From positions 1 to 38,985 of the forward strand of contig LGFT01000014.1 of assembly GCA_001509375.1 (NCBI GenBank): DNA of 38,985 nt, written 5' to 3'. Positions 1 through 38,985 of this stretch are shown piece after piece (position 1 is the stretch's first letter; each line of letters begins with the position of its first letter). The notes beneath the pieces were generated by a model. It was given only the letters and a program-made list of their open reading frames with translations. It did no database searches and was not told the origin of the DNA. Made by a program: the position numbers and the translations under genes. This DNA comes from Methanothrix harundinacea. GTDB taxonomy: Archaea > Halobacteriota > Methanosarcinia > Methanotrichales > Methanotrichaceae.

Positions 1-8
1 GGAAAAGG

Positions 9-16
9 ATATAAAT
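9..16 (+). promoter_or_regulatory. TATA-like box upstream of hicBA
   Basis: An ATATAAAT octamer is centred about 33 bp before the hicB start codon. It is the only TATA-like element in the short upstream sequence. An AAGGAG Shine-Dalgarno sits at 30-35. A transcript starting 25 bp past the box would barely include it, so the real start point may lie further upstream, outside the window. Confidence 0.45.
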
Positions 17-45
17 CGGCGCGGAGCCAAAGGAGACCTTCAGCT

Positions 46-297
46 ATGTTCTCCGAGTATATCCAGGCGGCCCTCGCCCGAGCAGAGTACGAGCCGATCG
101 AGGGGGGCGAGTACTGCGCCACGGTTCCGGGCCTCCGGGGCGTCATCGCCACCGGGAAGACGATCGAGGAGTGCCGCAAAGATCTCATCGAGGTCCTCGA
201 AGGCTGGATCGCCCTGAGGCTCAGCCTCGGGATGGCCATCCCGCCGATCGGCGGCAAGACCATCGAGGTCTCAACGGAGCCCGAGGCCGTTGTCTAA
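46..297 (+). CDS. hicB: HicB-family antitoxin
   Basis: This 83-aa protein matches the partial RNase H fold of HicB antitoxins. Its N-terminal strand pair reads YEPIEGGEYCATVPGLRGV and is followed by the conserved ATGKTIEECRKDLIEVLEGW helix. HicB binds and neutralises the HicA mRNA interferase. No C-terminal DNA-binding domain is visible, so autoregulation would need another route. AAGGAG lies 10 bases before the ATG. The stop codon overlaps the start of hicA by 8 bases, so the two are translationally coupled, with antitoxin first. Identification rests on family pattern and on the hicA partner. Confidence 0.85.
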   Translation: MFSEYIQAALARAEYEPIEGGEYCATVPGLRGVIATGKTIEECRKDLIEVLEGWIALRLSLGMAIPPIGGKTIEVSTEPEAVV

Positions 298-508
298 ACT
301 CGTTCCAGTCTCTCATCGAGAGCTGATCCGGCGCCTGCGGAAGCTGGGGTTCGAGGGGCCGTATCACGGAACGAAGCATCCTTTCATGGTCAGGGGAGAC
401 CTTCTCGTCACCATACCAAACCCTCACGGCGGGGTGATCGGCGTGAAGCTCCTGACGATAATCCTCCGGGAGGCCGGGATCGAAAGAGACGAATGGCTCT
501 CGGTTTAG
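290..508 (+). CDS. hicA: HicA-family mRNA interferase toxin
   Basis: This 72-aa protein has the double-stranded-RNA-binding-like fold signature of HicA. It opens with a helix (SHRELIRRLRKLGFEG), followed by the HGTKHPFM strand with the expected catalytic histidine, TIPNPHGG, and a final GVKLLTIILREAGI helix. HicA toxins cleave mRNA when HicB is lost. Translation starts at TTG, overlapping the end of hicB by 8 bases in another frame. Length is normal for the family and no residue looks broken, so the pair is probably functional, unlike the decayed systems downstream. Confidence 0.85.
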   Translation: MSKLVPVSHRELIRRLRKLGFEGPYHGTKHPFMVRGDLLVTIPNPHGGVIGVKLLTIILREAGIERDEWLSV

Positions 509-512
509 GTGA

Positions 513-650
513 AGACTGATCAACATCGATAAGACATACTTTCAGCGCCAGATCGAAATGATCGGCAGATCGACGGCCACGTCGTCGAGCTTTTCGGATT
601 GACCGAAGAGGAGATCGCCATCGTGGAGGTGGTCGCTAGTAGAATCTGCC
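513..650 (+). pseudogene. C-terminal remnant of an Eco57I/type IIG-like DNA methylase
   Basis: Frame 3 from 513 reads INIDKTYFQRQIEM. After a shift of one base near 559-561, frame 2 continues with DRQIDGHVVELFGLTEEEIA and then IVE. The motif DRQID..VYELYGLTEEEI.IVE is the classic C-terminal tail of N6-adenine methylase/restriction proteins. Only about 40 codons remain, frameshifted, starting 5 bases after hicA. I read this as the scar of a lost restriction-modification gene. It is not part of the methylase at the far end of the window, whose C-terminus has a different sequence. Confidence 0.7.
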
Positions 651-1244
651 ACCAGCAGCCAAGGCCTGCCCGCGGGAGGTCACTGCCGCCTGGGGTATAT
701 ATGTGAATTGCCGCCATTGACTCCGTCCACAAGACGGCGGCTGAAATCGACCTACCCACCGATTTGTGGCAGCCTGCCGACAGCCTGACAGGAGAGGCGC
801 GCGGAGGCTGACGAGAACCGCGACCGCCGCCGCTCGGTCCTCCCTTTCGTCTTCGCCCGACAGGTCCGGGGGGATGGACCGGGCGGGAAGATCCGGCGGG
901 CCTCTCCGACGGGAGGCGGGGATATGGTCCGGGATTTTGCGGAGTTCGGGATCTGAAGCTGCGGGGCGGGAAGGGATGAACTGGCGCGTGATGGCGGGCG
1001 GTCCGATCCCCGTCGGCCTCCGTCGGCGGGTCGCCATACGACCGTAGGGGCGATCGAGCTCTCCCGCTTCCCCCGAGCTCTCCTCATCTGGCCTATCTCG
1101 AGGGCGCCACCCGGCGCTTCCACGCCGGGCGGGAGGGCTGCCGGGATGAATGAGGGTCGAGGGGGCAGCTGGGTGATCTCACTGTCCGGCAGTTACGGCC
1201 ACCGGTGCGGTCTTCGCCGCCCAGAATATATTTTAGGCAGTATT
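651..1244. other. Gene-free GC-rich stretch
   Basis: Open frames here overlap on both strands and have arginine/proline/serine-rich compositions typical of random GC-rich DNA. I see no recognisable protein, no ribosome-binding site before a plausible start, and no tRNA or rRNA pattern. Given the flanking remnants it is probably eroded sequence. Confidence 0.5.
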
Positions 1245-1399
1245 TTAACTACACAATATCTCAATCATCTTCTCGACTACGTCGCCAACCTTTTCAGTTC
1301 TCAGACGTCCGGCGCGGTAGAGGATAATAGGGCAGGACGCCTCTTGGTCTGGGCGAGATCGGAGAACGGAAAGGGCACAACGACGACTTCTCCCTTCAC
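1245..1399 (-). pseudogene. Decayed MazF/PemK-like toxin
   Basis: Reading leftward from GTG at 1399, the frame gives VKGEVVVVPFPFSDLAQTKR, then RPAL. This is the unmistakable N-terminal strand of MazF/PemK endoribonucleases (KGEVVLVPFPFSD...KRRPALV). The frame then hits a stop near 1300. A neighbouring frame gives RTEKVGDVVEKMIEIL before a stop at 1245, which resembles the C-terminal helix of the same family. The core between the two pieces, about 60-70 residues, is missing. The remnant overlaps the end of the adjacent antitoxin remnant by 4 bases, preserving the original operon layout. Confidence 0.7.
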
Positions 1400-1588
1400 A
1401 AATCTTCCCAAGCTTTATCCTCCTCGGGGCTAGCCACTCCTCGCCGAGAACTGGCTCGCCCAATATGGCTTCCTCGACGCCCCTCTTTGAGGATTTGTCC
1501 TTCAAAAACGTACGAGATCTAGGACCTCCTTGAGATAAGGCTCGGGAAATACCTCGATCTCTCGGATGATCAGTTCCTTCGTCTTCAT
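1396..1588 (-). pseudogene. Decayed antitoxin of the MazF-like pair
   Basis: From ATG at 1588 the frame reads MKTKELIIREIEVFPEPYLK and EVLDLVRF, then stops. This is the typical N-terminus of small DUF2281-like antitoxins (…VLDFVRFLK). Restoring one T at 1504-1507 continues it as LKDKSSKRGVEEAILGEPVL and GEEWLAP. Restoring one more base near 1424 gives EEDKAWEDL and the natural stop at 1396-1398. Two single-base losses therefore inactivated an otherwise complete gene of about 64 codons, which suggests fairly recent decay. Confidence 0.7.
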
Positions 1589-1895
1589 GTCAGCGAACTT
1601 ATAATTCTCCTTCATCAAAAGAATTTCTCCGATCCCCGCCGTCTGGTTGTCGGATTGATCGGCCCCCCCTGGGGGCCAGGGGTGATCGGCGCCGAACGGC
1701 CAGGCGCGGTAGTTGGCCTGCATTTCTTGAAGCTATCATCGTCTACATTGACGAGATCATACCTTATCTCTTCTTGGACCTGACTGATATCTTCGCACCC
1801 GAGCCCGGATATGCAGCAAAACCATGATCGGCAAATACGAGGATGGACCTGAGGATGGGCCGGTCCAGAGCCCTGACCGAAAAATGGTTCTCCGA
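1589..1895. other. Stretch without an intact gene
   Basis: On the minus strand there are broken fragments such as EEIRYDLVNVDDDSFKK (about 1768-1718) and LDRPILRSILVFADHGFAAY (about 1868-1800), in different frames and separated by stops. They look like decayed coding sequence, but I could not assign a family. There are no convincing RNA genes. Confidence 0.35.
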
Positions 1896-2459
1896 TTATT
1901 CTTCTTCAATCGGCGTCAGCACCGTAGTCTCTGCAAAGTATGAGGAGAACTCATAGTTGTCGGGGTCCTCCGAGTCCGCAGCATACTCATAGCCTATGCC
2001 GTTCAGGACGATCTCGCCGGTCTCCAGGATATTCCCGTCCATGAACCCCTCGACGAGCCAATCATCGCCATCATATGTCACATTCCCGTAGTACACCAGG
2101 CAGAGTTCATCCATGGCAGTGGAGCCCATTATCTGGTAAGTCTCACCGTCAGAGCCCTCGATTTTGCCCAGCAGGAGGGAGCCTCTCTGCTCGATGGTCC
2201 AGATGTAGGTCTCAGTCTCTTGGTAGGGGTACGGGGTGGTGTCATTCTCATCGATTCCGATGTAGACGCTTTCGGTTACATCGGCATACATTCCCGAGAT
2301 GTCCTTCACATCCACCTTAGAGGCGATCAGATCGGCGTCTATGTCAGCCCATAGATCTTCTTCGACCTCTGTGGCGTTCTCCATGTCGTTTCCTGCGGCG
2401 GAAAGAGCCATCAGCAGAAGGAGGGCGAATGCCCCTCCAAGGGTCACAGTTCTTCTCAT
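1896..2459 (-). CDS. Secreted protein of unknown function
   Basis: This 187-aa protein has a clear signal peptide: MRR, a hydrophobic stretch over residues 5-22, and an AAGND cleavage region. The mature part is acidic (many E and D) and predicted to be beta-rich, with repeated short strands such as TYIWTIEQRGSLLLGKIEG and DELCLVYYGNVTYDGDDWLV. There is one cysteine. I do not recognise the family. A GGGAGGT ribosome-binding site precedes the ATG and the upstream 60 bases are AT-rich. It stands alone, with remnants on both sides, in the accessory part of the window. Confidence 0.7.
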   Translation of the reverse strand: MRRTVTLGGAFALLLLMALSAAGNDMENATEVEEDLWADIDADLIASKVDVKDISGMYADVTESVYIGIDENDTTPYPYQETETYIWTIEQRGSLLLGKIEGSDGETYQIMGSTAMDELCLVYYGNVTYDGDDWLVEGFMDGNILETGEIVLNGIGYEYAADSEDPDNYEFSSYFAETTVLTPIEEE

Positions 2460-2609
2460 CTTACAACCTCCCTAATTTTGCAACAATTGGATCAGTTGAT
2501 CCCAATATCGTAAATACTTTTTGATCTATAAGAATACTTTTTTCAGATTGAATTATCCAGAGATTACAGCATTGTCGTTCATCGGCAATTTCATCTCAGA
2601 AATTAAGGC

Positions 2610-2735
2610 CTGACTGAAGAAGAAACTTTCTCCGCCATCTTCGCTGAGGTCGCCGAGAACGAGAAGGAGCACGCATAAAGGCCCTTTAGGTTCCTTGAAG
2701 GCAGCGAGATCGTCGCCGGGCCCAATTTTCGCAAC
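2610..2735 (+). pseudogene. Rubrerythrin fragment (partial duplicate)
   Basis: The frame from 2610 reads LTEEETFSAIFAEVAENEKE, then HA, a stop, then RPFRFLEGSEIVAGPNF. It parallels EQISAIFADTAENEKEHAKR and LFKFLEGGEVEITGAF in the intact rubrerythrin 330 bp downstream. It keeps the ENEKEHA iron-ligand segment but lacks the first helix, the second half and the rubredoxin domain. The lysine codon after EHA has become TAA. It is a truncated copy left by partial duplication or by loss of a second rubrerythrin gene. Confidence 0.8.
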
Positions 2736-2818
2736 CTAGCCCCCGACTTCCAGATCCAGCAGGCGAGCCGATCCGTTTATCAATCCCAAGAGACAATATC
2801 CCATCGGAGTGTGAGAAA

Positions 2819-3394
2819 TTGAAGAGCTTGAAAGGAACCGAGACCGAGAAGAACATCCTCACCGCTTTTGCGGGAGAATCCCAGGCGAGAAACCGTTACA
2901 ACTTCTTCGCCTCTCAGGCGAAGAAGGAGGGGTACGAGCAGATCTCCGCCATCTTCGCCGACACCGCCGAGAACGAGAAGGAGCACGCAAAAAGGCTCTT
3001 TAAGTTCCTGGAAGGAGGCGAGGTCGAGATCACTGGAGCATTTCCTGCCGGGGTCATCGGGAAGACCGTCGATAACCTCCGGGCGGCGGCCGCCGGCGAG
3101 AGGCACGAACACTCCTCGATGTACCCCGAGTTCGCGGCCAAGGCCGACCTTGAGGGCTTCCCCGAGGTTGCCGAGACAATGAGGAATATCGCCGCAGCCG
3201 AGGTGGGCCACGAGAAGAGGTTCCTCGCCCTTGCAAAGAACATCGACGATGGGACGGTTTTCAAGCGGCCTGGAACGGTCAGATGGAGGTGCAGGAACTG
3301 CGGCTACATCCACGAAGGGCCTGAGGCCCCCGAGGAGTGCCCCGCCTGCGCCCACGAGAGGGCTTACTTCGAGCTCCTCGCCGAGAACTACTAG
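2819..3394 (+). CDS. rbr: Rubrerythrin
   Basis: This 191-aa protein is a full-length rubrerythrin, a cytoplasmic NADH-linked peroxidase that protects anaerobes from hydrogen peroxide. The N-terminal four-helix di-iron domain shows the ligand segments AFAGESQARNRY (around residue 20), ENEKEHAKRLF (around 50) and EVGHEKRF (around 130). The C-terminal rubredoxin-like domain has CRNCGY and CPAC, which bind one iron. Translation starts at TTG after a GGAGTG site. A truncated copy lies just upstream. The electron donor is not encoded nearby. Confidence 0.95.
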   Translation: MKSLKGTETEKNILTAFAGESQARNRYNFFASQAKKEGYEQISAIFADTAENEKEHAKRLFKFLEGGEVEITGAFPAGVIGKTVDNLRAAAAGERHEHSSMYPEFAAKADLEGFPEVAETMRNIAAAEVGHEKRFLALAKNIDDGTVFKRPGTVRWRCRNCGYIHEGPEAPEECPACAHERAYFELLAENY

Positions 3395-3506
3395 ATCTGG
3401 ATCATCGAGACGACGACGGATCCGGGGCAGAGTGAACGAGGTCTCGGACGTCCTTTCTCCCCTCTTTTCTTCGCAAAAGTTTTCAGGTTTCCAGATCATC
3501 AGCCCC

Positions 3507-4451
3507 TCAGATCCTCATCCTCTCCCTCTTCTCGAAGAGCTCGCGGGCGATCTCCTCAAGCCCCAACTCCGCCTCCATCGCCCGGATCTCCTCGGCCCGG
3601 GCCTGGGTCATAGGCTTCTTGGGGGCGGCGGCGCATGAGCCTGCGTCCGCTGTCGCGCGATAGGTCCCTATCTTCCGGGCGAGGTCTGTGATCTCCGACT
3701 TGTCCATGGCGATGAGGGGATGGTATATCGGAAGGTCGATCCCCGACTGCTCTGCCATGATGTTCGCTGGGGTCTGGGAGGCGACCTGGCCGAGGGAGTA
3801 GCCGGTGACGACGCCGAAAGCCTTCTCCTCCTCCATCACCCGTCGGGCTATCCTGTACATCAGCCGCCGGCATAGAGGGCAGGTGGCCCTGGGCTGGGCC
3901 GGGGCGATCCTCGCGAGGCCCTCGCCGATGGGAACCAAAACGAAGTTGATCTTCCTGCCCGAGGTCCAGCGCCTCAGGACCTCCGCCGACTTCTTTGCCT
4001 GGGGGAGGGCGTCGACGTAAGGGCGCGGGTCGAAGTAGAGGAGGGAGACGGGACAGCCCCTCCGCATCATCATCCAGGCGGCGACGGGCGAGTCGATCCC
4101 CCCGGAGATGAGGGCGAGCATCCTCGGCTGGGTGCCGAGGGGAAGGCCGCCAGAACGGTCGGCTGCGATATCTGAGGCGACCTTTTCGATCGCCCCCAGG
4201 TCTGGCTCTACAGTCCAGACCGGACTTGTCGAGACGACACCAAAAACGTCGGCGATGATCCCAGGGGCTCTGGTATCAGAAGTATAAGCGAAGATCCTGC
4301 CCCTCTCCAGGGACAATGATGAATCTATCCCCGCCCCCTTCAGGTTGAAAGCGATGTTGGAGGCGAGGGTCCTCTCCCAGCTCTTCCTGGTCCAGGGGTC
4401 CTTGAGGGCGATCTCACCGTACCTGACCAGGACCGAGTCGAAAGAGAGCAT
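3507..4451 (-). CDS. thiI: tRNA 4-thiouridine synthetase ThiI, THUMP domain shortened
   Basis: The protein adenylates and thiolates U8 of tRNA. It has the ThiI N-terminus (VLVRYGEIALK, residues 8-18), the GGLPLGT linker (101-107), the PP-loop SGGIDSP (116-122), and C191-P-L-C194 plus C273. This is the three-cysteine set that in methanogen ThiI binds a [3Fe-4S] cluster used with free sulfide. There is no rhodanese domain. It has 314 residues; ordinary ThiI has about 50-60 more residues between the ferredoxin-like part and GGLP, and here most of the THUMP middle is missing without any frameshift. It starts 25 bases after the small basic protein upstream, so the two are probably cotranscribed. 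Confidence 0.9.
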   Translation of the reverse strand: MLSFDSVLVRYGEIALKDPWTRKSWERTLASNIAFNLKGAGIDSSLSLERGRIFAYTSDTRAPGIIADVFGVVSTSPVWTVEPDLGAIEKVASDIAADRSGGLPLGTQPRMLALISGGIDSPVAAWMMMRRGCPVSLLYFDPRPYVDALPQAKKSAEVLRRWTSGRKINFVLVPIGEGLARIAPAQPRATCPLCRRLMYRIARRVMEEEKAFGVVTGYSLGQVASQTPANIMAEQSGIDLPIYHPLIAMDKSEITDLARKIGTYRATADAGSCAAAPKKPMTQARAEEIRAMEAELGLEEIARELFEKRERMRI

Positions 4452-4476
4452 TTTGGCCTTCTCTTGGCCTCTATTT

Positions 4477-4656
4477 TTAGGTCCTGGCCGCTATGGCCTT
4501 TGCAGACCGCGCTATCTTCCTTCTCCTGGCGCCGGATGAGGTGTACTTCTGGAGCGGGCCGGGGTTCTTGTGAGAGGCCTCGGAGTTGGGCACCTGTCTG
4601 ATCTGTCCTTTTCTTCCCTTAATCCTGGTCCATTCAACGCTTCCTGTCTTTCCCAT
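4477..4656 (-). CDS. Small basic methanogen protein (possibly DUF5350)
   Basis: This is a 59-aa ORF below the usual length cut-offs. It begins MGKTGSVEWTRIKGRKGQIR, contains SHKNPGPLQKYTSSGARRRK and ends IARSAKAIAART. It is very rich in K, R and S, like a ribosome- or RNA-associated protein. From memory it resembles DUF5350, a family of about 60 residues restricted to methanogens, but I cannot confirm that here. A TATA box lies 28 bp before the ATG and there is no Shine-Dalgarno, which fits a leaderless mRNA. Coding use and placement as first gene of a unit with thiI support it as real. Confidence 0.8.
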   Translation of the reverse strand: MGKTGSVEWTRIKGRKGQIRQVPNSEASHKNPGPLQKYTSSGARRRKIARSAKAIAART

Positions 4657-4679
4657 AAGCCGTAACTACCCGGATCGAT

Positions 4680-4687
4680 CTTAAATA
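4680..4687 (-). promoter_or_regulatory. TATA box for the small basic protein and thiI
   Basis: TATTTAAG read on the minus strand is centred 28 bp upstream of the ATG at 4656. That spacing puts the transcription start at or next to the start codon. Confidence 0.65.
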
Positions 4688-4856
4688 GGTTTCGAGGGAC
4701 GGCGCGAATGGGGTATGGGTTCGGTTTCTGATGGGGACCAGGACCGGACCAGGACTGGACGAAGAGGGACTGGAACCAGACTTGCAAGATAACACTTTTA
4801 ACGGGACACGCCATCAAGCAAGCGTGAACCACGAGATAGGCCTTCCGAGGATCCAG

Positions 4857-5864
4857 GTGAGCAAGTCTTCAGCCCTCGTTCTCTTTGGGCTTGGGATCTA
4901 TCTCGCCTATCTCCGACATCTGGGGCTCGGTGAGGTCGCCGAAAGCCTGGACGGCGTGAACCCAGTGCTCTTCTTCGCAGCCTTAGCCCTCTCCCTCTTG
5001 ATGGTGGCCTTCAACGCCCTCTCCTGGAAGAGGGTAGCCGAAGAGCTGGATCGCGGGGCGTCTTCAAGAGACTTCTTTCTGATCTACCTCTCCAGCATCT
5101 TCCTGAACAACCTAATCCCCTCGGGGAGCTTCTCAGGTGAGACGGCCAGGGTCTACTTTTTGAGCAAGGCGGGGGGCGGCTCAGCACCGCGATTCGATGC
5201 GAGCTTCGCCTCCGTCGCCGCCAGCAGGATCATCACCGCCGTTCCCTTCGTCCTCGGCATGATCCTGGGTCTCGCCTACCTGACCTCCTTGCGCCAGGTT
5301 CCGAGCTGGGCTTTAACCACCTGTTTTGCCATGATGATCTTCACCGTCTCCGCAGGCTTCGTCTTCGTCGGGATTTGCTTTGAAGAGCGGTGGCTCCAGA
5401 GGATGGTGGGCGTCGGCATCGGCCCCCTGGAGAGGATATTTCATCGGGAGCTGGACCGGGAGATCTGCTCGGGAACCGTGTCCGGATTCATGAGAAGCAT
5501 GCTCCTTCTGAGGCGCAAAAACAGAGCCCTCATCGAAAGCCTCGCCTGGGCCTTCGCCGGCTGGCTCTGCCTTGAGGCGGTGGCCTTCGCCGCCTTCCGG
5601 TCTCTTGGGGTCAACATCTCCCTCCTCGCCATCTTCGCCGTATATTCTGTGATCATAGTCTTTCAGACCCTCCCCCTGGGGCTTCCCGGCGGGATTGGCC
5701 TCGTGGAGATTCTGATGACCGCCCTCTTCGGCGCCGTGGGGATATCGATCTACGATGCCGCCGCCGTCACCATCCTCATCCGCCTCGTCCAGCTGTGGTT
5801 CCTCGCTCTCCTGGGGGGCCTTTCCACAGTCCATCTGATGAGGCGGATCGAGGGGGATCGGTAG
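4857..5864 (+). CDS. UPF0104/LPG-synthase-type flippase-like membrane protein
   Basis: This is a polytopic protein of about 335 residues with roughly eight hydrophobic segments. Family signatures are NALSWKRVAEELD, the short FLNNLIPSGSFSGETARVYF segment and LPLGLPGGIGLVEILMTALF near the C-terminus. These belong to the lysylphosphatidylglycerol synthase transmembrane region family (AglD/UPF0104), proposed to move or transfer lipid-linked substrates in archaeal envelope glycan synthesis. The frame is open back to an ATG at 4731, but the extra N-terminus is charged and unlike the family. GTG at 4857 has a GAGG site 6 bases upstream and begins right before the first membrane helix, so I chose it. 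Substrate is unknown. Confidence 0.8.
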   Translation: MSKSSALVLFGLGIYLAYLRHLGLGEVAESLDGVNPVLFFAALALSLLMVAFNALSWKRVAEELDRGASSRDFFLIYLSSIFLNNLIPSGSFSGETARVYFLSKAGGGSAPRFDASFASVAASRIITAVPFVLGMILGLAYLTSLRQVPSWALTTCFAMMIFTVSAGFVFVGICFEERWLQRMVGVGIGPLERIFHRELDREICSGTVSGFMRSMLLLRRKNRALIESLAWAFAGWLCLEAVAFAAFRSLGVNISLLAIFAVYSVIIVFQTLPLGLPGGIGLVEILMTALFGAVGISIYDAAAVTILIRLVQLWFLALLGGLSTVHLMRRIEGDR

Positions 5865-5931
5865 GGATCGATGAGGATCGGAGACGGTGAAGCGTCTTCG
5901 GAAAGCTCCGCCGACGCTGGGATCTGAAATA

Positions 5932-5940
5932 GAGTTAAAT
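5932..5940 (+). promoter_or_regulatory. TATA box for tRNA-Pro
   Basis: GAGTTAAAT is centred about 31 bp upstream of the first base of the mature tRNA, the normal spacing for an archaeal tRNA promoter. Confidence 0.65.
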
Positions 5941-5967
5941 ACCATCAATACGTCAAGGCGACCGAGC

Positions 5968-6042
5968 GGGACAGTAGGGTAGCCTGGTCGATCCTCGAGC
6001 GTTTGGGACGCTTGGACTGCGGTTCAAATCCGCGCTGTCCCA
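5968..6042 (+). tRNA. tRNA-Pro (anticodon UGG)
   Basis: The 75-nt sequence folds as a tRNA. The acceptor arms GGGACAG and CTGTCCC pair over 7 bp. The anticodon stem GAGCG/CGCTT closes the loop TTTGGGA, giving anticodon TGG with G37 as usual for proline. The T arm contains GCGGTTCAAATCCGC. The discriminator base is A and CCA is not encoded. There is no intron. A TATA box lies upstream. Confidence 0.93.
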
Positions 6043-6077
6043 CTAAGGGTTTCCATAAACGATTTTGACGGTCAAAA

Positions 6078-6124
6078 ATTTGAGCATATTCAAATCCCCG
6101 AGATTTGAACTGATATGCTCAAAT
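6078..6124. repeat. Long imperfect hairpin downstream of tRNA-Pro
   Basis: Outer arms ATTTGAGCATAT (6078-6089) and ATATGCTCAAAT (6113-6124) are perfect inverted repeats. Inner arms TCAAATC and GATTTGA flank a five-base CCCGA loop. The structure could stop transcription from the tRNA gene, mark a tRNA-linked insertion edge, or be an operator. There is no T-tract after it. Confidence 0.7.
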
Positions 6125-6270
6125 CATCACTCTTGGAGGTGTCCCCGACGAGATCGAAGCCTTTCGCCGTCTCGGCGCTGCTGGTGCTGTCGCTGGCTTC
6201 GACCGCGCTGGCTCAAACGTCGGGCGACGAGAAGGTCACTGAGGATGGAGAATATATTTACGGAGAATAG
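6115..6270 (+). pseudogene. N-terminal signal-peptide piece of a decayed exported protein
   Basis: A 51-codon frame from ATG 6115 (or 43 codons from GTG 6139, which overlaps a GGAGGTG motif) encodes a textbook export signal: KPF, then AVSALLVLSLASTALAQ, then an acidic tail that stops after EYIYGE. A TPR remnant lies just downstream on the same strand, so I read this as the front end of one decayed secreted TPR protein. A functional small secreted peptide is the alternative. Confidence 0.5.
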
Positions 6271-6337
6271 ATGAGGGGAATGGGCAGGCGTTATACATCA
6301 AACATCTCCATAAATCTACAGAATATGTAGGGGATGA

Positions 6338-6457
6338 GAAGTCGCAAGAGCCGAAGATCATTACGAGCGGGCCCTGGTGATCCACCGGAACAGTCTGGGT
6401 GAAGATCAGCCCAAGACGAAAACCGTGCGGGAGAACCCGGAATCTCTCCAGCAATAA
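6338..6457 (+). pseudogene. TPR-repeat remnant
   Basis: A 39-codon frame without a start reads AEDHYERALVIHRNSLGEDQ, then PKTKTVRENPESLQQ and a stop. This matches the kinesin-light-chain type TPR unit (AE.LYERALAIREK.LG.DHP.TA...NLA.L). Only about one repeat is left. With the signal-peptide piece upstream it is probably the last repeat of a secreted TPR protein whose middle has been deleted. Confidence 0.65.
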
Positions 6458-6461
6458 ATCC

Positions 6462-7472
6462 CTACACAACCACAATCTCGCCGCAGACCCCGCACGCCTC
6501 GACGATCCGGTCGAAGTTCATTCCCGGGAAGGGATCGATTAAGCATAGCTCCGTCGGCTCCGCCCGCGAAAAGAGCCTTTCAGCGTCGCCGAAGTATACC
6601 TCGATCTTGCAGCCGTCGCCCTCGGCCTCCGCCACGAGGTTCGGCTCTCCGCCGATCTCGCCCGCCGGGATTTCGGGCCGCTCGATCCTCTCGATCCCCA
6701 GGATCGACCGGTTAGCCTCCAGGTTCAGAATCGCATCCTCCACCGCCGGGAGCCATGCGTCGTTTGCGACGACCCGGCCCGCCCCGCCGAGGAGGGCCAC
6801 CAGTCCCAGGGTCCCGGGGCCGCATAGGACGTCGGCGACGGTGGTCAACTTACCCCGGAAGTAAAGCTCCTCCAGGATCTTCATCTTGGGGGCGCTCTGT
6901 CTGGGAAACTCGACATGTATTTTTGACTGATGCTTGTAGATCACCAGCTCGCCGATCAGGGAGGATACTACGTCGCAGCGGAGGTCCGATCCGGCCAGAA
7001 GCTCCCAGCGGTGGGGGCTGGCCCGGAGGTCTGCGACGCCGGGGACCCCGCCGCCTCTGATGACCCCCTTGACTTCTGGGACCTTGGCGACGATCTCGGC
7101 GGCGGCATCTTTTGTCAGGCCCTCGCCGACGATTATGAGTTCATCTGGGCCGAGCCTCGGCGGGTAGGCCAGGGGGAACCCCACCTCCACCAGGGGCCAG
7201 CCGATTGATCGAAGGGGGTCGGATCTGCTTCGGAGATGGTGGTCGACGAGGATCTCCATCGCCTCGATCATCACCAGGTCCAGCGGAGCTTTGCCGCAGC
7301 CGGAACACCGTTTCCGGCCCCCTTTTATCGCGGCTTGTTCGGAAAAGCTCACGGCCTTATCGAGGGCGGGCTCTGCCGGGCACTTGGGGCAGGCCATGTA
7401 AAGCGCATCCAGGCGGGCCAAAACCTCTTCTGCGGGCCTGATTTTATCGCCCTTTAGGGGTTGCGGGACCAT
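6462..7472 (-). CDS. Zn-ribbon class I SAM-dependent methyltransferase
   Basis: This 336-aa protein has an N-terminal zinc-ribbon-like pair, CPKC (28-31) and CSGC (around 56-59), then an archaeal-type central domain. The C-terminal half has a class I methyltransferase core: DVLCGPGTLGLVALLGGAG (motif I) and VVANDAWLPAVEDAILNLEA (acidic loop). A later LIDPFPG could be the catalytic D-P-F/P-P type motif IV. That motif and the zinc ribbon suggest a nucleic-acid or translation-factor methylase, but the substrate is unknown and I do not recognise a named family. The ATG is about 25 bp below an AT-rich box, compatible with a leaderless start. It is divergent from the ACL operon. Confidence 0.65.
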   Translation of the reverse strand: MVPQPLKGDKIRPAEEVLARLDALYMACPKCPAEPALDKAVSFSEQAAIKGGRKRCSGCGKAPLDLVMIEAMEILVDHHLRSRSDPLRSIGWPLVEVGFPLAYPPRLGPDELIIVGEGLTKDAAAEIVAKVPEVKGVIRGGGVPGVADLRASPHRWELLAGSDLRCDVVSSLIGELVIYKHQSKIHVEFPRQSAPKMKILEELYFRGKLTTVADVLCGPGTLGLVALLGGAGRVVANDAWLPAVEDAILNLEANRSILGIERIERPEIPAGEIGGEPNLVAEAEGDGCKIEVYFGDAERLFSRAEPTELCLIDPFPGMNFDRIVEACGVCGEIVVV

Positions 7473-7597
7473 GAAATGACTTAGAAAGGGGTCCCTATTT
7501 CAGCCTTTCCGGGCGCGTTTAAGGGTCGTTCGGGGACCATTTCGTAGAAAGATTTGTAAACGAAAAAGTCGCTGCCAATGGGGAGGAGGTTTTGAAG

Positions 7598-8875
7598 ATG
7601 GCACAAAGAGGGATTAGGGAATACGACGCCAAGAAGATGCTGGCAGAGCGCCTTCCCGATTACGTTGATGATTTCGATTATGATGGTCAGATCGTCCTTG
7701 TCACCCCAGAAACCGACCTGGAGGTGGTGGCGGTCGAAAACCCCTGGGTCAAGAAGAAAAGGCTGGTGGTCAAACCAGACCAGCTCTTCGGCAAAAGGGG
7801 CGCCTACGGCCTGATCCTTCTCGACGCCACCTGGGACGAGGCAAAGGGGTACATCGAGGAGAAGATGGGAAAAGAGACCCTGGTGGGCACCATCGTCGGA
7901 CCTTTGACTCACTTTCTCATGGAGCCCTTCGTCCCCCACGATCGGGATGAGGAGCTATACGTGGCGATAAAGTCCGACTACGGCGGGGACGTCATCTACT
8001 TCTCCCCCAAGGGAGGCGTGAACATTGAGGCGAACTGGGACCAGGTCACAGAGATCCCCGTCCCCATCCTGGCGAAGGTCGAGGACATCGACCTGGAGTC
8101 CAAGCTTCCTGCGAAATTGGGCGAGAGGCGAAAGCCGATCGCAGACTTCATCAGGGGCCTCTACCAGCTCTATCAAGACCTGGGCTTCGCATACCTCGAG
8201 ATCAATCCCTTCGTCTTCCACCAGGGTAAGATTATCCCCCTGGACCTGGTGGCCCGGCTCGACGACGCCGAGGCCTTCTGGCAGAGGAAGAGCTGGAAGG
8301 GCCTGGAGTTTCCCGAGCCCTTCGGAAGGGCCCTCACCGAGGAGGAGGCTCACATCAAGGAGATCGACTCTCGGACGGGAGCCTCCCTGAAGCTCACGAT
8401 CCTGAACCCGGAGGGGAGGGTCTGGACGATGGTCGCCGGCGGCGGTGCCAGCGTCATCTACGCAGACACCATATGCGACCTGGGCTTTGCCGGAGAGCTC
8501 GCCAACTACGGCGAGTACAGCGGCGACCCGTCCACCGAGGACACCTACGAGTACACCAAGACGATCCTGGACCTGATGACAAGAGAAAAGGACCCCCAGG
8601 GAAGGACGAAGTACCTTCTCATAGGCGGTGGGATCGCCAACTTCACCGACGTCGCCAAGACCTTCAAGGGTGTGGTGATGGCCCTCGAAGATTACCGGGA
8701 ACGGCTCCGCAACACGGGCGTCGAGATATTCGTCCGGAGGGGCGGGCCCAATTACGAGGAGGGGCTGCGGATCATGCGCCAGCTCGGTGAGAGGCTGGGG
8801 GTTCCGATCCATGTCTACGGCCCCGAGACCCACATGACGAGGATCGTCTCGATGGCCCTGGGAGGGGAAAAGTGA
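7598..8875 (+). CDS. aclB: ATP-citrate lyase, AclB (ATP-grasp/citrate-binding) subunit
   Basis: This 425-aa protein aligns with the N-terminal part of animal ACLY and with bacterial AclB. It has REYDAKKMLAERLP at the start, a succinyl-CoA-synthetase-beta-like ATP-grasp domain (EINPFVFH around residue 200; MVAGGGASVIYADTICDLG around 280) and the citrate-binding domain (GGGIANFTDVAKTFKGVV, FVRRGGPNYEEGL, VYGPETHMTRIV). ACL interconverts citrate + CoA + ATP with acetyl-CoA + oxaloacetate + ADP + Pi. A strong GGGAGGAGGT sits 7 bases before the ATG, which I prefer over TTG 7592. It is the first gene of an operon with aclA and an aconitase-family gene. Confidence 0.95.
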   Translation: MAQRGIREYDAKKMLAERLPDYVDDFDYDGQIVLVTPETDLEVVAVENPWVKKKRLVVKPDQLFGKRGAYGLILLDATWDEAKGYIEEKMGKETLVGTIVGPLTHFLMEPFVPHDRDEELYVAIKSDYGGDVIYFSPKGGVNIEANWDQVTEIPVPILAKVEDIDLESKLPAKLGERRKPIADFIRGLYQLYQDLGFAYLEINPFVFHQGKIIPLDLVARLDDAEAFWQRKSWKGLEFPEPFGRALTEEEAHIKEIDSRTGASLKLTILNPEGRVWTMVAGGGASVIYADTICDLGFAGELANYGEYSGDPSTEDTYEYTKTILDLMTREKDPQGRTKYLLIGGGIANFTDVAKTFKGVVMALEDYRERLRNTGVEIFVRRGGPNYEEGLRIMRQLGERLGVPIHVYGPETHMTRIVSMALGGEK

Positions 8876-10719
8876 TGACGATGAAGAGCTACCAGCTATT
8901 TGACAGGAACACCCGCGCCTTCGTCTACGGCTACCAGACGAACGCGATCCAGAGGATGCTGGACTTCGACTACCTCTGCAAGAGGTCGGTCCCGAGCGTC
9001 GCCGCCATCATCAACCCGAACCGCGCCGGGATCCACAAGGTCTTCTGGGGGACCGAGGAGATCCTCCTCCCCATGTACACCACCATCCCCGAGGCGGCGG
9101 CGGACCATCCCTCGGTGGAGATCGTCGTCAACTTCGCCTCCTTCAGGTCCGCCTTCGACACCACCATGGAGGCCCTCGCCCATCCCAGCATAAAGACGGT
9201 GGCGATCATCGCCGAGGGCGTTCCCGAGAGGATGTCGAGGATTATGGCCGCCACCGCCAGGAAGATGAAGAAGACGATCATCGGCCCCGCCACCGTCGGG
9301 GGGCTCGCTGCCGGAGCCTTTCGGATCGGAAATACCGCCGGGACGATCGAGAATATCATCGAGTCGAAGCTATACCGGCCGGGCTGCGTCGGCTTCGTCT
9401 CCAAATCCGGAGGGATGCTGAACGAGGCCTTCAACATCATCGCGAGAAACTCGAGCGGCGTCGTCGAGGGGATCGCCATCGGAGGAGATCGGTACCCTGG
9501 AAGCAACCTCATGGACCACATCCTCCGGTTTGAGGCGAATCCCGAGGTCGCCATCATCGCCTGCCTTGGCGAGGTGGGGGGGACTGACGAGTATATGATC
9601 GTCGAGGCCCTGAAGGAGGGGAGGATCACAAAGCCCCTGGTGATCTGGGTTACGGGCACCTGCTCCAAGGTCCTCCCAGGAAGCGTCCAATTCGGCCACG
9701 CCGGAGCCAAGGCCCAGACGGACCTGGAGACCGCAGACGCCAAGAACAGGGCGTTAAAAGAGGCAGGAGCCGTCGTCCCCGACTCCTTCGACAGCTACGG
9801 CGACAAGATAAGGGAGGTCTATGAGGGGCTGAAGGCCGAGGGGAAGGTCGAGGTGGCCGTGGAGCCAAAGATCCCCAAGATCCCCATGGACTATGCCAAG
9901 GCCAGCTCGGAGGGAATCGTCCGGAAGGCGACAAACCTCATCTGCACCATATCCGACGACCGGGGCGAGGAGGTTCTCTACGCCGGAAAGCCCCTGAGCC
10001 GGGTCATGGACGATCGGATGGGAATCGGCGGCGTCATAGGCCTTCTCTGGTTCAAAAAGGAGATCCCTCCCTGGGCCGCGGAATTCATAGAGCTCGTCCT
10101 CCAGATAGTGGCGGATCACGGCCCCGCCGTCTCGGCGGCCCACAACGCCATCGTCGCCTCCTGCGCCGGAAAAGACCTCATATCAGCACTCTCCAGCGGG
10201 TTACTCACCATCGGGCCGAGGTTCGGCGGGGCGATAGACGACGCCGCCCGGGAGTTCAAGAGGGCTCGCGACTCGGGTCTATCCCCAGAGCAGTTTGTAA
10301 AAGAGATGAAGTCGGCGGGGATCAACATCCCCGGGATCGGCCACAGGATCAAAAGCGTCAAAAACCCCGACAAGAGAGTCGAGCTTCTCATCGGCTACGC
10401 GAGGGAGAACTTCGCTCGTACCGACCTTCTCGACTACGCCCTATCGGTCCAGGAGATCACCACCGCCAAGAAGGGAAACCTTATCCTGAACGTCGACGGC
10501 TGCATAGGAATCCTCTTCTTGGACCTGATGAGCTCCTGCGACGTCTTCGACGAGAGGGATATCGACGACGTCATCAAGTACGGCTATCTGAACGGCCTCT
10601 TCGCCCTGGGGAGGAGCATAGGGATCATCGGCCACATCCTGGACCAAAAGAGGCTCGAGTCGAGGCTCTACCGCCACCCCCAGGATGACATCGCCTACAT
10701 GCTTCCGAATTTCGAGTGA
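8875..10719 (+). CDS. aclA: ATP-citrate lyase, AclA (CoA-binding/citrate-synthase-like) subunit
   Basis: This 614-aa protein carries a succinyl-CoA-synthetase-alpha-like half with the phosphohistidine motif FGHAGAKAQ (H275) followed by [17 protein letters not shown]. Its citrate-synthase-like C-terminal half has [19 protein letters not shown] (H490), [11 protein letters not shown] and a terminal [20 protein letters not shown], closely like human ACLY. All catalytic landmarks appear intact and length matches bacterial AclA. The ATG at 8875 overlaps the aclB stop as TGATG, so the subunits are translationally coupled; GTG 8872 or ATG 8881 are alternatives. In an acetate-user the complex might cleave citrate or, run in reverse, make it for 2-oxoglutarate. 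Confidence 0.95.
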
Positions 10720-10792
10720 GGCGAGTTCTTATGTGAACGGCGGTCGGCCCCAACTCCCCTCGGCCGGCCCCTCTTTTATGGAGAGGTTGACT

Positions 10793-12031
10793 TTGGCTAC
10801 CATCAGCGAGAAGATATTCAGTCGAGCCTCGGGCCACCGGGCCGAGGCGGGAGAGATCGTCGAGGCGGAGGTGGACTATGCCATGTCCCACGACGGGACG
10901 AGCGTCCTCGCCATCAAGGCCTTTCGAGAGATGGGGTCGGTGCAGGTCTGGGACCCTGAACGGATCGTCGTCCCCTTCGACCACATCGTCCCCGCGAACA
11001 ACAGCACCGCCGCCGACCTCCAGAGAGAGGTTCGGCTCTGGGCAACAGATCAGGGGATAGCCCACTTTTACGAGGGAGGGCGCGGGATCTGCCACCAGGT
11101 CTTCCCGGAGGAGGGGTTTGCGCTGCCCGGAACCCTCCTGGTGGGGGCCGACTCCCACTCCTGCACCTATGGGGCCGTCGGGGCCTTCGGAACCGGGGTC
11201 GGGGCCACGGACATGGCGGAGATCTACTCTCGGGGGCGGCTCTGGTTCAAGGTGCCTGAGACGATGGGGGTCAGAGTATCGGGAAAGCTCGGACGAAGGG
11301 TCCTCGCCAAAGACCTCACCCTGATGCTCGTAGGGGCGATCGGGGCAGACGGCGCCACCTACAAGGCCATCGAGTACGTCGGCGAGACGATCGAAGGACT
11401 ATCCATGGCGGGGAGGATGACCCTCTGCAACATGGGGGTCGAGATGGGGGCGAAGGCCGCCATCGTCCCTCCGGACGGGATCACCGAGGAGTTCCTCGTA
11501 GGCAGGGCGCGGGGGCCCTACCAGCCGGTCATCTCAGACCCCGGCTCTCGCGACTCGGAGGTGGAGTTTGACGTCTCCGACCTGGAGCCGCAGGTGGCGG
11601 CCCCCTTCAGGGTCGATAACGTCCGGCCCGTCTCAGAGCTTGCAGGGACCGAGGTGGATCAGGTCTTCATCGGGACCTGCACCAACGGCCGATACGAAGA
11701 CCTGGAGGTCGCAGCCGAGATCTTGAAGGGAAAAGAGGTCAAGGTGAGGACCCTGGTCATCCCGGCATCAAAGGAGGTTCTCCTCGGGGCTCTGTCGTCG
11801 GGGATCATCGAGATCCTGGTCAGGGCCGGAGCGATGATCGGACCTCCGGGGTGCGGCCCCTGCCTCGGCGCCCACATGGGGGTCATCGGAGAGGGGGAGG
11901 TATGCCTCTCCACCGCCAACAGGAACTTCCCGGGGAGGATGGGGAAGGGCGGCCTCGTCTACTTGGCGTCCCCCGCCACGGCCGCAGCGACGGCCATCTT
12001 CGGCGAGATCACCGACCCCAGGGAGGCCTGA
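10793..12031 (+). CDS. Aconitase-family large subunit (isopropylmalate/homoaconitate dehydratase type)
   Basis: This 412-aa protein matches archaeal LeuC/HacA large subunits in length and motifs. It has [45 protein letters not shown] (C296) and GPPGCGPC (C354, C357). The last three cysteines bind the [4Fe-4S] cluster that hydrates and dehydrates its substrate. The frame is open to 10685, but GGAGAGGT at 10780-10787 points to TTG 10793, where family similarity begins. The small swivelling subunit that completes the active site and sets specificity is not in the window. Position right after ACL raises the possibility that it acts on citrate as aconitase. Leucine or 2-oxosuberate (coenzyme B) synthesis are the usual roles in methanogens. 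Confidence 0.9.
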
Positions 12032-12035
12032 GGGC

Positions 12036-12800
12036 TTGGGCCGGAAGAATGGGGGGAGAGAGAGAGAAAAATCCAGAGGCAAAGTTCAGAGCCCGGGGGA
12101 ACGAGGGCATCTCAGGTTCGACCTCCACATCCATTCGAGCTGCTCCGATGGGAGGGACGGGGTCGAGGCGATCCTGGAGGCGGCCATCGAGAAGGATCTC
12201 GACGGGATCGCCATCACCGACCACGACACCCTGGAGGGGACCTTTCAGGCAGAGGCGATCGTTCGAGATAAAAAAATCGACCTTTTGGTGATCCCAGGCG
12301 TCGAGGTCTCCACCTCTGACGGCCACCTCCTGGCCCTGGGGATGAGGGAGCTTCCGCCCAAGGGGCGAAGCCCTGAGGAGACGATCGAGTTCGTCCACCA
12401 TCGGGGTGGGATCGCCATCGTCTCCCACCCCTACCACCTCTTCAGGCACGCCATGTTCCGGATACCCCCTTGCGACGCCGTCGAGGTCTATAACTCCAAG
12501 TACATCTTCGGGATCGCCAACTGGTGGGCGAAAAAGAGGGCAGAGAGTCTTGGCCTTCCCATGGTGGCGGGAAGCGACGCTCACATGGCGAAGACTGTGG
12601 GCCTCGGGGTCACCATCGTCGAGGCGGAGGGCGATAGAAAGAAAGGATGCGACGTCCCCGCAATCCTCGATGCGATCCGGGCCGGACGGGTCGAAATAGA
12701 CGGCAAGAAGACCTCGCCCTCGGTCTTCGTCGGCCAGATGGTCCGCTGGGTGAAAAGACGCCTCCTTCGAAGGCCGAACGATAGAACGAACGGAGATTGA
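12036..12800 (+). CDS. PHP-domain metal-dependent phosphoesterase
   Basis: This protein of about 254 residues has the PHP metal-binding signatures in order: FDLHIHSSCSDGRDG (around residue 28), GIAITDHDTLEG (around 55), PGVEVSTSDGHLLALG (around 88), AIVSHPYHLFRH (around 128) and MVAGSDAHMAKTVG (around 180). These are typical of the small TrpH/YciV-type or archaeal PHP phosphoesterases that hydrolyse nucleotides or sugar phosphates; the substrate cannot be read from sequence. The TTG start at 12036 lies 4 bases after the preceding stop, so it is in the same operon. The first 25 residues are basic and outside the domain, so the true start is uncertain. Confidence 0.85.
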   Translation: MGRKNGGREREKSRGKVQSPGERGHLRFDLHIHSSCSDGRDGVEAILEAAIEKDLDGIAITDHDTLEGTFQAEAIVRDKKIDLLVIPGVEVSTSDGHLLALGMRELPPKGRSPEETIEFVHHRGGIAIVSHPYHLFRHAMFRIPPCDAVEVYNSKYIFGIANWWAKKRAESLGLPMVAGSDAHMAKTVGLGVTIVEAEGDRKKGCDVPAILDAIRAGRVEIDGKKTSPSVFVGQMVRWVKRRLLRRPNDRTNGD

Positions 12801-12893
12801 CTAATTTGCTGTGTACGAATTGTTTGAATGTAAGATGAGCCCTGACGGTTCGTCGAGAAAAGACATTAAAGGATAAGATCGAAAGTAAAAATT

Positions 12894-12921
12894 GACCGGA
12901 ACGGTTCCGGTCGTCTTTTTT
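12894..12921. terminator. Bidirectional hairpin terminator
   Basis: GACCGGAAC and GTTCCGGTC form a perfect 9-bp stem with a one-base spacer, followed by a T-run on the plus strand (12916-12921) and by an AAAAATT tract on the other side. It lies between the convergent PHP gene and the cold-shock gene and can serve both. Confidence 0.8.
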
Positions 12922-12943
12922 GGAAATATATGAGAATAAGGAC

Positions 12944-13141
12944 TTACTGCGTCTTCTCCACTTTTTCTGCTTTTGGACCTCTGTCGCCAGCTACCACTTC
13001 AAAGCTGACCTTATCTCCCTCATCTATGGAAACTCCCGGCATCAAACCACTTGAATGAACAAAATAGTCAGTCCCGTCGTCTCCAGCTATAAAGCCGAAA
13101 TGCTTCGTTCTGTTAAAGAACTTCACTGTGCCAGTAACCAT
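12944..13141 (-). CDS. Cold-shock domain protein (CspA family)
   Basis: This 65-aa single-domain nucleic-acid-binding protein begins MVTGTVKFFNRTKHFGFIAG. It has RNP1-like HFGFI (residues 14-18), RNP2-like DYFVH (25-29), and GDKVSFEV with a final GPKAEKVE. It lacks one of the usual aromatic pairs of RNP1 (K.GFGFI becomes KHFGFI). Such proteins bind single-stranded RNA/DNA and act as RNA chaperones. CspA proteins are patchy in archaea and mostly acquired from bacteria, and its codon use here is less GC-biased than its neighbours. GAGGAATT lies 4-11 bases before the ATG and a TATA box lies further up. Confidence 0.93.
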   Translation of the reverse strand: MVTGTVKFFNRTKHFGFIAGDDGTDYFVHSSGLMPGVSIDEGDKVSFEVVAGDRGPKAEKVEKTQ

Positions 13142-13177
13142 TTTAATTCCTCGTTATCCTGACTAGAGGCATACGAC

Positions 13178-13186
13178 TATTTAAAT
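13178..13186 (-). promoter_or_regulatory. TATA box of the cold-shock gene
   Basis: ATTTAAATA on the minus strand is centred about 41 bp before the ATG, leaving a leader of around 15 nt that contains the GAGGAATT ribosome-binding site. Confidence 0.6.
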
Positions 13187-13450
13187 GTGCTCCTTTGGGT
13201 CGGCAGCAATTCATACAATATCAGGAATGAGAACCGATTCTAAGGTTAAAATATTTTGCTTTAGTTTTTATATGGGCCCCTCGACCCCGAGAGGCACTTC
13301 TCGTCACGAGCAGCTCCTCCTTGAGCTGATGCGAATCGGTCTTGAGGGCGGGAGATTCGGTGAAGACGGCCAGAGCATTGCTCTGCTATCTACAGCGGTC
13401 CGGTAAGGTGGTCAGGTGGTGGTGGAGGAAGCACCGCTGCCCACCTGCCC
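13187..13450. other. Intergenic stretch, no supported gene
   Basis: The plus-strand open frame (13185-13406) has no ribosome-binding site and no recognisable sequence, and its 5' half is AT-rich, non-coding-like DNA. It lies downstream of the large secreted-protein gene and upstream of the cold-shock promoter. Confidence 0.4.
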
Positions 13451-16400
13451 TTATATCGCCTCCCCAGAAACCACGCCCTCCCAGCCTCCGGGAGGGGCGT
13501 CGATGAGGATCTCACCATATTTGGGCAGATCCCAACCTGAGCCGGCGGCTTCACCGGCCCCTCCAGTCACTTTCGAGACGGAACCGGCGGCAGAGGGCGA
13601 TGAGCCTTCCGCCGCCGACCTCACCTCCACGTCGTCGAACTCCACCCCCTCCTGGGCGTAGCTGAAGAGGCCGACTGCTCCGCTCTCTATCTCGCCGTCT
13701 CGGACCTCGCCCCAGAGGGCGCCGTCTATGTAGATGCGGATGACATCGTCGTCCAGAGATGCTTCCAGGGTGTACCATCTTCCCGGATCGTATCTGGCGG
13801 CCTCGCCGCGCTCGCTCTTGAGGACCGTCTGGACTCCATCTTTTATCCTGTCCAACCTTCGGAGGGGGCCGGTGCTGCTCTCGTCGCCCACCCAGAGAAA
13901 TCGATAATGGTTGGACGGATCCTCGTATCTGAAGAGGAGACCAATGCCGTCGTTGTCGACCGGCCTCACCTTTGCCTGGAGGTCGTAGTCTCTCCAGGTC
14001 GGGCCACCGGCGGTGACGTAGGTTCCGAGGTAACTCCCCTCAGCCCCCTCCGACCCGCTGAAGTCGTTGCTGTTCTGCCGCAAAACACCATCCTGGGCTG
14101 AGCCCGTCCAGCTGCCTAAAAGCCCGCCTACGGTCCAGCCAGCCATATCGCCGTCGTCGAAGTCGTCGGTGAAGGGGAGACCTTCGGATTCGATCCCCGA
14201 CCCGTCCCCAGAGCCGCTCGAGGGGAGGCCGTAGACCCAGGCGATCCCCTCTCCCCCCGTCTCTGCGTTCTGCGACCAGGTGGTGGGATCCGAGTCGAGG
14301 ATAGTGTACTCGCCGGGGGGAAGGGTCAGGTTCGGCCGGGTCGTCCAGTAGGCGTCGGGAACTCCTCCGGACCCGGGCAAACTCGAGGCGGGCCACATGC
14401 CCAGGACCATCCCCTTCTCATCCTGGAGGCCGATCATCCCGGGATTCTTGCCCTGGCCATAATTCCAGTGGTAGGTCTTGATCTCGGTGATCGTCCACTT
14501 CCGGTCGATGGTGAAGCCGGTGGGGCTGGTGGGTCCGTTATCAACGGCCCAGAGAGAGGTCCGCTCGAAGATCAGCTCCTGCTCCGCCGTCGGGAAGGCT
14601 ACGGTCCCGTCTTTGACTCCGCTTTCGGTTCCGTCTTCATCTCCTTCTCCAACAGCTGTCTCATCGCTCCCACCTTCCGCCCCCAGGTCGAGGACTCCCG
14701 AAAGGCTAGGCTCTATCGTCGACGCTCCCGATTTCAGCTCCTCAACCTCGGCCCCGGCGGTGATCTTGCCGGTGAGCTTTCTGCCCGATCCTATGGAGAC
14801 GTTCGTGAAGGAGATGACCTTCGCCGAGGAATCGCCCTCGGGGCTTATGACGTCAAGGTTCACCATACCGGTCCCTGTCCCAGAGATCTCAAGGCTGTAC
14901 TCGAGGTCCATCGGAAGGAGGTAGATCTCCACCTCCCCCGACGATAGGACCTCCGCCCCGGGGATCTCGTTTACGACCCTTCCTTCGACGGTCCCCACCC
15001 TCCGCCCCGCAGGGTCGGTGAAGAGGGCGTCGGCGGGACATCGGGTGGCAGTCGCGAACCACCCCTCCTTCTTGAGGGTCTCGATCCAACCCTTCACCAT
15101 CTCCTTCATACCTGGGAGGGTGGCGTTCGCCTCCTCCAGGGGGATCGTCCTGAAGACCGGGTTTGCCGCGATCTTGGAGGGAATCCTCGATCCGTAAGAT
15201 TGATTGCCGCTCTGAACAGAATAGTAGAGGAAGCCGTCGAGCCAGAGGAGGGCTACAGGCATCGGTTTCTTAAAACTCTCTAGATCCTGCATGAGGGTGT
15301 TGGAGTCGTATATGTAGACCTGCTTGTAGTCCTCGCCCTCCACCTCCACCAGTTTGTAGGCGAGGACGGCGTGGCCCCAGGTGCTGTTATTTTTCCTGCC
15401 TCGGAAGCTGATTAAGAGGGGCAAGCGATCCTCTTTCAGCGAGCGCTTCACGGATGCGTAAGTTTTGCTCTGGCTCTCGCTGCTGCTCGAGCCATACCCC
15501 CGATCGAAGTACTGGCCTGCGTCAGAAAGGAGGGATCTCATCACTGGGACCATCTGAGCCCGGTGATAGACGTCTATGTTCTGGCGCGCCTCCTCAAAAG
15601 ACATCTCGCTGGTCTTCTTCGTTGCGGGCCGCAAGGATGGGTCGGTGAAGTAGAGGGCCGATGTGGCGGCCATCCCGTAGCAGTGGCCTCCAGCCCCCAA
15701 CTGATAGCTCTCGTTGAAGTAGCTCCAGAGGCGTGTGTAGGTCGTAGGGAAGAAGAGGCGGAGCCATAGCTCCTTCTCCAGGGAGGGGGGGACTCCCGCC
15801 GCAACCGTGGCGATCAGCTCCTCGGCCAGCTCCTCGGTTTTGCTCTCGTTGAAGTTGTAGTTTCTGAAGTGATAGGCATCGTCGATGGCGCTATAGGCCC
15901 GCTCCCCGTTGTGAGCGTAGTAGACGTTGACGGTTATGGAGATGAAGTCGTCGTCGGGGTCGACATCGACGGCCCCCGGAACGAAGGCCTGGGCTCCCAA
16001 AGTCGCCCCTTCCACGTTCTCTCCCCCTAGATCCCAATAGATCGAAACGGCCCGTCCGTCTCCCGGCGGGACGCTCCCCACCAGGACGGGGTCGCCGAGC
16101 TCCGAATATTCTGCCTCGCCGGGCATCTGGAGGTAGAACTGAATGTAGACGTTCTCGGCCACCTCATCTCCGGCGTTGAAGACCTGGGCCTGGACCGCCT
16201 GCTTGTCGGCGGCGGTCTCCGAAAGGGGCCTGTAGTTGTCGGTACCGATGAAGTATCCGTTATAAACGTAGCCCATTATGAGGCTCAGATCCTCCCTCAT
16301 CCTCAGGTTCACCTGGACCGCAGGCTTCGTCTTCGAGACCTTATCCAGCCAGAGGGAGGCCATCTTCCTGTCGTTCTCATCCCAGTTGCCGAAGATGGTG

Positions 16401-16933
16401 CATCCGATGTTTCTGTACCAGATGTAGGGGCCGGCGCAGCTCCCCTCTTCGCCGAACCTGCTGTCTGTGGGAGCGATGACATTCGAGACGTGCTCGAAAC
16501 CCTCCGGAGGAGGAAGATCGCCATAGACGTCCACGATGGTGTTTTCCCAGACGGCCCGAGCCTGATCCGCGGTCTCGTAGACGTAGACAGAGAGGAGGAG
16601 GTTTCCGCCGATGCAGTCGTAAACCCCCTCGGGGTCAGGCTGGCATATGTTCTCGTTGGCCTCGAAATAGGCGAACCTCTCGACGTCGGCCCTGCCGCCC
16701 TTCATGACCGCCGTCTCGGCGGCCCGGGCGTAGGCGAGGATATCGCCCGCGACGTGCAGGCCGGCGGGCAGATCGGAGTCCAGGAGGACGTAGTCGGCCG
16801 GATTTATCTCGTTGATCCAATCAGGGACTTTCGGCTCTTCCTCCGCCATCCCAGGAACGAGAGCCTGGGCCATAAGAGCCGCAACTAAAAATAAGAGCGA
16901 TGCGGCCCGGACAGTATTCCACGCTTTATCCAT
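13451..16933 (-). CDS. Large secreted protein: probable papain-like Cys hydrolase with lectin-like C-terminus
   Basis: This protein of about 1160 aa has a signal peptide (AASLLFLVAALMAQAL then GMAEE). After an unassigned N-domain come a CARDB-like beta domain (about 250-350), then GGHCYGMAATSALYF, WGHAVLAYKL and VYIYDSN, which supply a Cys431-His534-Asp556 triad as in papain-like/C39-like peptidases (numbering from the upstream ATG 16972). About residues 800-920 hold a domain with NGPTSPTGFTIDRKWTITEI and ILDSDPTTWSQNAETGG, seen in bacterial exported proteins. Residues 935-1130 are a DUF1080/concanavalin-like fold (FTDDFDDGDMAGW...ARYDPGRWYTLEASL...IYIDGALWGEV). ATG 16933 starts directly at the signal peptide. 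Protease activity is inference. Confidence 0.75.
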   Translation of the reverse strand: MDKAWNTVRAASLLFLVAALMAQALVPGMAEEEPKVPDWINEINPADYVLLDSDLPAGLHVAGDILAYARAAETAVMKGGRADVERFAYFEANENICQPDPEGVYDCIGGNLLLSVYVYETADQARAVWENTIVDVYGDLPPPEGFEHVSNVIAPTDSRFGEEGSCAGPYIWYRNIGCTIFGNWDENDRKMASLWLDKVSKTKPAVQVNLRMREDLSLIMGYVYNGYFIGTDNYRPLSETAADKQAVQAQVFNAGDEVAENVYIQFYLQMPGEAEYSELGDPVLVGSVPPGDGRAVSIYWDLGGENVEGATLGAQAFVPGAVDVDPDDDFISITVNVYYAHNGERAYSAIDDAYHFRNYNFNESKTEELAEELIATVAAGVPPSLEKELWLRLFFPTTYTRLWSYFNESYQLGAGGHCYGMAATSALYFTDPSLRPATKKTSEMSFEEARQNIDVYHRAQMVPVMRSLLSDAGQYFDRGYGSSSSESQSKTYASVKRSLKEDRLPLLISFRGRKNNSTWGHAVLAYKLVEVEGEDYKQVYIYDSNTLMQDLESFKKPMPVALLWLDGFLYYSVQSGNQSYGSRIPSKIAANPVFRTIPLEEANATLPGMKEMVKGWIETLKKEGWFATATRCPADALFTDPAGRRVGTVEGRVVNEIPGAEVLSSGEVEIYLLPMDLEYSLEISGTGTGMVNLDVISPEGDSSAKVISFTNVSIGSGRKLTGKITAGAEVEELKSGASTIEPSLSGVLDLGAEGGSDETAVGEGDEDGTESGVKDGTVAFPTAEQELIFERTSLWAVDNGPTSPTGFTIDRKWTITEIKTYHWNYGQGKNPGMIGLQDEKGMVLGMWPASSLPGSGGVPDAYWTTRPNLTLPPGEYTILDSDPTTWSQNAETGGEGIAWVYGLPSSGSGDGSGIESEGLPFTDDFDDGDMAGWTVGGLLGSWTGSAQDGVLRQNSNDFSGSEGAEGSYLGTYVTAGGPTWRDYDLQAKVRPVDNDGIGLLFRYEDPSNHYRFLWVGDESSTGPLRRLDRIKDGVQTVLKSERGEAARYDPGRWYTLEASLDDDVIRIYIDGALWGEVRDGEIESGAVGLFSYAQEGVEFDDVEVRSAAEGSSPSAAGSVSKVTGGAGEAAGSGWDLPKYGEILIDAPPGGWEGVVSGEAI

Positions 16934-17118
16934 GTGCTCGAACGTACCTCTCCCTCCGGTCCACTGATCCATCTTTTTTCCATTGTATCCGTCGGAGCTT
17001 ATGGAGATCTCCTGGGTTCCATTTTATTTCAGGCTTCTTCTCAACCATCACCGGGCCGAACCTTCATTAAGCTTCAAGATCGGTTATTGACCGGAAGGAG
17101 ACGAGCTGGAGGAGGAAG

Positions 17119-17853
17119 ATGAGAGGCAATCCTGAATGGCTGTACGACGAGGGAAAGCAGATCGGGACCGACTACGAGGACTTCTCCGAGATCAGGGCCT
17201 ACGATCGGAGGATGGCGAAGATCAGGGACGTCGGAAAAGAGCTTCAGGAGGTCCTGGACCTTTTGGACCTGGCCCCGAAGGCGTCGGTTCTGGAGATCGG
17301 GACTGGGACCGGCGAGTTTCCCATCGCAGCTGTGGAAAGGTGTTCTAAGGTGATCGCTGCCGACGTCTCCCTTCCTATGCTCGGGTACGCGAGAGAGAAG
17401 GCGAAAGAGAGGCTGCGGGAGGAGGGGCGGGAGGGGGACCTCGAGAGGATCGAGTTTGTGAGGGGCGGCTTTCTCACCTACGAGCACTCGAGCGAGCCCC
17501 TCGACGCCGTCGTAACTCAGTTCGTCCTCCACCACCTCCCCGACTTCTGGAAGCAGGTGGCGCTTTTGAGGATAGCTGGGATGCTGAAAGAGAGGGGACG
17601 GCTCTACATCAGGGACGTCGTCTACTCCTTCAATGTGGCCGATTATGAGGGGTTCTTCGACCGGTACCTATCGCGGATGGCGGAGATCGGAGGCGAGGGG
17701 ACGCCTCAGGATATCCTGGTCCACATCAGAGACGAGCACTCCACCATCGGCTGGATATTGGAGGGGATGATCGAAAGGGCAGGCTTTGAGATAGAGAGGG
17801 CCGAGTATCGGGCGGGGTTCATAGCGACCTACCTCTGCGTCAAAAAAAGTTGA
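17119..17853 (+). CDS. Class I SAM-dependent methyltransferase
   Basis: This 244-aa protein has the Rossmann methyltransferase core. Motif I is VLEIGTGTGEFPIAAVE (about residues 55-71), the acidic loop is KVIAADVSLPMLGYAREKAK, and later come AVVTQFVLHHLPDFWKQVAL and GMLKERGRLYIRDVVYSF. This is the Methyltransf_11/25 group, acting on small molecules or lipids; the substrate is unknown. The N-terminal RGNPEWLYDEGKQIGTDYED is characteristic of a methanogen subgroup I cannot name. GGAGGAGGAAG directly precedes the ATG. It is divergent from the secreted protein. Confidence 0.85.
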   Translation: MRGNPEWLYDEGKQIGTDYEDFSEIRAYDRRMAKIRDVGKELQEVLDLLDLAPKASVLEIGTGTGEFPIAAVERCSKVIAADVSLPMLGYAREKAKERLREEGREGDLERIEFVRGGFLTYEHSSEPLDAVVTQFVLHHLPDFWKQVALLRIAGMLKERGRLYIRDVVYSFNVADYEGFFDRYLSRMAEIGGEGTPQDILVHIRDEHSTIGWILEGMIERAGFEIERAEYRAGFIATYLCVKKS

Positions 17854-17955
17854 TGCTGACAAAGTTTGATTTATTGCCGCAAAATACCTGAGCTCGAACC
17901 ATCGCCGCAACATCTTAGTATTTTCAGCGGCCTTCTTTGGGTGGAGGATTTTATC

Positions 17956-18393
17956 ATGATCGAAGAGAACCGGGACGCCCGGACCTGGGCGACTCTCTGC
18001 CATCTGAGCGCTCTATTGATGCTTTTGGGGGTGCCCCTGGGCAACGTCCTGGGGCCCCTGGTGGTCTGGCTCGTCAAGAGAAACGAGCACCCCTTCGTCG
18101 ACGACCAGGGAAAAGAGGCCCTCAACTTCCAGCTCTCCATCACCCTCTATTGGGTCATCGCGGGAATCCTGATATTCTTCTCGGTGGGGTCGATCGCCTT
18201 CTTCTGGCCCGCCGTCCACCACAGGATGTTTGACTTCGGAAACCCGATGACCATGCCCTTCGTCATGCTCTTCGGCCTCTTATTGATCTTCGGTCTCCTT
18301 ATCCTGGAAGTGATCCTATCGATCGTCGCGGCCGTCAAGACCAGCAACGGTGAAGCTTATCGCTACCCTCTGACCTTGAGGGCCATCAAATAG
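17956..18393 (+). CDS. DUF4870-type (Tic20-like) membrane protein
   Basis: This 145-aa protein has four hydrophobic segments, with the family motif DARTWATLCHLSALL at the N-terminus, VVWLVKRNEHPFVDDQGKEA and LNFQLSITLYWV in the middle, and a terminal YRYPLTLRAIK. DUF4870 proteins are small integral membrane proteins related to Tic20; their role is not established. The frame is open from 17866, but ATG 17956 has GGAGG 9 bases upstream and begins where the family does. Confidence 0.88.
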   Translation: MIEENRDARTWATLCHLSALLMLLGVPLGNVLGPLVVWLVKRNEHPFVDDQGKEALNFQLSITLYWVIAGILIFFSVGSIAFFWPAVHHRMFDFGNPMTMPFVMLFGLLLIFGLLILEVILSIVAAVKTSNGEAYRYPLTLRAIK

Positions 18394-18424
18394 CCGATCT
18401 CGGGACCAACGGGGCAATGGGGAG

Positions 18425-18862
18425 ATGAAGGTGGAGATGACGGAGAAAGAGACCTTCGGGGCGATAAGAAGAAGCGTCGAAAAAGAGCCCTACGCCCGGA
18501 GCCTCGGGATCAGGCTCGAAGAGCTGAGGCTGGGATGGGCCGTGGCCGAGATGGAATTTTCAGGCGATATGAAGGACCTCTTGGGGACGGCCCATGGGGG
18601 AGCCCTCTTCTCCCTCATCGACGAGGCCTTCGGCGCCGCCGCCAACTCCTGGGGGACTGTCGCCGTCGCCTTGAACGTCAACGTCGTCTACGTTCGCTCT
18701 CCCTCCCCCGGCGAGACCCTCCGGGCGGAGGCAGAGGAGGTCCATAGGTCCGAGACGGCCTCCACCTGCGAGATCCGGGTATTGGGCGAGGACGGCAGGC
18801 TGATCGCAACGGCTCAGGCGACGGGCTATCGAAAAAAAGAGAGGCTTCCTTTTAGGATTTGA
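18425..18862 (+). CDS. PaaI-family hotdog thioesterase
   Basis: This 145-aa single hotdog-fold protein carries the PaaI signature GTAHGGALFSLIDEAFGAAAN (residues 57-77), in which His, Gly-Gly and Asp position the thioester and catalytic water. It is followed by LNVNVVYVRSPSPGETLRAEAE. It should hydrolyse an acyl-CoA; the substrate (often aryl- or short-chain acyl-CoA) is not predictable. GGGGAG precedes the ATG, 30 bases after the DUF4870 gene, so the two may be cotranscribed. Confidence 0.9.
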   Translation: MKVEMTEKETFGAIRRSVEKEPYARSLGIRLEELRLGWAVAEMEFSGDMKDLLGTAHGGALFSLIDEAFGAAANSWGTVAVALNVNVVYVRSPSPGETLRAEAEEVHRSETASTCEIRVLGEDGRLIATAQATGYRKKERLPFRI

Positions 18863-18891
18863 GGGGATAGATATCAGTCGATCCCCTCAAA
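18858..18891. terminator. Hairpin shared by convergent gene ends
   Basis: TTTGAGGGGAT (18858-18868) and ATCCCCTCAAA (18881-18891) form a perfect 11-bp stem around a 12-base loop. The left arm contains the thioesterase stop codon and the right arm encodes the last symporter codons. It is placed to end transcription from both sides, though no long T-run follows. Confidence 0.65.
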
Positions 18892-20460
18892 GCACATCTC
18901 CACATGCTCTTCGGCCGGGGGCTTCGTTGCAAGGCTAACGGCCACCGTCACCACGAAGGCCAAAGGCAGCGCCACCACGATCGGATCGACGACGGGCCAG
19001 GGCATCGATGTTATGAGGACGTCCCGGCCCAAGATCATCTTAGCGATACCCAGGGGCGCAGCCTCTTTCTGGTGGACGAATACGAGCATAAAGAGGCTGG
19101 CGAAGGTCCCGGCGACCATGCCGGCGATGGCCCCGGCCTTCGTCGCCCGCCTCCAGAAGAGGGCGCAGGCGTACATGGGGAGGAAGGCCGCAGCGCAGAG
19201 GCCGAAGAAGATCGCCGTTCCAGGGGCGATGATGCTCGGCGGGAGGACGTATCCCAGGATCACGGCCACCACCACTGCGATGACGATCCCGATCCGGGTT
19301 ATCGGGATCGATCGGCCCCCCCTCACCCCTGTCAGGGTCTCGTAGACGTCCCGGCCGATGGCCGTCCCCTGGGCGTGGAACTGAGAGCTCAAAGTCGACA
19401 TCGCCGCTGCGAGGAGGGTGAGCATGAATATGTAGACGAACCACTCGGGCATGGCGGCGTTAATGTACACCGGAATTATGCTGTCGGAGTTCCCCGAGGC
19501 GGCGGCTATGGCGATGATCCCATCGTGCTGGGCGAAGTAGACGTTGGAGAGGGCCCCCACCACGAAGGCGACCCCCGTCATCATCAGGATGAAGACCCCG
19601 CCGATGAGTACAGCCCTGTTCAACTCCCGGCTCGACTTCACCGTCATGAACCTGACTACGAGCTGGGGCATCGCTAAAACCCCTATCCCGACCCCCAAAA
19701 CCAGAGTCGAAACGAGGGTCCACCACCAGGCCGACCCCGAGGCTGGCATGGCGGTCCAGCCCAGATGGCCCATGGAGGCGAGGTTTGCGGGGACGAGGTT
19801 TGCCATCTCCGTCAGGGCCCTGTGGGCCTGGACAACCCCCCCGAGGTGGCTGTAGGTCATCACCAGTAGGAAGGCCATCCCGACGAACATTATCGTCGCC
19901 TGCATAGCGTCGGTGTACATCACCCCCTTCAGGCCGCCCAGGACGACGTAGGCCGCGATGATAATGGAGAATATCATCAGGGCGAGGTCGAAGTTTATCG
20001 CGAGGGTCGTCTCGATGAACCTTCCAGCCCCGATCAGGACGACAGAGGCGTACATCGGCATCCCAAAAAATATAACAAGGCCGCCGAAGTACTGAATGAA
20101 CCTGCTATCAAACCTCCGGGCCAGAAGCTCGGGAAAGGTCATGGCCGAGAGGTTGTGGCCCATCCTTCTGGTCCTCTTCCCGAAGACGACGAAGGCGATG
20201 AATATCCCGACGAAGATGTTAAGAAATGTGAGCCAGAGAAGCCCCATACCGAAGAGGCCCGCGGTCCCACCGAACCCGACGATGGCAGAGGTGCTGATGA
20301 AGGTGGCGCCGTAGCTCATGGCCATGACGTAGGGGTGGATCGTTCTCCCGGCCACCATGTAGTCTGCGGAGTCGCGGGTCTCCCTCCAGCCCCGATACCC
20401 CAGATACCCGATGGCCAGGATGTAGACCAGAACGATTATGTTGAGCAGCAATATGTCCAT
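18874..20460 (-). CDS. Sodium:solute symporter (SSS family)
   Basis: This protein of about 528 aa has 13 or so hydrophobic segments. SSS signatures are GRTIHPYVMAMSYGATFIST near the N-terminus (sodium-site helix 1), GGLKGVMYTDAMQATIMFVG in helix 5, and ALFWRRATKAGAIAGMVAGT near the end. It should couple sodium influx to uptake of an organic solute. The subfamily includes acetate/pyruvate/proline carriers; acetate would make sense for an acetate-dependent methanogen, but that is inference. The GTG at 20469 overlaps the small accessory gene's stop (GTGA) and ATG 20460 lies just after it. The two genes form one unit. Confidence 0.9.
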   Translation of the reverse strand: MDILLLNIIVLVYILAIGYLGYRGWRETRDSADYMVAGRTIHPYVMAMSYGATFISTSAIVGFGGTAGLFGMGLLWLTFLNIFVGIFIAFVVFGKRTRRMGHNLSAMTFPELLARRFDSRFIQYFGGLVIFFGMPMYASVVLIGAGRFIETTLAINFDLALMIFSIIIAAYVVLGGLKGVMYTDAMQATIMFVGMAFLLVMTYSHLGGVVQAHRALTEMANLVPANLASMGHLGWTAMPASGSAWWWTLVSTLVLGVGIGVLAMPQLVVRFMTVKSSRELNRAVLIGGVFILMMTGVAFVVGALSNVYFAQHDGIIAIAAASGNSDSIIPVYINAAMPEWFVYIFMLTLLAAAMSTLSSQFHAQGTAIGRDVYETLTGVRGGRSIPITRIGIVIAVVVAVILGYVLPPSIIAPGTAIFFGLCAAAFLPMYACALFWRRATKAGAIAGMVAGTFASLFMLVFVHQKEAAPLGIAKMILGRDVLITSMPWPVVDPIVVALPLAFVVTVAVSLATKPPAEEHVEMCFEGID

Positions 20461-20465
20461 TGCGA

Positions 20466-20654
20466 TCACAGCCCCAGCTCTTTATCCTCCATCTGAGCTT
20501 CTCCCTTCTCCCAAGAGACTTCCTCACGAATTTCATTTGCCTCCTTTTCTCCGCCCTTGTTCCACTTGACGAGGCCATAGGCCACGCACAGAAGAGTGCT
20601 CAGAACGGAGAGGAGGTATACGCCGATAATCCACGGATCATTAATGCCCAACAT
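20466..20654 (-). CDS. Symporter small accessory protein
   Basis: This 62-aa protein has one transmembrane helix (GVYLLSVLSTLLCVAYGLV, residues 11-29), preceded by MLGINDPWI and followed by WNKGG and a charged cytoplasmic tail. The pattern matches small proteins found directly before sodium:solute symporter genes in methanogens and bacteria, thought to assist the carrier. It overlaps the symporter GTG start. The function is by association only. Confidence 0.85.
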   Translation of the reverse strand: MLGINDPWIIGVYLLSVLSTLLCVAYGLVKWNKGGEKEANEIREEVSWEKGEAQMEDKELGL

Positions 20655-20967
20655 TGTTTCACCAATCTCAAAATTTTTAGATTATCCTATATCATGTGGT
20701 AGCATGGTTCATTATATCACGTTATTAAAGATAACGATCGAAAATTATGATAACGATCGGATATCGCGATATTTCAGAGAAACTAACAAAAAAAGATGAT
20801 TGCTGATCTTGGGGCTGTTGTAAACCAGCCAGGAAGTCCGGGGTTGTTCTGCTTAATCAAGGCAGGAAATATCCCAGGACTAACGGTATATAGAATATTT
20901 ATCAGAAATGTCTCTATATATTTAATTTGGATAAGTGGCTTATAGTATGTATTAATCGAAAACTATC
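20655..20967. promoter_or_regulatory. Divergent control region between symporter and pst genes
   Basis: This AT-rich region has no gene. It holds a direct repeat GATAACGATCG at 20730-20740 and 20749-20759 (19-bp period), the first overlapping the palindrome GTTATTAAAGATAAC (20721-20735). The palindrome ATATCGCGATAT follows at 20761-20772. On the pst side are GTATATAGAATATTTATC (20886-20903), CTATATATTTAA (20914-20925) and CTTATAGTATG about 27 bp before the pstC start. The repeats lie nearer the symporter gene and are probably operator sites. Confidence 0.55.
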
Positions 20968-21882
20968 ATGGATTCCCCGAAGAAGAGAAAACCTATCAAC
21001 CGCCGGATTCGAGAGCAGATCATCGAGTATTCTCTCTTCTTCACCGCCATCACCTCGATTTTGGTGATGGTCCTGATCTTCTTCTTTCTTATTCGCGAGA
21101 GCCTTGCAGCCTTCTCGGTGGTGGGGGTCTCAAGCCTCCTCTTCGGCATGAAATGGCACTCTGCCGGAAACACCTTCGGCATGGCCCCCATAATCGTGGG
21201 CTCCATCATGGTCACCCTCCTGGCCCTGGTCATAAACATCTTCGTGGGAGTTCCCCTGGCCATCTACCTCTCGGAGCTGGCAGGGCCCAGGGGCCGTTCG
21301 ATCTTGAAGCCGGCCATAGAGCTATTGGCCGGGGTTCCCTCCATCGTCTACGGCTTTCTCGGAGTTCTGATCCTGGTCGCCTACCTGGAAAAGAGCTTCG
21401 ATATGCTGACGGGAAGGTCGATCCTGGCGGGGGCGATCCTCCTGGGGATCATGTTCATCCCAGCCCTCACGACGATCTGCGAGGACGCCCTCCGGGCCGT
21501 CCCCAAGGAGTTCAAGGAGGGGTCTCTCGCCCTCGGAGCCACCCACTGGCAGACGGTCCGGCGGGTCACCCTCCCCGCCGCCTCCTCGGGGATCATCGCA
21601 GCCGTCGTCCTCAACGTCGGAAACATCATCGGGGAGACGATGGCCGCCCTCCTGGTGGTGGGCAACGTAGCCCGGCTGCCGTCGCCCATCTTCGACATCT
21701 TCGACCCGAGCGCCATCTTCACCTCGGTGATCGCCGGGGAGATGGGAGAGGTGCCCCACGGATCGATCCACTACCACGCCCTCTTCGCCGTCGGTTTCGT
21801 CCTCTTGGCGATCGTCACAGTCCTCAACATCTCGGCGGACCTGGTCAGGGATGCGATTCAAAAGAAGTTCGGGAGATACTGA
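20968..21882 (+). CDS. pstC: Phosphate ABC transporter permease PstC (copy 1)
   Basis: This 304-aa permease has six membrane segments. It carries the PstC pattern KWHSAGNTFGMAPIIVGSIM, ELLAGVPSIVYGFLGVLIL, and the EAA loop DALRAVPKEFKEGSLALGAT (about 170-190) that docks the PstB ATPase. It pairs with PstA to move phosphate delivered by PstS. No Shine-Dalgarno precedes the ATG, and a TATA-like box about 27 bp upstream suggests a leaderless message. Bases 21306-21882 are almost identical to copy 2 at a constant offset of 1050, while the 5' third is clearly diverged. Confidence 0.93.
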   Translation: MDSPKKRKPINRRIREQIIEYSLFFTAITSILVMVLIFFFLIRESLAAFSVVGVSSLLFGMKWHSAGNTFGMAPIIVGSIMVTLLALVINIFVGVPLAIYLSELAGPRGRSILKPAIELLAGVPSIVYGFLGVLILVAYLEKSFDMLTGRSILAGAILLGIMFIPALTTICEDALRAVPKEFKEGSLALGATHWQTVRRVTLPAASSGIIAAVVLNVGNIIGETMAALLVVGNVARLPSPIFDIFDPSAIFTSVIAGEMGEVPHGSIHYHALFAVGFVLLAIVTVLNISADLVRDAIQKKFGRY

Positions 21883-21937
21883 TCATCCCCTTCCAGCGAT
21901 CCCCTCATCATTCTTCGGCCTCGACCGAGGCACACCA

Positions 21938-21979
21938 GGTATATAGTTGTACCGGCTCTATATAGAGAATATAGATAAG
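21938..21979 (+). promoter_or_regulatory. Promoter/operator of second pstC
   Basis: A quasi-palindrome GGTATATAGTTGTACC (21938-21953) is followed by CTATATAGAGAATATAGATAAG (21958-21979), centred about 27 bp before ATG 21991. So copy 2 has its own TATA element, and the sequence resembles AT-rich motifs before pstC copy 1 and pstS. Confidence 0.5.
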
Positions 21980-21990
21980 TGCTTTAAGCG

Positions 21991-22932
21991 ATGAAAGAAC
22001 GCTCAGATGATGATATGGATCCTCCTGCCGAACGTGGTGTCCGCCCCCCTCCTCGATACGGCGACCGTTTCGTGGAGATGTTCCTGTTTTTTGCCGCCAT
22101 CGCCTCAATTTTGGTGATGCTTCTCATCTTCTACTTCCTCACCTACGAGAGCGTTCTCGCCTTTCGTGAAGTGGGGATCCTCGATATGATTCTGGGGCAG
22201 AAGTGGCATCCGGCGGGGGAGATCTTCGGGATGCTGCCGATCATCGTCGGCTCTGTCCTGATCACCTTCATCGCCCTATTCATAAACATCCTGGTGGGGA
22301 TACCCCTGGCGATATACCTCTCCGAGCTGGCGGGTCCCTGGTCCCGAGAATTGTTGAAGCCGGCCATAGAGCTATTGGCCGGGGTTCCCTCCATCGTCTA
22401 CGGCTTTCTCGGGGTTCTGGTCCTGGTGGTCTACCTCGAGAAGAGCTTCGATATGCTGACGGGAAGGTCGATCCTGGCGGGGGCGATCCTCCTGGGGATT
22501 ATGTTCATCCCCGCCCTTACGACGATCTGCGAGGACGCCCTCCGAGCCGTCCCCAAGGAGTTCAAGGAGGGATCTCTCGCCCTCGGAGCCACCCACTGGC
22601 AGACAGTCCGGCGGGTCACCCTTCCCGCCGCCTCATCGGGAATAATCGCCGCCGTGATCCTGAACGTTGGCAGGATCATCGGGGAGACGATGGCCGCCCT
22701 CCTGGTGGTGGGCAACGTAGCTCGGCTGCCGTCGCCCATCTTCGACGCCTTCGACAGGGGCGCCATCTTCACCTCGGTCATCGCCGGGGAGATGGGGGAG
22801 GTGGCCCACGGATCGATCCACTACCACGCCCTCTTCGCCGTCGGCTTCGTCCTCTTGGTGATCGTCACCGTCCTCAACATCTCGGCGGACCTGGTCAGGG
22901 ATGCGATTCAGAAGAAGTTCGGAGGATATTGA
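21991..22932 (+). CDS. pstC: Phosphate ABC transporter permease PstC (copy 2)
   Basis: This 313-aa paralogue of the preceding permease has the same membrane layout: KWHPAGEIFGMLPIIVGSVL, ELLAGVPSIVYGFLGVLVLV, and EAA loop DALRAVPKEFKEGSLALGAT. The N-terminal cytoplasmic tail (DPPAERGVRPPPRYG) is longer and different from copy 1. The 3' 577 bp match copy 1 almost base for base with no indels. pstA starts 1 base after the stop, so this copy is the direct partner of PstA in the operon; copy 1 may be an alternative or phosphate-graded version. Confidence 0.93.
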   Translation: MKERSDDDMDPPAERGVRPPPRYGDRFVEMFLFFAAIASILVMLLIFYFLTYESVLAFREVGILDMILGQKWHPAGEIFGMLPIIVGSVLITFIALFINILVGIPLAIYLSELAGPWSRELLKPAIELLAGVPSIVYGFLGVLVLVVYLEKSFDMLTGRSILAGAILLGIMFIPALTTICEDALRAVPKEFKEGSLALGATHWQTVRRVTLPAASSGIIAAVILNVGRIIGETMAALLVVGNVARLPSPIFDAFDRGAIFTSVIAGEMGEVAHGSIHYHALFAVGFVLLVIVTVLNISADLVRDAIQKKFGGY

Positions 22933-22933
22933 T

Positions 22934-24205
22934 ATGAAGAAGATCAAGCCGGCACCCCTGGCATCCATCGTCGTCGCTCTCTTTCTGCTCATCTCTTCTC
23001 TGTACTACCTGATAATCCAGATCGAAGAGATCTCCTTGCTGCCGTTCTGGGTGGGGGGACTCGTGGCATGCCTCGTCCTATTATCCGGCTCTGCCCTCGC
23101 CCTTCATCGAGACGCTGATGGGACCCACATCACCTGGACCAGGGGGAGGTTTCTGCCTCTGGCGGCGGATCTGATCTACCTTCTGGCGGTGTTTCTCCTG
23201 ATCTTCTATGGCTGGATAGGTCCCGACCTGGAGATCCAGCTTCTTGGGCTGAGCGCTACCTTCACCTACGATCTGGTCCTTCCCTTTCTGATCCTTCTCG
23301 CGAGCTTTCTTGTAATTAAGGACTCCATCAACCTCCTCTACGGCTACAGCACCAGGGGAAGGGAAGTTCTGGTATTCTCGATGGTCCGGCTCAGTGCGGT
23401 CTTCACCCTTCTGCTCTTGGGCGGCATAATCTCGGTGATCCTATTCCGGGGGATCGGAGCCATCAGCTGGGAGTTTCTCACCCAGCCCCACTTCCGGCTC
23501 GGCCAGCAAGGTGGGATCAGCACCTGCATCGAGGGGACCTTCTGGCTAGTGATGGGGGCGATGCTGATCTCAGCTCCCCTGGGGATCGGAGCTGCCATCT
23601 ACCTCAACGAGTACTCCAAGCATACAGGTCTGAAGCGCATAGTGACCATAGCCGTCGGCTGTCTCAATGGAGTGCCGTCGGTCGTCTACGGCCTCTTCGG
23701 CCTCGCCTTCCTGGTGGCTACCTTCGGCCTGTCGCTCCTCGCAGGGTCGATAATCCTGGGGCTTATGAACCTGCCCACCATCATCCTCACCAGCCAGGAA
23801 GCGCTCAAGAGCGTTCCAAACTCGCTGCGGGAGGGGAGCGTCGCCCTCGGAGCCACCAGGTGGCAGACGATCAGGAAGGTGGTGATCCCATCGGCCCTTC
23901 CGGGAGTCCTCACAGGTTTGATCATCGGGGTGGCGAGAGCTGCCGGAGAGACGGCACCCATCATGTGGACCGCTGTCACCTTCTCCGCAACCCCAGTTCA
24001 CATGTTCTACGGCGTCGTCCCCGACGTGACCCAGCCAGTAAACAACCTCTGTTACCACCTCCTCAACCTGATCTACTTCCTCGGGGCCTGGGACGTCGAG
24101 CAGAACGCATGGGGGACCGCCCTGGTCCTTTTGGCCCTGGTCCTATCCATCAACATGGTGGCGATCCTGGTCAGAAACCACTACCGAAAGAAGATATCAT
24201 GGTAA
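22934..24205 (+). CDS. pstA: Phosphate ABC transporter permease PstA, N-terminally extended
   Basis: This 423-aa protein is longer than usual PstA (about 280-300). The C-terminal part is standard: GTFWLVMGAMLISAPLGIGA, LNGVPSVVYGLFGLAFLV, EAA loop EALKSVPNSLREGSVALGAT and GETAPIMWTAVTF. The first 130 or so residues add about four more hydrophobic segments (SIVVALFLLISSLYYLI, LVACLVLLSGSALAL, LIYLLAVFLLIFYGW, LVLPFLILLASFLVI) of unknown role. GGAGGAT precedes ATG 22934. No pstB or phoU follows, so the ATPase must be encoded elsewhere. Confidence 0.92.
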   Translation: MKKIKPAPLASIVVALFLLISSLYYLIIQIEEISLLPFWVGGLVACLVLLSGSALALHRDADGTHITWTRGRFLPLAADLIYLLAVFLLIFYGWIGPDLEIQLLGLSATFTYDLVLPFLILLASFLVIKDSINLLYGYSTRGREVLVFSMVRLSAVFTLLLLGGIISVILFRGIGAISWEFLTQPHFRLGQQGGISTCIEGTFWLVMGAMLISAPLGIGAAIYLNEYSKHTGLKRIVTIAVGCLNGVPSVVYGLFGLAFLVATFGLSLLAGSIILGLMNLPTIILTSQEALKSVPNSLREGSVALGATRWQTIRKVVIPSALPGVLTGLIIGVARAAGETAPIMWTAVTFSATPVHMFYGVVPDVTQPVNNLCYHLLNLIYFLGAWDVEQNAWGTALVLLALVLSINMVAILVRNHYRKKISW

Positions 24206-24219
24206 GGTCGACCCCACAA

Positions 24220-24229
24220 CTTTTATCAT
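24220..24229 (+). promoter_or_regulatory. TATA box for nnr
   Basis: An ACTTTTATCA-type box centred about 28 bp before ATG 24252 gives this gene its own promoter, separate from pst, and suggests a leaderless mRNA. Confidence 0.55.
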
Positions 24230-24251
24230 TTCAGGGACATAAGGGTCCATC

Positions 24252-25646
24252 ATGAGACCGATCTCTCCCGACGAGATGAGAGCCATTGACACAAATTGCA
24301 CATATTTTGGTCTGCTTCCCCTTCAGCTGATGGAGAACGCTGGGTCTGCCCTCGCTCAGGAGGCGAAAAAGAAGACGCGGGGAAAGAAGATAGCCGTGGT
24401 TGCCGGAAGGGGGAACAACGGCGGAGACGCCTTTGTGGCCGCCCGCCACCTAGCCGACTTCGAGGTGACAGTATTTCTCCTAGGAAGGTCGAGAGATATC
24501 TCCACTGATGAGGCGAGGCGGAATTGGGAGATTCTTGAGCGGCTCGGCTTAGACCTCCGGGAGGTTCGGAATTCGAGGGACCTGGAGTCACTTTCCCAGT
24601 ACGACCTGATCCTGGACGCCATCTTCGGGACGGGCATTCGCGGCGCGGTCGGGAGTCTGGAGGCAGAGGCGATAGATGCCATCAACTCCTCGAGAAAGAG
24701 CGTCGTCTCTGTGGACGTCCCCAGCGGCCTGGGCACCGATAAGGTCGTCGATCCCGAGGTGACTGTCACCTTCCACAGGCCGAAGGAGGGCATACCCGGC
24801 GAGGTGGTGGTGGCGGGGATCGGCATACCGCCCTCCGCCGAGTTTCTGGCGGGCCCCGGCGACCTGTCCCTGGTGACCAGGAGGGCCGCCGGGAGCCACA
24901 AAGGCCAGAACGGCCGGGTCCTGGTGATCGGGGGCGGGCCCTACAGCGGCGCACCCGCTCTATCGGCGATGGCCGCCCTCCGGGCCGGGGCGGACCTCGT
25001 CACCGTCGCTGCCCCTGCAAGCGTCTCTGACACCATCGCAGGATTCTCCCCCAACCTGATCGTTCGGGGGCTTTCAGAGGAACACCTATCCCCCGACGAC
25101 CTCCCGGCCCTTCGAGACCTCGTGCCAAGACACGACGTCGTCGTCGTCGGCATGGGTCTGGGCCGCCATCCCGAGACCCAGGAAGCGCTGGCGAAGATCA
25201 TCCCAGAGTGCGGCAGGGTCGTGATGGACGCCGACGCCCTCCTCCCCGGAATCCCCCTTAAGGGGATCATCACCCCCCACGAGAGCGAGTTTCGGCGGGT
25301 AAGCACCATCAAGGTGCCGCCGGGCCGGGTCCAGAACGAGACGTTGATGAGCTTCGCAAGGGACATGAACCTCACCATCCTCCTGAAGGGGAAGGTCGAC
25401 CTGATCACCGATGGTCAGATCGTGCGGGGCAACGCCACCGGGAACGCCGGGATGACCGTTGGCGGGACCGGGGACGTCCTCGCCGGGATTACAGGAGCCT
25501 TCCGCTGCAAGGCCTCTTCCTTGCGGGCCGCCGTCGCCGCGGCCTTCGTCAACGGGACCGCTGGCGACCTCGCCTTCGAGAAGAAGGGGTACTCCCTCCT
25601 CGCCACAGACGTCATCGAGAATATACCCAGGGCCATGTGGTCGTGA
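24252..25646 (+). CDS. nnr: Bifunctional NAD(P)HX epimerase/dehydratase
   Basis: This 464-aa fusion repairs hydrated NAD(P)H. The N-terminal YjeF_N (NnrE) epimerase domain shows LMENAGSALAQE, VVAGRGNNGGDAFVAARHLA (about 48-67), LDAIFGTGIRG and SVDVPSGLGTD. The C-terminal carbohydrate-kinase-like NnrD dehydratase shows SHKGQNGRVLVIGGG, VVVGMGLGRHPET, ITPHESEFRR and NAGMTVGGTGDVLAGI. Both domains look complete. The stop overlaps the longest possible moaC frame by 10 bases. The pairing with MoaC is probably just compact packing. Confidence 0.95.
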   Translation: MRPISPDEMRAIDTNCTYFGLLPLQLMENAGSALAQEAKKKTRGKKIAVVAGRGNNGGDAFVAARHLADFEVTVFLLGRSRDISTDEARRNWEILERLGLDLREVRNSRDLESLSQYDLILDAIFGTGIRGAVGSLEAEAIDAINSSRKSVVSVDVPSGLGTDKVVDPEVTVTFHRPKEGIPGEVVVAGIGIPPSAEFLAGPGDLSLVTRRAAGSHKGQNGRVLVIGGGPYSGAPALSAMAALRAGADLVTVAAPASVSDTIAGFSPNLIVRGLSEEHLSPDDLPALRDLVPRHDVVVVGMGLGRHPETQEALAKIIPECGRVVMDADALLPGIPLKGIITPHESEFRRVSTIKVPPGRVQNETLMSFARDMNLTILLKGKVDLITDGQIVRGNATGNAGMTVGGTGDVLAGITGAFRCKASSLRAAVAAAFVNGTAGDLAFEKKGYSLLATDVIENIPRAMWS

Positions 25647-25672
25647 GCCCCAGGGCAGAAGGCGGTGATACC

Positions 25673-26239
25673 TTGAGGAGAGATCCGGACCCAGATCGCC
25701 GGGTGGATCGGGGAGGGATGGTGGAGATCACCGAGAAGCCCTCCGTCGGGCGGAGGGCTGTCGCATCAGGCTTAATCCGCTTAGAAGAGTCCACTGTTGA
25801 GGCGATCAAAAACGGCGAGGTGGAAAAGGGGGATGTCCTCACCGTGGCGAGGGTGGCGGCGATCCAGGCGGTGAAGGAGACGCCAAGACAGATCCCCATG
25901 TGTCACCCGATACCGATCACAGGCGTCGAGGTGGCCTTCGAGCTTTTGCCCGACCGGATCAGGGCGACGGTCGCCGTCACCTCCGTCGGAAAGACCGGCG
26001 TCGAGATGGAGGCGCTCTCCGGGGTCTCGGCGGCGCTCCTCAACGTATGGGACATGGTCAAGTCCCGGGAGAAAGACGAGACAGGAAACTACCCGACGAC
26101 GGTGGTCGATGAGATCCGGGTGGTGGAGAAGAGGAAGGGGAAGGCTGGAGAATCGTTTTGTCCCGGATCGTCCTCCTCTTCGAACGGGGATCCCAATGGT
26201 GGGCATCGGCGGGCCAATGACGGAAGCTCTCGCAGGTGA
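25673..26239 (+). CDS. moaC: Cyclic pyranopterin monophosphate synthase MoaC, with extra C-terminal tail
   Basis: MoaC converts the MoaA product to cPMP in molybdopterin synthesis, needed in methanogens for formylmethanofuran dehydrogenase. Signatures are KPSVGRRAVASGLI, QIPMCHPIPITGVEVAFEL, GVEMEALSGVSAALLNVWDM and KSREKDE, with all active-site residues visible. Normal proteins end near IRVVEKRKG. Here about 35 more residues follow, rich in S, G, N and R, resembling read-through of intergenic DNA after loss of a stop. The frame opens at 25637. TTG 25673 leaves the shortest plausible leader; ATG 25718 is also possible. Confidence 0.9.
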   Translation: MRRDPDPDRRVDRGGMVEITEKPSVGRRAVASGLIRLEESTVEAIKNGEVEKGDVLTVARVAAIQAVKETPRQIPMCHPIPITGVEVAFELLPDRIRATVAVTSVGKTGVEMEALSGVSAALLNVWDMVKSREKDETGNYPTTVVDEIRVVEKRKGKAGESFCPGSSSSSNGDPNGGHRRANDGSSRR

Positions 26240-26406
26240 TATTAGAAATATAGATTATATGAAATAGATAATTATTTATAGAACCCATTCCAAAACATGA
26301 CTCTGATCAGCCGTTGAAGTCCGCTTCCACTTCAGATCTATCTATTGTTTGATGGGCGAACGGGATGGACGAGATCAAGCCGGAGAACTAGAACAGGAGG
26401 ATCGTT

Positions 26407-26541
26407 ATGGTGAGAGTCGAGTTGCTTAAGGATGTAGAAGGTCTTGGTAAGAAGGGTGATCGAGTATCAGATGTGCCACCCGCACAGGCAGAAGAGCTGA
26501 TAAAAGCGGGCAAGGCCAAAGATCTCGGAATTAAGAAGTAG
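26407..26541 (+). CDS. 44-aa microprotein resembling the N-domain of ribosomal protein bL9
   Basis: ATG 26407, 6 bases after AGGAGG, opens a 44-codon ORF that is short enough to escape most gene callers. It reads MVRVELLKDVEGLGKKGDRV, then SDVPPAQAEELIKAGKAKDL and GIKK. The first 20 residues match the bL9 N-terminal signature (V.LL.DV.GLGKKGD.V). bL9 is a bacterial large-subunit protein absent from archaeal ribosomes. The second half is not bL9-like. It lies 25 bases before the DUF4332 gene, so the two probably form one operon. Function is unknown. Confidence 0.8.
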   Translation: MVRVELLKDVEGLGKKGDRVSDVPPAQAEELIKAGKAKDLGIKK

Positions 26542-26566
26542 CGCTCAAAGCCACAAGGAGTATTAG

Positions 26567-26980
26567 GTGGTTTTATTGACAAACATATTGAATATCCAGG
26601 GGATTGAACCGACGTATGCCGAGTCCCTCGCCACCGCCGGGATCAACTCAATCGAGAAGCTCCTCGAATCCGGCTCAAGCAAGAACGGTCGGACTGGGAT
26701 CTCTCAAAGCACTGGGATCTCGGAGAAGCTCATATTGGAGTGGGTGAACCGGGCGGACCTCACCAGGGTGAAGGGCATAGGGGAGAAGTACTCAGATCTC
26801 TTGGAGGTGGCTGGAGTTGACACCGTGGTGGAACTCTCCAAGAGGGTTCCTGAGAACCTCCATGCAAAGATGGTGGAGGTGAACGAGGCCAATAAGCGTG
26901 TAACGAGGAATCCAACCCTCTCCGAGGTGAAATCTTGGATAGAACAGGCTAAGGAGCTTCCCAGGATGATCCAGTACTAA
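26567..26980 (+). CDS. DUF4332 helix-hairpin-helix protein
   Basis: This 137-aa protein has two tandem helix-hairpin-helix-like units: NIQGIEPTYAESLATAGINS (residues 9-28) and RVKGIGEKYSDLLEVAGVDT (around 66-85). They are followed by LSKRVPENLHAKMVEVNEAN, the characteristic DUF4332 ending. HhH units usually bind DNA or RNA backbone without sequence specificity; no catalytic domain is present. GTG 26567 has AAGGAG 6 bases upstream. It sits behind the bL9-N-like microprotein and ends at a T-tract terminator. Confidence 0.88.
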   Translation: MVLLTNILNIQGIEPTYAESLATAGINSIEKLLESGSSKNGRTGISQSTGISEKLILEWVNRADLTRVKGIGEKYSDLLEVAGVDTVVELSKRVPENLHAKMVEVNEANKRVTRNPTLSEVKSWIEQAKELPRMIQY

Positions 26981-26985
26981 AAAGA

Positions 26986-27002
26986 TTTTTTTACTCATTT
27001 TT
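26986..27002 (+). terminator. T-tract terminator
   Basis: Two T-runs (26986-26992 and 26998-27002) directly follow the DUF4332 stop codon, with no hairpin. This is the normal archaeal intrinsic terminator pattern. Confidence 0.6.
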
Positions 27003-27139
27003 AATATTGAATTCTCTCCAGCGCGATTATTTATCAATGGGATTACTGATGAATCCGAATGATATGATCTCGTGTATGTAATGATCCGCCTAAATCTGAG
27101 GGATTAAGATCAAACCAACGACATGAGATTCCATTGCCG

Positions 27140-27205
27140 ATGGTGAAGGGCATGAGTCGACCGTCGCATGGTCGCAGATCGAATATCCAGGTGAAGAGAC
27201 AATGA
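27140..27205 (+). CDS. Possible 21-aa leader peptide
   Basis: An ATG at 27140 opens 21 basic codons (MVKGMSRPSHGRRSNIQVKR, then Q) whose TGA overlaps the next gene's ATG as ATGA. The overlap suggests a coupled leader, but there is no good ribosome-binding site and the size is within chance. Confidence 0.25.
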   Translation: MVKGMSRPSHGRRSNIQVKRQ

Positions 27206-27405
27206 GTCCGAAGTCGATCCTGAATAAAGGCTTAATTGCAATCTACGGAGTGATGCTGCTGATCGGCTTTTTATTGATTTTTATTCTGCCACCGATAGGA
27301 TTCGTGATAGTACTTCTATCTGCCGTCCTCCTGGTTATCTATGCCGTATTCTCTGGTCGGAGAGAGGGGACGAGCTCAAAGCCGGAGAGGAGAAAGGAGA
27401 GATAA
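27202..27405 (+). CDS. Small two-helix membrane protein
   Basis: This 67-aa protein has two hydrophobic segments, IAIYGVMLLIGFLLIFIL and GFVIVLLSAVLLVIYAVF, joined by PPI, and a basic tail (GRREGTSSKPERRKER) that should face the cytoplasm. AGGTGAAG lies 8-11 bases before the ATG. I do not recognise a family. It sits alone between the DUF4332 unit and IS remnants. Confidence 0.65.
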   Translation: MSPKSILNKGLIAIYGVMLLIGFLLIFILPPIGFVIVLLSAVLLVIYAVFSGRREGTSSKPERRKER

Positions 27406-27535
27406 ATACTAAAATTCCTGATAAGACTATCTGAGAGCGACGACCTGGCTGCCATCTGGCAGGAGGGCTGGAGTTGAGATGGGAGGGGGCTAAAGATGGG
27501 TCTTGGCAGCGATCCCTTCCATTTCGATAAGGTTA

Positions 27536-27625
27536 TTTTAACTCGCGGGAGCGGAGAGGGCGGAGCGAGAAGTCCCACGTCTTTAGGCTGGGGATGAAAG
27601 CGGAGCCCTCCCCAACGGTTTTTGC
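27536..27625 (+). mobile_element. IS200/IS605-type right-end remnant
   Basis: The sequence AACTCGCGGGAGCGGAGAGG continues into GAGAAGTCCCACGTCTTTAG and GCTGGGGATGAAAGCGGAGC. This is the typical 3' end of tnpB elements in methanogens, where the CCCACG/CGTGGG hairpin around TTTAG overlaps the tnpB end and the omega-RNA scaffold. The right half of the stem has lost a base and no transposase or tnpB frame remains, so it is a dead end sequence. Confidence 0.55.
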
Positions 27626-27724
27626 AGAAGATAACGATTTAGGGCAATAATGGGACGTACGAGTTTTGGTTCAACCCACGAATTATAAGCTCGACAGGTC
27701 TGCCATATTCCGTATACTCACCCC

Positions 27725-27852
27725 ATTACCACCTTGCGGTAGTGGTTAAGCATCGAAGAGAGTCAAAAACTCTACATCACGTTTCTGTGATGCAAGTCTT
27801 GACGATGAAAGTGGGAAGCCCCGCCCTTTAGGGTAGGGTAGTTCACTTCCAG
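27725..27852 (+). mobile_element. Second IS200/IS605 (IS1341)-type end remnant
   Basis: GATGAAAGTGGGAAGCCCCG continues as CCCTTTAGGGTAGGGTAGTT and CAC. It has the guide-proximal hairpin (GCCC-TTTA-GGG) and GAAAGTGGGAAGCCCC box seen at the ends of tnpB-carrying elements. The upstream CACATCACGTTTCTGTGATG piece forms another small hairpin. No coding sequence of the element survives. It differs from the end at 27.57 kb, so two different elements may have left scars here. Confidence 0.55.
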
Positions 27853-27929
27853 AAATCACGATGAAAAATTGAGTAGCGCTAGCGCTTTAACCGCCAGCGC
27901 CGCTTGCACCAATTTGGCTTTTTCTTCAT

Positions 27930-28793
27930 TCAGCGGACGGGGACGAACCCAGACTCCGCCACGATAATCTGCCCCTCATCGCTCAGAACAAACTCGATGA
28001 ACTCTTTGGCTCCGGGGCTAGGATCGCCGAAGGTGTAGAGGTTGAGGGCCCTCGAGAGCGGGTATGTGCCGTCCTTTATCGTCTCCGCGAAGGGCATGGC
28101 CCCATCGTAGTCTACAGCTCGAAGGGCGCCGCCCTCGACGTAGTTCATGCCGACGTACCCGATCGCCTTATCGCTGTTCGTCACTGCGGTCTTCACCTCG
28201 GCGTTGCTGCCATGGTAGGTGGTGACCCCCGGGGTCTCGGCCTCGATGCTCCCCATCACCATCTCGTTGAAGGTGTCTCGGGTGCCGGAGCCAACCTCTC
28301 TAGCCACCACGTAGATCCTCTCGTCGGGACCGCCTACGTCCATCCAGTTGGCGACTTCGCCGCTGTAGATGGCTGCCACCTCGTCTTGAGAGAGGTCTGT
28401 TACTCCTGCCTCGTAGATCGGCTGGCTCACCACCACGGCGATGGCATCATAGGCCACCAGAAACTCTTCGAAGCTGTCGCCGTAGGTGGCGATCTCGTCC
28501 GGCTTCACCTGCCGCGAGGCCATGGCGATCTCCGCGAGCCCCTGGGCGACGTTCTTGATCCCGACGCCAGACCCTCCGCCGGTGACGGAGGCGCGGACCC
28601 CATTCTGGATTTGGTTGAACTCCTCTGCAGAGGCCTCCACCAGAGGCATCACCGTGGTGGACCCGGCGACGGTGATGGCGGCAGCCTCAGTGGCGGGCTC
28701 CGTCTCTCTCTCCTCGTCAATGCATCCTGAGAAGGATAGGATCGACGCGATCACCAGGATGGCTGTCAAAAAGGAAGTTGAAGGTCTATTCAT
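27930..28793 (-). CDS. pstS: Phosphate-binding lipoprotein PstS
   Basis: This protein of about 287 aa binds phosphate outside the cell and feeds the Pst permease. It has a lipoprotein signal (AILVIASILSFSGC), so it would be anchored through that cysteine. The mature part opens with ITVAGSTTVMPLVEASAEEF, followed by GGGSGVGIKNVAQGLAEIAM and VAREVGSGTRDTFNEMVMG, the phosphate-contacting loops of PstS. The frame opens at 28832, but the ATG at 28793 follows GGGGGGTG and starts at the signal peptide. It is on the opposite strand, 3.7 kb from pstA, with unrelated genes between. Confidence 0.94.
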   Translation of the reverse strand: MNRPSTSFLTAILVIASILSFSGCIDEERETEPATEAAAITVAGSTTVMPLVEASAEEFNQIQNGVRASVTGGGSGVGIKNVAQGLAEIAMASRQVKPDEIATYGDSFEEFLVAYDAIAVVVSQPIYEAGVTDLSQDEVAAIYSGEVANWMDVGGPDERIYVVAREVGSGTRDTFNEMVMGSIEAETPGVTTYHGSNAEVKTAVTNSDKAIGYVGMNYVEGGALRAVDYDGAMPFAETIKDGTYPLSRALNLYTFGDPSPGAKEFIEFVLSDEGQIIVAESGFVPVR

Positions 28794-28876
28794 CACCCCC
28801 CCCTTACAGGTATCTATTATAAAATTTATCACAATAGGATAAATAGATGGCCTTACCCCAAAATACTGGCTATATA

Positions 28877-28894
28877 GGAATATATTCTATATAT
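28877..28894 (-). promoter_or_regulatory. AT-rich motif upstream of pstS
   Basis: On the minus strand this reads ATATATAGAATATATTCC, closely matching GTATATAGAATATTTATC upstream of the first pstC. It lies 84-101 bp before the pstS start and overlaps the cdc6 stop codon. A separate AT-rich stretch nearer the gene can serve as TATA box, so this copy may be an operator. Confidence 0.45.
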
Positions 28895-30014
28895 TTTCCT
28901 TTGGCCTGATCCTATCCAGCACCTCTTTTGGATCGTACCTGATGCGGACGACCCTGGACCTGCCCCGGTGGCCCGGCCCGCTGAAGTCGGTATCGATCAG
29001 CCTTGCAGCGTCTAGCTTGTTCAAAATCTCGTGGAACCGGGTGTACCCCGAGCCGGTGGCATCTTTGAACCTTTCGTAGAGGTCCCCGGCCTTTGAGGTC
29101 TCCATCTCCGCTGCGAGGCCCAGGAGGAGGAGCTCGTCCTCCCGGAGGGGCTTCAGGGCGCTCGAGAGGTGGACGAGCCTCGACCTCTCGTATGCCCGGT
29201 CGACGTCTTCCTTCGATATGATCCGGGAGGCCCTCCTCTCTGCCTCCATCCCCGCCCTCTTGAGAAGGTCGATCCCGACCCGGAGGTCCCCGGCCCGCTC
29301 GGTGAGGTCTGAGACCAGATCGATGATCTCCCCTGAGGCGACGCCGGGATAAAAGCCGAGATGGACCCGGCGGCCCAGGATGTCTCTTATCTCCTCGATG
29401 GAGTATAGAGGGAAGCTGACCTCCTCTGCCTGGAAGACCGACCCGACCCGAGGATCGAAGATGTAGCTGAGGGCTGGCTCGCTGAGGATGGCGATCACCC
29501 CGGCCCTGAACCCCGGGAAGGTCTCGTGGGCCCGAAGGAGGGTGTAGAGTACCCGGTCTACCTCCCTCTCGGGGAATAGGTAGTTGACGTCGTCGAGGGC
29601 CACCACAATGACCCGGTTCTCCGTCGTCATCGCCTTTGCGATCCGCTCGAGGACCCTTTTGAAGGAGACGCCGCTTGTGGGAGGCGAGTGGCCCAGAAGC
29701 TTGCTATAGATCCGGAGGAATATGGCGTGTCTCGTGTGGTCTATCTGGCAGTTGACGTGGACCGGGATCACCTTCGTGGAGTGGGCCTCGATTTCGGTGA
29801 AGAGCTTGACGACCGCCGTCGTCTTCCCGGTGCCCGGAGGGCCGAGACAGAGGGCGTTTACAGGGCGGCCTCCCGCGAAGACGGGCTTTACGCAGAACTT
29901 GAGGGACTCCATCTGGGGCTCGCGGTGAGCGAAGTGCTCGGGAAGGTGGTCAAACTCCAGGACCTCCCGGTCCTTGAAGATCGTCTCGTCCCAGAGGAGC
30001 ATCTCCCGTTTCAT
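28887..30014 (-). CDS. cdc6: Orc1/Cdc6-family replication initiator
   Basis: This 375-aa AAA+ ATPase binds origin DNA and helps load MCM. Walker A is GPPGTGKT (58-65), Walker B is VVALDDVNYLF (about 137-147), and the sensor/lid region ends in TERAGDLRVGIDLLKRAG, the characteristic Cdc6 sensor-2 segment. The C-terminal 80 residues form a winged helix (GDLYERFKDATGSGYTRFHE) for DNA contact. GGAGG lies 8-12 bases before the ATG and a TATA box is centred 27 bp upstream. I saw no clear origin-recognition-box repeats on either side. Confidence 0.94.
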   Translation of the reverse strand: MKREMLLWDETIFKDREVLEFDHLPEHFAHREPQMESLKFCVKPVFAGGRPVNALCLGPPGTGKTTAVVKLFTEIEAHSTKVIPVHVNCQIDHTRHAIFLRIYSKLLGHSPPTSGVSFKRVLERIAKAMTTENRVIVVALDDVNYLFPEREVDRVLYTLLRAHETFPGFRAGVIAILSEPALSYIFDPRVGSVFQAEEVSFPLYSIEEIRDILGRRVHLGFYPGVASGEIIDLVSDLTERAGDLRVGIDLLKRAGMEAERRASRIISKEDVDRAYERSRLVHLSSALKPLREDELLLLGLAAEMETSKAGDLYERFKDATGSGYTRFHEILNKLDAARLIDTDFSGPGHRGRSRVVRIRYDPKEVLDRIRPKENI

Positions 30015-30036
30015 CGCTCAAGCCTCCGAAGGCACC

Positions 30037-30046
30037 AATATATACA
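30037..30046 (-). promoter_or_regulatory. TATA box of cdc6
   Basis: TGTATATATT on the minus strand is centred 27 bp before the ATG. It is the only strong TATA element in the gap between gatE and cdc6. Confidence 0.55.
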
Positions 30047-30130
30047 GACAAAATAGTAGTTGGCCGGGCAAGAAATAAATAAGGTTCCCTGGCCAGAACC
30101 CGGGCGAAAGTCCGGGCCGCCTGGCGGCAC

Positions 30131-32023
30131 CTACTCTGCCAAAATTCTGTCGATCTCCCTCTTCAGAACGGAGCTGACGAGGGCGCCGTCGGCCTTCCCT
30201 CGAAGCTCCTTCATGGCAAGCCCCATCAGGGGGCCGAGGGCCGCCTCGCCCCTTTCTCTCACGAAGGCCTCCTTTTCGGCGACGATCCCGACAACCAGGT
30301 CCTCAACGCCGCTCTGGTCAACGCCCCCGAGGCCCGCTGCCTCTGCAGCCTGGGCCGCTGAGAGCTCCGGCCGCCTTGCCATCGTCTCCAGAAGCTGGGG
30401 GATCCCCTCTTTCGCCACGCTGCCTCCGGCGACGAGGGAGAGGGCGTCGATATACCGATCCTCGGTCAGGTTCGTGATCTTTGTCCCCTCCCGGGCCAGC
30501 TCCCTCGGGATCATCGCGAGGGTCCGCACCACCAGAGCTGGGGGAAGGGATAGGTCTCTCACTGTATCCTCGAAGAGCTGATAGTTCGGCGACGAGGCGA
30601 TCAGCCCCGCAAACTCGCGGTTGAGGCCATACTCCTCCGAAAAACGCGCCGCCCTCTCTTCGAAGAGCTCGGGAAGCTCCAGGGAATCTACATAATCGGA
30701 GGTCACCACCACCGGAGGGACGTCCGTCTCAGGGTACATCCGTGCAGATCCCGGCAGGGGCCTCATGTACTCGCTCGTCCCCTCGGGGAGGGCCCGCCTA
30801 GTCTCCTCGGGGACTCCGACGAGGGCCTCCTTTGCCCTCTCCAGGACCGCCTTCATCGCCGCCTCGGCCCGGTCCCTGGGAGCCGCCACCATCACCACGC
30901 AGTCGCCCGCAAGGGCCCCCAGCTCTGCCCGCACGTCCTCCACCTCTTTTTGGGTGATGCCGTAGGCGGGAAGCTCGTCGGAGTGGAAGATCCCGCCGAC
31001 CCCCGCCCTCTTGGCCCGGTCGGATAGCTCCGAGCCAAGCCTCCGGCCTGGTTGGATCTCCTTTCCCAAAAGGCCCGCAAAGCCCCCGAGCCTCACCGCT
31101 AAAACCACACCACCCTTCTTCAGGGCGGCCTTGATCACCTTCGACTCAGTGGTGGCGAAGAGGCCGGTGACGTCGGCCACAGAGTCGAAGACCTGAGCCT
31201 TCCGCCCGAGGAGCTCCTCTCCGATCTCCAGGAGGAGGCGCTGCCTATTCGCCTCCACCGCCACGATCGTCTCGATGAGGTTCAGGTCCTGAACTCCCTT
31301 TATCTCGACCCTCGCCCCGTCTTTGATGGAGATGTTGACGTCCTGACGGATCGTCCCAAGACCCCTCTTCACCCTCCCCGTCGACCGGAGGACCATCCCG
31401 AGCCTCTGGGCCACCTCCCGGGCGTGCTGGGGAGACACTATGTCGGGAGAGGTGCAGATCTCGACGAGGGGTATTCCCAGCCGGTCGAGGGAGTAGACCA
31501 CCTCGTCACCCCTATCTTCGATGATCCTTGCGGCCTCCTCCTCAAGGCAGATCGTCTCCATCCCGACCTCGCCGCAGGAGGTCTCAATCGAGCCGTGGGA
31601 GGCGACGTAGGCGGTCCTCTGAAAGCCGGAGGTGTTGGAGCCATCGATCACGATCTTTCTCATGGTGTGGACTTCGTCAGCGATTTGCATGTTGAGAAGC
31701 TTCGAGACTATGAGGGCGATCTCCAGGGCCTCGGGGTTCAGCTCGCTCGGGGGCTCTTCGTCAGCCTCCACGAGGCAGGTGGTGTCGTAAGATTTGTAGA
31801 TGAACTTTCGGGAGACGAGAACCTCTTCCAGGGCTGCCCTGTCGATCTCGCCAAGCTCGCTTCTGGCCGGTCGCAGGCGCCTGAAGAACTGATGGTCCGA
31901 CTCCTCCACGTCTCTGAGCCTTGTGGGGCAGCCGCAAAACAGCTTGGAGGCGGTATCAAGCTGCTGATGAATCTCGATACCGCATACCAGACCCAGGGAG
32001 GCGTAGTCTAAGCTTTCAGGCAT
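30131..32023 (-). CDS. gatE: Glutamyl-tRNA(Gln) amidotransferase subunit E
   Basis: This 630-aa archaeal GatE, with GatD, converts Glu-tRNA(Gln) to Gln-tRNA(Gln). The kinase-like GatB/E core shows LVCGIEIHQQLDTASKLFCG at the N-terminus, then VVIDGSNTSGFQRT-type and RLGIPLVEICTSPDIVSPQH segments and GLGTIRQDVNISI. An AspRS-type insertion follows (about 280-400), and the C-terminal helical YqeY-like tail ends LMGLAMKELRGKADGALVSS. Length matches the family. gatD is not adjacent. The gene precedes cdc6 on the same strand; cdc6 has its own promoter. Confidence 0.96.
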   Translation of the reverse strand: MPESLDYASLGLVCGIEIHQQLDTASKLFCGCPTRLRDVEESDHQFFRRLRPARSELGEIDRAALEEVLVSRKFIYKSYDTTCLVEADEEPPSELNPEALEIALIVSKLLNMQIADEVHTMRKIVIDGSNTSGFQRTAYVASHGSIETSCGEVGMETICLEEEAARIIEDRGDEVVYSLDRLGIPLVEICTSPDIVSPQHAREVAQRLGMVLRSTGRVKRGLGTIRQDVNISIKDGARVEIKGVQDLNLIETIVAVEANRQRLLLEIGEELLGRKAQVFDSVADVTGLFATTESKVIKAALKKGGVVLAVRLGGFAGLLGKEIQPGRRLGSELSDRAKRAGVGGIFHSDELPAYGITQKEVEDVRAELGALAGDCVVMVAAPRDRAEAAMKAVLERAKEALVGVPEETRRALPEGTSEYMRPLPGSARMYPETDVPPVVVTSDYVDSLELPELFEERAARFSEEYGLNREFAGLIASSPNYQLFEDTVRDLSLPPALVVRTLAMIPRELAREGTKITNLTEDRYIDALSLVAGGSVAKEGIPQLLETMARRPELSAAQAAEAAGLGGVDQSGVEDLVVGIVAEKEAFVRERGEAALGPLMGLAMKELRGKADGALVSSVLKREIDRILAE

Positions 32024-32063
32024 AGAGAGACGACCTTACCTCCAGGGTTATATAATATCTGCC

Positions 32064-32297
32064 TCAGTCAGTGCCGGGTGCCCGGGGCGGCCTCACCCTC
32101 TTGACCGCCTCTCTTATGTCCTCGGCCTTCACCGTCTTTCTCTTGGCATGGTTGGCCCACTCGACGGCCTCTTCGGCCACCTCCATGCCGTAGCTTTCCA
32201 GAACTTCTGCCAAGGCGTCTCGCGCGCCCTCACTGACCCTTTTGGCCCCAGCCTCGCGAATGAGTCTGCTGACCGGTGCCACTGGAAGTATCGCCAT
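32064..32297 (-). CDS. Archaeal histone (HMfB family)
   Basis: This 77-aa single histone fold reads MAILPVAPVSRLIREAGAKR, then VSEGARDALAEVLESYGMEV and AEEAVEWANHAKRKTVKAED followed by IREAVKRVRP. The RLIREAGA and AKRKTVKAEDI blocks are the family's DNA-contact and dimer regions. It packages chromosomal DNA as dimers that stack into hypernucleosomes. The ORF is open 18 codons further up, but ATG 32297 follows GGAGAGGAG and begins at the family's normal start. A short proline-rich tail (PRAPGTD) is extra. Confidence 0.95.
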   Translation of the reverse strand: MAILPVAPVSRLIREAGAKRVSEGARDALAEVLESYGMEVAEEAVEWANHAKRKTVKAEDIREAVKRVRPPRAPGTD

Positions 32298-32765
32298 TAT
32301 AGCTCCTCTCCTCCGATCGAATTCGGCCCTTACAGTCAGAAAAAGGATCAAAACAGCTTCTTCTCCTACTAAAGGGCCTAATAGACACCAAGTTGTCCAT
32401 CAGATCTCTATATATAATTTTCGTAAACCCTAGGTTAACATTATGCAGAATAACTGAAGAAAAATCAGTATATACACATATTCGGCCAAAAATCCATTAA
32501 TGGCCGTTTATTTTTAGCGGATACCCTGCAGCTCTGCTGCGGGGATGGGAGGGAAGACGCATCAACAAAAATTTCACATATGCTTATTAATGATATAAAT
32601 TCGCAGTGCATGCTACATAATGAATAATATCCACGTGTACTTCCACAAACGAGGATGATACTATATCTGGCAACTGAATATTAGGGCTGGATCGCGGAGG
32701 AAAGTTATGTGAATTACGACGAAAATTCTTATCAATTCAGATTAAGAGTATATCGGTGATCGAAT
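32298..32765. other. AT-rich intergenic region
   Basis: This region contains no gene I can support. It holds the histone leader of about 90 nt with a TATATATAG promoter at 32407-32418 (minus strand), the hairpin CGGCCA...TGGCCG with a T-rich tail (32483-32515, plus direction), and a second small hairpin around CCCTGCAGCTCTGCTGCGGG (32525-32545). The right part is strongly AT-rich and must hold the promoter of the next gene. Confidence 0.5.
32483..32515 (+). terminator. Hairpin with T-rich tail
   Basis: CGGCCA (32483-32488) pairs with TGGCCG (32501-32506), followed by TTTATTTTT. It looks like an intrinsic terminator on the plus strand, although no plus-strand gene lies directly upstream. Confidence 0.45.
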
Positions 32766-33311
32766 ATGATTCTAAAACCGAACTTGAGAGGGCAGGTCCT
32801 TCCGATGCCGGTGGTCCTCATATCTACGGTATCGAAGGAGGGCATCAGAAACGCCGCGCCCTGGGGCTGCATCATGCCGATTTTGAGGCCTCTCGACGAG
32901 ATCGCCATCGCCTCCTGGCTGAAGCGAGACACCCTGGAGAACATCCGGGATACCGGCGAGTTCGTGGTGAACGTCCCCACCATGGATATGAAAGAGGCGG
33001 TCGATATATGCGCGAAGAGCTTTCCGCCCGAGACGGACGAGTTCGAGGAGGCGGGCCTTCTCCCCCATCCCTCCGCCAAGGTGAAGCCCCCGGGGATCGC
33101 GGGATGCGTCGCCTGGATGGAGTGCGAACTCGCGGAGGAGATCCTGAGAGAGAAGTACTCCCTGATCGTGGGAAGGGTCGTCCACCTGGAGGGAAACGAC
33201 GACTTCTTCGATGAAAAGGGCGGGATGGACTTTGAGAGGGCGAGGCCCATGTCCATGATCGTGGGGCCCGACGGGGTCTGCTACACCCACCCGGCCAGAG
33301 GAGGCCTATGA
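32766..33311 (+). CDS. Flavin-reductase-like FMN-binding protein (paralogue A)
   Basis: This 181-aa protein has the FMN-binding split-barrel pattern of the DIM6/NTAB flavin reductase-like family: VLPMPVVLISTVSKEGIRNA at the N-terminus, then IASWLKRDTLENIRDTGEFV and VNVPTMDM, and a late YSLIVGRVVHLEG. These proteins bind FMN and reduce flavins or, in anaerobes, serve as electron-transfer partners. The substrate is unknown. GGTGATCGA precedes the ATG. A close paralogue lies 3.1 kb downstream on the same strand. The region between A and the FmdE-domain gene includes its own promoter, so A is probably a separate unit. Confidence 0.87.
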   Translation: MILKPNLRGQVLPMPVVLISTVSKEGIRNAAPWGCIMPILRPLDEIAIASWLKRDTLENIRDTGEFVVNVPTMDMKEAVDICAKSFPPETDEFEEAGLLPHPSAKVKPPGIAGCVAWMECELAEEILREKYSLIVGRVVHLEGNDDFFDEKGGMDFERARPMSMIVGPDGVCYTHPARGGL

Positions 33312-33656
33312 GTCGGGCGGGCGTGCAGAACTGAAGGCAGGAATAATTTTTAAGAATTTGTCAATGATGCGGGAGGTCTCAGTCCTTCTGCGGCCTCTTT
33401 TGAGGCCTCCGGAGATTGCTCTCCAAGATTCTTTTTCAGCACCCAGCTACATCATTTTGCGTTCTAAAGCCGCCAAGATCTCGCTTCATGATGGATCATC
33501 GGCGATTTGGTGACACATAATTCTAATTGTATCTTAAATCATATACATTTATCATAATTTATGTAGTAAAGTTCATAACATATAAGATTTATCCTCAACT
33601 CTGTATGAGGATGGCGGGCGTCGGGCCTTGGACCATCTTCGTAGCGGTGTGATCGT
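33312..33656. other. Intergenic region with hairpin
   Basis: No gene seen. GGCCTC-TTTT-GAGGCC forms a perfect 6-bp hairpin around 33391-33406, probably ending the paralogue A transcript. The segment 33530-33600 is very AT-rich (TTAAATCATATACATTTATC and following), consistent with the promoter of the FmdE-domain gene. Confidence 0.5.
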
Positions 33657-34763
33657 ATGAACCTGAATAGATATGCGATGATGACGACGCTGCTTCTGGC
33701 GTTTATGCTGGGGATCGCCCTGGCAGAGGAGAGCGCGATGACAGATGTAGGGGCCCGGGCTGCGAATGTGGCCATGGCCCAGCTGGGCGTGGAGATGAAC
33801 GACCCCGACCTTCTGGCCATGACCGACGCCAGCTACTCCATGATCGAGGGCAAGACCACTGAGGCGGCGATCGACGGCGTATCGGAGGCGACCGGCTGCA
33901 CCATCGGGAAGGCGAACCTGCTCATAATTCATCGGAGCAAGTTCAACCCCCTCTGGTTCTTCTTCTTCGACAAAGAGAGCGGAGAGGCCGTTTTCCTCCA
34001 GGTGAGGGAAGAGGCCGCCACCTCCTCCGCCGAGGATCTGGAGGCGATGTCGGATGAGGAGGTCTTCTCGATCATCAGCAAGGAGCAGATCAGTGCGGAC
34101 TACATGCTGGAGAACGCCGAGGAGTGGAACCAGAAGTTCGACGAGAAGGTCTTCGGAGGAAACGAGTTCAGCCTGACGACGATCGCCAACATCTGGGCCC
34201 ATCCCGAGGTCAGCTACGACTTCCTCCAGGCGGCTTGTCTGCACAACCATCTCTGTCCAGGTGTGTCCAGCGGCTACTTCATACTCAACTACGTCGAGAA
34301 GAAGCTTCCGATAACCGACCCCGTAAACCAGAGCTACAAGGTGATAGCCTGTCCGGTCTGGTGCAAGGAGGACGCCTTCCAGGCGATCTGGGATGCTACG
34401 CCGGGTAAGGGCGGGCTTTTCGTCAAGGGTTTGACCGGTGAGAACAGGGCTGCCCTCCCCGACTACGCCAAGGACGCGGCGGGCATATACATCCGCTGGG
34501 ACAGCTCAACGAGCACCGGCGACGGTCTGGTGGTGGGATCCAACTCCTCTAAGGTTAAGGAGCTCTACGGCATCGAGGCCTGTGAGGGCCCGTGGTGCTG
34601 GTGGACCAGCAGGCTCGAGTCAGATCTCGCCTACATGGAGTACCAGGGTCAGCCCGAGATCGCCTGCAGCACCATCATGGAGTTTGAGGTCGATCAGAAT
34701 AATCTGACGCAGCTTCAGGAGGCGGGGGTCAACCCCTACGTTCACCTGGGTATAGTGGCCTGA
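33657..34763 (+). CDS. Exported FmdE-domain protein
   Basis: This 368-aa protein has a signal peptide (MMTTLLLAFMLGIALAEE). About 170 residues of unassigned sequence follow. Then comes an FmdE-like segment: CLHNHLCPGVSSGYFILNYV, with the H196-x-H198-x-C200 metal-type motif (classic form HGHLCPGLALGYR), VIACPVWCKEDAFQAIWDAT and KGGLFVKGLTG. FmdE is named for a gene in the molybdenum formylmethanofuran dehydrogenase operon; its role is unproven and most members are cytoplasmic. Here the domain is outside the membrane and lacks the zinc-ribbon tail. It is followed 85 bases later by a solute-binding protein, suggesting joint work on a metal or metal-bound ligand. Confidence 0.8.
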   Translation: MNLNRYAMMTTLLLAFMLGIALAEESAMTDVGARAANVAMAQLGVEMNDPDLLAMTDASYSMIEGKTTEAAIDGVSEATGCTIGKANLLIIHRSKFNPLWFFFFDKESGEAVFLQVREEAATSSAEDLEAMSDEEVFSIISKEQISADYMLENAEEWNQKFDEKVFGGNEFSLTTIANIWAHPEVSYDFLQAACLHNHLCPGVSSGYFILNYVEKKLPITDPVNQSYKVIACPVWCKEDAFQAIWDATPGKGGLFVKGLTGENRAALPDYAKDAAGIYIRWDSSTSTGDGLVVGSNSSKVKELYGIEACEGPWCWWTSRLESDLAYMEYQGQPEIACSTIMEFEVDQNNLTQLQEAGVNPYVHLGIVA

Positions 34764-34848
34764 TCGAGGCCGAACGTCTGAACGGCAACGAGGCGGTGGC
34801 AAAGGTCGTCGCCTCACATCTTATTTTTACGATTCAGGAGGAATTAAG

Positions 34849-36384
34849 TTGAAAAAAATTCTGACACTATGGCTGGCGATGGGGCTTTTTGCTCTTCTCT
34901 TCGTCGGCTCTTCAATGGCGTCCGGAGATGACGACCAGGTATCGATGTATACCATTGCCGGTGGAGACTCCGGCTTTCCTGCACCCTATTCCCACTACCC
35001 TCGAGGTGGCGGGTACGTTTACATGAGCCTCATCTTCGACACCCTGGTCTGGAAGAACGAGACGGGATACGTCCCGGCCCTAGCCGAGAGCTGGGAGATG
35101 GAGGGGGACGACACTTACGTCTTCCACCTGAGGGATGACGTCACCTGGAACGACGGGGTGAAGTTTACCGCCGACGACGTGGTCTTCACCATCGATTACA
35201 CCAAAGATCACCCCTACATCTGGGCCTCCACCGCCATGGTGGAGGGGGCCGAGAAGGTGGACGACTATACAGTGAAGATGTACCTTTCTGAGCCCTACGC
35301 CCCCTTCATCGATGAGGTAGGCGGCACCCACCCCATCCTGCCGGAGCACGTCTACGAGGGCGTGGACGACCCCGAAAATTTCCAGGATGAGGCAGCTGCC
35401 ACGGGCACCGGGCCCTATACCCTCGCCGACTACGATAAGGTCCAGGAGACCTACCGGTTCGTCGCCCGGGACGACTACTACGGCGGCTCGCCGAGGGCCC
35501 GGGAGCTGAGGATCGTCAAGGTCTCTCCGGAGATGGCATCTGCGGCCCTGGCCCAGGGAGATGTCGACGCCGTCTCCATCAGCCAGGATATGATAGAGCA
35601 TCTCGAGAATCAGGGCTTATCGATACTGACATCCTCCGCCAACGGCTGGGCTTACAAGCTGATGATCAACCATCAGAAAGAGCCCATCTCCGACGAGAGG
35701 TTCAGACAGGCCCTGGCCTATGCCATCGACCGGGAGCAGCTGGTGGAGATCGTCGGCCGCGGCAGGGGTCTAGTCGGAAATCAGGGCTCTGTCCCGCCCT
35801 ACCACTCCTGGTACAACCCGGACGTCGAGGAGTACCAGCACAGCCCCGATAAGGCCAGGGAGCTTCTCGACGATATGGGCTACAACGGTGAGGCGATCGA
35901 GCTTCTGACCAAGGGAGGGAGCGTCGAGTATGAGCGGATCGCTGAGCTGATAAAAGAGGATCTGGAGGAGGTGGGAATCAACGTCGACCTCCGCGCCATG
36001 GACTCCAAGACCGTCGACTCCAAGGTCGGCGACTGGGAGTTCGACCTCGCGGTCAGCGGCCACGGTGGTGCGATTGGCGACCCCAACTTCCTCGCCAAGA
36101 TGAACTCGGGCTGGCAGTTCAACAGCGACCGGTACTCTGAGGACCAGGAGCTGAACGACCTTCTGGAAGAGCAGGTGACGGAGACCGACGAGGATGACCG
36201 AAGGGATATGATCGACAGGATTCAGGTCCTCTACGCCGAGGACGTCCCGGCGATCGTCCTCTTCTATCCCGAATGGGCTTGGGCTCACGACGGCCAGGTC
36301 GATCTCTACTACACTGTGGACGGGGTCGCCAACGGGATACCGATCCCTCTGAACAAGCTCGCCTTCGTCGGGCGGGAGGGATGA
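34849..36384 (+). CDS. ABC transporter substrate-binding protein, family 5 (peptide/nickel type)
   Basis: This 511-aa SBP_bac_5 protein has a signal peptide (LTLWLAMGLFALLFVGSSMA) without a clear lipobox cysteine. Family features are LAESWEMEGDDTYVFHLRDD, VTWNDGVKFTADDVVFTIDY, GTGPYTLADYDKVQETYRFV and RFRQALAYAIDREQLVEIVG. The ligand could be a peptide, a nickel chelate or another small organic; sequence does not decide. AGGAGG lies 8 bases before a TTG start. No permease or ATPase genes follow, so it is an orphan binding protein or uses a transporter encoded elsewhere. It lies between the FmdE-domain gene and flavin-reductase paralogue B. Confidence 0.92.
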   Translation: MKKILTLWLAMGLFALLFVGSSMASGDDDQVSMYTIAGGDSGFPAPYSHYPRGGGYVYMSLIFDTLVWKNETGYVPALAESWEMEGDDTYVFHLRDDVTWNDGVKFTADDVVFTIDYTKDHPYIWASTAMVEGAEKVDDYTVKMYLSEPYAPFIDEVGGTHPILPEHVYEGVDDPENFQDEAAATGTGPYTLADYDKVQETYRFVARDDYYGGSPRARELRIVKVSPEMASAALAQGDVDAVSISQDMIEHLENQGLSILTSSANGWAYKLMINHQKEPISDERFRQALAYAIDREQLVEIVGRGRGLVGNQGSVPPYHSWYNPDVEEYQHSPDKARELLDDMGYNGEAIELLTKGGSVEYERIAELIKEDLEEVGINVDLRAMDSKTVDSKVGDWEFDLAVSGHGGAIGDPNFLAKMNSGWQFNSDRYSEDQELNDLLEEQVTETDEDDRRDMIDRIQVLYAEDVPAIVLFYPEWAWAHDGQVDLYYTVDGVANGIPIPLNKLAFVGREG

Positions 36385-36431
36385 TAGAATAAGGGAGGAT
36401 CAGATGAGGGTAGATCTGAGGTGATCGAGTC

Positions 36432-37013
36432 GTGATACTGAATCCGAAGCGAAGAGAGCAGGTCCTGCCCCTGCCGGTGGTGCTCATATCGACGATATCA
36501 GAGGAGGGGGTCAGAAACGCGGCCCCCTGGTCGAACATAACTCCGATCCTCAGGCCTCTGGAGGAGATCGTCCTGGCCAGCTGGCTGAAGAGGGACACCC
36601 TGGATAACATCCGGGTGACCGGCGAGTTCGTGGTCAACGTCCCCTCCGCAGATATGGCGGAGGCGGTGAAGATCTGCTCTAGAAACTACCCTCCCGAGAC
36701 CGACGAGTTCGAGGAGGCGAATCTTGCACCCCGCCCCTCGACGAAGGTCGCGCCTCCGGGGATCGAGGGGTGCATAGCCTGGATGGAGTGCGAACTCGTT
36801 GAGGAGATCCTCCGGGAGAGGTTCTCCCTGATCGTGGGGCGAGTCGTCCACCTGGAGGCGGACGACCGCTACTTCGACCAGGAGGGGAATATGGACTTCG
36901 AGAGGGCAAAGCCCTTATCGGCGATCCTGGGGCACCAGGGGGTGAGGTACACCCGCCAGGTCAGCGCCGGCTCTGAGCAGAGGTACTCAGAGATGTTCCT
37001 GGGCAAGGGATAG
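36432..37013 (+). CDS. Flavin-reductase-like FMN-binding protein (paralogue B)
   Basis: This 193-aa protein is about two-thirds identical by eye to paralogue A over its whole length: VLPLPVVLISTISEEGVRNA, LASWLKRDTLDNIRVTGEFV, PPETDEFEEANLAPRP and FSLIVGRVVHLEADD. The C-terminus is longer and ends SEMFLGKG. GGTGATC precedes a GTG start 47 bases after the SBP gene, so it is probably cotranscribed with the SBP and FmdE genes. No signal peptide is present, so it acts in the cytoplasm while its operon partners act outside. Confidence 0.87.
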   Translation: MILNPKRREQVLPLPVVLISTISEEGVRNAAPWSNITPILRPLEEIVLASWLKRDTLDNIRVTGEFVVNVPSADMAEAVKICSRNYPPETDEFEEANLAPRPSTKVAPPGIEGCIAWMECELVEEILRERFSLIVGRVVHLEADDRYFDQEGNMDFERAKPLSAILGHQGVRYTRQVSAGSEQRYSEMFLGKG

Positions 37014-37092
37014 GGGCGGCCAGCAAGGGCGAAGAGACTGGAGAACGCGGCTGAAGATCGGGGACCAGGATCTAAGGCCGCCTCCCCTCCCC

Positions 37093-38985
37093 CTATCCCA
37101 GCGACGCCAGCCGATCGAAGGCCTCCAAAACCAGTCTCTTCGTCCGAAACTCGCCGTACCTCGCCTCGTCCTTCCTCTTCACGATGGGGAATGTGTCGAG
37201 GATCTGGTGGAGGTCTTCCCGGTCGAGCTGGTAGAGATGAGCATACAGGCCGTCGAGATCGGCCCTGAGGGCCGCCCGCCTCTCCTCGTCCCAGAGGAAG
37301 GGTGCGGGTTTCCCCTCGCCGTCGGGGGGATTATCCGGGAACCACCGGCTCCATTTCTCCTCTCCCACCTCCTTCAGCACGTCCTCTGCGAAGGGGAGAA
37401 GGTCCCAGGCGGTGTAGGTCAGCTCCACCACCCTGGGGACGATGAAGTCGAGGAGCTCGGGGGTGTAGCGGTCGGGCGGGATGACGGGGAGCTGCTTGAG
37501 GACGAAGTAGTTGAAGTTCTCCCCTCCAATTTTTTGGCGGGCAACAAAATCAAACGGGATCGAATTTAAGTTCGCCAAAAGGCAGCAGATCATAGGCGCT
37601 TCTGTGATCTTCAAAGCAAGGATACAATGGAGAGATTCTGTAGTTCCAGAGATGGGGACGACCGTTGCGAGATGAGTTCTTTCGTTCGTCGGACTCGTTA
37701 CTTTCTTCTGGACCAAAATCCATCTCGATTTCCAGCCTCTTTCATTCAGTGAAGATGCAACCTCTTTCTCCTCGACCCAATATTGAGGTGTCGCAAAATA
37801 ATCTGAATTATATTTATCTTCTGGACCGATTATCTCCGGCTGTGCTGGGCGCTTGGGGTTATCGGGATTGACTACAACATTGGCAAATCTGTGATCGTAT
37901 TGGTATATCATCTTCCCTTCGTAGATGGGAACATAAGAATGATTATCGACATGCTCATAGCTACCACTTCCTGCATAATGAAGCTGACTTACTTGAAACT
38001 TTTTGAGATCCCAGCTGCTGCTGAAAGGATCGATCATTCGCAGGAATGTAATTCCCCACGGATCAAACTCATCTACTTCGTTTATCCAAACTGGCAGTGA
38101 AAACTTCATTCTGCCATCCACGGCAGGAAAGAGCTTTTCTCGGTTCTCAAAATCGTAGATGCTGATCAGCTTGCCTTTGTCCATCAAATCGGCGAAGAAG
38201 TTCCGGTAAGTGTAATCCGTCGCAATCCCGCTGGGAACGATGATCCCGGCCCTTCCCCTGGATTTGACCAGGGACTGAGCCAGCTCCGCAAAGACGGCGT
38301 AGACGTTGACGTCCCCCACTCCGGCGAGGGGGTAGCGGCCCGAGTTGCGGATGAAGTTGCTCTCGTCCTGGCTCTGCTGGAGGGCGGCCCCGTACTCCGC
38401 CGCCAGGGCGGGGTTTGTCTCTGGGAGCCGGCCGATGAGCTTGCGCCGGGCGGCGGCGGTGGGGGCCTTGGCGATCTCGGGGTCGCGGGATGCGAAGAAC
38501 TCCTTCTCCTGGAGCTTGATCCTCTCCCAGGGCGGGTTTCCCAGGACGACGTCAAAGCCCCGGTCCTCTCCGAAAAAGGCCTCCGGAAACTCCAGCTCCC
38601 AGTGGAAGAAGCGGACCTTTTCTGCTAAATTTTGGGCCTTTTCGAACCACTCCAGCCTCCTGATGCTGCTCCAGTCGGGGCTTGCTTCCTCGCTGAGCTG
38701 GTGCTGAAGGTCTGCATACTCCTCCTCGTCCACCTCATTTCCGAAGTAGGTCGAGAGCCAGACGTTCGCCAGCTCCTCAAGCCGCCTCGTGTGCTCCGAC
38801 TCCTTGAGCCTCTTATACTCCTCCTCCTTCCACTTGACCGTCTCCAGGTCGTCGTCGGCTCTCGCTGTGAGGCCGGAGATCTTCTCGTTGTAGATCTCGC
38901 CGTGCCGCCTCAGTACAAACTGCATCCACCGCGCCGACTGGGCGGCGTCGGAGCCGTTCTTCTCTTTTTGGCCGTTGCGGCCCGC
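37093..38985 (-). CDS. Eco57I-type N6-adenine DNA methylase, N-terminus beyond window
   Basis: The frame is open to the window edge, so this is the C-terminal 630 or so residues of a larger protein. Catalytic motif IV is FDVVLGNPPWERIKLQ, preceded by VRFFHWELEFPEAFFGEDRG, the usual layout of large Eco57I/PglX-like methylases. Motif X and the SAM-binding motif I should lie upstream, outside. The rest is a specificity-type region, and the end (QILDTFPIVKRKDEARYGEF and RTKRLVLEAFD) is typical of 1,000-1,400-aa methylases in restriction or DISARM-like defence loci. Whether a nuclease partner exists cannot be seen. It converges on flavin-reductase paralogue B. Confidence 0.88.
   Translation of the reverse strand, partial: AGRNGQKEKNGSDAAQSARWMQFVLRRHGEIYNEKISGLTARADDDLETVKWKEEEYKRLKESEHTRRLEELANVWLSTYFGNEVDEEEYADLQHQLSEEASPDWSSIRRLEWFEKAQNLAEKVRFFHWELEFPEAFFGEDRGFDVVLGNPPWERIKLQEKEFFASRDPEIAKAPTAAARRKLIGRLPETNPALAAEYGAALQQSQDESNFIRNSGRYPLAGVGDVNVYAVFAELAQSLVKSRGRAGIIVPSGIATDYTYRNFFADLMDKGKLISIYDFENREKLFPAVDGRMKFSLPVWINEVDEFDPWGITFLRMIDPFSSSWDLKKFQVSQLHYAGSGSYEHVDNHSYVPIYEGKMIYQYDHRFANVVVNPDNPKRPAQPEIIGPEDKYNSDYFATPQYWVEEKEVASSLNERGWKSRWILVQKKVTSPTNERTHLATVVPISGTTESLHCILALKITEAPMICCLLANLNSIPFDFVARQKIGGENFNYFVLKQLPVIPPDRYTPELLDFIVPRVVELTYTAWDLLPFAEDVLKEVGEEKWSRWFPDNPPDGEGKPAPFLWDEERRAALRADLDGLYAHLYQLDREDLHQILDTFPIVKRKDEARYGEFRTKRLVLEAFDRLASLG

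Follow-up and report, generated by a model that had tools for sequence, protein, structure and literature searches.

ORF44, a lineage-restricted microprotein gene of Methanothrix with an L9-N-like predicted fold

A short open reading frame of 44 codons (ORF44) in Methanothrix harundinacea is a genuine coding gene held under purifying selection that is strong for such a short frame, and its distribution is restricted and patchy. On balance, we lean towards reading it as a lineage-restricted accessory gene, which probably has its own promoter and encodes a small folded domain, and which is neither bL9 nor an obligate partner of the DUF4332 gene next to it.

The window, i.e. the whole stretch of DNA analysed here, comprises 38,985 nt of assembly GCA_001509375.1 (contig LGFT01000014.1, positions 1-38,985 of the forward strand). 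The source genome (G000) amounts to 2.38 Mb in 118 contigs with a completeness of 97.5% and carries ORF44 as a single copy. For close comparison, nine genomes of one Methanothrix-like genus were used (G000-G008). The features under discussion are:

26264..26282, + strand: putative TATA-like promoter element ATAGATAATTATTTATAGA (19 bp), found with the ORF44 unit
26283..26406, + strand: 5' leader, moderately conserved (pairwise identity, four genomes)
26395..26400, + strand: Shine-Dalgarno motif AGGAGG as read from the sequence, six bases 5' of the ORF44 ATG
26407..26541, + strand: ORF44, microprotein of 44 aa with an L9-N-like predicted fold, ATG start
26567..26980, + strand: DUF4332 protein with helix-hairpin-helix motifs, 137 aa, GTG start; a loosely linked neighbour

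ORF44 is a coding gene confined to part of one genus

Proteins of fewer than 50 residues are easily overlooked by gene callers. A preliminary description of this DNA had pointed out a 44-aa frame behind an AGGAGG, and both were recovered, at 26407-26541 and 26395-26400, respectively. AGGAGG also precedes the ORF44 copies of three further genomes (G004, G005 and G006). All six pairs among these four genomes gave dN/dS values of 0.064-0.176 (rough for the pairs with G005, where dS exceeds 1.1), which is why we consider the frame coding. The copies, all from draft assemblies and four in number only, are 84-95% identical to the window protein, and residues 28-41 are invariant in 4/4.

In a search of 60 genomes including the source genome, five matched ORF44 at E ≤ 0.1: G000, G004, G005 and G006, all from a single genus and all at E ≤ 3.6e-19, and a marginal fifth (G027, E 0.083) with an internal stop. 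A profile built from the four sequences matched 16/236 genomes of the class at E ≤ 0.1, with E ≤ 1e-29 reached only in the four carriers; the other 12 matches lie at E 0.02-0.09, and the weak ones with a readable frame sit within other proteins (L021, L023, L024, L026, L027 and L029 left out). Within the phylum sample, 3/392 matched at E ≤ 0.01, namely the source genome and two marginal cases (E 0.006 and 0.008), one of which falls in a long frame. The frames at L094, L097, L098 and L115 were likewise set aside. A pattern scan of genome_contigs yielded at least three relatives, and the plasmids searched gave no match at E ≤ 1. The confident family comprises 4/9 genomes of the genus, with no confident member elsewhere among the 236 class genomes. 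Conservation, by which the preliminary description would have had the frame judged, is thus borne out by purifying selection in four genomes and limited by their being less than half of one genus. In a protein tree of the nine genomes (unrooted; built on four genes, of which G000 and G008 lack one), the carriers are scattered over several branches, and therefore losses, transfers or both must have occurred.

A promoter-like element accompanies every copy

The DNA aligned between the four genomes is conserved from the TATA-like block through the leader to ORF44. Pairwise identity amounts to 68-86% in the TATA block, 54-76% in the leader (26286-26406) and 78-93% in ORF44, and to 29-61% upstream of the element (26207-26257). 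Past the ORF44 stop codon, conservation falls in 5/6 pairs, where the 3' flank shows 25-41% identity; the pair G000-G004 retains 88%. In G005 and G006, the stop is followed by CCCTTTTTTT, a T-run that, from its sequence, may serve as a terminator.

Allowing up to two mismatches, ATAGATAATTATTTATAGA was found beside ORF44 in 4/4 carriers, in a relic in G001 and at one further site (G006:C20), with no match in the remaining 4/9 genus genomes and 0 for a backwards-pattern control. Scanning the window with up to three mismatches returned this single site, compared with 0 in 100 shuffles. The 19-bp element is probably the promoter of ORF44, which would make the gene its own independent transcription unit. 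A role of the element as operator of many genes was rejected, as the nine genomes hold it only at the ORF44 unit, at the G001 relic and at one other site.

The relic in G001 consists of the element and much of the leader, kept 3' of moaC with 74% identity over query bases 1-135. Then comes a relative of the 67-aa membrane ORF known from the window; the locus has neither ORF44 nor DUF4332, and no relative of either was found anywhere in the G001 genome. The gene names moaC, nnrD, trpS and mscL are those we presume for the sequences in these loci.

We also rejected the leader as a structured RNA, given that neither its fold z-score (+1.21) nor covariation nor Rfam lends support: RNAalifold reported an unfavourable covariation term (+0.68) with double changes at 2/22 pairs, and none of four Rfam matches at E ≤ 10 reached the gathering score.

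ORF44 and DUF4332 are loosely linked

The helix-hairpin-helix protein described 25 bases downstream of ORF44 was readily verified. The gap between the frames is 25 bases, AAGGAG (26555-26560) lies 5' of the GTG, and the DUF4332 family (PF14229) matches with 135.3 bits against a cut-off of 23.2 (E 1.6e-39, model positions 2-122 of 122), alongside HHH_5 at E 3.9e-10. The predicted model is all-helical (pLDDT 81.8). Foldseek listed 133 matches for it at E ≤ 10 and none at 0.001; the weak ones include Pol-theta helicase and RadA (best E 0.28). The model is compatible with DNA binding but is no evidence of it.

The preliminary description further took the two genes to be coupled. In its strongest form, this would make them a two-gene functional unit, with ORF44 as a small regulator or cofactor of the nucleic-acid-binding protein, which we judge improbable but not far-fetched. 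The 25-bp spacing recurs in G004, and close DUF4332 relatives (E ≤ 1e-5) occur in just 4/60 genomes. Three of these (G000, G004 and G006) are ORF44 carriers, of which the genus has four, and no other genome of the genus has such a relative; the fourth, G015, lies outside the genus. Both genes are missing from G001. Moreover, the G000-G004 dS values for DUF4332 (0.20) and ORF44 (0.32 over 44 codons) are lower than those for Gins51 (0.44), moaC (0.55) and nnrD (0.65), as if the two genes had moved jointly, which suggests a recent joint exchange.

However, the coupling does not hold across the family. ORF44 lies directly 5' of DUF4332 in 2/4 carriers (G000 and G004), which corresponds to 2/3 of the genomes with both genes and falls short of the conserved adjacency of a two-gene operon. 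In G006, the two lie 4.2 kb from each other, and ORF44 is succeeded by the T-run. G005 yielded no close relative of DUF4332, an absence that may be a gap in an assembly 81% complete; its ORF44 unit shares a contig of 3.2 kb with a caspase-domain gene. Conversely, G015, whose DUF4332 relative is the nearest one beyond the genus, has no ORF44. The DUF4332 profile itself is widespread, matching 116/236 class genomes at E ≤ 0.001 (68 above the cut-off, many within larger frames), with only weak matches below the cut-off in G005 and G001. The promoter-like element, present with every ORF44 copy and in the relic, stays with ORF44 rather than with the pair, so that ORF44 is probably an independent unit. 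The tight spacing in G000 and G004 and the lack of both genes in G001 still fit a two-gene operon there, and a functional link to DUF4332 is possible.

ORF44 resembles the bL9 N-domain but is not bL9

The bL9 N-terminal signature noted earlier is real at the level of Pfam: Ribosomal_L9_N (PF01281) matches residues 3-38 with 26 bits (cut-off 20.7, E 6.9e-6), all 4/4 family members match at E ≤ 1, and one reversed plus nine shuffled copies gave 0/10 matches. When whole genomes were scanned with the same model, the copies in G000 (24.1 bits) and G004 (23) exceeded the cut-off and that of G006 (19.4) stayed below it, while the G005 copy reached it only with its neighbours in frame (20.2, 20.7). 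NCBIfam gave no match to ORF44 at E ≤ 10.

Among solved structures compared by sequence, acetylglutamate kinase ranked ahead of L9, both with the single sequence (E 6.2e-4 vs 0.13) and with the four-row profile (0.001 vs 0.0028). Two of the weak class matches (L020 and L022) presumably represent the same type of enzyme. A kinase source of ORF44 was rejected, because Pfam and NCBIfam report no kinase family; for the same reason, the match is treated as convergence of a short strand-loop-helix, and it cautions against making too much of the L9 similarity.

Closer comparison with bL9 exposed clear differences. We take the conserved GYxxNFL-type helix stretch to be the bL9 motif. None of the four ORF44 copies contains such a stretch; in the phmmer alignment (a weak match, E 0.13), GYANNFL of NTL9 faces AQAEE-gap-L of ORF44. 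The C-terminal domain PF03948 is likewise lacking, as ORF44 ends at residue 44 and gives no match. A complete bacterial-type bL9 with both domains, PF03948 included, was encountered at L010 1501-1947 in G225, an assembly from the same family with a completeness of 66%; it carries GFAVNYL at the motif position. Being complete with its C-domain in so incomplete an assembly, it is probably bacterial contamination. No plausible native bL9 was found in 237 class genomes, which agrees with the earlier statement that archaeal ribosomes lack one. Aligned to this true bL9, ORF44 matched over residues 3-21 only (probability 13.5%, E 0.0021). Net charges of +2 (ORF44) and +1 (46-residue bL9 segment) are too similar to discriminate between the two.

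The preliminary description had raised the idea of an rRNA- or DNA-binding helper. ORF44 as a truncated, repurposed bacterial bL9 N-domain, still binding rRNA or mRNA, perhaps its own leader, seems quite unlikely to us. The profile match, the fold similarity described below and the moderate conservation of the leader would fit it, but ORF44 has neither the GYANNFL stretch nor the C-domain, which weakens the rRNA-binding idea, and the leader, which has no supported structure, has diverged in G001, where ORF44 is absent. Identity as bL9 fails, and the L9-N-like predicted fold stands.

Predicted fold of ORF44

Using the four-row alignment, the best AlphaFold model (pLDDT 89.2, pTM 0.58) shows a beta-beta-alpha-beta arrangement with strands at 2-6, 19-23 and 37-42 and a helix at 25-33; of five models, two reached this quality and three had pLDDT 62, 50 and 49. 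Foldseek against the PDB library returned 173 chains at E ≤ 10 and none at 0.001, and the best 50 of these 173 are ribosome entries or isolated L9 N-domains throughout, headed by a bL9 N-domain (TM 0.75, 0.8 Å, 37 columns). VIA-align, for which a Z below 8 may reflect a mere common arrangement, likewise placed bL9 N-domains at the top (Z 7.3, rmsd 1.0 Å, 39 residues). The structure prediction proposed in the preliminary description thus came out in favour of the resemblance, and the ORF44 fold is probably similar to that of the N-terminal domain of bL9. This fold is common to other families, and therefore no function is assigned by it.

Viral proteins are among these families. In the viral fold library, 382 matches were obtained at E ≤ 10 and 0 at 0.001; in the best 50 of 382, TM values reach 0.80, and those with names are in nearly every case uncharacterised proteins of phages or viruses. 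VIA-align also lists the C-domain of the phage protein gpFI (Z 4.8). Together with the patchy spread and the Pfam family DUF7210 (PF23843), matched by 4/4 members at E ≤ 1 (best E 3.9e-5), this might point to a small phage protein, of DUF7210 or a similar type, that has been domesticated. We regard such an origin as very unlikely: the window protein scores 21.8 bits, below the cut-off of 27, and is covered at residues 15-37 only (model 17-38 of 38); 0/211 pattern matches in viral_contigs were confirmed as relatives; 50,697 phage records yielded one marginal tblastn match (E 7); and no phage genes were identified beside ORF44. Elsewhere in the class, a 68-aa DUF7210-like ORF (18.8 bits, below the cut-off) was seen at L107 1459-1662.

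Further VIA-align matches are 5ghr_B (Z 5.8, 42 residues) and 3anw_A (Z 5.6), both titled as archaeal DNA replication proteins and presumably GINS, and the GINS tetramer 9moj_A (Z 4.9). That ORF44 is a stand-alone GINS B-domain-like module in replication is scarcely credible despite these matches and an Orc1/Cdc6 gene about 2 kb further on in the window, as identity is 17-20%, an ordinary Gins51 is encoded elsewhere in 9/9 genomes, the B-domains bear an extra two-stranded hairpin for which ORF44 is short (PMC2861644), and Gins51_C (PF22090) gave no ORF44 match at E ≤ 10, although that model is insensitive (18.9-25 bits for the Gins51 proteins of the genus, 0/9 over 27).

Genomic surroundings

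The stretch from moaC to the convergent trpS (26240-27201; syntenic loci L055-L060, L015 and L018) is a variable slot in the genus. It holds membrane-protein-like ORFs, judged by eye, in G002, G003 and G007, and mscL-like and other genes in G006. In G005, it amounts to about 140-160 bp without ORF44, on another contig than the ORF44 unit. G008 shows glycosyltransferase-like ORFs after moaC and no trpS match in the stretch examined.

Downstream in the window, a 67-aa membrane miniprotein (27202-27405), whose G001 relative is 84% identical over 56 residues, weakly resembles a holin family below the cut-off (E 0.0089). The Orc1/Cdc6-type initiator gene at 28887-30014 (- strand), with Cdc6 lid and winged-helix domains, lies about 2 kb from DUF4332. 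Phosphate-type transporter genes occupy 20968-24205 and 27930-28832, and the opposite strand encodes a PBP-like solute-binding protein; we presume that the region contains two similar permease ORFs in tandem and a third permease. A PADLOC search for defence genes gave no match at E ≤ 1.

Discussion

If ORF44 is the accessory gene that we favour, it would make up a transcription unit of its own, driven by its own promoter, and would encode one small folded domain of beta-beta-alpha-beta type, similar to L9-N. We tentatively picture it as a small binding module, in which the fixed helix and last strand (residues 28-41) might dock onto one partner. With low confidence, a protein partner would be somewhat likelier than RNA, since E29-E30 lie opposite the two asparagines in GYANNFL of bL9.

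Several known proteins resemble ORF44 in part. The bL9 N-domain (PF01281) shares sequence over residues 3-38 and provides the nearest solved fold, but bL9 has the C-domain and the GYANNFL stretch, whereas ORF44 is archaeal and patchy within one genus. DUF7210 and small phage proteins resemble it at residues 15-37 and in predicted folds; in contrast, ORF44 stays below the cut-off of that family, its N-terminal 14 residues are uncovered and no phage context was seen. A Mycobacterium phage 32HC protein also has an L9_N-type domain without the bL9 C-domain (PMC6375957), but it is 86 aa long and keeps part of the spacer helix, with no close relation to ORF44 apparent. The archaeal GINS B-domain and the PriS C-terminal domain, related in fold (PMC2861644), likewise place a three-stranded sheet against one helix (Z 4.9-5.8); they differ in their extra beta hairpin and in being parts of larger proteins, and ORF44 has no Pfam match to them. 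A review treats bL9 as bacteria-specific, with extra-ribosomal mRNA binding reported on the exsA 5'UTR (PMC10931766), and a survey of ribosomal protein folds lists the bL9 fold as bacteria-specific (PMC11354259). Among the literature matches listed, none concerned an archaeal L9_N microprotein, DUF7210 was not mentioned and DUF4332 appeared only as a gene-map label.

In a more speculative and rather doubtful scenario, an L9-N-type domain of bacterial or viral origin might have been captured by an archaeal lineage, its rRNA-contact helix swapped for a docking helix. As a microprotein, it might then regulate translation or replication, and it might have spread between related methanogens as a promoter-plus-gene cassette.

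With strong selection, a near-private promoter-like element and a recognisable predicted fold in one gene, ORF44 is well suited as a test case of microprotein function in methanogens. Should it act on ribosomes, an archaeon would be using a fold that PMC11354259 lists as bacteria-specific; if it acts otherwise, it would be an example of minimal fold reuse.
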